From NCBI GenBank assembly GCA_025352325.1, contig JANXTR010000023.1, positions 124,001 through 188,000 of the forward strand: a stretch of DNA of 64,000 nt, in the 5' to 3' direction. Positions 1-64,000 of the stretch are shown one piece after another. Position numbers and translations under genes: made by a program. Origin of the DNA: Microbacteriaceae bacterium (lineage in GTDB: Bacteria; Actinomycetota; Actinomycetes; Actinomycetales; Microbacteriaceae). A model generated the notes under the pieces. That model was not told where the DNA came from, ran no database searches, and worked only from the letters and a program-made list of their open reading frames with translations. How positions within the stretch are numbered: position 1 is the first letter of the stretch; the number at the start of each line of letters is the position of its first letter.

Positions 1-15
1 TGGCAGGTCCGTGAG

Positions 16-1320
16 CTATCGGGCGGATGCCGCGGCGATCCCCGGCAGCGCGGTCGCCTTGCTCATGAAGCGGGTGACGTTCTCGTCGACGATGATGTCG
101 CTCGGCCGCAGCGCACGCGTGAGGTACAGCCCGTCGAGTTCCGTGATCCGACTCAGGGCCACGTAGGTCTGGCCGGGGGCGAAGCTGCGTTCGCCGAGGT
201 CGACGATGGCGCGCTCGTAGCTCTTGCCCTGCGACTTGTGAATGGTGACGGCCCAGGCCAGTCGCAGTGGGAACTGCGTGAACTCGGCGACGACGTCCTT
301 GTGCAGGGTCTTCGTGGCGGCGATGTAGCGGTAGCGGTAGCGCTCCCAGGTGACCGGGCGCACCTCGTGGCGTTCGCCGTCGACGTCCACGGTCACGGTG
401 TCGGCAATCTTCACGACTTCGCCGATGGTCCCGTTCACCCACCGGCCGTCGCCGCCGGTGTCGTTGCGCAGGAACATCACCTGCGCGCCGACCTTCAGCT
501 CGAGCTTCTCGTCGGCCGGGAAGGTGCGCCCGCCGAACTCGCCGCTCACCTCGGCGACTGCCGAGAGCGCGCGCCCGGGCAGCTTGGCCAGGGCCGCCGC
601 GTTGATGCGGGTCACGGTGGCATTCGTGGTGGCGAGAGTGATCGCGCCGTCGGAGGGCGCCGGGCGAGCGCCGACCTCGTTCAGCCGTCGCGCCATGTCG
701 GCGGTCACGACCCCGTGCCGCACCGCGGTGAGCAGCTTCTTGAACTCGAGTTCGTGCTGGCGGTGGATGGTCGCCAGCTCGTAGATCGTCAGATCGGCCT
801 CGTCCCACACTTGCGCGTCGAAGAACCACATCGAGCGATAGCGGTCGGCGAAGTACGCACGCTCCTCGGGGTCGCCGGGCACCGGCGCCAACTGGAACGG
901 GTCGCCGAATAGCACCAGCTGGACGCCGCCGAAGGCCTCGTCCTTGCGGGCGCGGGCCTGCCGCAGGGAGCGGTCAATGGCATCCATCAGGTCGGCGTTC
1001 ACCATCGAGACCTCGTCGATCACCAGGGTGTCGATGGCATTCAGGAGTTTGCGCACCTCCGGGCCCTGGTCGATGGCGTGGTCGGCGATGACGCCGATCG
1101 GAAGCCGGAACAGCGAGTGGATGGTCTGACCGCCGACATTGAGTGCGGCGACCCCGGTCGGCGCAGCGATGACGAGGTTCTTGGAGGTGTTCCAGGAGAG
1201 GTGCTCGAGCAGCGTCGACTTGCCGGTGCCCGCACGGCCGGTCACGAAGATGTGCGAACGGGTGTTCTCGATGGCGCCGAACACGGCGTCCTGCTCGGGC
1301 GAGAGCGGGTGCCGGGGCAT
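16..1320 (-). CDS. PIF1-like / AAA family ATP-dependent DNA helicase
   Basis: ORF with Walker A GRAGTGKST, IDEVSMV Walker B, C-terminal TIHKSQGKSYERAIVDLG helicase motif. Confidence 0.85.
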   Translation of the reverse strand: MPRHPLSPEQDAVFGAIENTRSHIFVTGRAGTGKSTLLEHLSWNTSKNLVIAAPTGVAALNVGGQTIHSLFRLPIGVIADHAIDQGPEVRKLLNAIDTLVIDEVSMVNADLMDAIDRSLRQARARKDEAFGGVQLVLFGDPFQLAPVPGDPEERAYFADRYRSMWFFDAQVWDEADLTIYELATIHRQHELEFKKLLTAVRHGVVTADMARRLNEVGARPAPSDGAITLATTNATVTRINAAALAKLPGRALSAVAEVSGEFGGRTFPADEKLELKVGAQVMFLRNDTGGDGRWVNGTIGEVVKIADTVTVDVDGERHEVRPVTWERYRYRYIAATKTLHKDVVAEFTQFPLRLAWAVTIHKSQGKSYERAIVDLGERSFAPGQTYVALSRITELDGLYLTRALRPSDIIVDENVTRFMSKATALPGIAAASAR

Positions 1321-1336
1321 CCCCTCACCTTAAGCG

Positions 1337-1969
1337 TCAGTCGAGCGGTTCGCCGCGATCGCCTGGCGCATCTTGATGTCGGATCGCGATCTGCTCGTTG
1401 ATGAACGAGAACACGATGGCGGATGCCGTGCCGATGATCGCGACGCCGCCCGCCATGAGCGTCACGGCGATCACCCGCCCGAACACTGTCACCGGGAAGG
1501 TGTCGCCGTAGCCAACCGTTGCCAGGGTCACACAGGCCCACCACACCGCCTGGCCGAAGCTCGTGATGTTCGCTCCCGCAGCTCCCCGTTCGGCCTGCAG
1601 TTCGGCGAGCGCGAGGAAGTAGACGAAGGTCGCTGCGTAGGCAGCGGCGAAGAAGGTGACTTCGAGCCGCACCGCAGCTCCGGTCCGGCTCCGAAAGTAC
1701 GGCAGGGTGCGCGCGATGACCACCAGCCGGAGCGCGCGGAACAGCGGGAAGACGCTCGACAGCATTTCGATGACGTGGGTGGCGACGTAGCGCAGTCGCC
1801 CGCCATGCGGGGTCAGCGCGAGCCGCACGAGGTAGTCGGCGAGGTAGGCGGCCCACGTCACCGCGAGCACGATCGGGATCAGCACGGCCAGCCAGGCCGG
1901 CAGCGGGTCCACCAGCACCGACAACGAGTACGCGACCAGGAAGCCGACTCCCAGCACCACGAGCGGCAC
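1337..1969 (-). CDS. Potassium channel family / voltage-gated ion channel-like membrane protein
   Basis: Selectivity filter-like TLATVGYGDTFPVT and multiple hydrophobic segments. Confidence 0.85.
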   Translation of the reverse strand: MPLVVLGVGFLVAYSLSVLVDPLPAWLAVLIPIVLAVTWAAYLADYLVRLALTPHGGRLRYVATHVIEMLSSVFPLFRALRLVVIARTLPYFRSRTGAAVRLEVTFFAAAYAATFVYFLALAELQAERGAAGANITSFGQAVWWACVTLATVGYGDTFPVTVFGRVIAVTLMAGGVAIIGTASAIVFSFINEQIAIRHQDAPGDRGEPLD

Positions 1970-2049
1970 GGTCGACGCCCCCCCAGCGTCGGGTCGAGTC
2001 GGAGGGGAAAGTCACGTATCGATCATTGTGGCTCCGTAGGATTCTGGTC

Positions 2050-3039
2050 ATGCGGCGTGCCCTCCTCCCCTGGCTGATCGCTCTGGGAATCTCGCTCGCC
2101 GCGGGCACCGGAGCGGTCGCGGCGCTGAACGTCACGGTCTTCGGGGCCGGCTCCTTCGTGCGGGTCTACCTGGATGCCGTGGCTCGCGGCGACGTCGCCG
2201 ACGCGTTGACGATCCCGGGGGTGCGCGCGAGCGCCAGCAACACGAAGGCCTCCGGAGCCGACGCGCCCAGCGTCGCGCTGCTGCGCGATGGAACGCTGAC
2301 CGGGCTCGGCGACCTCCGCCAGACCGGCGACGAGGAGCGCGGCGGCAGGCACCTGGTCAGCTACGACTGGACGACGCCCCACGGCTCGGGCAGCACGACC
2401 TTCCAGGTCGAGCGGATCGGCACCCGATTCGGGCTGTTCCCGGAGTGGGGCTTCCGCGTCAGCCCGATGGCGACGGTTTCGCTGCGCGTGGAGCACGATC
2501 CGCGCTTCACCGTGAACGGGGTCGACCAGGTGTCCGGCCGCGCCGCCGACGCGCCGCTCGACTACGCGGTGCTCGTGCCCGGCGCGTACTCCTTCGCGCA
2601 CACCAGCCGTTACCTGACCGCGGAGCCGGATGCCGTGCTCGCCGACACCGTCGGACAGAACCTCACGGCGACCGTCAACACTCAGGCGAACTCGGCGTTC
2701 GTCGCGACGGTCTCGTCACACATCACCGATCAGCTGCGGAAGTGCGCGACGCAGACGGTGCTCTACCCCAGCGGATGCTCCTTCGGCCAAGCGGTCGACA
2801 ACCGGGTCTCGTCGACGCCGAAGTGGTCAATCGTGGCGCAGCCGCAGATCTCGATCATGCCGGGCGCCGACTTCGGCAGCTGGGTGATCCCGGCGACTCC
2901 CGGCACCGCGCACCTCGTCGTGACGGTGATCTCCCTCTTCGACGGCACGAGTTCGGAGTTCGACCAGGATGTGCCGTTCCAGCTGTCGGGCGACATCACG
3001 TTCGGAAAGAACGACGCGATCAGCGTGACGCTGCGCTGA
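2050..3039 (+). CDS. Hypothetical exported/membrane-anchored protein
   Basis: ORF with N-terminal hydrophobic signal/anchor MRRALLPWLIALGISLAAGTGAVAAL; start chosen at ATG 2050. Confidence 0.65.
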   Translation: MRRALLPWLIALGISLAAGTGAVAALNVTVFGAGSFVRVYLDAVARGDVADALTIPGVRASASNTKASGADAPSVALLRDGTLTGLGDLRQTGDEERGGRHLVSYDWTTPHGSGSTTFQVERIGTRFGLFPEWGFRVSPMATVSLRVEHDPRFTVNGVDQVSGRAADAPLDYAVLVPGAYSFAHTSRYLTAEPDAVLADTVGQNLTATVNTQANSAFVATVSSHITDQLRKCATQTVLYPSGCSFGQAVDNRVSSTPKWSIVAQPQISIMPGADFGSWVIPATPGTAHLVVTVISLFDGTSSEFDQDVPFQLSGDITFGKNDAISVTLR

Positions 3040-3094
3040 CGCGAGAATCAGGTCATCTCAACTCCCGGGCTACAGACCGGTCGCCCGCCGCGAT

Positions 3095-3124
3095 CCGTCC
3101 GTCCGTCCGTCCGTCCGTCCGTCC
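3095..3124. repeat. Tetranucleotide microsatellite (CCGT)7.5
   Basis: Direct reading: seven uninterrupted CCGT units plus CC between two convergent genes. Confidence 0.95.
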
Positions 3125-3146
3125 AAAAGGTACTGGTTGAGAAGGT

Positions 3147-5111
3147 TCAAGGCCTCGACCGCTCCGCCAGCATCGCGTTGTAGGCCTCGAGGTCGGCGTC
3201 GCCGTCGCGGTCGGCGGCGCGATCGCGGCGCTTCGCCTCGCGGCCGTCGCTGCGGCTCCACAGAATCGCGACGATGATCGCCAGGCTCACGGTCGGGATC
3301 TCGCCGACGCTCCACGCGATCCCGCCCGCCGCGCGCTGGTCGTCGAGCGGGCTCGCGCCCCACTGCCTGCCCATCGCGCCGTACCAGTCGCTGAGGAAGA
3401 GTCCCGCGTTCGAAATCAACGCCAGACCGAAGAAGGCGTGCAACGCCATCGTCGCGAGCAGCAGGATGAGCCGCAGCGGGTAGGGCGCCTGGTTTCCGAT
3501 CGGGTCGACGCCGACGAGAGTGGAGACGAACAGGTAGCCGACGATGAGGAAGTGGAAGATCATCCACTCGTGGCCGACGTGATCGAACGTCGCCCAGCGG
3601 AACAGCGGGGAGTAGTAGAACACCCAGAGCGAGGCGGCGAAGAGTCCGGCGGCGACGAGCGGATGCGTCAGCACGCCGGCGACCCGCGAGTGCACGAGCA
3701 ACAGGATCCATTCGCGGGCGCCGCGGGAGCCGTCATCCCTCCTCTGGACAGTGCGCAACGCCAGCGTCACCGGAGCCCCGAGCACCAGCAGCACCGGGAT
3801 CACCATCGTCAGCAGCATGTGCTCGAGCATGTGCATGCTGAACAGGAACTGCTCGTAGACGTTGAGTGCCCCGTTGGTTGTCCAGAACAGAACCACGATG
3901 CCCGACACCCACAGCGCCGTGCGGTACCAGGGCCAGCGGTCGCCGCGACGCCTCAGCCGCCACACGCCTGCCAGGTAGAAGAACAGGGCGAAGAAGCACA
4001 GAATCGCCCACAGCAGGTCGAGATTGAACGAGGCGAGGAAGCGCGCGGGCGTGAGTTCGGGCGGAAGCGGCGTGCCGGTGAGATACTCAGCCGGCGTGAT
4101 GTTCTCGATCGTGGACGCCGACACCGCGTCGACCGGCGGAGCCGATACTGCGAGCGCGGAGGCGACGCCCTCGGCAAGGCCCATGAAGGCCAGTTCGGCG
4201 GTCGCGAGGATCCAGAACAGCTTGCGCGCGTTGTCGTGGGTGAGCCGCGAGATGATCGCGCGCCGGTAGAACAGGCCGAAGAGGCCGAGCGCGCCAAGCG
4301 CCGTGATCTTCACGAGCACGAGCACCCCGTAGGGCGTGAGCAGGTTGGGCAGGGACCCGACCCGGATGACGGCGCTCACCGTGCCCGATGCCGCCACGAT
4401 CAGGAAGGCGATGAGCGCGATCGTCGAATAGCGCGGGAGGATCGCCGCCATCCGCTCGGGCGTTAGCACCCGCCGCAGGAGTACGAGCGTCAACAGCCCG
4501 CCGAGCCAGAAACTCGCGAACAGAACGTGCAGCCAGATCGCTGTGATCGCCGCATTGTGAGTGGCGTTGTCGCCGGCGTGCCCCTGCTCGGAGAGCGGGA
4601 TGAGGCCGATGATCGCAAAAACGGTGACGAAGCCGAGCGCCGTTACATTGCGTACCGCGAAGCACAGCACGGTCAGCGCCGCGCCGATCAGGGTGGTGGT
4701 CAGCCAGGCGCGACCGACCGGATACGTGGTGAGGAAGTTGCCGAGCGACTGCCCGAACGCCTCATCGAGACTGGGCGGCGTGCTGGCGATGCTGGAGAAG
4801 ACCAGGATGCTGGACGCAGCGGCCGCGACCGTCCACACCGCGGAACCCGCGGCGGCAATGTCGAGGGCTCGCGCGAACTCCTTCTCGCGGGAGCTGAGCG
4901 CGAAGATCACGAGGGCCAGCGATCCGAGCGAAAGAGCGATCGACAGGTCGACCACGAGTTTGGCGATCGGCACGCCGTAGCGCACGACGGCGCCCGGATC
5001 GAGGGCGATGCCCGGGTTCGCGCCACCACCGAACGAGAGCGCCGCCAGCAGCGCGAGGAATGCGACCAGCAGCAGGACCGCCGGTCCACTCACCCTCGCG
5101 ATGCGCTGCAC
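3147..5111 (-). CDS. Fused CopD-domain / cytochrome c oxidase assembly (CtaG-like) membrane protein
   Basis: 654 aa polytopic protein; N-terminal CopD-like half, C-terminal CtaG-like half (HMLEHMLLTMVIPVLLVLGAPVTLALR, GHEWMIFHFLIVGY). Confidence 0.85.
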   Translation of the reverse strand: MQRIARVSGPAVLLLVAFLALLAALSFGGGANPGIALDPGAVVRYGVPIAKLVVDLSIALSLGSLALVIFALSSREKEFARALDIAAAGSAVWTVAAAASSILVFSSIASTPPSLDEAFGQSLGNFLTTYPVGRAWLTTTLIGAALTVLCFAVRNVTALGFVTVFAIIGLIPLSEQGHAGDNATHNAAITAIWLHVLFASFWLGGLLTLVLLRRVLTPERMAAILPRYSTIALIAFLIVAASGTVSAVIRVGSLPNLLTPYGVLVLVKITALGALGLFGLFYRRAIISRLTHDNARKLFWILATAELAFMGLAEGVASALAVSAPPVDAVSASTIENITPAEYLTGTPLPPELTPARFLASFNLDLLWAILCFFALFFYLAGVWRLRRRGDRWPWYRTALWVSGIVVLFWTTNGALNVYEQFLFSMHMLEHMLLTMVIPVLLVLGAPVTLALRTVQRRDDGSRGAREWILLLVHSRVAGVLTHPLVAAGLFAASLWVFYYSPLFRWATFDHVGHEWMIFHFLIVGYLFVSTLVGVDPIGNQAPYPLRLILLLATMALHAFFGLALISNAGLFLSDWYGAMGRQWGASPLDDQRAAGGIAWSVGEIPTVSLAIIVAILWSRSDGREAKRRDRAADRDGDADLEAYNAMLAERSRP

Positions 5112-5157
5112 CCTCCGAGCCTAAGCGAGCTTGCTGAGACCAGGGCGGGGAACGCCG

Positions 5158-5189
5158 AAGGGCACCGACCGTCGCTGGTCGATGCCCTT
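5158..5189 (-). terminator. Hairpin downstream of HU gene
   Basis: AAGGGCA-c-CGACC / GGTCG-a-TGCCCTT stem, 3' of the minus-strand HU gene. Confidence 0.65.
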
Positions 5190-5217
5190 ACGTGTGGTGC
5201 GTGTGGAGCGGGAAGGA

Positions 5218-5508
5218 CTACGCCTTGGCGGCGGCCTTCAGCTTGCTGCCGGCGGACAGCTTGACGCCGTAGCCAGCGGCGATGTGGATCGTCTCGCCGG
5301 TGGCGGGGTTGCGGCCATCGCGAGCAGCGCGGTGCGTGCGCTCGACGGCGAGCCAGCCCGGGATGCTGACCTTGGTGCCCTCGCCGAGGGACTTGGCGAG
5401 GACGCCGAAGAGGGCGTCGACGACGCCGGAGACGGCGGCCTGGCTCAGGCCTGACTCGGCAGCAACCGCGGCCACGAGATCGTTCTTGTTGAGTGACTTG
5501 TCAGCCAT
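5218..5508 (-). CDS. HU family DNA-binding protein
   Basis: MADKSLNKNDLVAAVAAESGLSQAAVSGVVDALF...GRNPATGETIHIAAGYGVKLSAGSKLK. Confidence 0.93.
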   Translation of the reverse strand: MADKSLNKNDLVAAVAAESGLSQAAVSGVVDALFGVLAKSLGEGTKVSIPGWLAVERTHRAARDGRNPATGETIHIAAGYGVKLSAGSKLKAAAKA

Positions 5509-5673
5509 GGGTGTCCTCCTCGGACCTAGTGCGTTTTCGTGTGGCATGAGCGGCCCCGAGTAGCGAATCCCCTGAACCGCCCCCGAAACTAGCAGGAAAC
5601 ACCGTCATTTCCGGCGATTACGGCGCGGTGAGCCTCATCCGGGGAAAACTCGCAGATTTCGTTGCGATAACGA

Positions 5674-5707
5674 AGAAGAGGCGCCGGATCTCTCCGGCGC
5701 CTCTTCT
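5674..5707. terminator. Strong hairpin 3' of rpsN
   Basis: 14-bp perfect stem AGAAGAGGCGCCGG / CCGGCGCCTCTTCT with loop ATCTCT. Confidence 0.8.
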
Positions 5708-5723
5708 CACGGGTGCTGAGTGA

Positions 5724-6029
5724 TCACCAAGAAGACTTGGTGATGCCCGGCAGCTCGCCGCGGTGGGCCATGTCACGGAAGCGGACGCGCGAGACGCCGA
5801 ACTTCGTGAGGACACCACGGGGGCGGCCGTCGATCGCGTCACGGCTGCGCAGGCGCACCGGCGAGGCGTTGCGCGGCAGCTTCTGCAGGCCGAGGCGGGC
5901 CGCCTCGCGGGATGCGTCGGTGCCAGCCGGGTCGACGAGCGCCTTCTTCAGTTCCAGACGCTTCGCGGCGTACCGCTCGACGATGACGGCGCGCTGGTTG
6001 TTGCGCGCGATCTTGCTCTTCTTGGCCAT
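5724..6029 (-). CDS. rpsN: 30S ribosomal protein S14 (101 aa, lacks CXXC pairs)
   Basis: [31 protein letters not shown]...[19 protein letters not shown]. Confidence 0.95.
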
Positions 6030-6031
6030 GT

Positions 6032-6202
6032 TTAGCGCTCCTCGCGGAATTCGACGTGCTTACGAACGACCGGGTCGTACTTCTTCAGAACGATGCGGTC
6101 GGGATCGTTGCGACGGTTCTTGCGGGTCACGTAGGTGTACCCGGTGCCCGCGGTAGAGCGGAGCTTGATGATCGGACGGATGTCCTGTGCCTTCTTGGCC
6201 AT
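6032..6202 (-). CDS. rpmG: 50S ribosomal protein L33 (56 aa, no cysteines)
   Basis: Read by eye: [56 protein letters not shown]; below the ORF-track length cutoff. Confidence 0.93.
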
Positions 6203-6438
6203 TAGATCTTCACCCCACGCGCCAGGATGTCCTTGACGACGGACTCGATGCCGCGGACGTCGATCACCTTGATGCCCTTGGCGGACACATTCAGGGTGAC
6301 GCTACGACGGAGCGACGGGACGTAATAGGTCTTTCTCTGCACGTTCGGGTCGAAGCGACGCTTCGTCCGGCGGTGCGAGTGCGAGATGTTGTGCCCGAAG
6401 CCGGGAACGGCTCCAGTCACCTGGCACACTGCTGCCAT
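6202..6438 (-). CDS. rpmB: 50S ribosomal protein L28 (78 aa)
   Basis: [45 protein letters not shown]...; start at the internal Met of ORF 6202-6480. Confidence 0.93.
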
Positions 6439-6462
6439 GATTTTCTTCCTTTTCTGATTACC

Positions 6463-6480
6463 GTGAGGCGAACGCCTCAC
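6463..6480. repeat. Perfect inverted repeat GTGAGGCG-AA-CGCCTCAC upstream of rpmB
   Basis: Direct reading. Confidence 0.9.
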
Positions 6481-6608
6481 CCAAGGTCACTTGTCGGCAC
6501 GCCGATACCAGGTTTTCCGAGGAGCACCTGGCGGCGCACAAGAAGCGCACGAATACGCAACCTTTTGAGGATACCCGATCCGCGGCTTCCCGACAACGCC
6601 GATGTCGT

Positions 6609-6932
6609 TCAGGTGGCGTATTGCAGCCCCACGACCGCCCAGGAGGCCACGGCTCCGACCAGCCCGACGGCGACCCGTACCCCGCGCCGGCGATGCCATG
6701 GCACGACAACCAGCAGGGCTCCCGTGACGAGTCCCGCCACGATGATCGCGACGACAACCACACCCGGATCCGAGGAGACCCCGAAGCCTCCGCCGCTGCA
6801 CCCGCTCACACCGCACCGAGCGATTTTCGCGACCAGGATCGCCACCAGGTCGACGAAGACCGCAACCACGGCGATCCACAGCAGGTTCAGGAGTCTCAGT
6901 CTGCTGCCGCCCGGCGGCGCTTGCGTCGTCAT
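6609..6932 (-). CDS. Small two-TM hypothetical membrane protein
   Basis: MTTQAPPGGSRLRLLNLLWIAVVAVFVDLVAILVAKIARCGVSGCSGGG...; start overlaps the stop of the upstream 1037-aa gene (ATGA). Confidence 0.65.
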   Translation of the reverse strand: MTTQAPPGGSRLRLLNLLWIAVVAVFVDLVAILVAKIARCGVSGCSGGGFGVSSDPGVVVVAIIVAGLVTGALLVVVPWHRRRGVRVAVGLVGAVASWAVVGLQYAT

Positions 6933-9900
6933 GGTGCGACCCCGACCGAGCCGCTGCCGGCCCAGCAGCCGCCGATGACCGTTCCCTTGAGCGCGACCGG
7001 ACCATTCAGGGAGATCTTCCCCGGCGCGAAGACGTTGACCGAGATGGCGGAGTCGGCGGCTGCGCCGTTGGGGATCGAGATCAACTTCCCGGTGGCGCAG
7101 GACGCCACCGTGCCCGGCACGATGATCCGGACCCGGTGGGCGGCGCCATCGGTCGAGCGGAACTGGATCCCATTCACTGCGGCGATGCTGTCGGCAACGA
7201 GAGTGAAGTCGGCGGAGAGTCGAACGGTCATCCCCTGCAGCGTGACGGTTGCGCATCCCGAGGTCTGGGAACGGGCGTCCACCACGGTGGCGGTCTGAAC
7301 CGCGACCATCGACCCGTTCACGCTCGAGCTCCAGGACGCCATCGTGCATCCAGGGCTCGCCGTGAGACCCTGCGACCAGCTGGGCGCGGCGTTCGCAGTG
7401 GCGGTCTGATTCATCCACTTCGTCCAGGTGATCGGGGTCGATCCCGTCGCTGCCGCCTCGAAGGTGGTCGTCACCGCGGGGCTCGCCGCGATGACGGGAA
7501 GCGATGCGTTGGTCGTGATCGTGCCGCCGACGATGTGATTCGCCGTGAGGCTTGCGAGGGATTTCCCATCGGTGACGACGAACGAACCGCCAGTCGCGAT
7601 CGACCCACCGATCGTCGCCGTCGACTGGAATCGCACCGAGCCGTTCGCCGTGAAGTTGCCGACGACCTTCGGGGCGGAGTCGAGCGTCGCGCTTCCACCC
7701 ACCCAGACCGAACCGTCGATGCGGCAGGTGTTGGTCAGGTGCGCATTGCCGGTGACGACCAGATCACCCGTCACCCGGCTGGCGGAGTTGCACTCGAAGT
7801 CGCCATCCACCTCCAGAGGTGCGCCGAGGGTGACCGTGTTGGTCAACGCTGCCGAGGAGGCGAACCGCTGGACGGCTGCGGGCTGCAGATTGCGTGTGTC
7901 GACGATTTTCGAGCTCGCGGTGAACCCGCTGTCTCCCTGGTCGTCCGTCACGGCGAGCATCACCTGGAACTGCGCGTCGGCGGGGAAAGTGTGCTGAACG
8001 ACCTTGCCGGTCGCCGCCGTCCCATCTCCGAAGTCCCAGGCGTAGTTCGGGATCGATCCATCGACATCGGAGGATCCCGAGGCGTCGAAGGTGTAGGTGC
8101 GTCCGGCTCCCGCGCTCGTGAAGGAGGCGATCGGCGACACGTTGGGGGCGTGCTCATCGAGCGTGTCGACCGTCACCGGTTCCCCGCCGGCTGCGATCTG
8201 CGCCCCGTAGAACTCCAGAGTCCAGGTGCCGGGCTCCGGGGATTCGACGCGCCAGATCTCCGAGGTCGGAGTGACATCGTCCTGCGCACCCTGCGGATCC
8301 GAGCGCGTGTAGCGAACCCCACTCGGCGAGACCAGGCTCGTGACGACGTCGCTCCCGGGCCAGTTCACGGCCACGTCGAGCGCCCGGCCTGTGACGGCGA
8401 CGTATTGGGAGAGAGTCTGCAGCGGCTGGATGTTGAACGTCGGAACGACGGGACCGTCCAGATAGTTCTCGATGCGGTCGGCCATGAACCGGTGGCCGAG
8501 CACATTCGGGTGATACGACTCGGAGAGCGGATCGTGGTTCGCGTCGAGCAGCACTCCGTTCTGCGCCGGGACCGAGCTGCAGATCTCGTGGTCCTTGGTC
8601 ACGGTCGCCATGTTGACGTACTCGACGCCGTTCGCTTTGGCGATGTTGCCGATCAGGGAATCGGCCTTCTTGATCGAATCGTTGATCCACAGTTGATCGC
8701 CATAGCGGATGATGCCGGTCGGGCAGAACAGTGAGCCGCCTGCCGGGAAGAACTTCGGGTACGAGACGGCGATCACCCGCGCATAGGGCGCCAGCTTCTT
8801 GATCTTCTTGTAGACGGCCGCCAGGGCCTTCCCGATGGTTCCGTGATCGAGGCTCGCGAGCTTGTCGTCGACTCCGCCGCCGAAGATGATCTGGCAGGCC
8901 GGGACCCAGGGAGTGGTCGGTGACACGATCCCGGTGATGACGCAGTGGTTCACGGTGCCGGCGAAATCGAGGTCGTTTCCGACGATGCCGATCGTCACCA
9001 GCTTCGTGTCGAGACCCAGGGCGCCGTATTGGGAGATCCCGTCGTCATACGGCGGTTTTCCGTCATCGTGGTACTGATCCAGGTCGGCCATGACCGCTCC
9101 CGAGCACGCCCGGAAGTTCAACTCGAGGTGCACCACCTGATCCTTGACGAGCAACTGGGGATATGCGTCGTACGAGCGGTGGCACTTGTTGTTCCCGTCG
9201 GCGGTGAACTGGTCGTAGTTGTACGCCCCTTCACCGGACTGGAAGGAATCGCCCATCGCCACGTACTGCGAGCCGATCACCCCGTCGCCTCGGACGGTGA
9301 ACACGTACCGCCCCGGGATGTTCGATCCCAGCTTGCCCTTGACCAGGGCGGTCGGGGAGGAGTCGAGGAAGGAGCCGGGAATGGCGGATCCCGGCAACTG
9401 GATCGATCCGGCGGCGACCCCGTCGCCCGAGGCGAACCCTGCGACGGCCGAGCTGCCTCCGAGCCCATCGACGCCTCCGCTGGCGGAGCCCGTCTCCCAT
9501 TGGACCTGGCCGTAGTTGAAGACGATGTCGAAGGCCCCGGAACTGATGTCCGAGCGATCGACCAGTAGCAACTGGAACGAGTTGAGCTTGTCCGTCCCCG
9601 CGGAGTAGTAGCCGACGTTCTTCCACGTCACGCAGAAGGCCCGGTGGTTGTCGTATGCGAGGTCTCCCCAGCCCCATTTGACCGTGTCGGAACCGGACCC
9701 GCGCGTGTCGACGTCGGCGAAGAACGGGGCGATGATCGCCTCCTGCGTGTCAGCTAGCCCGAACGGCGTGTACGTAGTCAGCCCGCCGTTGAAAGTGATG
9801 TTGCCGTTGTTGTTGACCCACACCTTGTTGCGGATGTGTCCGTAGAAATTGATGGCGAACGGAAGATCGACCTGATCGCTCGACCCGTCGTCGTTCGCCG

Positions 9901-10042
9901 TCAGCTCGTGCTGCGTGCAGGAGTCCTCATCGACCATGGCGCCGGATGCGGCGTTGGCCGCCCCGACGGTGACCACCTGACCGAGCAGCAATGCCGCGAT
10001 CGTGGCCGTGACCAGCGAGACGAGGAGACGGCGACCGCGCAA
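6929..10042 (-). CDS. Large secreted multidomain protein: nidogen-like (NIDO) + SGNH/GDSL hydrolase + PKD + repetitive beta-helix-like C-terminal region
   Basis: Signal peptide MRGRRLLVSLVTATIAALLLGQ; NIDO-like FAINFYGHIRNKVWVNNNGNITF; SGNH block YVAMGDSFQSGEGAY and HPNVLGHRFMA; PKD YAWDFGDGTAATG; repetitive VTGDLVVTGNAHL...IDGSVWVGGSATL. Confidence 0.85.
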   Translation of the reverse strand: MRGRRLLVSLVTATIAALLLGQVVTVGAANAASGAMVDEDSCTQHELTANDDGSSDQVDLPFAINFYGHIRNKVWVNNNGNITFNGGLTTYTPFGLADTQEAIIAPFFADVDTRGSGSDTVKWGWGDLAYDNHRAFCVTWKNVGYYSAGTDKLNSFQLLLVDRSDISSGAFDIVFNYGQVQWETGSASGGVDGLGGSSAVAGFASGDGVAAGSIQLPGSAIPGSFLDSSPTALVKGKLGSNIPGRYVFTVRGDGVIGSQYVAMGDSFQSGEGAYNYDQFTADGNNKCHRSYDAYPQLLVKDQVVHLELNFRACSGAVMADLDQYHDDGKPPYDDGISQYGALGLDTKLVTIGIVGNDLDFAGTVNHCVITGIVSPTTPWVPACQIIFGGGVDDKLASLDHGTIGKALAAVYKKIKKLAPYARVIAVSYPKFFPAGGSLFCPTGIIRYGDQLWINDSIKKADSLIGNIAKANGVEYVNMATVTKDHEICSSVPAQNGVLLDANHDPLSESYHPNVLGHRFMADRIENYLDGPVVPTFNIQPLQTLSQYVAVTGRALDVAVNWPGSDVVTSLVSPSGVRYTRSDPQGAQDDVTPTSEIWRVESPEPGTWTLEFYGAQIAAGGEPVTVDTLDEHAPNVSPIASFTSAGAGRTYTFDASGSSDVDGSIPNYAWDFGDGTAATGKVVQHTFPADAQFQVMLAVTDDQGDSGFTASSKIVDTRNLQPAAVQRFASSAALTNTVTLGAPLEVDGDFECNSASRVTGDLVVTGNAHLTNTCRIDGSVWVGGSATLDSAPKVVGNFTANGSVRFQSTATIGGSIATGGSFVVTDGKSLASLTANHIVGGTITTNASLPVIAASPAVTTTFEAAATGSTPITWTKWMNQTATANAAPSWSQGLTASPGCTMASWSSSVNGSMVAVQTATVVDARSQTSGCATVTLQGMTVRLSADFTLVADSIAAVNGIQFRSTDGAAHRVRIIVPGTVASCATGKLISIPNGAAADSAISVNVFAPGKISLNGPVALKGTVIGGCWAGSGSVGVAP

Positions 10043-10138
10043 AGTGATTACTCCAGGGGCTCAGGGGTAGCTCACAGTATTGGGAATCCCTCATCTCGCG
10101 CTAGCCCCGCGCCGGGACTGGTCGATCGGAGTCTCCGC

Positions 10139-10534
10139 TCAGCTCATCCGCGCCGAGCACTCGGCGCAGAGCCCGAACACGTCGACGACGTGCTCGGGCT
10201 GCGTGAACCCGTTCGCGGCCGCGACATCCTTCGCCCACTGCTCGACGGGATCCGCTGAGATCTCGACGGTGCGCCCGCACTGACGGCAGATGAGGTGGTG
10301 GTGATGCGAGCCGGGGGTGCACGCTCGATAGAGGCTCTCGCCCTCCTGCTGCAGGGCATCCGCGTCGCCCTCGGTGGCGAGGTCCGCGAGCGCGCGGTAG
10401 ACGGTCGCCAGCCCGACGGAGGAGCCTGCCTCGCGCAGATGCGCGTGCAGGGTCTGGGCGCTCACGAAGCCTTCGGTCGTGCCGAGCGCCTCGCGCACGG
10501 CTTCGCGCTGCCAGGTGTTGCGTTTCACGACCAC
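10139..10534 (-). CDS. zur: Fur family transcriptional regulator, probable Zur
   Basis: Fur fold VGLATVYRALADLATEG, HHHHLICRQCGRTVEI, CAEC; adjacent to znuBCA. Confidence 0.88.
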   Translation of the reverse strand: MVVKRNTWQREAVREALGTTEGFVSAQTLHAHLREAGSSVGLATVYRALADLATEGDADALQQEGESLYRACTPGSHHHHLICRQCGRTVEISADPVEQWAKDVAAANGFTQPEHVVDVFGLCAECSARMS

Positions 10535-10535
10535 G

Positions 10536-11444
10536 TCAGCCCACCTCTCCCGAGCCCACGATACGTCGACGGCTGCTCGCCCGGCGAGCCTGCCGGCTCG
10601 ACGCCACCCGACACACTACGTAGATCAGGAACGAGATCGTCGTGACGTACGGGCTGATCGGCACGCTGGATCCGAGAGCGAGCAGGATGCCGCCCACCAG
10701 CGACACCACGGCGAACACGGTGCTCAACACCGGCACGACGATCGGCGAGCGCGAGATGCGCAGAGCCGCTGCCGCCGGTGTGACCAGGACCGAAAGCACG
10801 AGCAGGGCTCCGACCACCTGCACGCTGACCGCGACGGCCAGCCCGAGCAGCAGCATGAAGACGAGTGAGAGCGCGCGGACCGGCACGCCGCGCGCCGCGG
10901 CGACGTTGGCATCCACGCTCGCGAACGTCAATGGGCGCCACACGACGAGCAGCCCCACCACGACGATCAGCGAGATCAGGGCGAGCGAGGTGAGCTTCGG
11001 GTCGTCGACGGCGACGATCTGGCCGGTCAGGAGGCCGAACTTGTTGCTCGTGCGGCCCGGGTAAAGGGCGAGGCACAGGATGCCGAGCCCGAGCCCGAAG
11101 GGCATCAGCACCGCCGTGATGGAGTTGCGGTCGCGCGCACGTGAGCCGAGCAGTCCGATCAGCGCGGCTGCGACGATCGATCCGACGATCGATCCCTCGA
11201 CGACCCCCACTCCGAGGAGCAGGCCAGCCGCAGCGCCGGCGAAGGACAGCTCGCTGATCCCATGCACTGCGAACGCCAGGTCGCGCGACATGACGAACAC
11301 GCCGATCAGCCCGCCGACGACCCCGAGCAGCGCGCCGGCCAGGATCGAGTTCTGCAGCAGGACGAGCAGCTGACCGTAGTCGGAGAAGTTGAAGAGCTGC
11401 AACCACCAGTCGGGCGTGGCCACAGGAAGCACAGCCGCGATCAC
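10536..11444 (-). CDS. znuB: Metal ABC transporter permease (ZnuB-like)
   Basis: 302-aa polytopic ABC-3 family-like sequence; operon context. Confidence 0.88.
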   Translation of the reverse strand: MIAAVLPVATPDWWLQLFNFSDYGQLLVLLQNSILAGALLGVVGGLIGVFVMSRDLAFAVHGISELSFAGAAAGLLLGVGVVEGSIVGSIVAAALIGLLGSRARDRNSITAVLMPFGLGLGILCLALYPGRTSNKFGLLTGQIVAVDDPKLTSLALISLIVVVGLLVVWRPLTFASVDANVAAARGVPVRALSLVFMLLLGLAVAVSVQVVGALLVLSVLVTPAAAALRISRSPIVVPVLSTVFAVVSLVGGILLALGSSVPISPYVTTISFLIYVVCRVASSRQARRASSRRRIVGSGEVG

Positions 11445-12289
11445 GGCAGGTCCTTTGAGTGATCGTGCTCGTGGCCGTGCGCGTGCGACTGGTCAGGCGT
11501 GCCGACGATCACGACGCGGCCGCGAGCGCGGATGACGTCCACCGGCGACTGGTAGAGCTCGCTGAGCACGTCCGAGCGCAGCACCTCGTCGGGGGTCCCG
11601 ATCCGGAACCGCCGGCCGGCGAGGTAGAGAACCCGGTCGACGACCTCGAGGATCGGGTTGATGTCGTGGGTGACGAAGAGCACACCGAAGCCGCGGGCGC
11701 GACGGTTCTCGTCGATGAGACGGCTGACGACCCCCTGCGCCTTGAGGTCGAGCGAGAGCAGGGGTTCGTCGCAGAGCAGCAGAGCCGGGTCGCCGGCGAG
11801 CGCCTGCCCGATGCGCAGCCGCTGCTGCTCGCCGCCGGACAGGCTCGAGATGGGCGCATTCGCATAGTGGCGGGCGCCGACGGCATCGAGCAGCTCGTCG
11901 ATGCGCGCGCGGCGAGCGCGGCTCGGGAGCGCGATGCCCCAGCGGTGACCGTCGACGCCGAGCCCGACGAGGTCGCGGCCGCGCATCGGAGCACCCTCGT
12001 CGGCCAGGCGCTGCTGGGGCACGTAGCCGATCCTGCGGTCCCCGTGGTGCACGGGTTCGCCGAGCAGTGTCGCGGTTCCGGCGCTGAGCGGATGCTGCCC
12101 CAGCACCGTCTTCAGCAGACTCGTCTTGCCCGATCCGTTGGCCCCGAGCACGGCGATGAACTCACCCGGCGCGACGTCGAGGTCGAGGTCGCGCCAGAGC
12201 GTCCGGCCGCCCAGCGTGAGCTGAGCGCCGCGGAGTGAGAGCACGGGAGCGGTCGTGGGAGTCGTGGCCGGTGCCGGCATCGCCGTCAC
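11441..12289 (-). CDS. znuC: Metal ABC transporter ATP-binding protein (ZnuC-like)
   Basis: Walker A GANGSGKTSL, signature LSGGEQQR, DEPLLSLD; GTG start overlapping znuA stop chosen. Confidence 0.9.
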   Translation of the reverse strand: MTAMPAPATTPTTAPVLSLRGAQLTLGGRTLWRDLDLDVAPGEFIAVLGANGSGKTSLLKTVLGQHPLSAGTATLLGEPVHHGDRRIGYVPQQRLADEGAPMRGRDLVGLGVDGHRWGIALPSRARRARIDELLDAVGARHYANAPISSLSGGEQQRLRIGQALAGDPALLLCDEPLLSLDLKAQGVVSRLIDENRRARGFGVLFVTHDINPILEVVDRVLYLAGRRFRIGTPDEVLRSDVLSELYQSPVDVIRARGRVVIVGTPDQSHAHGHEHDHSKDLP

Positions 12290-13194
12290 GTCGCCAGCGC
12301 CTGGGCGATCGTGGCGAGCACGCCCTTCTGCCACTCGATGTAGGTGAAACCAGAGGGCAGTGTCTCGGAGACCGGCACGGCGGGCACGGCCGCCTTCTTC
12401 GCAGCGGCGAGCACGGCATCCGTCTGCGGTCCGCTGGTCTGCACGTTGTAGACCAGCACCTTTGCATCACCGTTCCGCAGGGTCGCTAACGTCTGCTCGA
12501 GCACGGTCGCGGGGGCGTCGGTGCTCTGCTCGATGGCCTCGCTGAAGGCGGTAGGCGTGACGATCTTCATGCCGAGCGCCTGCAGAACATAGTTCGGCAC
12601 CGGCTCGGTGATCGCCGCTCCGACACCGGTCGTGGTCGCCGCCAGGTTCTTCTCGCTGTTCTCGAGCGTGTTGAGCTGGATGCGGAGCTTGCCGCCGCGG
12701 TCGGCGTACGTCGCCGAGTGGCTCGGGTCTGCCGTGATGAACTCGGCGGCCAACGCGTCGATCACCTTGCCCACCGTCGGATAGTCGTAGAACACGTGCT
12801 CGTTGAAGCCGGCCGCCTTCGCGTCGTACCCGCTCAGCGTCACCGCGTTGACGACTGTCGCCTTCGTATTGCCCGAGGCGGACAGCATGGTGTCCACGAA
12901 GTCGTCGTAGCCGCCGCCGTTCTCGACCACGATCTGCGCGCGAGAGATCGCGAGCTGCGTGCGGGCGTCGGCCTGGTACTCGTGCGGATCCTTCGCCGGG
13001 TCATCGATGATCGAGGTCACCGTGACGAAGCTGCCGCCAATCGCCGTGGCCAGGCTGCCGTAGACATCGGTCGACGCGACGACCTGGACCTTCCCGGGAG
13101 GGTCGGCCACCCTCGTGGTGCAGCCCGCGAGGGTGAGGGCGACAACGGTGACCGCGGCTCCGAGGGCGAGCAAGGCAGCGGGACGGCGGGACAT
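12286..13194 (-). CDS. znuA: Metal ABC transporter substrate-binding lipoprotein (ZnuA-like)
   Basis: Lipobox TLAGCTT, DPHEYQADARTQLAISRAQIVVENGGGYDDF. Confidence 0.9.
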   Translation of the reverse strand: MSRRPAALLALGAAVTVVALTLAGCTTRVADPPGKVQVVASTDVYGSLATAIGGSFVTVTSIIDDPAKDPHEYQADARTQLAISRAQIVVENGGGYDDFVDTMLSASGNTKATVVNAVTLSGYDAKAAGFNEHVFYDYPTVGKVIDALAAEFITADPSHSATYADRGGKLRIQLNTLENSEKNLAATTTGVGAAITEPVPNYVLQALGMKIVTPTAFSEAIEQSTDAPATVLEQTLATLRNGDAKVLVYNVQTSGPQTDAVLAAAKKAAVPAVPVSETLPSGFTYIEWQKGVLATIAQALAT

Positions 13195-13214
13195 GACACC
13201 GACGTTAGCCGCTA

Positions 13215-13231
13215 TTGATAATCATTGTCAA
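13215..13231. promoter_or_regulatory. Zur-box-like palindrome upstream of znuA
   Basis: TTGATAATCATTGTCAA, 17-bp imperfect palindrome ending 21 nt upstream of znuA start. Confidence 0.75.
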
Positions 13232-13371
13232 AATGGTGCAGCCGCCGCATCCTGCGCCGACCCGCGCGCCTTCCGACCGCCGGATTCACGCGCCAGACCC
13301 CGCGAACTCCGCACGGTGCTTACTCTGCGGAGTGCGCGAGGTCGGGAGTTCTCGCCGGGAGCGGTTGCCTG

Positions 13372-14763
13372 CTAATCGAGCAGCAGCGCGGGTTCCTCGA
13401 GCACGCTCGCGATGTCGGCGGTGAATCGACTGGCGACGTCGCCGTCCACGACCCGGTGATCGAAGCTGGCGCCCACGGTCGTGACGTACGCGGGGCGCAC
13501 CTCGCCATCCACGACCCACGGCTTCAGCTTGATCGCGCCGAGGGCGACGATGCCGACCTCGCCGGGGTTGAGGATCGGGGTGCCGGTGTCCATGCCGTAT
13601 GAACCCAGGTTGGTGATCGTCACCGTGCCCTTCGCCATCTCGGCGGGCTGAGTCTTACCGTCGCGCGCCGTGATGGTCAGCTGCTCGAGTGCCTGCGCGA
13701 GCTCGAGCAGGCTGAGGTTCTGCGCGTCCTTGATGTTTGGCACGATCAAGCCGCGCGGGGTGGCAGCGGCGATCCCGAGGTTCACGTAGTGGTGCACCAC
13801 GATCTCCTTGTCAGTCCAGCTCGAGTTGACTGTCGGGTTGCGGCGCACCGCCCAGATGACGGCCTTCGCCATCACCAGCAGCGGGCTGATACGCACGCCG
13901 GCGAAGTCGGGCGAGTTCTTGAGCCGCTTGACGAACTCCATCGTGCGTGTCGCGTTCACGTCGCTGAAGACGCTCACGTGCGGCGCCGAGAAGGCGCTCT
14001 GCACCATCGCCATCGCGATCGCCTTGCGCACGCCCTTGACCGGGATGCGCTCCTCGCGATCCTCCGGCCACGCCGGCGTCTGGATGTTGCGGAAGACGCT
14101 CGCCTGCGAGGCCTGCCTGATCACGTCGTCGCGCGTGATCTCGCCAGCCAGCCCGGTGGCGGTCACGGTCGCGAGGTCGACATCCAGATCCTTGGCCAAC
14201 TTGCGGATCGGCGGCTTCGCGATGATCGGCGACGCGGATGCCGCGGGCACCGAGCTCGGCCGGGCCGCGGGTGTTGCGGCCGAGGTGGGGCTCGCGGCCG
14301 TGAGGCTCGCGCCGATCGGCCCCTGCGGACGGCGGCGCGTGGTCGCGTGCCCGCTCTTGGAGCCGTACCCGACCAGCACGGCTCCCGATTCCTCGGCGGG
14401 CGCGATGGTGGAGTCGGTGTCTGCGACGTTCGGTGCCGTGGCATCGACGGGCTCGACGGGCTCGACCACCGCGCCGAGCGCGGCCTCGCCGCCGGACGGA
14501 GCCTGCAACTCGAGCGACCCCCCGCCCGAGTCGACCCGGATGATGACGGTGCCGACCTCGACGGTGTCGCCCTCGCCGACCAACAGTTCGGTGACCGTGC
14601 CCGCGAACGGCGACGGCAGCTCGACGAGCGACTTCGCCGTCTCGATCTCGACCAGCACCTGATTGACCGTCACAGAGTCGCCGGGCTTGACCTTCCACGA
14701 GACGATCTCGGCCTCGGTCAGGCCCTCGCCGACATCCGGCAGCGGGAACTCGGATTGCGTCAC
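13372..14763 (-). CDS. Dihydrolipoamide acyltransferase (E2) of 2-oxoacid dehydrogenase
   Basis: Lipoyl domain [15 protein letters not shown]3-binding region, catalytic [10 protein letters not shown]. Confidence 0.92.
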
Positions 14764-14795
14764 AACGGCTCCTCGGTGCTTCTCAATTGCCGGCC

Positions 14796-15773
14796 TCAGA
14801 ACGCCAGGGCGCGGTCGACGGCTTCGAGGATGCGGTCGGCATCCGGGAGGTAGTTGCCCTCAAGCTTGGCGGGCGGGAACGGGGTGTCGAAGCCGCTGAC
14901 CCGCATCACTGGAGCCTCGAGCGAGTAGAACGCGCGCTCGGCGACCGTCGCCGCGATCTCGGAGCCGACGCTCACGTGACCGGGGGCCTCCTGCGCGACG
15001 ACCAGGCGTCCGGTCTTCTGCACCGAGGCGATGATCGGGGCGTAGTCGATCGGCGACAGCGAGCGCAGGTCGATGACCTCGACACTCGTGCCCTCGGAGG
15101 CCGCGATGTCTGCCGCCTGCAGCAGGGCCGCGACCATCGCGCCGTGACCGACGAGCGTGACCTCGGTGCCCATCCGGATGACACGGCTGGCCTGGAACGC
15201 ACCGGGCGGGGTCTCGCGATCGACCTCGCCCTTCTGCCAGTAACGGCTCTTCGGCTCGAAGAACATGACCGGGTCGTTGCTCGCGATGGCCTGCTGGATC
15301 ATCCAGTAGCCGTCGTGCGGGGTCGCCGGGCTGACCACCCGCAGGCCCGGGGTGTGTGCGAAGTACGCCTCGGGGCTCTCCTGGTGATGCTCCACCGCCC
15401 CGATGTGCCCGCCGTACGGCACGCGGATGACGATCGGGAAGCTCTGCGACCCTTCGTGGCGGTAGGTCAGCTTCGCCAGCTGCGAGGTGATCTGGTCGAA
15501 GCCGGGGAAGATAAATCCATCGAACTGGATCTCGCACACCGGCCGGTAGCCGCGCATCGCCAGGCCGATGGCCGTGCCAACGATCGCGGACTCCGCGAGC
15601 GGGGTGTCGATGACGCGGTTCTCGCCGAACTCCGCCTTCAACCCCTCGGTCACGCGGAATACGCCGCCGAGCGTGGCGATGTCCTCGCCCATCAGCAGGA
15701 CCTTCGGGTCGGCGGCGAGCGCCTTGGCGAGACCGAGGTTGATGGCCTTCGCAAGGGGAAGGTTCTCGGTCAC
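14796..15773 (-). CDS. 2-oxoisovalerate / pyruvate dehydrogenase E1 component beta subunit
   Basis: [45 protein letters not shown]. Confidence 0.92.
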
Positions 15774-16939
15774 GGCGCTCCCTCCAGGTCGGCGATTCCG
15801 TCGGCTGTGTCGAATGACGCCTCGTAGGCCGCGAGCCAGTCGCGCTGCGCATCCACGAGCGGATGCGGATCCGAGTAGACGTGCTCGAAGATCTTGGTGG
15901 TGGGCGGGTCCTGCAACAGGACGGTGCGAGCCCGGGCGTCGGCCGCGACATCCTCGGCCTCTTGGGCGACCTCCGCGAAGAAGTCGTCGCCCACCCCCTG
16001 ACCGCGCAGGTACGCCTCGTAGCGCGCGATCGGATCGCGGGCGCCCCAGTAGGCGACCTCCTCGTTCTCGCGGTACTTGGTCGGGTCGTCGCTCGTCGTG
16101 TGCGCGCCCATCCGGTAGGTGAGAGCCTCGATCAGTCGCGGGCCCTCTCCGCTGCGTGCGCTGAGCAGGTTGGCCGAGGTGACGGCGTAGCTCGCGAGCA
16201 CGTCGTTGCCGTCGATCTGCACGCTCGGGATGCCGAAACCCGTGCCGCGCAGATACAGCGGCGTCCGCGACTGCCGCTCCACCGGCACCGAGATGGCCCA
16301 GTGGTTGTTCTGCAGGAAGAACACCTGCGGCGTCTGGTAGCTGGCGGCGAAGGTAAACGCTTCGCTGACGTCGCCCTGGCTACTCGCACCGTCGCCGAAG
16401 TAGACGAGGACCGCGGCATCCTTCTCCGGATCGCGCAGGGTCGGCGCGCCGTCGTTCGACACGTCGAGCAGACGGTCGAGCGCGATACCCATCGCGTAGC
16501 CGGTCGCGTGCAGCGCCTGGGAGCCGATCACCAGTGTGTAGAGGTGGAAGTTACCCGTCTCGCTCGGCACCCACCCGCCGTGACTCAGACCTCGGAGCAT
16601 CTCGATGATGCGCATCAGGTCGAGACCACGGATGCGCCCGACGACATGTTCACGGTAAGCAGGGAAGAGGTGGTCCTGCGGGGCGGCGGCATAGCCGGAG
16701 CCGACTTGCGCGGCCTCCTGGCCGATGCTCGGGATCCAGAGCGCGAGCTGGCCCTGCCGCTGCAGGTTTCCCGCCTCGGTGTCGAAGCGACGCATGACGA
16801 CCATCTGGCGGTGGAAGTCGAGGAGCCGGGATTCCGGCAGCTTCTCAATCCAGGGCAGATACTCGGACGTCCGATCATCCGACACGAGTTTCCCGTCGGG
16901 CGTCAGCAGTTGAACCGTGGCGTCCGAGGACATGGTCAC
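15770..16939 (-). CDS. 2-oxoisovalerate / pyruvate dehydrogenase E1 component alpha subunit
   Basis: ThDP-binding GDGASSQGDVSEAFTFAASYQTPQVFFLQNNHWAIS. Confidence 0.92.
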   Translation of the reverse strand: MTMSSDATVQLLTPDGKLVSDDRTSEYLPWIEKLPESRLLDFHRQMVVMRRFDTEAGNLQRQGQLALWIPSIGQEAAQVGSGYAAAPQDHLFPAYREHVVGRIRGLDLMRIIEMLRGLSHGGWVPSETGNFHLYTLVIGSQALHATGYAMGIALDRLLDVSNDGAPTLRDPEKDAAVLVYFGDGASSQGDVSEAFTFAASYQTPQVFFLQNNHWAISVPVERQSRTPLYLRGTGFGIPSVQIDGNDVLASYAVTSANLLSARSGEGPRLIEALTYRMGAHTTSDDPTKYRENEEVAYWGARDPIARYEAYLRGQGVGDDFFAEVAQEAEDVAADARARTVLLQDPPTTKIFEHVYSDPHPLVDAQRDWLAAYEASFDTADGIADLEGAP

Positions 16940-18024
16940 TACCCTAGCCCGCCGATTCCCACGTCTTCTCGGAGGGTCTCCACAACCTCTGCCGTCGCCG
17001 CTAGGACCTTCTCCACAGATTCAGCTTCGCCGACGGAGATGCGGATGCCCTCGAGCGCGAACACGCGCGCAACGATCCCGTGCCTCTCGAGCAGCTCCGC
17101 GGCCGCGGCCGTCGCCTCGCCCGTGACCAGCCAGACGAAGTTGCCCTGCGGCTCCGGCAGGCGCCAGCCCTGGGCGATGAGACCGTCGCGCAGCAGGGAG
17201 CGACGGGCCACGAGCTCGTCGATCTGGGCCGTGAACTGCGGCTCGATGTCGAGGGCGGCAAGCGCTGCTCGCTGGGCGGGCTCGGTGACCGAGAGGGCGA
17301 TCATGGTGGCGCGGGCGGCATCCAGGATGTAGGCAGGTCCGACGGCATAACCGACGCGCAGGCCGGCCAAGCCGTAAGCCTTCGAGAAGGTACGGAGCAC
17401 GACGAGGTTCGGGTAGCGCGCGAGCAGTGGCATGCCCTCGACGGCATGCGCGTCGGTGACGAACTCGCGATATGCCTCGTCGAGGATGACGAGGATCGTG
17501 TCGGGCACCTTCGCCATGAACGCTTCGAAGTCGCGGGCGGTGACGATCGCGCTGGTCGGATTGTTCGGGCTACAGACGATGACGATGCGGGTGCGCTCGG
17601 TGACCGCCGCGGCCATGGCGTCGAGGTCGTGGGTGCCGTCCGCGTGGTTGGGCACGGTCACGCTTGTCGCGCCCGAGACGGTGACGATGCCGGGGTAGGC
17701 CTCGAAGGACCGCCAGGCGTAGAGCACCTCGTCGCCGGTCGAGGCGGCTGCCTGCACCAGCTGGTGGAGGATCGACACGGATCCCGCGCCCACGTGGACC
17801 TCGTCGACAGTGACCCCGGCGCGCTCGGCCAGTCGCACGCGGAGGGCGGTGGCGGCGCCATCCGGGTACCGGTTGAGTTGGGAGCCTGCGATCGCAGCGG
17901 AGACCTCAGGCAGTACCGGAAACGGGCTCTCGTTGGACGACAGCTTGAACGCGTCCGCTGCCGCCGGTCGGCCCTGCCGGTACGGCGCGAGCGAGGCGAT
18001 CTCGGGTCGGAGTGTCACAGGCAC
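16939..18024 (-). CDS. Histidinol-phosphate / aromatic aminotransferase family (HisC/Pat-like)
   Basis: [47 protein letters not shown] start at 18024. Confidence 0.82.
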
Positions 18025-18102
18025 GTCGACCAGTTTAGGCGCGTGCGTCGCGACGTGACCCGCCCCGTTCCGCTGGCTCGCACCCCCTGCCACAATGGGC
18101 GC

Positions 18103-18504
18103 ATGGGACGCCTCTTCCTCCGCCTGCTGATCAACGCCATCGCGCTCTGGCTGACAACCCTCATCCTCTCGCCGCACCTCGCGGTCGAGCCGTTCTCGCC
18201 AGGCGGGATGCTCGAAACAATCGTCACGTACCTCGTCGTGGCGCTGATCTTCGGCGTCGTGAACGGGATCATCGGCGGCATCGTGCGCGTCGTCGCCCTG
18301 CCGATCTACATCCTCACGCTCGGCCTCATCTCGTTCATCGTCAACGGGCTGCTCCTTCTGCTCGTCGCCTGGATCAGCGGGCTGCTCGGATTCGGGCTCT
18401 CGGTCGAGAACTTCGGCTGGGGCATCCTCGGGGCACTGCTGCTCGGCATCCTCTCCTGGCTCATCGGCGTCGTGCTCCGGCCGTTCACTGGAAAGCAGAA
18501 GTAG
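18103..18504 (+). CDS. Phage holin family (4TM) membrane protein
   Basis: [31 protein letters not shown]... four hydrophobic segments. Confidence 0.8.
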
Positions 18505-20065
18505 CTGCGGGGGTCGCGGGCACCTCGCGCGTCACGCCCCGCAGCTCGAGCTGCTTGAGGTCGAGAGGCGACGAGGGCTCGGGCACCCGCTCCGCGTGAT
18601 AGCTGGTCACCGTGATCGTGGCGCCTTGCTGTGCCGCGTAGTCGCCGGTGAAGGCGTCGAGGGCGGCGCTCTGCTCGCGCACGGCCGCGGAGGTGGCCCG
18701 GTCGACGACGGTCGCGGTCGCCATGTAGGCGTCGCGCTGGTGCGCGGGGGCCGCGTGGTAGTCGGGCAGGGCCACACCGTCGGCGAAGGCCCGGCGCTCG
18801 ACCTGCAGCACGTGATGATCGAGCTGCGGCCCGGCGAGCATCGGGATGAAGTCGTCGGTGTTGCGGACCGCCATTCCACTGAGGCCGTCTGGCAGCTGGA
18901 TGTTGCCCGCCGGGGCGCCGAAGGTCTGGATACCCGCGGCATTCCAGTCGCCGGAGCCGGCCAGCATCGACGCGATCAGCCCGCCCTGCGAGAAGCCCAC
19001 GAACTGCACAGGACTGCCCGCGGTCACGCCGGCGTCGCGCATCGCGAGCTCGCTCGCCCGGTAGGCGCCCACATCGAGGCCGCCGACCCCGCCGACGTTG
19101 CTCGTCAGATCCCACGGCTCGTGGTCGGCGACGGGCGAGAAGGTCTCGGTCGGACCGACGTACACCACGAAGCGGCTCGGCTGCCCGGGGGAGTCGTACT
19201 TCTCGATGCGCACCTGGTCGACCTCCGGCACGCGCTCGAGCCGCTGCACCGCGCCGACGGCCGGGGTCGCGACCGTCCTGGTCGACACCCGGTCGACCGT
19301 CACCGGCGTCTCGCGGAACAGGCCGACGAGCGGACCGACGGTCAGCAGCCCCCGCGCACTGCTCCGCACTCCCGTCACCCCGGTCGCCCCGAGCAGGATC
19401 GCCACCGGCACGGGGATGCCGAGGAAGGTCGACGTGCCCTCGTCGAGACCCGAGGTGAACATTCGCACTCCCTCGACGAAGCGCGGGCCCGTGATGAACT
19501 CCGGATGATCCAGCAGGAATCGCGAGATTCCGGCCGAGCGCGCACCGCCCGGGTCGGGCACCTTCGACGCCAGCCACGCGGTGAGACCCAGGAGCCCGAT
19601 CACGGGCAGCCCGATCCGGATCAGGACGCCGAGCTCGGCGCCCCCCAGCGCCGCCAGTCGGTCGGCCCGGGAGAGGGCCTGCTCCTCCGCGTCGTCGTAG
19701 GAGGCGATCGCGGACCGGAGCGCGTGCACCAGGTGTTCCGTCACCCGGTGCGCCGCACGCCCCGCATGGATCGCGGCACCGATCTCGGCCGTGCTGCGGC
19801 GGGCGGCCGGCGGCGAACCCGGCACCGCGTCCCATGCCACCGACGCGTCGATGGCGAGGAGCGACCGGGACGCCGCCGAGAGCTGGTCGGCCAGCGTGTT
19901 CAGCTGCTCGAGGTGCGCCTGCATGCGGTCGGTCGCGACCTGGAGGCTGCCCACCGGCGTGACGAGGAGCGGGCCGCCCTGCTCGGGCGTTGGCGCATGC
20001 TGCCCCGCGGGCGGAGAAGTCGGCATCGTGACGGGAGTCGTGCCGGGCCCCGGATCGCCGCGCAC
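18485..20065 (-). CDS. Alpha/beta hydrolase-fold protein with N-terminal helical region and TM segments
   Basis: Nucleophile elbow [12 protein letters not shown]-terminal helix-rich region. Confidence 0.7.
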
Positions 20066-20391
20066 TACAGCGGCCCCACATCGAGCAGCGCCGCGCGGGT
20101 CGCCCGTTCGGCTCCGTGCACCGCGGAATCTGCGGCCCGCAGTTCGTGCCGCAGTTGCTGCTCGAGCCGCTCAGCCGCCTCGGAGGCCTCGCCCCGCCAG
20201 TCCTCGGGACGCAGCCGTGGCGGGAAGGCGGCGAGCGCGGCCAGCACCCGGCCGATGGGCGCGAGCTCGGCCTGCTGGCGTTCGAGAGCGGTGTGCAGTG
20301 CGACGGTGTCCATGGGGGGCATGGCACGAGCGTGCCGGAGCCGCCGATCCTGCGCCGCGGCGAGTCGCGCATCCGGGGAATCGGATGCCAT
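20065..20391 (-). CDS. Small helical hypothetical protein, possibly WXG100-like
   Basis: DWRGEASEAAERLEQQLRHELRAA; abuts the hydrolase gene. Confidence 0.55.
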   Translation of the reverse strand: MASDSPDARLAAAQDRRLRHARAMPPMDTVALHTALERQQAELAPIGRVLAALAAFPPRLRPEDWRGEASEAAERLEQQLRHELRAADSAVHGAERATRAALLDVGPL

Positions 20392-20435
20392 CGTCCGGCT
20401 GTGAAGGAGGCTCCCGTGTGCAGGATGATGAAGGC

Positions 20436-20975
20436 ATGAGCATCGGCGGGTTCGAGGACAGCGACGCCGGTTCCGACCCCTCGGTGTTCCGCATCTGTTT
20501 CGTCTGCACGGGCAACATCTGCCGCTCCCCGATGGCCGAGGCGATCTTCCGCCGGCTCATCACCGACGGCGGGTACGCGGGACGGGTCGCCGTCGAGTCC
20601 GCCGCGACCGGCGACTGGCACGTCGGCGAACCGGCCGATCCCCGCACGATCGCGGCCCTCACCTCCCACGGCTACGACGGCGGCAAGCACCGCGCGCGGC
20701 AGTTCGACCCCGACTGGTTCGCCGACCTCGATCTCGTCGTCGCCTTCGACCGCGGGCAGGAGCGCACCCTCCGCGAGTGGGCGACCAGCGAACCCGACCG
20801 TGCCAAAGTCCAGCTGCTGATGACGTTCGAACCCGACGGATCGGGCACCATGGATGTGCCGGATCCGTACTATTCGGATGCCGCGCTCTTCGAAAGCGTC
20901 CTGGCCACCATTGAGCGGGCGAGCGTCGCCCTCTTCCGACAGCTCGAACCCGGAATCCGACAGGGAGTCTCATGA
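20436..20975 (+). CDS. Low-molecular-weight protein-tyrosine-phosphatase
   Basis: P-loop VCTGNICRSP and DPYY. Confidence 0.92.
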   Translation: MSIGGFEDSDAGSDPSVFRICFVCTGNICRSPMAEAIFRRLITDGGYAGRVAVESAATGDWHVGEPADPRTIAALTSHGYDGGKHRARQFDPDWFADLDLVVAFDRGQERTLREWATSEPDRAKVQLLMTFEPDGSGTMDVPDPYYSDAALFESVLATIERASVALFRQLEPGIRQGVS

Positions 20976-22357
20976 GTCCGCTTCCCCCACAGCCGATCAG
21001 CCCGCTCGACGGGCGCTATCGCGCGGCCGTGCAGGGCCTCGGCGAGCACCTCTCCGAAGCAGGCCTCAACCGCGCGCGCGTGCACGTCGAGGTCGAGTGG
21101 CTGATCGCGCTGACCGAGCGCGGGATGTTCGGTTCGACCCCGCTCGACCCCGAGCAGGCACGCGCGCTGCGCACCTTCTCGGCCGAGTTCGGCCAGCTCG
21201 AGATCGACGAACTGGCCACGCTTGAGGCCACCACCCGCCACGACGTGAAGGCGGTGGAGTACCTGGTGCGCGGCCGGCTCTCCGCGCTCGGCCTCAACGA
21301 CATCGCCGAGCTGACCCACTTCGCGTGCACCAGCGAGGACATCAACAACCTCAGCTACGCGCTCACCGTGCGCGCTGCCATCCACGAGGTCTGGCTCCCG
21401 CGTTTCCGGGACGTGCTGGCTGGCCTGCGCAGGATCGCGCTCGACGAGCGCGCCACCCCGATGCTCGCGCACACCCACGGCCAGCCCGCCACCCCGACCA
21501 CGGTTGGCAAGGAGTTCGCGGTCTTCGTCTCCCGGCTCGAGCGCGTGCTCGCCCGCGTCGAGGCGGTCGAGATCCTCGGCAAGTTCAGCGGGGCGACCGG
21601 CACCTTCGCGGCCCATGTCGCCGCGGATCCGGCTGCCGACTGGCCGGCCATTTCGAGGGAGTTCGTCACCTCGCTCGGCCTGACCTGGAATCCGCTCACC
21701 ACCCAGATCGAGTCGCACGACTGGCAGGCCGAACTGTTCTCCGGGATCAGCCACCTCAACCGCATCCTGCACAACCTCTGCACCGACCTGTGGACGTACA
21801 TCTCGATGGGCTACATCACCCAGATCCCGCAGGTCGGGGCCACCGGTTCGTCGACGATGCCGCACAAGATCAACCCGATCCGCTTCGAGAACGCCGAGGC
21901 GAATCTCGAGCTGTCGTCGGCTCTGCTCGACTCGCTCGCCGCCACGCTCGTCACCAGCCGGATGCAGCGGGACCTCACCGACTCGACCACCCAGCGCAAC
22001 ATCGGGGTCGCCGTGGGTCACTCGCTGCTGGCCCTCGACAACCTCGCCCGTGGACTGAACGAGATCGCCGTCGGGCACGACGCCCTCGCCGCCGACCTCG
22101 ACGGCAACTGGGAGGTACTCGCCGAAGCGATCCAGACGGTGATCCGGGCCGAGGTGATCGCCGGGCGCAGCTCGATCGCCGACCCGTACGCCCTTCTCAA
22201 GGAGCTCACTCGCGGCCACCGCACCGGCGCGGCCGAGCTGCGCGCCTTCGTGCAGGGCCTCGACATCGGTACGGATGCCAAGGCGCGCCTTCTTGAACTC
22301 ACGCCCGCGCGCTACGTGGGTCTGGCCGACGAGCTCGTGGGTCTGCTGCCCGCATAG
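20972..22357 (+). CDS. purB: Adenylosuccinate lyase
   Basis: GSSTMPHKINPIRFENAEANLELS signature; full length 461 aa. Confidence 0.95.
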   Translation: MSPLPPQPISPLDGRYRAAVQGLGEHLSEAGLNRARVHVEVEWLIALTERGMFGSTPLDPEQARALRTFSAEFGQLEIDELATLEATTRHDVKAVEYLVRGRLSALGLNDIAELTHFACTSEDINNLSYALTVRAAIHEVWLPRFRDVLAGLRRIALDERATPMLAHTHGQPATPTTVGKEFAVFVSRLERVLARVEAVEILGKFSGATGTFAAHVAADPAADWPAISREFVTSLGLTWNPLTTQIESHDWQAELFSGISHLNRILHNLCTDLWTYISMGYITQIPQVGATGSSTMPHKINPIRFENAEANLELSSALLDSLAATLVTSRMQRDLTDSTTQRNIGVAVGHSLLALDNLARGLNEIAVGHDALAADLDGNWEVLAEAIQTVIRAEVIAGRSSIADPYALLKELTRGHRTGAAELRAFVQGLDIGTDAKARLLELTPARYVGLADELVGLLPA

Positions 22358-22437
22358 CGCAGCTCCCGTTTGTCGCACCCGCGCCGAGCCTTTCCGGCGC
22401 TCGAGCGACACCGCGGCGCGCTCGCGGGTTTTGCGCG

Positions 22438-22725
22438 TCAGTGCGTGGAGTGCGTCTCGTCGTCGACCGTCGGGAGGTCGGCATCCGGGGTTTGGCCCAG
22501 CATGATCATCGCGAGCGAGACCAGGCTCACGATGAACACGACGCCGAAGAAGATGGCGGCAAGGATCCATTCGCGGGTGGCGAGCCCGACGATGAGGCCG
22601 GTGAACACTCCGAACACGGCGGAGAGGCCGATCAGCTCAACCGGGCGCGTCTTGTCTTTGCGCGTCGGGCCGGTCCGGCTCGGGTTGGTGCGGCTCGCGG
22701 CGCCGGGCTTCTTCGCGGCGCTCAC
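22438..22725 (-). CDS. Small membrane protein, hypothetical
   Basis: VSAAKKPGAASRTNPSRTGPTRKDKTRPVELIGLSAVFGVFTGLIVGLATREWI; GTG start overlaps upstream stop. Confidence 0.65.
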   Translation of the reverse strand: MSAAKKPGAASRTNPSRTGPTRKDKTRPVELIGLSAVFGVFTGLIVGLATREWILAAIFFGVVFIVSLVSLAMIMLGQTPDADLPTVDDETHSTH

Positions 22726-23330
22726 GAGGCCACCGTCCTGTCGACCGGGGAGGGGGTGGTGCGCACGCCGTTCGCCGAGACGGCCGAGATACCCAGCAGC
22801 ACGCCGGCGACGATGGCCCACGCGCCGAACATCCCGACCAGGACCACCGACGCGGTCAGCTGTCCGTTGATCTGCTCGATGCCGCCGAGGGCCTGACTGT
22901 AGTCGGGCGGGACGACGAGGAACCCGATCGCCAGCAGAAGCGTGAGCCCGCCGAGGATCATCCAGTCGCGCGCCGCGGGCAGTCGGGTGCGCGCCCGGAT
23001 GCCGCTGACGAGCTCGAGCGCGCCGGTCACGATCGCCCAGGCGCTGACGACGAACACGAGATAGTGGACCCCGCCCCCGGGCAGCACGAGCGCCACCACC
23101 CCGGCGATCACCGTGACAACGCCCTGCGTAAGGAACAGCCCGCGCGACGTGCGGTCACCGCGGCTGCCCAGCGATCCGGCGAGCAGGATGGCGCCCGCCA
23201 CGACCGCATAGAGGCCGAAGGCGACGAGACCGAAGGTGGCCGAGTGCGCCGGAGTGAAGGTGATCGCTAAGCCGACGATCAAGGCGGCGACGGCACGCAG
23301 TGATGGAACGACCCAAGCTGGCACGAGCAT
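22722..23330 (-). CDS. DUF308/HdeD-like multi-TM membrane protein
   Basis: Six-TM pattern, GLITFTPAHSATFGLVAFGLYAVVAGAILL-type sequence. Confidence 0.65.
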   Translation of the reverse strand: MLVPAWVVPSLRAVAALIVGLAITFTPAHSATFGLVAFGLYAVVAGAILLAGSLGSRGDRTSRGLFLTQGVVTVIAGVVALVLPGGGVHYLVFVVSAWAIVTGALELVSGIRARTRLPAARDWMILGGLTLLLAIGFLVVPPDYSQALGGIEQINGQLTASVVLVGMFGAWAIVAGVLLGISAVSANGVRTTPSPVDRTVAS

Positions 23331-23422
23331 CTGCCTTCCTGTCCGGGCGTCCTGCGACGGCTCTCTCCGTGGCGTTCTCCACTGCGGAGAACCGCACAGA
23401 GTCTACGTCCGGCGACTGGGCG

Positions 23423-24799
23423 CTAAATGCGTGCCATGTCGGTGAAGCGCGAGTACATGCCGCTGAAGGAGACCTTGATGGTGTCCTGCCGGCCGTTGCG
23501 GTGCTTGGCCACGATGAGGTCGGCCTCGCCAGTGGGCGGAGCCTCGCGGTCGTAGGCATCTTCGCGGTGCAGCAGGATGACGATGTCGGCGTCCTGCTCG
23601 AGCGATCCGGACTCGCGGAGATCGGCCAGCGCCGGCTTCTTGTCCGCCCGCTGCTCCGGACCACGGTTGAGCTGCGAGAGCGCGATGACCGGGACGCTCA
23701 GCTCCTTGGCCAACAGCTTGAGCGCCCGCGAGAACTCGCTGACCTCCTGCTGCCGGGACTCGACCTTCTTGCCCGAAGTCATGAGCTGCAGGTAGTCGAT
23801 GACGACCATCTTGAGCCCGACCTTCTGGCTGAGCCTGCGGCACTTGGCCCGGATCTCGACCAGCGTCATGTTGGGGCTGTCGTCGATGTAGAGCGGGGCG
23901 TCCGCGATCTGCCCGCGCACCTGCGCGAGCTTGTCCCAGTCGCGCTGCTCCAGGTTGCCCTTGCGGAGGGTCTGCATCGGGATGGATGACTCGGCCGCAA
24001 GCAGCCGCATGGCGATCTCGCTGCGCCCCATCTCGAGCGAGAAGAAGATCGCGGGCATGTTGTGCTTCACGGTCGCCGCCCGGGCGAAGTCGAGCGCCAG
24101 GGTCGACTTGCCGAGACCCGGGCGGGCGGCCACGATGACCAGCTGCCCGCCGTGCAGGCCGTTGGTGAGCTCGTCGAGCTCGGCAAAGCCGGTAGGAACA
24201 CCGATCATCTCGCCGTCGCGGCCGCGGGCGCGCTCGATCTCGTCAACCGCGGTGTCGATCGCCTCGACGAGGGGCACGTAGTCCTCGGCCTCGACTCCGC
24301 CGGTGACAGCGTAGATTTCAGCCTGCGCGTTGTTGACGAGGTCGAGCACCTCGCCCTCGCTCGCGTAGCCCATCTGCACGATGCGTGTTCCCGCCTCGAC
24401 GAGGCGGCGCAGCACGGCCTTCTCGGCGACGATCGACGCGTAGTAGCCGGCGTTTGCCGCGGTCGGCACGAGCCCGGTCAGGGTGTGGAGGTATTCGGCC
24501 CCGCCCGCGCGCTGCAACTGCGCGGTCTTGGTCAGCTCGTCGGTGACCGCGATGACGTCGGTGGGCTCCCCGTGCGAATAGAGGTTGAGCACCGCCTCGA
24601 AGATGACCTCGTGCTTGGGGATGTAGAAGTCGACTCCGCGGACGGTCTCGACGACATCCGCCACGGCGTCCTTGCTGAGCAGCATGCCGCCGATCGCGCT
24701 CTGCTCGGCGAGGAGGTCGTGCGGAGGAGTCCGCTCGCCCTGCCAGCCCTCGTTGCTCGCGCGGGACTCCCCAGCGAGACCCAGATGGGCGATGGACAC
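23423..24799 (-). CDS. dnaB: Replicative DNA helicase
   Basis: LLAEQSAIGGMLLSKDAV, VIVAARPGLGKSTLALDFAR, EVSEFSRALKLLAKELSVPVIALSQLNRG. Confidence 0.97.
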   Translation of the reverse strand: MSIAHLGLAGESRASNEGWQGERTPPHDLLAEQSAIGGMLLSKDAVADVVETVRGVDFYIPKHEVIFEAVLNLYSHGEPTDVIAVTDELTKTAQLQRAGGAEYLHTLTGLVPTAANAGYYASIVAEKAVLRRLVEAGTRIVQMGYASEGEVLDLVNNAQAEIYAVTGGVEAEDYVPLVEAIDTAVDEIERARGRDGEMIGVPTGFAELDELTNGLHGGQLVIVAARPGLGKSTLALDFARAATVKHNMPAIFFSLEMGRSEIAMRLLAAESSIPMQTLRKGNLEQRDWDKLAQVRGQIADAPLYIDDSPNMTLVEIRAKCRRLSQKVGLKMVVIDYLQLMTSGKKVESRQQEVSEFSRALKLLAKELSVPVIALSQLNRGPEQRADKKPALADLRESGSLEQDADIVILLHREDAYDREAPPTGEADLIVAKHRNGRQDTIKVSFSGMYSRFTDMARI

Positions 24800-24940
24800 G
24801 GGGGACCTCCTGCGGTCAGGCTACGGGCTGAGAGTGACACCGACCGCCGACACCCCGGGCAGCCGCTGTCTGTCTCCTCGTCGGGTGGGGGAGACGCTGC
24901 GCCAGGTTAGGGAGCGCCGAACACCGCCACCAACACGCCC

Positions 24941-25138
24941 TGTGGACAACCCTGTTGGTAACTAGCGCGAAACGCCGGGGGAAATGTGAAGAAGGTGTGG
25001 ATAGTTCTGTGGAGAACTTGCGAGTTTTGAGACAGATATCAAGTCTGACCAGCGTTTTTCTCGAAGTTTTGCTGTGTGTAGAAACATGTTTAGAGTGCCG
25101 CTTGAACGTTGAGGAGAAACCGCGTCACCTGTGGACGA
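24941..25138. promoter_or_regulatory. Cluster of DnaA-box-like nonamers upstream of dnaB
   Basis: Perfect TGTGGACAA (24941-24949) plus one-mismatch TGTGGATAG (24996-25004), TGTGGAGAA (25008-25016), TGTGGACGA (25130-25138). Confidence 0.6.
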
Positions 25139-25220
25139 AACGCCGCACCGCGCTTGACTTCCTGGGCACACGCCAGTAGCGGCGCCCCAGGATCGGGACG
25201 CCGCTACGGGTGAGACACGC

Positions 25221-25673
25221 CTACTTGGCGGCGACGACCTCGAGGGTGATCGCGGCCACGACATCGGTGCGCAGACGCACCGTCGCCTCGTGGCGACCGG
25301 TGCCTTTGATGGGTGCCGACAGCTCGATGGTGCGCTTGTCGATCGAACCGATGCCGGCTTTTTGGACGGCATCCGCGATGTCATCGGTCTTGACCGAGCC
25401 GAACAGGCGACCCTCGCGGCCGGCCTTGACGGTCAGCTTGACGGGGGAGGACTCCAGCTTGGCCTTGAGGGCCTGGGCCTCCTCGAGCGTGGCCAACTCG
25501 CGCGCGGTGCGTGCGGCCTTGATCTGCTCGATCTGCTTCTCGCCGCCCTTGCTCCACTGCACGGCGAAGCCCTGCGGCAGGAGGAAGTTGCGGGCGTAGC
25601 CGTTCTTGACGTCGACGACGTCACCCGGCGAGCCGAGGCCGGTGACCTCGGAGGTGAGAATGACCTTTGACAT
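25221..25673 (-). CDS. rplI: 50S ribosomal protein L9
   Basis: [38 protein letters not shown]. Confidence 0.97.
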
Positions 25674-25676
25674 GGT

Positions 25677-25949
25677 CTACCGCCCCGATCCCGCGTAGGG
25701 GAGGAGTGCCATCTCGCGGGCGTTTTTCACCGCGCGCGCGATGAGACGCTGCTCCTGCACCGAGACGCCGGTGATGCGACGAGCACGGATCTTTCCCCGC
25801 TCCGAGATGAACTTGCGAAGCGTGGCGACATCCTTGTAATCGATGATGCCGACGCGGATCGACTTCGCGGGGGCGGCGTTCTTGCCGCCCTTAACGTTGG
25901 TGCGTTTGCGGCTGTCCCTGCCGCCGCTACTGCTGCTCTTGCCTGCCAT
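25677..25949 (-). CDS. rpsR: 30S ribosomal protein S18
   Basis: [50 protein letters not shown]. Confidence 0.97.
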
Positions 25950-26011
25950 GATCTGTTCCTTTGAAAGTCAACGCTTGAGGGATGCCGCGGCTCACGCCCA
26001 TGGGCAACCGA

Positions 26012-26533
26012 TCAAAACGGGGTCTCGTCGTTGTAGTTGCCTGGCGTGTTCCACACGTCGTCGCCACCCGACGCCGCGGGGGCGGATGCCGCCCATGGCT
26101 CGTCTGCAGCAACGGCCTGCGGACGTCCGCCACCGGAGTTCACGCCGCCGGAGCGATCCGATCCACCACCGGGAGCACGGGTGACCTGCGCGGTCGCGTA
26201 GCGGAGGCTCGGGCCGATCTCGTCAATCTCGAACTCGATGCTGGTGCGCTTCTCGCCTTCCTTCGTCTCGTAGCTGCGCTGCTTCAGGCGACCGGTCGCA
26301 ACGACACGGCTCCCCTTCGTCAGCGAGCCGGCGACGTGCTCGGCAAACTCACGCCAGCAGGACGCGCGGAGGAAGAGAGCCTCGCCGTCCTTCCAGTCGT
26401 TCGCGGCACGGTCGAAGGTGCGAGGAGTCGACGCGATCGTGAAGTTCGCGACGGCCAGCCCTCCCTGCGTATAGCGCAGCTCGGGATCCGCGGTGAGGTT
26501 GCCCACCACCGTGATGATCGTCTCGCCGGCCAT
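26012..26533 (-). CDS. ssb: Single-stranded DNA-binding protein
   Basis: [35 protein letters not shown]; acidic tip DETPF. Confidence 0.96.
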
Positions 26534-26536
26534 GAG

Positions 26537-27079
26537 CTATTCCGCCTCGGCCGCGACGGTCTCGGCGACGGGCGCCTCGACGGTCTCTGCCGCGGCCGGA
26601 GCCTCGGGCTCAGCCGTCGCAGCGGCAACCTTCGGGGCTTCGGCCTTGGGGGCCTCCACCTTGGCGGCCGACACCTTGGCGGCCGGAGTTGCAGCAGCAG
26701 CTGCGGCCTTTGGCGACTTCGCAGCGGCGGCGGCCTTGCGGGCGGCACGCTTCTCGTCGTCTGCGCGGACGGAGATCGCACGAGCGACCGCCTCCTCGGC
26801 GCGGAGCACCTTGGTGCGCAGGACCGCTTCGCTGAGCTTCAGCTGGCGATCGAGTTCGACGGTGGCGTCCGAGGTCGCGGTGAAGTTGACGACGGCGTAG
26901 ATGCCCTCGGTCTTCTTCTGGATCTCGTATGCCAGGCGACGGCGTCCCCAAATGTCGACGTTGTCGATCGTGCCGCCATCGTTGCGGATGACGTTGAGGA
27001 ACTTGTCCAAGCTGGGTGCGACGGTCCTCTCATCGATCTCCGGATCGAGGATGACCATCAACTCATACTGGTGCGTCAC
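26537..27079 (-). CDS. rpsF: 30S ribosomal protein S6 with Ala/Glu/Pro/Lys-rich C-terminal extension
   Basis: [36 protein letters not shown]; low-complexity tail. Confidence 0.95.
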
Positions 27080-27183
27080 TAACCCACCTCCCTTGGTCTA
27101 GAACGGCTGCAGACGATCTGCAGCAGGAGGGTATTGACGTGTTGCACGGGACGAACGCCCGGGGGCAACCTGTCGACTATAGC

Positions 27184-28620
27184 TCAGGCGCGAGCACTCC
27201 ACCAGGCGCGCAGCCGAGCCTCGGCATCCTGGGGCGCGAGCGGGCCGTGCTCCAGCCGCTCCTCGAGGAGGAAGCGATATGCCTCGCCGACCTCGCGGCC
27301 CGGCGTCAAGCCCAGGATCCGCATGATGTTCTCACCGTCGAGGTCGGGGCGGATGGCGGCCAGCTCTTCCTCCTCCTCAAGCGCGACGATCCGCGCCTCG
27401 AGGTCGTCATAGGCGAACTCCAGCTGCTCCGCCTTACGACGGTTGCGCGTCGTGACGTCGGAGCGCGACAGGATGTGGAGCCATTCGAGGAGCGGTCCTG
27501 CATCTCGGACGTAGCGGCGAACGGCCGAGTCGGTCCAGGCGCCGCCCGAATAGCCGAAGAACCGCAGGTGCAGCCGGATCAACTCGGCCACCGCCTTGAC
27601 GGTGTCGTTGTCGAAGCGGAGCGCGCGCAACCGCTGAGCGGCGAGCTTGGCTCCGAGCACGTCGTGGTGGTGGAAGGTGACGACGCCACCCGGCTCGATC
27701 AGCCGCGTGGCCGGCTTGCCGATATCGTGCAGCAGCACCGCGAGCCGCAGGATCAGGCTCGGCTCGTGGCCGCGACTCTTCTCCAGCTCGATTGCGCGGC
27801 CCAGAGCGATGAGGCTGTGCTCGTAGACGTCCTTGTGGCGCGCGTGCTCGTCGATCTCCAGTCGGAGCGCGGGGACCTCGGGCAGCACTTCGGCGGCGGC
27901 ACCGCTGTCGACGAGCAGCCGGATGCCCGCGACCGGGTCGGCGGCCAGCATCAGCTTGCCGATTTCGGCGCCGATCCGCTCCGCCGAGACGATCGCGAGT
28001 CGCTCCGCCATGCCCTGCGCGGCGGCGAGTGCGGCGGGCTCGAGCACGAAACCAAGCTGGGCGGCGAAGCGGGCAGCACGCAGCATCCGGAGCGGATCGT
28101 CGCCGAACGACACCTCGGGGGCGCTCGGCGTGCGCAACGTGAAGGCAAGCAGGTCGTCGACACCGCCGGTCGGGTCGACGAGACGTGGTTTCGGATGCTT
28201 GGCGTCGGGCAGGCGCAGGGCCATCGCGTTGATCGTGAAGTCGCGACGGGTGAGGTCGGCCTCGAGGCTGTCGCCGAAGAGCACATCCGGCTTCCGGCTG
28301 GAGCCGTCGTACGCGTCACTGCGGTAGGTCGTGATCTCGATCGTCTCGTGGCCGAAGCGGGTGCCGATCGTGCCGAACTCGCGGCCGATCTCCCAGACCG
28401 CATCGGCGATCGGGCCGACGATCTCGAGGATGCGATCGGGTCGCGCGTCGGTCGTGAGGTCGAGATCGGAGACCGGACGCCCGAGAAAGGCGTCGCGCAC
28501 AGGACCACCGACGACCGAGAGCTCGTACCCCGCGGCGGCGAAGCGCTCGGCCAGTAGGACCAGTTCGGGGAGGGCCGCGAGGCGATTAAGGCGCTCCAGT
28601 GCGTCTGCCACGCTTTCCAT
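27184..28620 (-). CDS. cca: CCA tRNA nucleotidyltransferase
   Basis: VVGGPVRDAFLGRPVSDLDLTTDARPD; HD motif VLLHDIGKPATR. Confidence 0.94.
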   Translation of the reverse strand: MESVADALERLNRLAALPELVLLAERFAAAGYELSVVGGPVRDAFLGRPVSDLDLTTDARPDRILEIVGPIADAVWEIGREFGTIGTRFGHETIEITTYRSDAYDGSSRKPDVLFGDSLEADLTRRDFTINAMALRLPDAKHPKPRLVDPTGGVDDLLAFTLRTPSAPEVSFGDDPLRMLRAARFAAQLGFVLEPAALAAAQGMAERLAIVSAERIGAEIGKLMLAADPVAGIRLLVDSGAAAEVLPEVPALRLEIDEHARHKDVYEHSLIALGRAIELEKSRGHEPSLILRLAVLLHDIGKPATRLIEPGGVVTFHHHDVLGAKLAAQRLRALRFDNDTVKAVAELIRLHLRFFGYSGGAWTDSAVRRYVRDAGPLLEWLHILSRSDVTTRNRRKAEQLEFAYDDLEARIVALEEEEELAAIRPDLDGENIMRILGLTPGREVGEAYRFLLEERLEHGPLAPQDAEARLRAWWSARA

Positions 28621-28690
28621 GGCACCAGGATGACACGTCTAAACTCGGGGGCATGTCGGCGGAACGGAACATGGGCGTCCTGCCGTGCCC

Positions 28691-30457
28691 ATGACCCCGC
28701 GGCGGCGCCCGCGTTCACGTGGCGCAGCGACGGCTCTCTCGCTGGTGGCGGCGGTCGCTCTGGCGCTCGTTCCAACCCTGGGCGCCGCGGCGGTGCACGA
28801 AGTCTCCCCGGTGTCCCGTGTGACGTCACGTTCCGCCGAGGGAACCCCGGTCTCGCTCGCGGTGCTCGTCCCCCTGACAGTGCGGCCGACCGCATCCGGA
28901 CTCATCGACGCGACCACTCTCGCCGGCTACACGGCCCCGCTCGGCGTGCTCACCCGGCAGCTCGACGCGGTCTACGACACCCCGGCCGTCATCGGCCTCG
29001 ACCCGATGATCATCGCCTCGATCCGGGTGCTTGGCACCAGCGCCCCGCAGTCGGCGATCGACTGGCTGAAGCGGCTGCACGGAGCGAGCAACGAGATCTT
29101 CGCGCTGGCCTACGCCGATGCCGACGTGGCCTCGCTCGCGCGGGTCGACGCGCTCGCGCTGCAGGCGCCGATCGGGTTCGATTTCGCGATCGATCCCGGC
29201 CACTTCGGCGCCGCCGTGACCGCAAGTCCGACGCCCACGGCGTCCGCGTCGGCTACGGCCTCCCCGACTCCCTCGGCATCACCCACCCCGGGATCCCCGA
29301 CCACGCCGCCGCTCCCCACCACCGCTGCGGAGGTGCTCGACTGGACCTACACGCTGAAGAACATCGCGTGGCCGGCCGATGACACCGTGTTGCCCGGCGA
29401 CATCGCGGCCATGACCGCCGCCGGATATCAGAACGTGGTGCTCAGCTCTACCAACGTGTCGTCCTCGATCTCCGGCGCGGTCAATCTCGGCTCGCTCCAG
29501 GGGATCGTCGCGGATTCCGGTATCTCGTCCCTCGTGCGCGACGCGGTCTATGAGACCGGGAGCGGCGCGCAGGAGGCGGCGCTCAGCCGGCTGAACTCCG
29601 CTCTCACCGGTCTGGAGGCCGTATCGCCCGGGCGCACCGTGGTGGCGACTCTCGACCGGCACTGGCCCCTCGGCTCGCTCAACTTGGACGCGCTTTTCAC
29701 CGACCTCGCGGCACAGACCAGCGCGACGACCGTCGGGATGACTGCCGTTCTCGCGGGCGCGCATCCCGCCGCTCAGGTCGTGCAGGAGGTCGACGACGCG
29801 ACGCGACTCGCGCAGCTGCACTCGATCGTGGATGCCACGAGGCTGGAGGCCGCATTCGCGACGGCCGCGACCGACGCCAACCTGGTGCTCGAGCCCAGGC
29901 GGCTGCAGCTCCTCTCGCTGCTCGCCGTCACCTGGCTCCGCGGGACCAACGACTGGTCCACCGAGGTCGGTGCCTTCCTCGCCGACTCGGTGACGCTCCG
30001 CGATTCGGTGAAGATCGTGAGCGGAAGCGACCTCTTTGTGGGGGCCGGGCAGACCAACATTCCCGTCACGGTCAGTAACGCCCTGAGGTATCCGGTGACG
30101 GTCTACGTGAACGTCGCCTCCACCAACTCTCGGCTGCAGGTGCAGAAGCAGAACGTCCCCCTGAAAGTCGAGCCCGGCTCCTCGAACAAGGCTGCGATCC
30201 CAGTGCAGGCGCTCAGCGACGGCAAGGTCATCACCACGGTGACCATCAGCAGCGTCGCGCAGGTCCAGCTCGGCGCACCCGACTACGTCACTATCGATCT
30301 GCAGCCCGGGTGGGAGGGCGTCGGCACCACCGTGATCGTGGTGCTGCTGGTGCTCATCTTCGGCGGCGGCATCGCCCGGAACATCTACAAGCGTCGGCCG
30401 GCGCGGAAGCCGCCCGCGGACGCCGCGCCCGCACTGGCCGAGCAGCCTCGTGACTGA
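28691..30457 (+). CDS. DUF6049-like secreted/membrane protein upstream of murJ
   Basis: Signal peptide, Ser/Thr/Pro linker (TASPTPTASASATASPTPSASPTPG), C-terminal TM; position directly before murJ. Confidence 0.7.
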   Translation: MTPRRRPRSRGAATALSLVAAVALALVPTLGAAAVHEVSPVSRVTSRSAEGTPVSLAVLVPLTVRPTASGLIDATTLAGYTAPLGVLTRQLDAVYDTPAVIGLDPMIIASIRVLGTSAPQSAIDWLKRLHGASNEIFALAYADADVASLARVDALALQAPIGFDFAIDPGHFGAAVTASPTPTASASATASPTPSASPTPGSPTTPPLPTTAAEVLDWTYTLKNIAWPADDTVLPGDIAAMTAAGYQNVVLSSTNVSSSISGAVNLGSLQGIVADSGISSLVRDAVYETGSGAQEAALSRLNSALTGLEAVSPGRTVVATLDRHWPLGSLNLDALFTDLAAQTSATTVGMTAVLAGAHPAAQVVQEVDDATRLAQLHSIVDATRLEAAFATAATDANLVLEPRRLQLLSLLAVTWLRGTNDWSTEVGAFLADSVTLRDSVKIVSGSDLFVGAGQTNIPVTVSNALRYPVTVYVNVASTNSRLQVQKQNVPLKVEPGSSNKAAIPVQALSDGKVITTVTISSVAQVQLGAPDYVTIDLQPGWEGVGTTVIVVLLVLIFGGGIARNIYKRRPARKPPADAAPALAEQPRD

Positions 30458-32120
30458 GGCGACCGTCGCTTCGCCGTCGGGCGGCGGTCTGGGTCGCGCG
30501 AGCGCCGCCCTCGCCTCCGGCACGCTCGTCTCCCGGGCGCTCGGCTTTGTCAGTGCCGCTGTCCTCGCCTGGACGATCGGCCAGCAGAACCAGGGCGCGA
30601 ACGCCTTCGCCATCGCGAATCAGCTGCCGAACAACATCTACGCGATCATCGCCGGCGGTCTGCTGAGCGCCGTGCTGGTGCCGCAGATCGTGCGCGCGGC
30701 CCACCATCACGACGGCGGGCAGACTTTCGTCAACCGGCTCGTCACGCTCGGGATCGTCGTCTTCCTCGGCGTCACCCTGCTGGCGACGTTGTGCGCACCG
30801 CAGCTGGTGACGCTGTACGCCGGCCAGGGCGGCAGCGCGCTGAAGGGCGATGGCGTCGCCCTTGCGGTGAGCCTCGCGTACTGGTGCCTGCCGCAGATCT
30901 TCTTCTACGCGCTCTACAGCCTGCTCGGCGAGGTCCTCAATGCGCGGGGCGTCTTCGGGCCCTTCACCTGGGCCCCCGTGCTCAACAACGTGGTGGCGAT
31001 CGCGGGGCTCGTCCTGTTCGCCGTGCTCTTCGGGGTCGACCCGGCCCACCGCGATCCCTCAAGCTGGGATGCCGCGAAGGTCGGCCTCCTCGCCGGCAGC
31101 GCGACACTCGGGGTGGCGGCCCAGGCCCTCATCCTGATCGCCTTCTGGCGGCGCACCGGCCTCGGATTCCGCCCAGACTTCCGCTGGCGGGGTGTCGGAC
31201 TCGGCGGTGCGGGCAAGGCAGCGGCCTGGACCTTCGGCATGATCCTGGTCACCCAGCTCGCGGGTATCGTGCAGAGTCAGGTCGCACTCTCGGCTGGCGC
31301 CAACGACCCCTCGGTGGCCGTGCTGCGCACCGCCTGGCTGATCTTCATGCTCCCGCACTCGATCGTGGCGGTGTCCATCGCGACGCCGTACTTCACCCGG
31401 ATGTCTGCGCACGCGCGCGACGAACGCCTCGACTCCGTGCGCAGCGACCTGTCGGGCTCGCTGCGCACGATTATCTTGCTCATCGCCGGAGCGGGCGTCG
31501 CACTCGCCGCCGCGGCCCTCCCTTTCGCGGCTTTCTTCTCGCACGACACCCGCGAGACCCTCGGCATCGGCGGCGTCCTGCTGGCCTACCTCGTCGGTCT
31601 TGTGCCGTTCAGCACCCAGTTCCTGATCCAGCGCACTTTCTACGCGCTCGGCGACACCCGCACGCCGTTCTTCGTGCAGCTGCTACAGTCGTCGCTGTTC
31701 GTCGCCGGTACCCTGACCGTGCTTCTGCTGCCGCAGTCCGCCATCGCGGCGGGCATCGCGATCGTGACCTCGCTGGCGGGGATCGTGCAAGTGCTCGTGC
31801 TCAGCGCGCTGCTGCGGCGACGTCTCGGCGGGATCGACGGGCGCCGCGTCATCCGGCGCTTCGGGGTCTATGCCCTGGCGACGCTCCCCGCGGCGATTAC
31901 GGGACTGCTCGTGCTCTGGGCATTGGGCGGGCTGTCGCCGCTCGGCCAGGCGGGCCAGGCGAGCGGCTTCGCGTACGCGGGCCACGTCGCCGAACTGGTG
32001 TCGGTGGCCATCATCGGGGGCGTCACGCTGATCGTCTATCTGACGGTCCTCTGGCTGGCGCGCGTGCCCGAACTGCACGAGCTGGTGCCTCCGCTGAGAA
32101 GGCTCCTGCGCCGCTCCTGA
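30450..32120 (+). CDS. murJ: MurJ/MviN family lipid II flippase
   Basis: SRALGFVSAAVLAWTIGQQNQGANAFAIANQLPNNIYAIIAGGLLSAVLVPQIVRA. Confidence 0.92.
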   Translation: MTEATVASPSGGGLGRASAALASGTLVSRALGFVSAAVLAWTIGQQNQGANAFAIANQLPNNIYAIIAGGLLSAVLVPQIVRAAHHHDGGQTFVNRLVTLGIVVFLGVTLLATLCAPQLVTLYAGQGGSALKGDGVALAVSLAYWCLPQIFFYALYSLLGEVLNARGVFGPFTWAPVLNNVVAIAGLVLFAVLFGVDPAHRDPSSWDAAKVGLLAGSATLGVAAQALILIAFWRRTGLGFRPDFRWRGVGLGGAGKAAAWTFGMILVTQLAGIVQSQVALSAGANDPSVAVLRTAWLIFMLPHSIVAVSIATPYFTRMSAHARDERLDSVRSDLSGSLRTIILLIAGAGVALAAAALPFAAFFSHDTRETLGIGGVLLAYLVGLVPFSTQFLIQRTFYALGDTRTPFFVQLLQSSLFVAGTLTVLLLPQSAIAAGIAIVTSLAGIVQVLVLSALLRRRLGGIDGRRVIRRFGVYALATLPAAITGLLVLWALGGLSPLGQAGQASGFAYAGHVAELVSVAIIGGVTLIVYLTVLWLARVPELHELVPPLRRLLRRS

Positions 32121-32202
32121 GCGGGAATGCCGCACATCTAGACTTCGTTATGTTTTCTGGCCGCTTCACACGGGTTCGGCCATCTGAAGGAGTTCTGACG
32201 AC

Positions 32203-33174
32203 ATGCGTCAAGTCATCATCGTGGGGTCGGGTCCTGCCGGCTACACCGCCGCCATCTACGCCGCCCGCGCGAACCTGAACCCGCTCGTCATCGCGAGTTC
32301 CGTGGAGTTCGGCGGTGAGCTGATGAAGACGACCGAGGTCGAAAACTTCCCCGGCTTCCCCGACGGCGTCATGGGGCCGGATCTCATGGTCAAGATGCAG
32401 GAGCAGGCCGAGAAGTTCGGGGCCGAGATCGTCTACGACGACGTCACCAAGCTGGAGCTCGAGGGCGACGTCAAGCGCGTCACGCTGGGCAACGGCGATG
32501 TGCACGAGGCGCTCACGATCATCTACGCGACCGGTTCTGCGTACCGCAAGCTCGGCCTCGATGACGAAACCCGCCTGTCAGGTTACGGCGTCTCGTGGTG
32601 CGCCACGTGTGACGGCGCCTTCTTCAAGCAGAAGAAGGTCGCGGTCATCGGCGGCGGCGACTCCGCCCTCGAGGAGGCCACCTTCCTCACCCGCTTCGCC
32701 GACATCGTCTACCTGGTGCACCGCCGCAACAAGCTGCGCGCATCCGCCGCCCTGCAGGACCGCGCCTTCGCCGACCCGAAGATCCAATTCCTCTGGAACA
32801 AAGAGGTCGCGCACGTCTACGGCGACGAGAAGGTCACCGGCATCGGCCTCCTCGACACCGAGACCGGCGAGGAGAAGACCCTCGACGTGACCGGGATGTT
32901 CGTGGCCATCGGTGCCGACCCGCGCACCCACCTCATTCACGACCAGCTCGAGCTGACCGCGGAGGGCACCATCAAGGTCGACGGCCGAAGCTCGCGTACC
33001 AACGTCGAGGGCGTATTCGCGGCCGGCGACGTGATCGACCCGACCTACAAGCAGGCCGCCACGGCCGCCGGGTCGGGGGTCGTAGCGGCGCTCGACGCCG
33101 AGAAGTACCTCGCCGAACTGTCGCCCGAGCTGCTCGCACTGGCCACCACCCCCGCCGAGGCCGCCGCCGTCTAG
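32203..33174 (+). CDS. trxB: Thioredoxin-disulfide reductase
   Basis: VGSGPAGYTAAIYAARANL, redox CATCDG, FAAGDVIDPTYKQA. Confidence 0.97.
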   Translation: MRQVIIVGSGPAGYTAAIYAARANLNPLVIASSVEFGGELMKTTEVENFPGFPDGVMGPDLMVKMQEQAEKFGAEIVYDDVTKLELEGDVKRVTLGNGDVHEALTIIYATGSAYRKLGLDDETRLSGYGVSWCATCDGAFFKQKKVAVIGGGDSALEEATFLTRFADIVYLVHRRNKLRASAALQDRAFADPKIQFLWNKEVAHVYGDEKVTGIGLLDTETGEEKTLDVTGMFVAIGADPRTHLIHDQLELTAEGTIKVDGRSSRTNVEGVFAAGDVIDPTYKQAATAAGSGVVAALDAEKYLAELSPELLALATTPAEAAAV

Positions 33175-33252
33175 ACCCCCCGGGGAATCCTTCGTGGTTC
33201 CCCGCTGTTGCCGTCAACAGATCTCTCATCCCGTTCACGAAAGAAGGAAAAG

Positions 33253-33579
33253 ATGTCCACTGCGAAGGATGTGACCGACGCCACGTTCCAGACCGAGGTG
33301 CTCGACTCGGAGAAGACGATCATGGTCGACTTCTGGGCCGAATGGTGCGGCCCCTGTCGCGCCGTCGGACCGATCCTCGACCAGATCGCCGCGGAGCACT
33401 CCGAGAAGCTCTCGATCGTGAAGCTCAACGTCGACGACAACCCCGAGACCGCCATGAAGTACGGGATCACCTCGATCCCGGCCATGAAGGTCTACCGCGG
33501 CGGCGAGGTCGTCAAGACCGTCATCGGCGCCAAGCCGAAGCCTGCCCTCGAGGCCGACCTGGCCGAGTTTCTGGCGTAG
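33253..33579 (+). CDS. trxA: Thioredoxin
   Basis: MVDFWAEWCGPCRAVGPILDQIA. Confidence 0.97.
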   Translation: MSTAKDVTDATFQTEVLDSEKTIMVDFWAEWCGPCRAVGPILDQIAAEHSEKLSIVKLNVDDNPETAMKYGITSIPAMKVYRGGEVVKTVIGAKPKPALEADLAEFLA

Positions 33580-33594
33580 CCACCAGCTCTCGAG

Positions 33595-33623
33595 AGCCCC
33601 GCGTCCTGATCGGATGCGGGGCT
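33595..33623. terminator. Rho-independent-type hairpin 3' of trxA
   Basis: AGCCCCGCGTCC-TGATC-GGATGCGGGGCT followed by TT. Confidence 0.75.
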
Positions 33624-33649
33624 TTCGCATTCCCCGCGCTCCCACTCGG

Positions 33650-34306
33650 TCAGTCGTGCTGCCACGCCGTCGCCGCGATGCGGGTGTGCGAGGTCATGTC
33701 CCAGGACGCCACCAGAGCGATCCGTGGCACGCCGGCGTATGCCGCGACGTGGACCGCGCCGATCGCCGTGCGGCCGTCGGTGGCGTCCCACCCAAGCACG
33801 CAGGCCGCGCCGCCTCCCGGGGAGATGATCACGGCCGACGGCTCCGGGTCGGTCGCCATGAACGAGCTCCCGTGCACGATCTCGAGCGGGACCTCGCCTC
33901 CGTGGACATCCGCGACCGCGACATCCGGGTAACCGTCAAGCACGCAGGGTGAGCTGCCGACGTTCGTGGCTCGAAGCACCGCCTCCCGATGCCCCGTCGC
34001 CGCGTCGGCCCCCTCGATCACGATCGAGAGGCTGCCGGCCGGGCACCAATCCGAGCCGATCGGTGCCTCCGCGGCCACGATGTCGGCGGGCGGCGTCGCG
34101 GGACGGCCCGAGTCCGACTGTGCGGGCGAGGTCGTGAGATCGGGCGCCCGGCTGGGCGACGCTGCGGCACCCGCCACCGCCGCTGGACCCGAGGATGCGG
34201 CATCCGATGCGGGCTGGACGGCAGCCACAGCCGCCACCGCGACCGCTCCCGCGACGAGCACGAGAATGGTTACGACAGCGAATCCGGCGCCTCGAGGATT
34301 CGTCAT
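33650..34306 (-). CDS. DUF4232-like exported protein
   Basis: N-terminal TM, C-terminal LRATNVGSSPCVLDGYPDVAVADVHG... Confidence 0.7.
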   Translation of the reverse strand: MTNPRGAGFAVVTILVLVAGAVAVAAVAAVQPASDAASSGPAAVAGAAASPSRAPDLTTSPAQSDSGRPATPPADIVAAEAPIGSDWCPAGSLSIVIEGADAATGHREAVLRATNVGSSPCVLDGYPDVAVADVHGGEVPLEIVHGSSFMATDPEPSAVIISPGGGAACVLGWDATDGRTAIGAVHVAAYAGVPRIALVASWDMTSHTRIAATAWQHD

Positions 34307-34399
34307 CACGGCTACGAGTCTACGGTTGGCCCGATCGGGGCGGCGATTACCCGGTCGGGTGCGGATACCCTTGTGCGATATCCGAGGGAACGGGTCGAT

Positions 34400-35704
34400 A
34401 TGGAACAGGCGCAGGGCAACAATCTCGACAAGTGGTATTCCCACTACGCCGAACGCACCGCAGGGCTCAGCGTCTCCGAGGTGCGAGCCCTCTTCGCCGT
34501 CGCCAGCCGCCCCGAGGTCGTCTCGTTGGCCGGTGGAATGCCATTCGTGTCCGCCCTGCCGCAGGAGCTGATGCTCGACGCCGTCGACCGCACCATCCGC
34601 GAGCAGGCTTCCGTGGCCCTGCAGTACGGATCGGGCCAGGGCTCGCCCAAACTGCGGGAGCAGATCCTGGATGTGATGGCTCTCGAAGGCATCCGGGCCT
34701 CCGTCGACGACGTGGTCGTCACGACCGGTTCGCAGCACGCCCTGGAGCTTGTCTCCAAGCTGTTCCTCGACCCCGGCGACGTCGTGATCGCCGAGGGTCC
34801 CAGCTATGTCACCGCTCTGGTGGTGTTCCGCAGCTTCCAGGCGGATATCGCGCACGTCGACATGGACGAGTTCGGCCTGATCCCCCAGTCGTTGCGCGAG
34901 ACGATCGCGCGTCTGCGGGAGGAGGAACGCACGATCAAGTTCCTCTACACGATCCCCTCGTTCCAGAACCCGATGGGCGTCACCCTGAGCTGGGAACGAC
35001 GCATGGAGGTGCTCGAGATCGCGCGGGACAACGACATCCTGGTGGTCGAAGACAATCCGTACGGCCTGCTGTACTTCGACCAGGCCCCGCCGCAGGCGAT
35101 GCGCTCGGTCGACGAGGACGGCGTGATCTATCTCGGCACCTTCTCGAAGACCCTCGCGCCGGGCCTCCGCGTCGGATGGGCGGTCGCCCCCCACGCCATT
35201 CGCGAGAAGCTCATTCTCGCGAACGAGGCCGCCGTGCTCTCACCCAGCTCGTTCTCGCAGGCCGTGATCTCGCAGTACCTGTCGACCGCCGACTGGAAGG
35301 GGCAGATCGACACCTTCCGAGGCGTCTATCGAGAGCGGCGCGATGCGATGCTCGGCGCCCTGCAGGAGCAGTTGCCGACCCTGACGTGGACCGTGCCGAA
35401 TGGTGGCTTCTACGTCTGGGTCACCCTGCCGAATCACATGGACTCCAAAGCCATGCTGCCGCGCGCCGTGAAAGAGCTCGTCGCCTACACGCCGGGCACC
35501 GCGTTCTATGCGGATGGCGGCGGGCGCAACGCGATGCGACTGTCCTTCTGCTTCCCGGCGCCCGACTTCATCCGGGAGGGAATCCGCCGCCTCGCGATCG
35601 TGATCAACGGCGAGATGAGCCTCCTCACCGAGTTCGCGCAGACCGGTCCGCTCGCGGTGCAGCCCGTGCAGCGCCAGGGCGTTCTGCCCCCGAGTGTCGG
35701 CTGA
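34400..35704 (+). CDS. PLP-dependent aminotransferase family protein (fold type I)
   Basis: SVSEVRALFAVASRPEVVSLAGGMPF; YTIPSFQNPMGVTLS; LGTFSKTLAPGLRVGW. Confidence 0.88.
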   Translation: MEQAQGNNLDKWYSHYAERTAGLSVSEVRALFAVASRPEVVSLAGGMPFVSALPQELMLDAVDRTIREQASVALQYGSGQGSPKLREQILDVMALEGIRASVDDVVVTTGSQHALELVSKLFLDPGDVVIAEGPSYVTALVVFRSFQADIAHVDMDEFGLIPQSLRETIARLREEERTIKFLYTIPSFQNPMGVTLSWERRMEVLEIARDNDILVVEDNPYGLLYFDQAPPQAMRSVDEDGVIYLGTFSKTLAPGLRVGWAVAPHAIREKLILANEAAVLSPSSFSQAVISQYLSTADWKGQIDTFRGVYRERRDAMLGALQEQLPTLTWTVPNGGFYVWVTLPNHMDSKAMLPRAVKELVAYTPGTAFYADGGGRNAMRLSFCFPAPDFIREGIRRLAIVINGEMSLLTEFAQTGPLAVQPVQRQGVLPPSVG

Positions 35705-36665
35705 AAACGTGTCTGATCAGCAATTACGTATCGTCGTTCTGTCCGGCGGCATCTCGCACGAGCGGGACGTGTCGCTACGCTCCGGTCGGCGGGTCGCCGA
35801 CAGCCTCGCCGAGCACGGCGTCAAGGTGGAGCTGCGGGATCCGGATGCCAGACTGCTCGCCGCGTTGCGGGCAGACCGCCCAGACGTCATCTGGCCCGCC
35901 CTGCACGGGGCGTCGGGCGAGGACGGCGCACTGCGCGGACTGCTCGAATTCCTCGGCATCCCGTTCGTCGGCTCCCACGCCGATGCCGCCCGCCTCGCGT
36001 GGGACAAGCCGATCGCCAAGATCATCGTCGGGCGGGCGGGCGTCGCCACCCCGCGATCCATCACCCTCCCCCGCGACGCCTTCCGCGAGCTCGGCGCCGA
36101 CGCGGTGTTCGAGGCGATCGCCGACGAGCTGCCGGTACCGCTGGTCGTGAAACCGGCACAGGGCGGCTCGGCTCAGGGCGTCACGATCGTCGAGGACCGC
36201 GCCAACCTCCCCCGCGCCATGGTCGACGCCTACACCTACGGGGATGTCGCGCTCGTCGAGCAGCAGATCACCGGCACCGAGATCGCGGTCGGCATCATCG
36301 ACACCGGAGACGGCCCCGTCGCCCTCCCGGCCGTCGAGATCGAGCCGCTGTCGGGCGTGTACAGTTTCGAGGCGCGCTACAACGCCGGTGAGACGCGCTT
36401 CTATGTGCCGGCCCGGATCGCCCCCGAGGTCGCGGATGCCGCGGCGCAGGCCGCGCTGACCGCGCATCGTGCGCTCGGCCTCCGTCACCTATCGCGTGTC
36501 GACCTCATCGTGGACGGCGCCGGGACTCCCTGGTTCCTCGAGGCGAACGTGCTGCCCGGCCTCACCGAGACCTCCCTGCTCCCGCAGGCGCTCGAGGCGG
36601 CAGGCCACGACCTCGGCTGGGTCTATCAGGCGCTGGCCGAGGCTGCGATCCGCGACAACGCGTAG
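35694..36665 (+). CDS. D-alanine--D-alanine ligase family ATP-grasp protein
   Basis: VLSGGISHERDVSLRSGRRVADSL; PLVVKPAQGGSAQGVTIV; FLEANVLPGLTETSLLPQA. Confidence 0.88.
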   Translation: MSAENVSDQQLRIVVLSGGISHERDVSLRSGRRVADSLAEHGVKVELRDPDARLLAALRADRPDVIWPALHGASGEDGALRGLLEFLGIPFVGSHADAARLAWDKPIAKIIVGRAGVATPRSITLPRDAFRELGADAVFEAIADELPVPLVVKPAQGGSAQGVTIVEDRANLPRAMVDAYTYGDVALVEQQITGTEIAVGIIDTGDGPVALPAVEIEPLSGVYSFEARYNAGETRFYVPARIAPEVADAAAQAALTAHRALGLRHLSRVDLIVDGAGTPWFLEANVLPGLTETSLLPQALEAAGHDLGWVYQALAEAAIRDNA

Positions 36666-36784
36666 CCGCGCGTCGCAGAGCACTCGCCATCCGGCACGTC
36701 TCACCCGGCATCCTCGGGTGCGCCCTACCCGGCTTCCCCGGCGCGCGTGCGACTTTTCGGTGCGCTAGCCAAGAGAAGTGCTGG

Positions 36785-37747
36785 TCAGCGACCTAATTCA
36801 CCTGCGACGCCGAGGTCGCTCATGATCCGGTTGAGGTCGCCGACGGTCGCGAAGTCGATCGTGATCGTGCCCTTGCTCGCACCGAGCGCGATCTTCACCC
36901 GGGTGTTGAGGCGGTCCCCGAGCCGTTCGGCCAGGTCGTCCAGGTGATGCTGGCGTCTCCCGGCGCTCGGCTTGCTGGTCTTCGGCTTCGCGGGTGAGAC
37001 CTGACTGGCCGCAGCCTCGGCGGCGCGCACCGACAGGTCCTCGTTGACGATCTTGTCGGCGAGGCGATCCATGGCTTGCACGTCGCCGACCGACAGGATC
37101 GCCCGCGCATGGCCCGCGGTGAGCACGCCGGCCGCCACGCGGCGTTGGATGCCCTCCGGCAAGCGCAGCAGGCGCAGCGTGTTCGTGATCTGCGGACGCG
37201 AGCGCCCGATCCGCTCGGCAAGCTGCTCCTGGGTGATCCCGAAATCGGCGAGGAGCTGCTGGTAGGCGGATGCCTCCTCGAGCGGATTGAGCTCGGCGCG
37301 ATGGAGGTTCTCGAGCAGAGCGTCTCGCAGCATGTCGTCGTCCGCGGTGTTCTTGACGACGGCGGGAATGGATGCCAGCCCCGCAGCCTTGCTCGCCCTC
37401 AGACGCCGCTCGCCCATGATGAGCTCGTACTGCGGCTCGCCGGCGACCGCACCGGGACGGGGGCGGACCACGATCGGCTGGAGCACCCCGAACTCGCGGA
37501 CCGAGACGATCAGCTCGTTGAGCTCCTGCTCGCGGAACTCACTCCGCGGCTGCTGCGGATTGGGGACGATGTCGTCGGGGGACAGGTTGGCCAGACGCGC
37601 GCCGGGAACCTCGACCAGACCTTCCACGGTCTCCTGGGCTCTGTGTGCCGGGAAGAACACGTCGACAGGACGCTCGCCCTCCTCCGCCGTGGGGATGAGG
37701 GCGCCGATTCCGCGGCCCAGTCCGGTGCGCTTGGGGGCCGCGGCCAT
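36785..37747 (-). CDS. parB: Chromosome partitioning protein ParB
   Basis: RTGLGRGIGALIP; IVVRPRPGAVAGEPQYELIMGERRLRASKAAG; HTH EEQLAERIGRSRPQITNTLRLL. Confidence 0.96.
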   Translation of the reverse strand: MAAAPKRTGLGRGIGALIPTAEEGERPVDVFFPAHRAQETVEGLVEVPGARLANLSPDDIVPNPQQPRSEFREQELNELIVSVREFGVLQPIVVRPRPGAVAGEPQYELIMGERRLRASKAAGLASIPAVVKNTADDDMLRDALLENLHRAELNPLEEASAYQQLLADFGITQEQLAERIGRSRPQITNTLRLLRLPEGIQRRVAAGVLTAGHARAILSVGDVQAMDRLADKIVNEDLSVRAAEAAASQVSPAKPKTSKPSAGRRQHHLDDLAERLGDRLNTRVKIALGASKGTITIDFATVGDLNRIMSDLGVAGELGR

Positions 37748-38859
37748 CAGTACTGTCCTTCGTGCTCGGTGGGCGGAGTGACCGGCCCGATCGTGGACCC
37801 GGCGGCGGGGCCCGTGATTGGCCCAGTGACAGCGGCTGGTGCGTCAGTCGGCGCCGAGGCCGGCGGAGCAGCCGGCGACGCCGGAGTCGTTCCGTGCTGC
37901 GCGGCGGGCGCGCGCTCATCGGCACCCGGGACCCAGGTCGCAATAGGAGCGGCGGGCGGAGCCACCGACGCGCCCGGCTCTCCCCGACGCGCGATCTCGG
38001 CGGCGGCCTCGCGGTACGACAGCGAGCCGGGCGAGTTCGTGTCGTAACTGATCACACTCTGGCCGTAACTGGGCGCCTCGGAGATGCGCACCGAGCGGGG
38101 AATCAGCGCCCGCAGCGTCTCGGCGGGGAAATGCTCGCGCACCTCATTGACCACCTGGTTGGCCAGATTCGTGCGCGAGTCGTACATCGTCAGCAGAATC
38201 GTGGAGACCGCGAGGTCCGGATTCAGGTGACGCTCGATGAGCTTGATGTTGCTGAGCAGCTGGCTCAGTCCCTCGAGCGCGTAGTACTCGCACTGGATCG
38301 GGATCAGCACCTCGCGCGCCGCGACGAAGGCGTTAATCGTGAGCAGTCCGAGCGACGGCGGGCAGTCGATGAAAACGTAGTGGAACAGTTCGGGCGCATC
38401 GCGCAGGAACTCCGTGAGGGAGCCGCGCAGGCGCTGCTCGCGCGCGACGAGGGAGACGAGCTCAATCTCCGCCCCGGCCAGATGAATGGTGGCCGGGATG
38501 CAGGAAAGGCCAGGGGACTCCGGGGAGATCTGGACGACATCTGCCATCGGGACGTCGTTGATCAGCACGTCGTAGACGCTGAGCGTTTCCGCACGGTGCT
38601 CGACGCCGAGTGCGGTCGACGCGTTGCCCTGCGGATCCAGGTCGATCACCAGCACCCGCGCGCCGGCCTTCGCGAGTGCCGCGGCCAGATTCACAGTGGT
38701 CGTGGTCTTACCGACGCCGCCCTTCTGGTTCGCGACCGTGAAGATGCGGGTGCGCTCGGGGAGTGGGAGGCGCTCCGCCGCGAGGGCCAGGCGGCGGCGG
38801 GCCAGATCAGCGATCTCGCGCGCGAGCGGGGTCTCGTCGTAGCGGTTCTCGGTGCTCAC
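37747..38859 (-). CDS. parA: Chromosome partitioning ATPase ParA
   Basis: ANQKGGVGKTTTTVNLAAALA; DLDPQGNASTALGV; Pro/Ala-rich C-terminal tail. Confidence 0.96.
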   Translation of the reverse strand: MSTENRYDETPLAREIADLARRRLALAAERLPLPERTRIFTVANQKGGVGKTTTTVNLAAALAKAGARVLVIDLDPQGNASTALGVEHRAETLSVYDVLINDVPMADVVQISPESPGLSCIPATIHLAGAEIELVSLVAREQRLRGSLTEFLRDAPELFHYVFIDCPPSLGLLTINAFVAAREVLIPIQCEYYALEGLSQLLSNIKLIERHLNPDLAVSTILLTMYDSRTNLANQVVNEVREHFPAETLRALIPRSVRISEAPSYGQSVISYDTNSPGSLSYREAAAEIARRGEPGASVAPPAAPIATWVPGADERAPAAQHGTTPASPAAPPASAPTDAPAAVTGPITGPAAGSTIGPVTPPTEHEGQY

Positions 38860-38880
38860 TGAAACGGAATCCCTCTCGGA

Positions 38881-38896
38881 TGTTTCACGTGAAACA
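38881..38896. promoter_or_regulatory. parS site 1
   Basis: Perfect TGTTTCACGTGAAACA. Confidence 0.96.
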
Positions 38897-38951
38897 TCGC
38901 TGTTCTGCGTGCGGTGGCGTGGCGAACGCGGCGCGGAGCCGGTGCCGAAGA

Positions 38952-39569
38952 TCAGTCCACTGTAGCCCGAAAGACGCGGGTGACCTCGGGCACGATCCCC
39001 TCGCCAAGAACGAGCACCTCGACGTCCCGCAAGTGCGCGGCGCGAATCTGTTTCGCGGCAGCCAGCACCTCGTCACCTACCCGCGCACCCTTCATGAACA
39101 CCAGCTCGCCGCCACGTTTCACCAGCGGCGCGGTGATCGGGATCAGCTTCGACAGGGCCGAGACCGCGCGCGCGGTGACCTGGTCGAGCCGTTCAATCAG
39201 CGGGGCATCCTCCGCTCGCGCGCGCTCGACCGTGACGTTCAGGAGCCCGAGGCGTGCGGATTCTTCGCGCAACCAGTCCACACGACGCTCCATCGGCTCG
39301 ACGAGCACGAATGACACATCCGGGCGAGCGATCGCGAGCACGAGCCCGGGCAGCCCTGCGCCGCTGCCGATATCGCCCACCAGCCCCGGACGGAGCAGGG
39401 GGGCGGGAAGCACGCAGTTCAGGATGTGGCGCGACCAGAGGCGATCAGCCTCGAGGGGGCCGATCAGCCCGAGCCGTTCCCCGCGTGATCCGAGCTCACG
39501 AGCGAAGTCACGGGCCACCTCGATCCGATCTCCGAACAGGGATGCCGCGGCTGCGGGCTCAGTCTCCAT
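38952..39569 (-). CDS. rsmG: 16S rRNA (guanine527-N7)-methyltransferase RsmG
   Basis: DIGSGAGLPGLVLAIARPDVSFVLVEPMERRVDWL. Confidence 0.95.
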   Translation of the reverse strand: METEPAAAASLFGDRIEVARDFARELGSRGERLGLIGPLEADRLWSRHILNCVLPAPLLRPGLVGDIGSGAGLPGLVLAIARPDVSFVLVEPMERRVDWLREESARLGLLNVTVERARAEDAPLIERLDQVTARAVSALSKLIPITAPLVKRGGELVFMKGARVGDEVLAAAKQIRAAHLRDVEVLVLGEGIVPEVTRVFRATVD

Positions 39570-39599
39570 CAGCGAATCCCACCGCGAGTTGACCGTCGA

Positions 39600-39615
39600 T
39601 GTTTCACGTGAAACA
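39600..39615. promoter_or_regulatory. parS site 2
   Basis: Perfect TGTTTCACGTGAAACA. Confidence 0.96.
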
Positions 39616-39655
39616 TCGACGGACCGGAGCCGACAAGGTCAGAGCGAGTGTGAGA

Positions 39656-39671
39656 TGTTTCACGTGAAACA
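39656..39671. promoter_or_regulatory. parS site 3
   Basis: Perfect TGTTTCACGTGAAACA. Confidence 0.96.
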
Positions 39672-39682
39672 TCGACGCCCAC

Positions 39683-40327
39683 TTACGCTCCAGCGGGCTT
39701 GCTGATGACCGTGTGGCGGTCGCGACCCTCGCCCTCGGACTCCGAGGCGAAACCGCGCTCAGCCACGATGTCGTGCACGATTTTGCGCTCGTAGCTCGAC
39801 ATCGGAGGCAGGGACGCTGACCCGGCGCCCTCTTTAAGGCGGGCGACTGCACGGTCCACCAGCGTGGCGAGCTCAGATGCGCGCTGATCGCGCGATCCAC
39901 CGATGTCGAGAATCAGGCGCGAAAAGCGTCCGGTCTTGTTCTGCACTGCCAGACGAGCCAGCTCCTGCAGGGCCGCCACGGTGTCCGGCTTCGACAGCAG
40001 ACGCAGATTCGCGCCCTCCGTTGCGGTCACGGAGACGTAAGCGCGGCCAGACTTCGCGTCGATGTCAATGTCACCATCGATGTCAGTGATGTCAAGAAGT
40101 TCCTCGATATAGTCGGCGGCGATGTCTCCCTCATCCACGAGGTCTTGGGCGCTCAGGGTCTCGCCGTCGACGACCGCAACGACCGCGTCATCGCCCTCGG
40201 CGCTGGCTCTGGCGGCGCCCGTCGTGTCCACCGTGTCGAGCTCCGTATCGAGCTCCGGGGCGGCCATGTCGGTGTCGGTCTGCCCGGTGTCGGTCTGATT
40301 GGTCTGCGTCTGGGTCACGTCACTCAC
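39683..40327 (-). CDS. Jag/KhpB family R3H-domain RNA-binding protein
   Basis: C-terminal LPPMSSYERKIVHDIVAERGFASESEGEGRDRHTVISKP; GTG start overlapping yidC stop. Confidence 0.88.
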   Translation of the reverse strand: MSDVTQTQTNQTDTGQTDTDMAAPELDTELDTVDTTGAARASAEGDDAVVAVVDGETLSAQDLVDEGDIAADYIEELLDITDIDGDIDIDAKSGRAYVSVTATEGANLRLLSKPDTVAALQELARLAVQNKTGRFSRLILDIGGSRDQRASELATLVDRAVARLKEGAGSASLPPMSSYERKIVHDIVAERGFASESEGEGRDRHTVISKPAGA

Positions 40328-41319
40328 TTCTTGGTGCTCCCGGTCTTCTTCGCTCGGTTCTTGCCCACGGGCTGGCTGCGCTGGGTGGTAATGGGCTTCG
40401 GGGCCTCGGCCGGCTCCACGCCGGCGGCTTCGAGAGCCGCGGCATCCTCGGTCATCCTGGCGCGGTTCTTCCGAGCCAGGCGCGCCTCGCGCGCCAGTGC
40501 CGCCTCGCTGCCGGGCGTCGGCAGGTTGCGGATGACGAGGAACTGCTGCACGAGCGTCCAGCCATTCGAGGTCAGCCAGTAGAACATCACGCCGATGGGG
40601 AACGCGACGCCCGAGAAGATGAACACGACCGGCAGGATGTACAGCAGCACGCGCTGCTGGCGGTACATCGGGCTGGCTTTCATCTCCGGCGTCTGATTCT
40701 TGGACTGCAACTGGAGCTGCGTGAAGAACTGCGACGCGGTCATCAGCGCGACCATGATGATGGCGAGCATGACGACGGTCCCGTTGCCGACCGCCCAAGC
40801 GGTCTGGATGCTGAGATTCAGGGGAGCCTTGAAGTCACCGCTGAACAGGTAGGCCTGCCCGAACTGATTCGATAGCTCCTTGGTCAGCAGGCCGACCCCC
40901 GCCTGGTCGTTCCGCGCCTCGTTGAGCACCGAGAACAGGCTGAAGAAGATGGGCATCTGAATCAGCAGAGGCAGGCAAGAGGACAACGGGTTGGTGCCGG
41001 CCTTCTTGTAGAGCTCCATGGTCTCGCGCTGCATGGCCTCGCGCGAGAACTGGTCCTTCTTGCCCTTGTACTTGTCCTGGATCTTCTTGAGCTGAGGCGC
41101 AACCTCCATCATCTTGCGCTGGCTTTTGATCTGCCGGACGAAGATCGGGATGAGGGCGGCTCGCACCACGAGCACGAGGCCCACGATCGAGAGCACCCAG
41201 GTAAGGCCCGCCGCGGCATCCATACCGAAGGCGGTGAGCACAGTGTGCCACCCCACCAGCAGGGCCTCGATCACCCATTTGATGGGATAGAGGATCGTAT
41301 TGAGGATCGGAATGTCCAC
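40324..41319 (-). CDS. yidC: Membrane protein insertase YidC
   Basis: 60 kDa inner membrane protein pattern; LSSCLPLLIQMPIFFSLFSVL. Confidence 0.95.
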   Translation of the reverse strand: MDIPILNTILYPIKWVIEALLVGWHTVLTAFGMDAAAGLTWVLSIVGLVLVVRAALIPIFVRQIKSQRKMMEVAPQLKKIQDKYKGKKDQFSREAMQRETMELYKKAGTNPLSSCLPLLIQMPIFFSLFSVLNEARNDQAGVGLLTKELSNQFGQAYLFSGDFKAPLNLSIQTAWAVGNGTVVMLAIIMVALMTASQFFTQLQLQSKNQTPEMKASPMYRQQRVLLYILPVVFIFSGVAFPIGVMFYWLTSNGWTLVQQFLVIRNLPTPGSEAALAREARLARKNRARMTEDAAALEAAGVEPAEAPKPITTQRSQPVGKNRAKKTGSTKK

Positions 41320-41322
41320 GAG

Positions 41323-41634
41323 TCAGGCCTTTCCGTGGCTCGTCGGAATGACGAAGCCGAAGTGGGTGAGCTGGTAGCGGGGGATGCGACGCTCGGGAAC
41401 GTCATCGATCCCGCCCTTCGCCCAGGGGTGGCAACGCGCGATGCGCCAGATGCCGAGTGTGACGCCCTTGATAACCCCGTGCTGCTGGATGGCGCCGAGC
41501 GTGTAACCCGAGCAGCTGGGGTAGTAGCGGCAGACGTCGCCATACAGAGGGGAGATAACCGCGCGGTACACGCGCAGGATGACCACGCAGAGATTGCGGG
41601 GGAGCAGCCAGAGAAACGACAGGATGCGCATCAT
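41323..41634 (-). CDS. yidD: Membrane protein insertion efficiency factor YidD
   Basis: YRAVISPLYGDVCRYYPSCSGYTLGAIQQHGVIKG. Confidence 0.95.
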   Translation of the reverse strand: MMRILSFLWLLPRNLCVVILRVYRAVISPLYGDVCRYYPSCSGYTLGAIQQHGVIKGVTLGIWRIARCHPWAKGGIDDVPERRIPRYQLTHFGFVIPTSHGKA

Positions 41635-42032
41635 CGCGCCATCACATCAGGATCGCCCACGCCGACAAGTATCGGGGCCGTGGTGATCGGGGAGGCACCG
41701 AGCGGGCTGGCGTGGAGGGCGGCGGTCATGTCGTCGGCGAGGGCGGTCCAGCTTCGCTGTGCGGACCCCGGAAGCGCCCGGACCACGAGGTCGCTGCCGT
41801 GAACTCCTGCCTCCACGAGCTGACGGCCAAGAGCGCGGTAGCGGCGACGGACGAGGTTGCGATCGACCGCGTTTCCCACCGACCGGGCAACGATAATCCC
41901 GATCCGGAGGGGTTCGTCGATGCCGCGCTCGAGGCGGTAGTACACCGCAACAGGCGTGACTGATCGACGGCCGCGACGGACGACCGCACGAAAGTCCTCG
42001 GCATCAACCACACGATTCGCCCTGGCGAGCAC
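41631..42032 (-). CDS. rnpA: Ribonuclease P protein component
   Basis: VGNAVDRNLVRRRYRALG; position between yidD and rpmH. Confidence 0.94.
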   Translation of the reverse strand: MLARANRVVDAEDFRAVVRRGRRSVTPVAVYYRLERGIDEPLRIGIIVARSVGNAVDRNLVRRRYRALGRQLVEAGVHGSDLVVRALPGSAQRSWTALADDMTAALHASPLGASPITTAPILVGVGDPDVMAR

Positions 42033-42039
42033 CGGGTGA

Positions 42040-42177
42040 CTACGCGGAGAGCTCGGTGCGACCCTTGCGGCGGCGAGCGGCGAGGATCGCGCGGCCGGCG
42101 CGGGTGCGCATGCGCAGACGGAAGCCGTGGACCTTGGCGCGGCGCCGATTGTTCGGCTGGAACGTGCGCTTGCTCAT
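42040..42177 (-). CDS. rpmH: 50S ribosomal protein L34
   Basis: [45 protein letters not shown]. Confidence 0.97.
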
Positions 42178-42446
42178 AGTGATATCTCCAAAACCCGGTG
42201 ACGTAGACCGGGAAGAACGGGGACCGCCCACAGGGCAGTCGTCAACTAACTAAAAATAGGCGGTTAAAGGTCCCTGGTCAAACCATCGAGGCCAACCGTC
42301 CATTCTCCACACCCTTCACCGGATCCGTTGGTCACGACGCGCCCTCGCGAACTAAGGTGAATCCGCGACCCCGCACGAGCCGCGCGAGGGTCGCCGCGGC
42401 ATTCACCGGCAACCATTCCACCGCACCATCCCCACCGAGAGAGACC

Positions 42447-43889
42447 ATGATCGAGACACCGGATCCCACCCGAGAACTCTGGGGCTCCGTGTTGACTCTC
42501 CTCGGTACCGACGACCGCATCACCCCGCAACTACAGGGATTCATCAACCTCGTCGAACCGAAGGGGGTCCTCGCCGGGACTCTCTATCTCGAGGTTCCCA
42601 ATGAGCTCACGCGCGGCATGCTCGACCAGCGCATCCGCGTTCCTCTCCTCAACGCGCTCAGCACGATCGACCAGGATCACGGGATCACCAACTTCGCGAT
42701 CGTCGTGAACCCCGAGATCCAGCACGCCGGCCTTTCTGTCGCGCAAGACACGCCCCCTCGCGAAGAGTCACTCCGCGAGCAGGCGCCCATCACCAGCCAA
42801 AACATCGGCGCCGGTCTCACGGGCACCGATCAGAACCGGCGTTCCGATACCCGCCTGAACGCGAAATATAACTTCGATAACTTCGTCATCGGGGGATCGA
42901 ACCGTTTCGCGCACGCCGCGGCAGTCGCGGTGGCCGAGGCGCCGGCGAAGGCCTACAACCCGCTCTTCATCTACGGGGACTCCGGGCTCGGCAAGACCCA
43001 CTTACTGCACGCGATCGGTCACTATGCGGAACGTCTCTATCCCGGCATCCGGGTCAGATATGTGAGCTCCGAGGAGTTCACCAACGACTTCATCAACTCG
43101 ATCGCCAACAACCGGGCGGCCGCGTTCCAGTCTCGGTACCGCGAGATCGACATCCTGCTGATCGACGACATCCAGTTCCTGCAGCGAGCAGTCGAGACGC
43201 AGGAGGCCTTCTTCCACACCTTCAACACGTTGCACGATCACAACAAGCAGGTCGTGATCACCAGCGATGTCGCCCCGAAGCACCTGACCGGCTTCGAGGA
43301 TCGCATGCGGTCCCGATTCGAGTGGGGCCTCATCACCGACGTGCAGGCACCCGACCTCGAGACGCGCATCGCGATCCTCCGCAAGAAGGCGCAGAGCGAG
43401 AAGCTGCAGGTACCCGACGACATCCTGGAGTACATGGCGACGAAGGTGTCGTCCAACATCCGGGAACTTGAGGGCACGCTCATCCGTGTCACCGCCTTCG
43501 CCAGCCTCAACCGCACCGCCGTCGACCTCCAACTGGTGCAGACCGTGCTGAAGGATCTGATCACCCTCGATGAAGACAACGTGATCGCGCCCGTCGACAT
43601 CATCAACCACACCGCGGACTACTTCAAGCTGACGGTCGATGACCTCTACGGCTCAAGTCGCTCGCAGGCAGTGGCAACCGCAAGACAGATCGCGATGTAC
43701 CTGTGCCGCGAGATGACCAGCCTGTCGTTGCCCAAGATCGGCCAACTGTTTGGAAATCGCGACCACACCACGGTCATGTACGCGAACAAGAAGATCAGCG
43801 AGCTTATGAAAGAGCGCCGCTCGATCTACAACCAGGTGACCGAACTCACCAGCCGCATCAAGCAGAATCAGCGCTATAGCAAGCTCTGA
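42447..43889 (+). CDS. dnaA: Chromosomal replication initiator protein DnaA
   Basis: GDSGLGKTHLLHAIGHYA; DDIQFLQ; C-terminal RQIAMYLCREMTSLSLPKIGQLFGNRDHTTVMYA; start at the internal Met of ORF 42357. Confidence 0.96.
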   Translation: MIETPDPTRELWGSVLTLLGTDDRITPQLQGFINLVEPKGVLAGTLYLEVPNELTRGMLDQRIRVPLLNALSTIDQDHGITNFAIVVNPEIQHAGLSVAQDTPPREESLREQAPITSQNIGAGLTGTDQNRRSDTRLNAKYNFDNFVIGGSNRFAHAAAVAVAEAPAKAYNPLFIYGDSGLGKTHLLHAIGHYAERLYPGIRVRYVSSEEFTNDFINSIANNRAAAFQSRYREIDILLIDDIQFLQRAVETQEAFFHTFNTLHDHNKQVVITSDVAPKHLTGFEDRMRSRFEWGLITDVQAPDLETRIAILRKKAQSEKLQVPDDILEYMATKVSSNIRELEGTLIRVTAFASLNRTAVDLQLVQTVLKDLITLDEDNVIAPVDIINHTADYFKLTVDDLYGSSRSQAVATARQIAMYLCREMTSLSLPKIGQLFGNRDHTTVMYANKKISELMKERRSIYNQVTELTSRIKQNQRYSKL

Positions 43890-44356
43890 AGCCTGATTCA
43901 GCTCCCACTTCTTCAGGCCGGTTCAACCACCCCCCTTTTGGGGGCTCGACAAATCGGCCCTCTTTTCGTGATTGCACAAGGTGTGCACAACCTGTGGATA
44001 ACTTCCAGGACGCGCCGCACGTCGGTGTGAACAAGGCACCACAAATTGTGGAAGTTGCTCCGGCCGGCGACAGAAACTCGGGTCGAACGGTCGCGACATT
44101 CCACGTCGATCTCACATCTCACACGGTTGTAGTTCCCAGGGCAATGCTCCGCGAATAGCAGTTGTCCACAGATCCCACAGCGGTTAAGAAGATTAACTCT
44201 TTCTCCCTCATCTCAGCTCGGCCACAACCCCCTGGGGATAGCCACCGGCACCGAGATCCCGGGTTCGACCTTGCCGCTACCTGTGCCAGGATCGGCGTGA
44301 CAGTATTGACGCCCCCAGCAAGTTCGCCGCACCTATTCGATGGCACAGGAGTCTTC
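43890..44356. other. Candidate chromosomal origin of replication (oriC), dnaA-dnaN intergenic region
   Basis: Perfect TGTGGATAA (43993-44001) and TTGTCCACA (44162-44170), one-mismatch TGTGCACAA (43982-43990) and TGTGAACAA (44026-44034); dnaA-dnaN context and gene-strand switch. Confidence 0.88.
43931..43944. terminator. Hairpin 3' of dnaA
   Basis: CCCCC-TTTT-GGGGG. Confidence 0.5.
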
Positions 44357-45502
44357 GTGAAGTTCCAAGTCAATCGGGACGTCTTCAGCGAGGCCGTGTC
44401 ATTCGCGGTGAAGCTCCTGCCCCAGCGCACCACGCAGCCCATCCTGAGCGGTGTGCTCCTCGACGCCTCCGACGGAGCCCTCGTGCTCTCGTCGTTCGAC
44501 TACGAAGTCTCGTCACGCACCGAGATTGCGGCCGAAGTCGACGAACCGGGAACCGCGCTCGTCTCCGGCCGACTGCTCGCTGATATTGCGAGCCGACTGC
44601 CGAACGCTCCTGTCATCTTCTCCACCGTTGACGGCAAGATCGCCGTCAGTTGCGGCTCCACGAAGTTCACGCTTCTGAGCATGCCGGTCGAGGAGTACCC
44701 GACCCTCCCCGAAGTCGACGAGCGCACCGGTGTGCTGCCGGCCGACGATTTCGCCGTCGCCGTCTCTCAAGTCGCTGTCGCGGCATCCCGAGACGATGTC
44801 ACTCCGGTTATCACGGGCGTGCAGCTCGAGGTCGGTGACAACAGCCTCTCCCTCGTCGCGACGGACCGGTATCGGGTCGCCGTGCGCGAGATCGATTGGG
44901 ATTCCGGGACCGGATCCGCCGAGGGCACCACGGCGCTCATCCCGGCACGCACCCTCTCCGAGATCGGCAAGACCTTCGCGCACAGTGGCACCATCGCGGT
45001 GTCGATCGTGCACACGGATGACCGCGAGCTCATCGCGTTCAGTGCCGACAAAAAGACCGTGACGTCGTTACTCATCAAGGGCAACTTCCCGCCGGTGAAG
45101 CGGTTGTTTCCCGAGGTTGTGGACAACTACGCAGTGATCAACACGGCCGAGCTCATCGAGGCTACCCGCCGTGTGTCGCTCGTGCTTGAGCGCGAGGCCG
45201 CACTGCGCTTCAGCTTCTCGATCGATGGGCTCACGCTCGAGGCCGCCGGCTCCGAGCAAGCGCAGGCCTCCGAGACGATCGACGCCCACCTGCACGGCGA
45301 TGACATAGTCGTCTCGCTCAAGCCGTCATTCCTACTGGACGGACTGGGCGCGGTGCGCTCGGAGTTCGTGCGGATCTCGTTCACCAAGACTGAGAACCCG
45401 AACAAGCCGGGACCGGTGCTTATCACGAGCCAGTCGTCGAAGGAACAGCCGGGCGCTGACAACTACAAGTACCTGCTGCAGCCGAACCTGCTGCTGCGCT
45501 AA
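44357..45502 (+). CDS. dnaN: DNA polymerase III subunit beta
   Basis: VKFQVNRDVFSEAVSFAVKLLPQRTTQPILSGVLL; GTG start. Confidence 0.96.
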   Translation: MKFQVNRDVFSEAVSFAVKLLPQRTTQPILSGVLLDASDGALVLSSFDYEVSSRTEIAAEVDEPGTALVSGRLLADIASRLPNAPVIFSTVDGKIAVSCGSTKFTLLSMPVEEYPTLPEVDERTGVLPADDFAVAVSQVAVAASRDDVTPVITGVQLEVGDNSLSLVATDRYRVAVREIDWDSGTGSAEGTTALIPARTLSEIGKTFAHSGTIAVSIVHTDDRELIAFSADKKTVTSLLIKGNFPPVKRLFPEVVDNYAVINTAELIEATRRVSLVLEREAALRFSFSIDGLTLEAAGSEQAQASETIDAHLHGDDIVVSLKPSFLLDGLGAVRSEFVRISFTKTENPNKPGPVLITSQSSKEQPGADNYKYLLQPNLLLR

Positions 45503-45517
45503 AAGGGGATTCATCGC

Positions 45518-46408
45518 ATGGTCATGCACATCGGACTCGTCGGCCTGGGAAAGATGGGCAACAACATGCGCGACCGGCTCCGCGCCGGTGGCCTGGAGGT
45601 CACGGGCTATGACCCGAACCCCGCGGTCACCGATGTGCCGTCGCTCGCTGACATGGTGAACGCGCTCCCTGCTCCGCGCGTGGTCTGGGTGATGGTCCCA
45701 TCTGGGGCGATCACGGACGGTGTCCTCACCGACCTGGCCGGCGTGCTCGAAAAAGGGGACCTCGTCATCGACGGGGGTAACTCCCGTTACACGGATGACG
45801 CGATCCACTCCACCCAGCTTGCCGAGAAGGGCATCCGCTTTGCGGACTGCGGGGTCTCGGGCGGCGTCTGGGGACTCAAGAACGGTTACGCCTTGATGGC
45901 CGGTGGGGACGAGGCCGACATCGCGCTTGCCATGCCGATCTTCGATGCCCTCCGCCCGAAGGGTCCGCGGGCCGAGGGATTCGTCCACGCCGGATCGGTC
46001 GGCGCGGGCCACTACGCGAAGATGGTGCACAACGGCATCGAGTACGCCCAAATGCAGGCGCTCGCCGAGGGCTACGAACTGCTCGACGCGAGTTCAGAGA
46101 TCATCCACGACGTCACCGGCGTCTTCGAGGCCTGGCAGCGCGGGACCGTCGTGCGCAGCTGGCTTCTCGAGCTGCTGGTGAAGGCGCTCAAGGAAGACCC
46201 CGAGTTCAAAGACATCGAGGGCTACGTCGACGACTCGGGCGAGGGTCGCTGGACGATCATCGAGGCGCTCAACCACGCCGTGCCGGTGCCGACGATCAGC
46301 GCGTCGATCTTCGCGCGCTTCGTGTCGCGTCAGAAGGACTCTCCCGCAATGAAGGCCGTCGCTGCCTTGCGCAATCAGTTCGGCGGCCACGCCGTGCGCA
46401 AAGTCTGA
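45518..46408 (+). CDS. gnd: 6-phosphogluconate dehydrogenase (decarboxylating), short form
   Basis: MHIGLVGLGKMGNNMRDRL; VIDGGNSRYTDDA; GHYAKMVHNGIEYAQMQ. Confidence 0.94.
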   Translation: MVMHIGLVGLGKMGNNMRDRLRAGGLEVTGYDPNPAVTDVPSLADMVNALPAPRVVWVMVPSGAITDGVLTDLAGVLEKGDLVIDGGNSRYTDDAIHSTQLAEKGIRFADCGVSGGVWGLKNGYALMAGGDEADIALAMPIFDALRPKGPRAEGFVHAGSVGAGHYAKMVHNGIEYAQMQALAEGYELLDASSEIIHDVTGVFEAWQRGTVVRSWLLELLVKALKEDPEFKDIEGYVDDSGEGRWTIIEALNHAVPVPTISASIFARFVSRQKDSPAMKAVAALRNQFGGHAVRKV

Positions 46409-46430
46409 CCTTCTTGGCACACTGATCCAG

Positions 46431-47627
46431 GTGATCGTCTCCCACCTGAGCCTCACCAACTTCCGGAACTACGTCTCCGCCGAAGTCGAGCTCATCGCGG
46501 GACCAAACCTTTTCGTCGGCAGCAACGGGCAAGGCAAGACGAACCTCGTCGAGGCAATCGGCTACCTGAGCACCTTGGCCTCGCACCGCGTCTCCACGGA
46601 TCAGGCACTTATCCGTCAGGGTTCCGACTTGGCGATCGTGCGAGCTCGGCTCGAGCACGCTGAGCGGTCGCTGCTGGTCGAGGTCCAGCTGAATCGGGCC
46701 TCCGCGAACCGCGCTCAGGTGAATCGGGTGGCCGTGAAACCGCGCGAGCTGCCGCGCTACATCACGAGCGTGCTGTTCGCCCCCGAGGATCTGGCGCTCG
46801 TGCGCGGCGAACCCTCGGGACGCCGTCGCTTCCTCGACCAGCTGCTAGTCCAGCTCTCCCCACGCTTCGCGGGAGTGATCGCCGATTACGAGCGTGCGCT
46901 CAAGCAACGCAACAGTCTTCTCAAGAGCGCTCGTGGCGCCCGGGTCGCCGAGAACCAGCTCTCGACGCTCGAACTCTGGGACGAGCGGCTCGTCGGTCTC
47001 GGCAGCGAGATCATTGAGGGCAGGCAGGACCTAGCCGAGCGGCTCCGCCCGCACGTCGCCGAGGCTTACTCGCGGATCGCCGGCCCGCAGCATCGCGCCG
47101 AACTGGCTCTGCAGCTCAGCATCCTGGGGGCGCAGCCGGATGACGGGGCGCCCGTCCTTGAGAACACGGTGATGTCGTCCGTTCCGAGGGCCGAGCTTGA
47201 GCGGGGTTTCCGCGACGCGCTCGCGCGCGTCCGCCGCACCGAGTTGGAACGCGGGCTCACCCTCGTCGGGCCGCATCGAGACGACCTGCTCCTCGAGTTG
47301 AACGGAATGCCAGCGCGCGGATACGCCAGCCACGGGGAATCCTGGTCGTTCGCGCTCTCGCTCAAGCTGGCCTCGGCGGCCGTGCTGCGGACGGATTCCG
47401 CGGTGGGCGACCCGATCGTCATTCTGGACGATGTGTTCGCCGAGCTCGACGAGGCGCGGAGAGCCCAGCTGGCCTCGGCGATCGGCGACTATCAGCAGGT
47501 GCTGATCACGGCGGCGGTGTTCGACGATGTGCCGGCGCCGCTCGCTGCCCGTGTCGTCCACGTCCGAGCCGGCGAGATCGTGGAGGGGCCTGGCGGTGGC
47601 ACCGCAGCTGGGGAGGACGGGACGTGA
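46431..47627 (+). CDS. recF: DNA replication/repair protein RecF
   Basis: LTNFRNYVSAEVEL; GSNGQGKTNLVEAIGYLS; PIVILDDVFAELD. Confidence 0.95.
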   Translation: MIVSHLSLTNFRNYVSAEVELIAGPNLFVGSNGQGKTNLVEAIGYLSTLASHRVSTDQALIRQGSDLAIVRARLEHAERSLLVEVQLNRASANRAQVNRVAVKPRELPRYITSVLFAPEDLALVRGEPSGRRRFLDQLLVQLSPRFAGVIADYERALKQRNSLLKSARGARVAENQLSTLELWDERLVGLGSEIIEGRQDLAERLRPHVAEAYSRIAGPQHRAELALQLSILGAQPDDGAPVLENTVMSSVPRAELERGFRDALARVRRTELERGLTLVGPHRDDLLLELNGMPARGYASHGESWSFALSLKLASAAVLRTDSAVGDPIVILDDVFAELDEARRAQLASAIGDYQQVLITAAVFDDVPAPLAARVVHVRAGEIVEGPGGGTAAGEDGT

Positions 47628-48124
47628 GTACGGGATCGGACATGCCCGAACACCTCTCCGTCTACCGCCGCATCCGTCGCGCCTTCGGCGACCCGTCACT
47701 GCGCACCGTCGACGCGCGTCGTCGACGCCGCAATGCGGCGGAGGGGGAGAGCGTCCCGTACGGACTCGGCCGTGAGCCGGCCGGGCTCGGCGATGTGCTT
47801 GGCACCCTCACTTCCACGATGGGCTGGGATTCCCCCATGGCCCGCGCCGAACTGCTCGCGGACTGGCCCGGGATTGTGGGCGCCGAGACCGCCGCGCACG
47901 CCGAGCCGGTGGGCATCGAGGAGGGCGTCCTGACGGTGCGCTGCGACTCGACCGCATGGGCTCAGCAGCTCCGCACGATGACCGCCGCCGTCGCGGTGCG
48001 GATCGCCGAGAAGCACTCGGCGGCCGGAATCGAGACGGTGCGCTTCATCGGGCCCGACACCCCCTCCTGGAAACGGGGCCCCAGAGCAATCCCAGGGCGC
48101 GGCCCTCGCGATACCTACGGCTGA
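47624..48124 (+). CDS. DciA-like (DUF721) protein
   Basis: ELLADWPGIVGAETAAHAEPVGIEEGVLTVRCDSTAWAQQL; recF-gyrB interval. Confidence 0.85.
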   Translation: MSTGSDMPEHLSVYRRIRRAFGDPSLRTVDARRRRRNAAEGESVPYGLGREPAGLGDVLGTLTSTMGWDSPMARAELLADWPGIVGAETAAHAEPVGIEEGVLTVRCDSTAWAQQLRTMTAAVAVRIAEKHSAAGIETVRFIGPDTPSWKRGPRAIPGRGPRDTYG

Positions 48125-48198
48125 CAAGGCAAATCAGGTCAAGCCCGCTGCGAAATGTCCCCAGGCGGCCGATTTCGCGGATTTGCCTCGCCTCCTGA

Positions 48199-50190
<1,992 letters not shown>

Positions 50191-50240
50191 TCCTCCCTGC
50201 AGTACCGCGCGTCGCGCCACCCGACCAGCGAAAGTGATTC

Positions 50241-52814
50241 ATGACTGACACCACCGGCACCGGCCTCGATCCCAACCGTTACGACAAGATCGAGCAGGTA
50301 GACCTGCAGCTCGAGATGCAGCGGAGCTATCTGGACTACGCGATGAGCGTCATCGTGGGGCGGGCCCTGCCGCGCGTCGAGGACGGGCTGAAGCCGGTGC
50401 ATCGGCGCGTGATCTATGCAATGTACGACGGCGGCTACCGCCCGGATCGCGCGTTCAGTAAGTGCACCCGAATCATCGGCGATGTGATGGGTCAGTTCCA
50501 CCCGCACGGCGACAGCTCGGTGTATGACGCGCTGGTGCGACTCGTCCAGCCGTGGTCGCTGCGGTATCCTCTGGCGCTCGGCCAGGGCAACTTCGGCTCT
50601 CCCGGCAACGACGGTGCCGCGGCCCATCGTTACACCGAGACCAAGATGGCTCCCCTCGCCATGGAGATGGTCCGCGATATCGACGAGGACACCGTCGATT
50701 TCCAAGACAACTACGACGGGCGCACCAAGGAGCCGGTGATCTTGCCGGCCCGCTTCCCGAACCTGCTCGTCAATGGCTCGGTCGGTATCGCCGTTGGCAT
50801 GGCCACCAACATCCCTCCGCACAATCTGCGCGAGGTCTCCGATGCAGCGCTCTGGGCGCTCGAGCATCCCGACGCCACGCGTGACGAGCTGCTCGAGGCG
50901 ATCGTCGCGCGGATCAAGGGCCCGGACTTCCCGACCGGTGCGCAGATCCTGGGCGTGAAGGGCATCCAGGATGCCTATCGCACCGGCCGCGGATCGATCA
51001 CGATGCGCGCGGTCGTGAACGTCGAGGAGCTGCAGGGTCGCGTCTGCCTCGTCGTGACGGAACTGCCGTATCAGGTGAACCCCGACAACCTCGCGATCAA
51101 GATCGCTGAGCTCGTCAAGGAAGGCAAGCTCGCGGGCATCGCCGACATTCGCGACGAAACTTCGGGTCGGACCGGCCAGCGCCTCGTCATCGTGCTCAAG
51201 CGCGACGCCGTCGCGAAGGTCGTGCTGAACAACCTTTACAAGCACACGCAGCTGCAGGAGAACTTCGGCGCCAACATGCTTGCGATCGTCGATGGGGTGC
51301 CGCGTACGCTGCCGATCGATTCGTTCCTCACTCTCTGGATCGCGCACCAAATCGAGGTCATCGTTCGCCGCACCGCTTTCCGGCTGGCGAAGGCGGAGGC
51401 CGACGCGCACATCCAGCGCGGCTACGTGAAGGCGCTCGATGCGCTCGACGAGGTGATTGCGCTGATTCGCCGTTCGTCCGATGTCGACCAGGCGCGCCAG
51501 GGCTTGATCGCCCTGCTCGAGATCGACCTCGAGCAGGCGGACGCCATCCTTGCTTTGCAGCTGCGGCGGCTCGCAGCGCTGGAGCGCCAGAAGATCCAGG
51601 ACCGCCTGGCCGAACTCGAGATCGAGATCGCCGGCTACGAGGCGATCCTCGCGAGCCCCGCGCAGCAGCGCGGCATCGTCGTTACCGAGCTCAGCGAGAT
51701 CGTCGTGAAGTTCGGCGACGACCGGCGCACCGAGATTATGTACGGCTTTGGCGGCGACATGAGCGTCGAAGACCTGATCCCCGAGGAGGAGATGGTCGTC
51801 ACCATCACCCGTGGCGGCTACGTGAAGCGCACCCGCAGCGACAACTACCGCAGCCAGCACCGCGGCGGTCGCGGGGTCAAAGGCGCCCAGTTGCGAGCGG
51901 ATGACGTCGTGGAGCACTTCTTCGTCACCACCACGCACCACTGGCTGCTGTTCTTCACGAACACCGGACGCGTGTATCGCGCGAAGGCGTATGAGCTGCA
52001 GGAAGCCGGCCGCGACGCGAAGGGTCAGCACGTCGCGAACCTGCTCGCGCTGCAGCCGGGCGAGGAGATCGCCCAGGTGCTTGACATCCGGGACTACACG
52101 GCGGCGACCTATCTGGTGCTCGCCACCCGCGGCGGTCTCGTCAAGAAGACCGCGCTGAGCGAGTACGACACAAACCGCACGGGCGGCATCATCGCCATCA
52201 ACCTGCGCGAGGGCGACGAACTGGTCTCGGCGATGCTCGTCGAAAACGACAGCGAAGTCCTGCTGGTCTCGCGCCGCGGCATGTCGATCCGTTTCGAGGC
52301 GAACGACGAGACCATGCGTCCGATGGGCCGCTCGACGGCCGGCGTGATCGGGATGCACTTCCGTGACGGAGACCAGCTGCTGTCGGCATCCGTCGTGGCG
52401 GACGCCGGATCGGTGTTCGTGGTCACCGAGGGCGGCTTCGCCAAGCGCACCTCCGTCGACCAGTACCGTCCGCAGGGACGCGGTGGTCTGGGCATCAAGG
52501 TGGCCAAGTTGAACGACGAACGAGGCGACCTCGCCGGGGCCCTGATCGTCGAGGACGACGACGAGGTGCTCGTGGTTCTTGCCAGCGGCAAGGTGGTAAG
52601 ATCTGCGGTGGCGGAGGTCCCCGCCAAGGGACGCGACACCATGGGCGTAGTTTTCGCCCGGTTCGATGACGACGACAAGATCATCGCCCTCGCCAAGAAC
52701 AGTGAACGGAATTTGGACGCCGCTGAAGTCGAAGAAGCCGCGGACGAGGCCCCCACTGAGGCTCCAACCGAGGCCGAGGCCGAGGCGCCCGATGGAGAGG
52801 GACAGACCGAATGA
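50241..52814 (+). CDS. gyrA: DNA gyrase subunit A
   Basis: [30 protein letters not shown]; catalytic region [21 protein letters not shown]-type GyrA box. Confidence 0.97.
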
Positions 52815-53218
52815 GCAGCGTCGCCGAGAAGCTTCAGCGTAAGGATTCGCGGAGCACCTCCTCGAAGCAGGTCCGCCTCAAGCTCGTCTACATCGACTTC
52901 TGGTCGGTCGTGAAGCTGGCGTTCCTGGTGTGGCTGTGCCTCGGGATCGTGCTGGTCGTCGCGACCCTGCTGATCTGGGTCGTGCTCTACTCGACCGGGA
53001 TCTTCCACTCGCTCGAAAAGGCGTTCCAGGAAATCCTGAGCGATCCGAACTTCACGATCGCCAGCTCGTTTGGGCTGGGCCAGGTCGGACTGTTCGCGCT
53101 CGTCATCGCGATCCTGAACATCGTCGTCGGCACGGTCCTGGCTGCGATCGCCTCGCTGCTGTACAACCTCAGCGTACGATTCACCGGCGGGCTGCTCGTC
53201 GGGTTCCAAAACAACTAG
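52811..53218 (+). CDS. DUF3566 family membrane protein
   Basis: Two TM segments, located between gyrA and tRNA-Ile; overlaps gyrA stop (ATGA). Confidence 0.85.
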
Positions 53219-53315
53219 TTCCCTTCGCGCGGCGGCGATTTTCTCGCCTCTCGCAGGTGAGGTACTGTAAGCAAGGCCGATTTGCCGTGACCGATCTTTG
53301 GGGCTGCGGCAGCGC

Positions 53316-53392
53316 GGGGGCATAGCTCAGGCGGTTAGAGCGCTTCGCTGATAACGAAGAGGTCCCAGGTTCAAGTCCTGGTGCCCCCACCA
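53316..53392 (+). tRNA. tRNA-Ile (anticodon GAT), CCA encoded
   Basis: GGGGGCA...CTGATAA anticodon loop...TTCAAGT...TGCCCCCACCA cloverleaf. Confidence 0.97.
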
Positions 53393-53416
53393 AGAAGTCG
53401 CCACACGGGACTTCTT
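53392..53416. terminator. Hairpin 3' of tRNA-Ile
   Basis: AAGAAGTC / GACTTCTT 8-bp stem then CTCTTT. Confidence 0.5.
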
Positions 53417-53525
53417 CTCTTTGGTTGCCCGGCTCACGTAGTGTTCCGGGCGTCAGCGAAGCGCGGCGGCAGGTACGTCGCGCGCAGCGGGTTCGCCGCA
53501 ATAGCGGCGGCGAACGAATAGGTAC

Positions 53526-53601
53526 GGGGCCTTAGCTCAATTGGTAGAGCGCCTGCTTTGCAAGCAGGAGGTCAGGGGTTCGATTCCCCTAGGCTCCACC
53601 A
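53526..53601 (+). tRNA. tRNA-Ala (anticodon TGC); 3' end is the attachment site of an integrated element
   Basis: GGGGCCT...CTTTGCAAG anticodon arm...TTCGATT...AGGCTCCACCA. Confidence 0.97.
53580..53599. repeat. attL core (20 bp) inside tRNA-Ala
   Basis: TCGATTCCCCTAGGCTCCAC, identical to 59260-59279. Confidence 0.95.
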
Positions 53602-53667
53602 CACCCCCAAGAGTCCAGCAAATAGAGGGTTCTCGTACGAGTTGACCCCCCGAAATGGGCTTGTTTG

Positions 53668-53687
53668 GGCTTAATCGAAGGCTTAAG
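53668..53687. repeat. Left subterminal repeat, candidate integrase arm-type site
   Basis: GGCTTAATCGAAGGCTTAAG; 19/20 identical to 59187-59206. Confidence 0.8.
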
Positions 53688-53695
53688 GTCTTCGC

Positions 53696-54958
53696 ATGGG
53701 GCGCAGGGGTGAGGGATCGGTCTATTTCAGCAGCGCGTTGGGGAAGTGGCAGGCGTCCCACTCGTTCGTGGTCAACGGTAAGCGCGTGCGCATCGCGGGA
53801 ACCGGCAGCAGCGCGAAGGAAGCAATCGACAGGCGAGCTGCGAACTATCGCAAGTATCTGTCGAGGGAGCTCGTCCCGACCCCCGAGGTTCCGCTCAATG
53901 CGCCGCAGTCGGCACCGATCAACCTGACAACGGCTGAATATTTATTGGACTGGCTCGCTCGCATCGATCGAGAGAGGGTTCAACCGACGACCTTGCGTGG
54001 CTATCGCACTCGGATCGAGAAGCACCTGATCCCGCACATCGGCACGATTCCGCTCGTACGACTCTTGCCCGATGATGTCGAGCACCTGTTTCTTTCCACG
54101 CTCCCGAGCATTGTTGGTGCTGACGGGTCCCCCTTGCTCGGGGCTTCGGTGCGCCTCAATATCTGGAAGGTGTTGGACGCGGCCCTCACGAAAGCCGTCA
54201 CGAGAAACCTCCTCCTCCGTAACCCGATGAAGGGACTGGCCCCTCCCAAGCCGACGGTGAAGGACGAAGGTCTCGAAAAATATCTTTGGCTCCCAGAGTT
54301 CTTGCTCACCAAGCTCGAAGACGAACCCCTAGAAGTGCGTGTTCGGTGGCTCACGGCGATCCTGTTGGGGTTGCGACAGTCGGAACGACTCGGCTTGACA
54401 TGGGGCGGTTCCTTCACACACCTTGCGGGGTCGAAGCCGTTGAAGCTAACTGTTCGCCAGCAGATTGCTCGCCATGAAAGTGGTTCGGCGCTGGGTTCTG
54501 GTCTCTATCTCAAGCAGCAGACCAAATCGAAGCGGCATCGTTCGTTGATCGTCCCGCCCTACCTTGCGGCGCTCTTTCGTCAGCTGAAAGAGGAACAAGA
54601 CCAGCTGAGGGATGCGCCGACTTGGAAGCCGCTACCGGGGCTCGATGACCTCGTGTTCATGACAAAGACCGGGAAGCCAATCAGGCAGCAGAACGACTCT
54701 CGTGAGTGGCATCAACTTCTTGCCAAGTACTCGACGGACCCAAGGAAGCCCGTCCCCGACCTCCGTGGTCACGCTGCGCGTCACCTCCAGATCTCGTTGT
54801 TGTTGAAACTCGGCCAACCGATCGAGATGATCCGCGATATCGCCGGGCATGGTTCAGAGATCGTCACCCGCGAGGTCTACAAGCACACCCAAGCTCAGGC
54901 GACGGCGGTGCCTCTTGCTGTGCTCGAATCCGAAATGCGGAAGCGCGTAAACGACTAG
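53696..54958 (+). CDS. Tyrosine-type site-specific recombinase (integrase)
   Basis: MGRRGEGSVYFSSALGKWQA; LRHAARHLQ-type HxxR region and EVYKHTQ catalytic Tyr. Confidence 0.95.
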   Translation: MGRRGEGSVYFSSALGKWQASHSFVVNGKRVRIAGTGSSAKEAIDRRAANYRKYLSRELVPTPEVPLNAPQSAPINLTTAEYLLDWLARIDRERVQPTTLRGYRTRIEKHLIPHIGTIPLVRLLPDDVEHLFLSTLPSIVGADGSPLLGASVRLNIWKVLDAALTKAVTRNLLLRNPMKGLAPPKPTVKDEGLEKYLWLPEFLLTKLEDEPLEVRVRWLTAILLGLRQSERLGLTWGGSFTHLAGSKPLKLTVRQQIARHESGSALGSGLYLKQQTKSKRHRSLIVPPYLAALFRQLKEEQDQLRDAPTWKPLPGLDDLVFMTKTGKPIRQQNDSREWHQLLAKYSTDPRKPVPDLRGHAARHLQISLLLKLGQPIEMIRDIAGHGSEIVTREVYKHTQAQATAVPLAVLESEMRKRVND

Positions 54959-55006
54959 CCGATAGAGACCCCAGCAGATCAACCGTTGACCTGCGAAAGG
55001 AAAATT

Positions 55007-55360
55007 ATGTCTATCAACTACGGGTACTACTTGCCCCTCTCAACTGAACTCTTCGGTTCCGTTCGATTTCTCGATATCTCCCCCAAGAGTGAAGGGCCGG
55101 GGTCCGACGGCAAGCAAAAGGTAGACCGCGACGGCTTGCCTCAATGGGTCGTCTCGGCCTTGGTCAAGGTCCGCGACTCTAAGACGGAGACCGAGACCTT
55201 CACGTTGTCTGCGCCGGTGGAGGTCGCTGAACGAATCAACAAAGTCGAAGAGCTGACACCCATTCGTCTCGTGGGACTTTCTGGCGGGAAATGGTCCAGA
55301 GCCACCAGCGACAAGACTGAGTGGAGCTTCCAAATCACCGGCGTTGAGGTGGCGAAGTGA
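55007..55360 (+). CDS. Hypothetical protein (117 aa), possibly OB-fold / plasmid-type regulatory or ssDNA-binding protein
   Basis: ORF with good SD (GAAAGGA); beta-rich sequence GLPQWVVSALVKVRDSKTETETFTLSAPVEV...VGLSGGKWSRATSDKTEWSFQITGVEV. Confidence 0.7.
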   Translation: MSINYGYYLPLSTELFGSVRFLDISPKSEGPGSDGKQKVDRDGLPQWVVSALVKVRDSKTETETFTLSAPVEVAERINKVEELTPIRLVGLSGGKWSRATSDKTEWSFQITGVEVAK

Positions 55361-55665
55361 GCGCCGGTCTAGCAGGCTCGCTCGTCGGCAATGCTTGGCG
55401 GGTTTGGGCTAACGAGTGGGCGGGCCGCGGCGAGAACGTTCCCGCTCTCCACCACCTCCGCAACGGTGCCGGCGATGATGCTTTCTTCGCCGTCGACAGG
55501 GCAGAGGGCTTAGCCGAGACGTTCAAGCGACTCAACCAGCAGCAAGGCGAGCTGCGGTTCGTTCTGCGCGGCTCTTGGGCCCTGCCCCCGCTGAAGTGGC
55601 TCGGTCACTGGTCGGTCTTCTCGGTCTCGCGCAGCGGGTTCAGGTCGGAGGGATTTGAAGGTTAG
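55357..55665 (+). CDS. Hypothetical protein (102 aa)
   Basis: GTG start overlapping previous stop (GTGA), same operon. Confidence 0.65.
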   Translation: MSAGLAGSLVGNAWRVWANEWAGRGENVPALHHLRNGAGDDAFFAVDRAEGLAETFKRLNQQQGELRFVLRGSWALPPLKWLGHWSVFSVSRSGFRSEGFEG

Positions 55666-55698
55666 AAGAACCCAGCGGCTCAAGACGTTGGTTTGAGG

Positions 55699-55724
55699 AA
55701 AGGCGGGGCTACGGCCCCGCCTTT
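55699..55724. terminator. Perfect 11-bp hairpin between small-ORF operon and rep
   Basis: AAAGGCGGGGC-TACG-GCCCCGCCTTT. Confidence 0.75.
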
Positions 55725-55836
55725 GCCATGCGGTGCGAACGCGACCGTGGAAGCCGACGACGACCACAGGAGGAGGAGGCAAGACGGCAAGCGGTAGCTG
55801 AGCAGGGCGTCGTCTGAAGCTGCCGATAGAGAGGGC

Positions 55837-56922
55837 ATGAGTTCTAAAGATGAAAGCCCCACGGACGAAGGGCTTGTTATATGCGACAAAACTGCCCGCC
55901 CGACTTTTGAAACCTCGTTTGTGAGCAGCGCCAGAGTGGAGGCAGCCGCGCGTGAGCTTCCCGAGCTACCGTCCCGAACTGCCAATGACCTACAGCCGCG
56001 TTACTCGCTCACCCTGTCCCCGGCGTCGATTCAAATTTCTCGAAGGTCCGTTATCGCCAAACCGAAGGGTGAAAATTACCGACCGCGGCAAGCAATTGTT
56101 GGCTGGTCAAAAAAGTCCCGCGCCTCAATGGTTGCCCGTCTGTGCTCGCTGGACTACGAACCGGTCTTCGGTGGCGGGGTCCGTTCGCCCGCCATGATTA
56201 CGCTGACCTACCCGGGGGACTGGCTGCCGATTGCCCCCGACGGCGTGACAGCCAAGTCTCACCTGCGTTCCCTCGCCAAGAGGTACGAACGGCAGTTCGG
56301 AGAACCGCTTGCGGCGGTCTGGAAGCTCGAATTTCAACGACGAGGAGCACCGCACTTTCACCTGTTCTGTGCTCCACCGACCGGCGCCGGATTCCGCGAA
56401 TGGCTGTCGACGAATTGGACGGGCATTCTCGACCTCCAAGACGAGGACGAACGGCGCAAGCACCTCCTAGCGGGCACTGGGCTCGATTACGACACAGGCA
56501 TGCGGTCGACTGACAGCAAGCGCGTGGCGGTCTATTTCAGCAAACACGGGTCGGCGAACTTCGGAGACAAGGAGTATCAAAATCGACCTCCGCAAGCGTG
56601 GCTGGAGTCGGGCTCGATTGGTCGTTTCTGGGGGTACTGGGGTTTGAAGCCCGCTCTCTTTCCGGTCGAGGTGTCAGACGAAGTTGCCGTTCACGCCGCG
56701 CGAATATTGCGACGCTGGTCCCGAGCCAGTGGCAAGCCCCGAAGAGTGGTCGTTTGGCGCGTCAACCAGAAGACTGGCGAGCTGCGAAAGCGTCACGTGC
56801 GACGCCGGACTCGGCGTCTTCCAGCGATCTCGGGATTTGTGGCCGTCAACGACGGGTCAGCGATGGGGAGCGCCTTGGCTCGAGCCCTCGCGCTCTCTCT
56901 AGATGAACGGAAGCAACGTTGA
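55837..56922 (+). CDS. HUH-family replication initiator (rolling-circle Rep, G2P/ORF2-like)
   Basis: Motif 1 PAMITLTYPGDW, HUH motif GAPHFHLFCAP, Tyr motif VAVYFSKHGSA. Confidence 0.85.
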   Translation: MSSKDESPTDEGLVICDKTARPTFETSFVSSARVEAAARELPELPSRTANDLQPRYSLTLSPASIQISRRSVIAKPKGENYRPRQAIVGWSKKSRASMVARLCSLDYEPVFGGGVRSPAMITLTYPGDWLPIAPDGVTAKSHLRSLAKRYERQFGEPLAAVWKLEFQRRGAPHFHLFCAPPTGAGFREWLSTNWTGILDLQDEDERRKHLLAGTGLDYDTGMRSTDSKRVAVYFSKHGSANFGDKEYQNRPPQAWLESGSIGRFWGYWGLKPALFPVEVSDEVAVHAARILRRWSRASGKPRRVVVWRVNQKTGELRKRHVRRRTRRLPAISGFVAVNDGSAMGSALARALALSLDERKQR

Positions 56923-57834
56923 CGAGCCCGAGTCGAGCGCCGTCTCGATCGCTGTCTTATAGACATTCTCGTCCGGCAGGGTCACGTTGTTGAATGCCTC
57001 TTGAACTTTGTAGACCGTCGTGGACCGTTCCGTATCTTGCTTCAGCGGGACGGCGCTCCCGTCCTCGATGGGCACAAACATGTCGAGGTCGTACGCCATG
57101 AATGTGATGGACGCGGGTTGAAGGGCGTAGCGGACTAGCCCGTCGGCCCCTCCAAGTCGACGCATGATTCGGTCGTATACGGGGGTGGGGCAAACAAAGA
57201 AGAGTCCCTTGCGGCACAGTTCCTCCCGCTGAAGAACCTGCCCCTTGTAGATCAACTGGGGCAAAATTCTCTTGTTTACGTTTTCCCAGTTGAGCCCGAC
57301 CGAGGATTGAACAATGTCGCGCTCTTCCGTAAGAAGTGCCGCTCTGCTGGCCCGGTAGTTGCCCGTCGTGTCGATCGTCTGAACTTCGATTGCGACGAAC
57401 TCGACGAGGTTTCCTTCAGCATCGAGAAGCGCCAAGATCCAGTCGACGAAATAGGAATTGATGCCGTCCTTCTGCGGCAGCCGCAACTCACCACCCCATC
57501 GCTTACCAAACACGGCAACGGTCGGCTGGCCAGACTGTCGGGCGTCGGCAACAGCCTTGCGCCCCGGGCTTAGGGGAAGCCCCTTTGAAAAGGCGCGGTC
57601 GGCCACATCTCGAAGGATTCGATAGTCGCCTGCGTAAAGCCGAATCGGACAACAGATGACCGGTGCTGAGGTCACCGGCTTGATGGAGCAAGCTCCGGAT
57701 ACCAAGCCGTCGCTGAGTGTCTTCTCGCAACGCTCGCCCAGAAACGGGCAGTGAAGGCTGTGGGCCGCGGCGACGGCTTCTGGTGAACGGTCTCCGGCGC
57801 GGTATCCGAATATCTCGTAGACCGTTCCAGCCAA
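56899..57834 (-). CDS. NotI-family type II restriction endonuclease
   Basis: YEIFGYRAGD; HCPFLGERCEK...SGACSI cysteine cluster; GGELRLPQKDGINSYFVDWILALLD...VAIEVQTIDTTGNYR nuclease core; TTG start; adjacent to the methyltransferase. Confidence 0.88.
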   Translation of the reverse strand: MAGTVYEIFGYRAGDRSPEAVAAAHSLHCPFLGERCEKTLSDGLVSGACSIKPVTSAPVICCPIRLYAGDYRILRDVADRAFSKGLPLSPGRKAVADARQSGQPTVAVFGKRWGGELRLPQKDGINSYFVDWILALLDAEGNLVEFVAIEVQTIDTTGNYRASRAALLTEERDIVQSSVGLNWENVNKRILPQLIYKGQVLQREELCRKGLFFVCPTPVYDRIMRRLGGADGLVRYALQPASITFMAYDLDMFVPIEDGSAVPLKQDTERSTTVYKVQEAFNNVTLPDENVYKTAIETALDSGSSTLLPFI

Positions 57835-57835
57835 T

Positions 57836-59041
57836 TCAGACCACCCGACGCAGTTCGGCGCGGCTGACGCCGAGGGCGGCAGAGACAGACTGACCGACGG
57901 CGGCTGCCAAGAGCGGGGGCACGGCGTTCCCGACCTGTTCGTACTGGTCCACCCGAGACCCTGTGAACCTGTAGGTGTCAGGGAAGGACTGGATCCGTGC
58001 GGCTTCGCGGACCGTGAACGCTCGCTCTTGTCCGTAGTGGAAATATGCGCCCCAGTGCGGGTCGCACTTAGTCAGGATCGTCGATGCGAGGCCGTCAGGA
58101 TGAACCCGTCCGTAGCGCTTGGTGTGGTCTGAGCGCCGCGCGTCCTTCATGCCCTTCGGCAAGAGGTCGAAAGGGATGTCCGTCCAGTTGCCACCCTGCG
58201 GGATGTGCCCGAGTCGATCAAGGTTTATCTTGGTCAGCCGAGCGGCCTCGTGGTTGTGGACCCCGTCGCTACCGCCCCGCAACGCGCGCTGGTAGTCATT
58301 CGTCGCGGCCGTGCGATAGGGCTTTACAGACTCCCCCGCTTCACCGTTCAGAAGGACCGGCAAATCGTCGATCGCTTGACGAACTGAGGTGAAGGACGGC
58401 AGTTCAACCGACTTCGGCAACGCGACGATGTTGCGCCCCTCGAACCGCGAGGTGAAGTTGACGCGCATGGGAGCATGCCGGATCGGGTCAGGGAAGGCTG
58501 TGATGGCCTCCGCGCCGCCGCGGAGGGCCAAGACGATCGTCCTCCACCGTGTCTGCGGGACTCCGTAGTGCGGCGCGTAGAGGATCTGAACGTCCGCGCG
58601 GTAGTCAAGCTCCTCAAGAGACTGAAGAATCGCGGCGAGCGTAGCTCCGCCCTCAAACGACACGAGACCGGGAACGTTCTCGATGAGTACGGCACGAGGC
58701 TCGAACTCCTCGACAAACCGCAGGTACTCCTTGAAGAGGTGATTCCGTCGATCATCGGTAGACCGGAGCGGGGCGTTGATAGAGAAACCTTGGCACGGAG
58801 GGCCGCCAGCCATGAGATCGAGATCGCCCTTGTTCAGACCCAGCGACTTGCGAACTTTGGCCGCGTCGACGGTTCGAATATCTCGGCTATCCACCATGGC
58901 CTCTGGGTGGTTGAGGGCGAAAGTCGCCGCATAGGTCGGGATGAGTTCGTTGGCGTAAAGCGTCCGGAAACCGGCCTCGCTCAGACCTTCAGAGAGTCCG
59001 CCAGCCCCGGCAAAAAGGTCGACCATCGTGAGTTCGGACAT
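57836..59041 (-). CDS. DNA (cytosine-5-)-methyltransferase
   Basis: Motif I DLFAGAGGLSEGL, motif IV GGPPCQGFS, motif VI AVLIENVPG, motif X QVGNAVPPLLAAAVG. Confidence 0.96.
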   Translation of the reverse strand: MSELTMVDLFAGAGGLSEGLSEAGFRTLYANELIPTYAATFALNHPEAMVDSRDIRTVDAAKVRKSLGLNKGDLDLMAGGPPCQGFSINAPLRSTDDRRNHLFKEYLRFVEEFEPRAVLIENVPGLVSFEGGATLAAILQSLEELDYRADVQILYAPHYGVPQTRWRTIVLALRGGAEAITAFPDPIRHAPMRVNFTSRFEGRNIVALPKSVELPSFTSVRQAIDDLPVLLNGEAGESVKPYRTAATNDYQRALRGGSDGVHNHEAARLTKINLDRLGHIPQGGNWTDIPFDLLPKGMKDARRSDHTKRYGRVHPDGLASTILTKCDPHWGAYFHYGQERAFTVREAARIQSFPDTYRFTGSRVDQYEQVGNAVPPLLAAAVGQSVSAALGVSRAELRRVV

Positions 59042-59126
59042 GCGTGAGCCCCTTCGTTACTTGAGAGTACGGGCGAAAGATCGCTTGAGTGGTAGCTGCC
59101 TAAGCGTGTCAATGACAGCCCAACTG

Positions 59127-59154
59127 AACTTGGCCATACGAATATGGCCAAGTT
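59127..59154. promoter_or_regulatory. Perfect 12-bp inverted repeat upstream of MTase
   Basis: AACTTGGCCATA-CGAA-TATGGCCAAGTT. Confidence 0.8.
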
Positions 59155-59186
59155 AGCGTCCACGACCGACCTTTCCGATGCTGTTC

Positions 59187-59206
59187 GGCTTAATTGAAGG
59201 CTTAAG
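59187..59206. repeat. Right subterminal repeat, candidate integrase arm-type site
   Basis: GGCTTAATTGAAGGCTTAAG. Confidence 0.8.
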
Positions 59207-59259
59207 TCCTCCACGGGTGAGGGCAAGACCCTACCAAATAGGGGAAGTGTGCAAATATG

Positions 59260-59279
59260 TCGATTCCCCTAGGCTCCAC
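59260..59279. repeat. attR core (20 bp)
   Basis: TCGATTCCCCTAGGCTCCAC. Confidence 0.95.
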
Positions 59280-59421
59280 TCCCCACTCAGGTCGACCGGT
59301 GCGCGCGCGCTCCCGGACGTCGCACCCGCGACGCGCAGTGGCGGAGCGCGTGCGACAAAACGCAGCGTTCGGCGATCGGTTTGGCGTTCCGTTCGGCGAC
59401 GCGGGTGACTAGCCTGGCGAC

Positions 59422-60837
59422 ATGCCCCCCGCCGCTGAGGATTCCTATCGCGATGCCCTGACCCGCGCCGAGGGGCACGTGCTCGACTGGCTCGGCTCCG
59501 TTAACTCGCGGCACGTCGGGCCTACCGCGACGGTCGAGCAACTGACGGATGCCTTCGGCGGCCCGTTGCAGGACGACCCGATCGATCCTGGCGCGGTGAT
59601 CGACGAACTCGCGCGGACCGCGGAGCCCGGCCTGATGGCGATGCCGTCTGGCAAGTTCTTCGGCTGGGTGATCGGCGGCACCCTGCCAGCCGCGCTTGGC
59701 GCCGACTGGATGGTGAGCGCGTGGGACCAGAACGCGGCGATGCGACTGGCGACTCCGGCCACCGCGGCCGCCGAGGAGGTCGCCGGGCAGTGGCTGCTCA
59801 AGCTGCTGCACCTGCCCGCGTCATCCGCCGTCGGATTCACGACAGGAGGCACGACGGCCAACTTCGTCGGGCTCGCCGCCGGCAGGCAGTTCGTGCTCGA
59901 TCAAGCGGGCTGGGACCTCGAGGGCGAGGGGATGAGCGGCGCCCCGAAGATCACCGTGCTGGTCGGCGAGGAGCGTCACACCTCGGTCGACATGGCCCTG
60001 CGCTACCTCGGCTTCGGACACGGGCGCAACGTCGCCGCAGACGACCAGGGCCGAATCCTGCCCGATGCCCTCGCTGAGGCGCTTTCCGAGATCGACGGGC
60101 CCGTGATCGTGGCCCTCCAGGCGGGCAATCTGCACTCGGGCGCCTTCGATCCGATGCGCGAGTGCATCGACCTCGCGCACGCGAGCGGAGCGTGGGTGCA
60201 CGTCGACGGCGCGTTCGGGCTATGGGCCGCGGTCAGCGACGAGTGGAAGGCCGCGACCGACGGGCTCGAGCTGGCCGACTCCTGGGCGACCGACGCGCAC
60301 AAGACACTCAACGTGCCCTACGACTGCGGGGTCGCGATCGTGTCGCGCCCCGACGTGCTGGAGAAGGTCTTCGGCGCCCGGCCCGCCTACCTGATCCAGG
60401 CGGATGACGGCCCAAGCGACCCGTTCGCACGCGTCCCCGAGTTCTCGCGTCGCGCGCGCGGCGTCCCGGTCTGGGCGGCGCTCCGTCAACTCGGCCGTCG
60501 CGGGACCATCGAGCTGGTCGAGCGCCTTGCCGCGCACGCCCGAGCCCTCGCAGACGGCATCGCCGCGCTGCCAGGCGCCGAGGTGCTCAACGACGTGGTG
60601 TTCACGCAGGTCTCGCTCGCGTTCGGCTCCGACGCGCGCACGCGGGCCGTTACTCAGCGCCTGATGGCCGACGGCGTGGTCTGGATGTCGGGGTCCAAGT
60701 GGCAGGGCCGGGACATCCTGCGCATCTCCGTCAGCAACTGGTCAACCGATGAGGCGGATGTCGCGGAGGCCATCGTCGCCGTGGCGGCCGCGATCGGGGC
60801 GGTCGACGAGATGGCCGACGGAATGACCAACGCCTGA
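59422..60837 (+). CDS. Pyridoxal-dependent decarboxylase / aminotransferase (group II decarboxylase-like)
   Basis: TTGGTTANFVGLAAGRQF; HVDGAFGLWAAVSDEWK; SWATDAHKTLNVPYDCG. Confidence 0.9.
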   Translation: MPPAAEDSYRDALTRAEGHVLDWLGSVNSRHVGPTATVEQLTDAFGGPLQDDPIDPGAVIDELARTAEPGLMAMPSGKFFGWVIGGTLPAALGADWMVSAWDQNAAMRLATPATAAAEEVAGQWLLKLLHLPASSAVGFTTGGTTANFVGLAAGRQFVLDQAGWDLEGEGMSGAPKITVLVGEERHTSVDMALRYLGFGHGRNVAADDQGRILPDALAEALSEIDGPVIVALQAGNLHSGAFDPMRECIDLAHASGAWVHVDGAFGLWAAVSDEWKAATDGLELADSWATDAHKTLNVPYDCGVAIVSRPDVLEKVFGARPAYLIQADDGPSDPFARVPEFSRRARGVPVWAALRQLGRRGTIELVERLAAHARALADGIAALPGAEVLNDVVFTQVSLAFGSDARTRAVTQRLMADGVVWMSGSKWQGRDILRISVSNWSTDEADVAEAIVAVAAAIGAVDEMADGMTNA

Positions 60838-60845
60838 CGGCCCTG

Positions 60846-61136
60846 TCAGCTCCTGACGACGAGTTCGAGCCGCAGGAGTGAGGCGCGGATCGATCGCACG
60901 CTCCAGCGCGTGACGAGCAGGCCGCCCAGGTATCCCGCCACCAGAAGGGGATCGAGCACTCCCGGTCCGAGCCGTGGACCGAACGCGCACACCGCCGCCA
61001 GCGCGACCAGCGCGCCGACGATCGGCCAGTCGCGCGCGGCGACCCAGGTCACGCGTTCGGCCAGCGACAGGGTGGGCAACAGCGTCATCCTGACGATCTC
61101 GGCGCCGTGTCGGGGTAGGGGACCAGTCAGACTCAC
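60846..61136 (-). CDS. Hypothetical small membrane protein
   Basis: ORF with hydrophobic segments, divergent from the APC transporter gene. Confidence 0.55.
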
Positions 61137-61229
61137 TCAGTGAGCGTCCGTCCGCCCGCTTCGGCACGGGGTGATCCTCACGGAATCCTGACGGTGCCGC
61201 GCCGAATCCTCGCACCGATCAATGACACC

Positions 61230-63158
<1,929 letters not shown>

Positions 63159-63191
63159 CTTTCTCGCGCCCGCCCTCCGGGTGAATCCGCT

Positions 63192-63779
63192 CTAGTCGGT
63201 GGCGGGCGTCGGTGTGACGTCGGGCTCGCCCGGGTCGCCGAGGTCTTCAATCCAGAGGTCATCGTCGGCGCGCAGGGTCTGCCAGGCGGCATAGAGGACA
63301 CCGAGTGCCGCAACCGCGCCGAGGCTGATCAGGATGTACTTGCCAGGGCCCGACTTCTTGGGCGGCTCGACGATGTGCACCGTGCGACCGATCCGCTCGT
63401 TGACCGAGTTGGCCGCAGACGTCGCCTGCTTGAGTGCGGCGCGGATCCGCGGGTCCTTCGCAACCTCGACCATGGCGAGGGCGGAGGCGATTGCTCCCGA
63501 GATCGCGGGGAGGACGTCATCCGAGAGGCGCTCGCCAGCGCGGGAGGCGGCGGAGCGACCCGACGCGGCGACTGAGGCGACGACGGGACGCACCCGGCTG
63601 TCGTAGCTGTCACGGGCGCGGGGGCCGACCTCTTCGCGGGCGTAGTTCGCGGCTTGGCGACGGGCGTCCTTGAGAACGGCGCTAGCGTGCTCGAGCGCGT
63701 CGCGCTGCTCGTCCCACAGCTCTTCGGCCGAGCGCTTGAGCTTGTTCAGTTCCTTTTGACGCTTGCGTGACAATGCCAT
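63192..63779 (-). CDS. Hypothetical membrane-anchored coiled-coil protein
   Basis: MALSRKRQKELNKLKRSAEELWDEQRDALEHA..., C-terminal TM. Confidence 0.65.
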   Translation of the reverse strand: MALSRKRQKELNKLKRSAEELWDEQRDALEHASAVLKDARRQAANYAREEVGPRARDSYDSRVRPVVASVAASGRSAASRAGERLSDDVLPAISGAIASALAMVEVAKDPRIRAALKQATSAANSVNERIGRTVHIVEPPKKSGPGKYILISLGAVAALGVLYAAWQTLRADDDLWIEDLGDPGEPDVTPTPATD

Positions 63780-63904
63780 GTCGACCTCCGTCGTGGTGTG
63801 TCTTGAGAACATGCCCATCCTGCCATGCAGCCCGCGCGTCGGCGATGGATTCCCCTGGGCGGTCCCTGGGAGCAGGGTCAATGCCCGCATGACAGAATGA
63901 CCGC

Positions 63905-64000
63905 ATGGCTCTTCACACCGCGGTCGCGACCTTCCACACCAACCACGGCGATATCCGTGTCAACCTCTTCGGCAACCACGCCCCGATCACCGTCGACAAC
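63905..64000 (+). CDS. Cyclophilin-type peptidylprolyl isomerase (5' partial)
   Basis: MALHTAVATFHTNHGDIRVNLFGNHAPITVDN, runs off window. Confidence 0.88.
   Translation, partial: MALHTAVATFHTNHGDIRVNLFGNHAPITVDN

What the first reader, a model, noticed from the sequence alone, without database searches (positions are those of the whole stretch)
53580..59279. Compact tRNA-Ala element pairing an HUH Rep and tyrosine integrase with an R-M cargo
Seen directly: 20-bp direct repeats (TCGATTCCCCTAGGCTCCAC) at the tRNA-Ala 3' end and about 5.7 kb downstream, an integrase abutting attL, two small co-oriented ORFs, an HUH Rep, and a convergent MTase/REase pair. I see no relaxase-translocase set, no capsid or packaging genes, no recognisable Xis and no conventional repressor. 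A self-excising, rolling-circle-replicating minimal element whose main cargo is an addictive R-M module is an uncommon layout. It could be a satellite, an integrated cryptic RC plasmid, or an undescribed integrative mobilizable family.
Basis: partly seen in the sequence, partly recalled or inferred. Interest (0 to 1): 0.8.

Follow-up and report, generated by a model that had tools for sequence, protein, structure and literature searches.

The report
Minimal integrating element carrying restriction-modification genes
A 5.7-kb DNA element parked next to a tRNA gene of an actinobacterium carries only genes that look able to cut it in and out, to copy it as a circle, and to run a DNA-cutting defence system; five relatives in other actinobacteria share this core and four of them carry a different defence system each, so it belongs to a real family of small mobile elements.

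Summary
Anatomy confirmed: 20-bp repeats at 53580 and 59260, intact integrase, two overlapping small ORFs, intact HUH Rep, C5-MTase and NotI-type REase. Correction: MTase and REase are tandem and converge on Rep, not on each other. New: arm-type repeats inside both ends, and an empty tRNA-Ala site in a same-genus genome.

Five further elements with the same backbone (Int, ORF1, ORF2, replication gene) sit at tRNA-Ser genes. Four carry R-M-type cargo, each a different enzyme combination; the smallest (3.7 kb) has none. The four HUH Reps form one clade (100/99); two elements have an HTH_36 protein instead. ORF1, the best-conserved protein, is a remote relative of the AICE SCO3933/Pra regulators. 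GCCGATA lies upstream of ORF1 in 6/6 and of rep in 4/4 (shuffles: at most 4 of 10).

Best reading: a family of minimal, Tra-less, AICE-like integrative rolling-circle elements that mostly carry R-M systems; excision, replication and transfer are inferred, not shown. It fails the AICE definition (no FtsK-type Tra, no RepSA) and shows no relaxase or capsid gene. The kind is known; I found no description of this backbone in the literature searched. New variant of a known kind.

The parts
53526..53601 (+). tRNA-Ala(TGC), integration target; stays intact at attL
53580..53599 (+). attL core repeat
53665..53687 (+). arm-type repeat, left (paired GGCTTAA units)
   Evidence: function inferred
53696..54958 (+). 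tyrosine integrase; R227, H359-x-x-R362, H385, Y395 kept in three siblings
54958..54965 (+). GCCGATAG motif 49 nt before ORF1
55007..55360 (+). ORF1, remote Pra/SCO3933-type regulator relative, best-conserved backbone protein
55357..55665 (+). ORF2, overlaps ORF1, conserved pair, function unknown
55699..55726 (.). GC-rich perfect hairpin between ORF2 and rep
55822..55829 (+). GCCGATAG motif 7 nt before rep start
55837..56922 (+). HUH Rep (PF23343), HFH 173-175 and Y233xxK236 kept
56899..57834 (-). NotI-family type II REase
57836..59041 (-). C5 cytosine MTase
59184..59206 (+). arm-type repeat, right
   Evidence: function inferred
59260..59279 (+). attR core repeat

Best explanation
The segment is one member of a family of minimal integrative elements. 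Shown by sequence: a tyrosine integrase beside a tRNA 3' end, core repeats at both ends, element-specific arm repeats inside both ends, an adjacent ORF1-ORF2 pair, a replication gene, and (in five of six) a differing R-M-type cargo. Inferred mechanism: Int recombines attL and attR into a circle (attP = 59184-59279 joined to 53600-53687) and restores the empty site; HUH Rep nicks the circle and copies it by rolling circle; ORF1, a remote Pra/SCO3933-type protein, with ORF2 controls two promoters marked by GCCGATA (before ORF1 and before rep), so that excision and replication stay off until induced; the element then integrates again or is moved by a helper (a TraB-type conjugative element or a phage). 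The R-M pair makes loss costly and restricts competing DNA.
For: Ends and genes. Empty site in same-genus G001; sibling L046 site empty in G1099. Five further elements: L008/L045, L046, L063, L062, L076 (119-121). Their R-M-type cargo: HNH + C5-MTase + Vsr, and TdeIII-type REase + D12 MTase; N6/N4 MTase + REase_II; EcoRI-type MTase + GmrSD-N/HNH. HUH Rep clade 100/99. ORF1 linked to SCO3933-type proteins encoded directly before FtsK-type Tra in AICEs, reported as Pra homologues (PMC8584621). GCCGATA in 10 of 10 upstream stretches, at most 4 of 10 in 500 shuffles. A plasmid with a related Rep, pTSC1, replicates in Streptomyces (PMC3212956).
Against: No circle, reads or excision product were examined. 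No Xis is recognisable. The ORF1-Pra kinship is remote (E=0.005 for one sibling; profile comparison with few sequences). No transfer gene is present, and the host assembly shows no TraB-like protein and no HK97 capsid gene. Rolling-circle mode rests on HUH motifs; neither origin nor nick site was located.
Confidence: 0.72

Rival explanations
1. A cryptic rolling-circle plasmid that gained an integrase and now persists mainly by integration, with no special mobility.
For: Rep relatives are small free actinobacterial plasmids; gene set is plasmid-sized.
Against: Six elements share Int + ORF1 + ORF2 with conserved order of ORF1-ORF2, and ORF1 has no match in plasmids; HUH Reps of the elements form their own clade, so this would be an old, stable family, not one capture.
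Confidence: 0.15
2. A phage satellite that is induced and packaged by a helper phage.
For: Size, integrase, replication gene and defence cargo resemble PICMI-like satellites; Reps of inovirus-like prophages in the same bacterial family are distant relatives.
Against: No phage-record match for Rep or ORF1, no packaging or capsid-remodelling gene, inovirus Reps fall outside the element clade. IMG/VR could not be searched.
Confidence: 0.1
3. An integrative mobilizable element in which HUH Rep also acts as relaxase for a helper conjugative system.
For: Firmicute IMEs use RCR-initiator-type relaxases, some without coupling protein (PMC5704250).
Against: Rep belongs to a different HUH family, close relatives are plasmid initiators; no relaxase family match; actinobacterial TraB transfer needs no relaxase.
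Confidence: 0.1
4. A dead remnant of an AICE or plasmid.
For: No Tra, no Xis.
Against: All genes open, catalytic residues kept, att and arm sites kept, same reduced set in six elements of two bacterial families.
Confidence: 0.05

Closest known systems
AICEs (pSAM2, SCO3937-type)
   Same: Integrase at a tRNA 3' end in most, HUH initiator, Pra/SCO3933-type regulator
   Different: No FtsK-type Tra, no Spd, no Xis, no KorSA; Rep is not RepSA; 3.7-6.8 kb
Small actinobacterial plasmids pCAZ1, pTSC1, pDYM4.3k, pREC02
   Same: HUH Rep about 38-53% identical over the matched part
   Different: Free circles, mostly with FtsK-type Tra or ParA; no integrase annotated, no ORF1 match in plasmids
[quoted passage not shown]
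   Same: AICE-like elements that lack tra or rep
   Different: Not shown to share this ORF1-ORF2 core or R-M cargo; sequences not compared here
PICI/PICMI phage satellites
   Same: Compact integrase plus replication element with defence cargo
   Different: No satellite regulators or packaging functions seen; helper dependence untested
IMEs with RCR-type relaxases (Firmicutes)
   Same: Integrase plus HUH protein; R-M cargo known in some
   Different: Different HUH family; no relaxase activity, oriT or coupling protein shown

Membership tests
AICE | site-specific integrase with att repeats, here at a tRNA 3' end | tested here: met
AICE | FtsK/SpoIIIE-type Tra protein | tested here: not met
   no such ORF in 53580-59279
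AICE | RepSA, RepAM or Prim-Pol initiator | tested here: not met
   PF20199 13.1 bits against cut-off 34; best match PF23343
AICE | Pra-type activator | tested here: inconclusive
   remote: NF051478 E=0.005 for a sibling, hhalign 95%
AICE | Xis and KorSA-type GntR repressor | tested here: not met
   no such ORF found
Integrated rolling-circle plasmid | HUH initiator with HUH and Tyr motifs intact | tested here: met
   HFH 173-175, Y233xxK236
Integrated rolling-circle plasmid | double-strand origin and ssDNA intermediate | not tested
   origin not located; needs experiment
Canonical IME | relaxase | tested here: not met
   no relaxase family match
Canonical IME | oriT | not tested
   not searched
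Phage satellite | induction and packaging by a helper phage | not testable with these tools
   only indirect: no phage-record match of Rep or ORF1
Type II R-M system | paired MTase and REase with active-site residues | tested here: met
   PCQ and ENV motifs in the translation; activity untested

The most novel reading that the evidence does not exclude
A not yet described family of minimal integrative elements of actinobacteria that serve mainly as carriers of R-M systems: a fixed Int/ORF1/ORF2 core with a GCCGATA-marked two-promoter switch, two interchangeable replication modules (HUH or HTH_36), and exchange of the R-M pair as the main variation, without transfer genes of their own.
Probability: 0.5. 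Interest if true: 0.75.

Novelty: new variant of a known kind. Interest (0 to 1): 0.62.

Why it matters
Complete R-M systems move between genomes often, yet a survey found them on only 10.5% of plasmids and on practically no phages (PMC4176335); a small vehicle that carries R-M-type genes in five of six cases would help explain how they travel. The family also offers a model of an integrating replicon with three or four backbone genes, and a conserved small regulator pair with a defined DNA motif, which would make the action of Pra-type proteins directly testable.

Tried and rejected
IMG/VR scans failed each time, so viral-contig distribution is unknown. ORF1 and ORF2 had no Pfam, PADLOC or significant PHROG match. 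The ORF1 model is poor (pLDDT 56; SSB/OB-fold proteins lead the list, but best E is 0.03 with TM below 0.5): a lead only. The ORF2 model (pLDDT 74) matched nothing convincing. GCCGATA as the HUH nick site: rejected, since it stays before ORF1 in the two elements without HUH Rep. GCCGATA as a sigma-28/WhiG -10 box (GCCGATAA, own knowledge): no TAAA box at the usual spacing by eye, left open. A third att copy beyond the decarboxylase gene was sought and not found. A Rhodococcus replicative element looked close by title but is a 75-80 kb element without island features.

Full report
OBSERVATION. The 20-bp repeat is exact, occurs twice in 64 kb, and its left copy is the 3' end of tRNA-Ala(TGC). 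Between the copies lie integrase, ORF1, ORF2, HUH Rep, a NotI-type REase and a C5-MTase. MTase and REase are tandem on the minus strand and converge on Rep. GC is 60.0% inside, 65.3% and 68.7% outside. Inside each end sits a second direct repeat, 53665-53687 and 59184-59206 (91%), built of paired GGCTTAA units. Catalytic residues of Int, Rep, MTase and REase are kept (residue roles from general knowledge of these families).

EMPTY SITES. In same-genus genome G001 the tRNA-Ala is followed directly by host genes; window 61012-63999 aligns at 79% to the stretch just downstream of its tRNA, and the element is absent, as is the decarboxylase gene 59422-60837 that lies outside attR in the window. 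For sibling L046, relative G1099 has the same tRNA-Ser followed within about 140 bp by the same downstream gene.

A FAMILY. Rep and ORF1 searches gave five further elements. L008 (= L045, Micrococcales MAG): 6.8 kb at tRNA-Ser(GGA): Int, Vsr, an unknown ORF, ORF1, ORF2, Rep, HNH protein, C5-MTase. L046 (closed 1.34-Mb chromosome): 6.0 kb at tRNA-Ser(GGA): Int, D12 MTase, TdeIII-type REase, Rep, ORF2, ORF1; its attR is weak, 74% over 23 nt. L063: 5.7 kb, same gene order as the window, with N6/N4 MTase and a PADLOC type II REase; its target looks like a tRNA-Ser 3' end at the contig end and was not called by ARAGORN. L062: 3.7 kb at tRNA-Ser(GCT): Int, HTH_36 protein, ORF2, ORF1, no cargo. L076: 5.6 kb at tRNA-Ser(GCT): the same with EcoRI-type MTase and a GmrSD-N/HNH protein. 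All six have core repeats and, inside both ends, short repeats whose sequence differs from element to element. L062 and L076 come from another family of the same class. The elements are rare: 3 of 343 genomes of the window's family carry the HUH form, and 3 of 392 carry ORF1 in a search centred on G537.

CARGO. Five of six carry an R-M-type pair, each from different enzyme families. None was chosen for cargo. Against a 10.5% plasmid base rate (PMC4176335) five or more of six has probability about 7e-5; that base rate is for other elements and the six are related, so this is a guide only. The HNH (L008) and GmrSD-N/HNH (L076) partners are assigned by neighbourhood and domain, not by activity.

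BACKBONE. The four HUH Reps form one clade (100/99), apart from actinobacterial plasmid Reps and from inovirus-like Reps. The two L062-type elements have an HTH_36 protein in its place, which I take as an alternative replication protein (inference). ORF1 is better conserved (54-62% to the window) than Int (30-41%) or ORF2 (19-33%). Weak ORF1 relatives in larger actinobacterial genomes are SCO3933-family proteins (NF051478, about 1e-18, though under the curated cut-off) encoded directly before an FtsK-type Tra in elements that also carry a RepSA-type gene (gene order read in L065 and L067; families scanned in L067). SCO3933 is reported as a Pra homologue (PMC8584621). Sibling L046's ORF1 itself hits NF051478 at E=0.005, and profile comparison gives 95%. 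The link is remote but agrees with gene context.

MOTIF. GCCGATA occurs in all ten 80-nt stretches upstream of ORF1 (6) and rep; shuffles reach at most 4 of 10. Before ORF1 it begins 46-56 nt from the start and is followed in most elements by an inverted repeat (by eye); before rep it ends 7-8 nt from the ATG, which would suit a -10 box of a leaderless mRNA (inference). It remains before ORF1 where HUH Rep is absent, so it belongs to the ORF1-ORF2 circuit rather than to HUH nicking.

HOW IT LIKELY WORKS. Shown: the parts and their conservation. Inferred: excision by Int to a circle, rolling-circle copying by Rep, control by ORF1/ORF2 at two GCCGATA sites, stabilisation and competitor exclusion by R-M, and transfer by a helper. 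The host assembly shows FtsK and an EccC-like protein but no TraB-like one, and no HK97 capsid gene, so no helper was identified.

KNOWN KINDS. It works like a stripped AICE but fails the AICE definition (no Tra, no RepSA). [quoted passage not shown] The literature searches found no description of this backbone; the library lacks most subscription papers, so novelty is provisional. Family names of the G genomes are withheld; Microbacteriaceae for the window's family is my inference.

Noticed in passing
L047, L048, L050 (also L049): Inovirus-like prophages (Zot-like ATPase by eye, large adsorption-type protein, SSB in L048 by Pfam) whose rep gene is split between the two ends in L047, L048 and L050, so that circularisation would rejoin it; junctions in L047 and L048 look like actinobacterial dif sites. 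Rep would be whole only in the excised circle.
   Followed up: partly
window 59422-60837: PLP-dependent decarboxylase gene (by eye) just outside attR, absent from the same locus in same-genus genome G001; a separate gain or loss.
   Followed up: partly
L010 15130-15588: Weak ORF1 relative about 6 kb downstream of a Rep of the same family in Actinomycetospora, in a region without a called tRNA.
   Followed up: no
L015 (Streptosporangium plasmid NZ_CP109466.1): The 16-kb record looks like a head-to-tail dimer of an about 8.1-kb plasmid: the same protein accessions appear twice.
   Followed up: no
window 55699-55726: Perfect GC-rich hairpin between ORF2 and rep; L008 and L063 also have strong hairpins there. 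Terminator or origin, unknown.
   Followed up: partly
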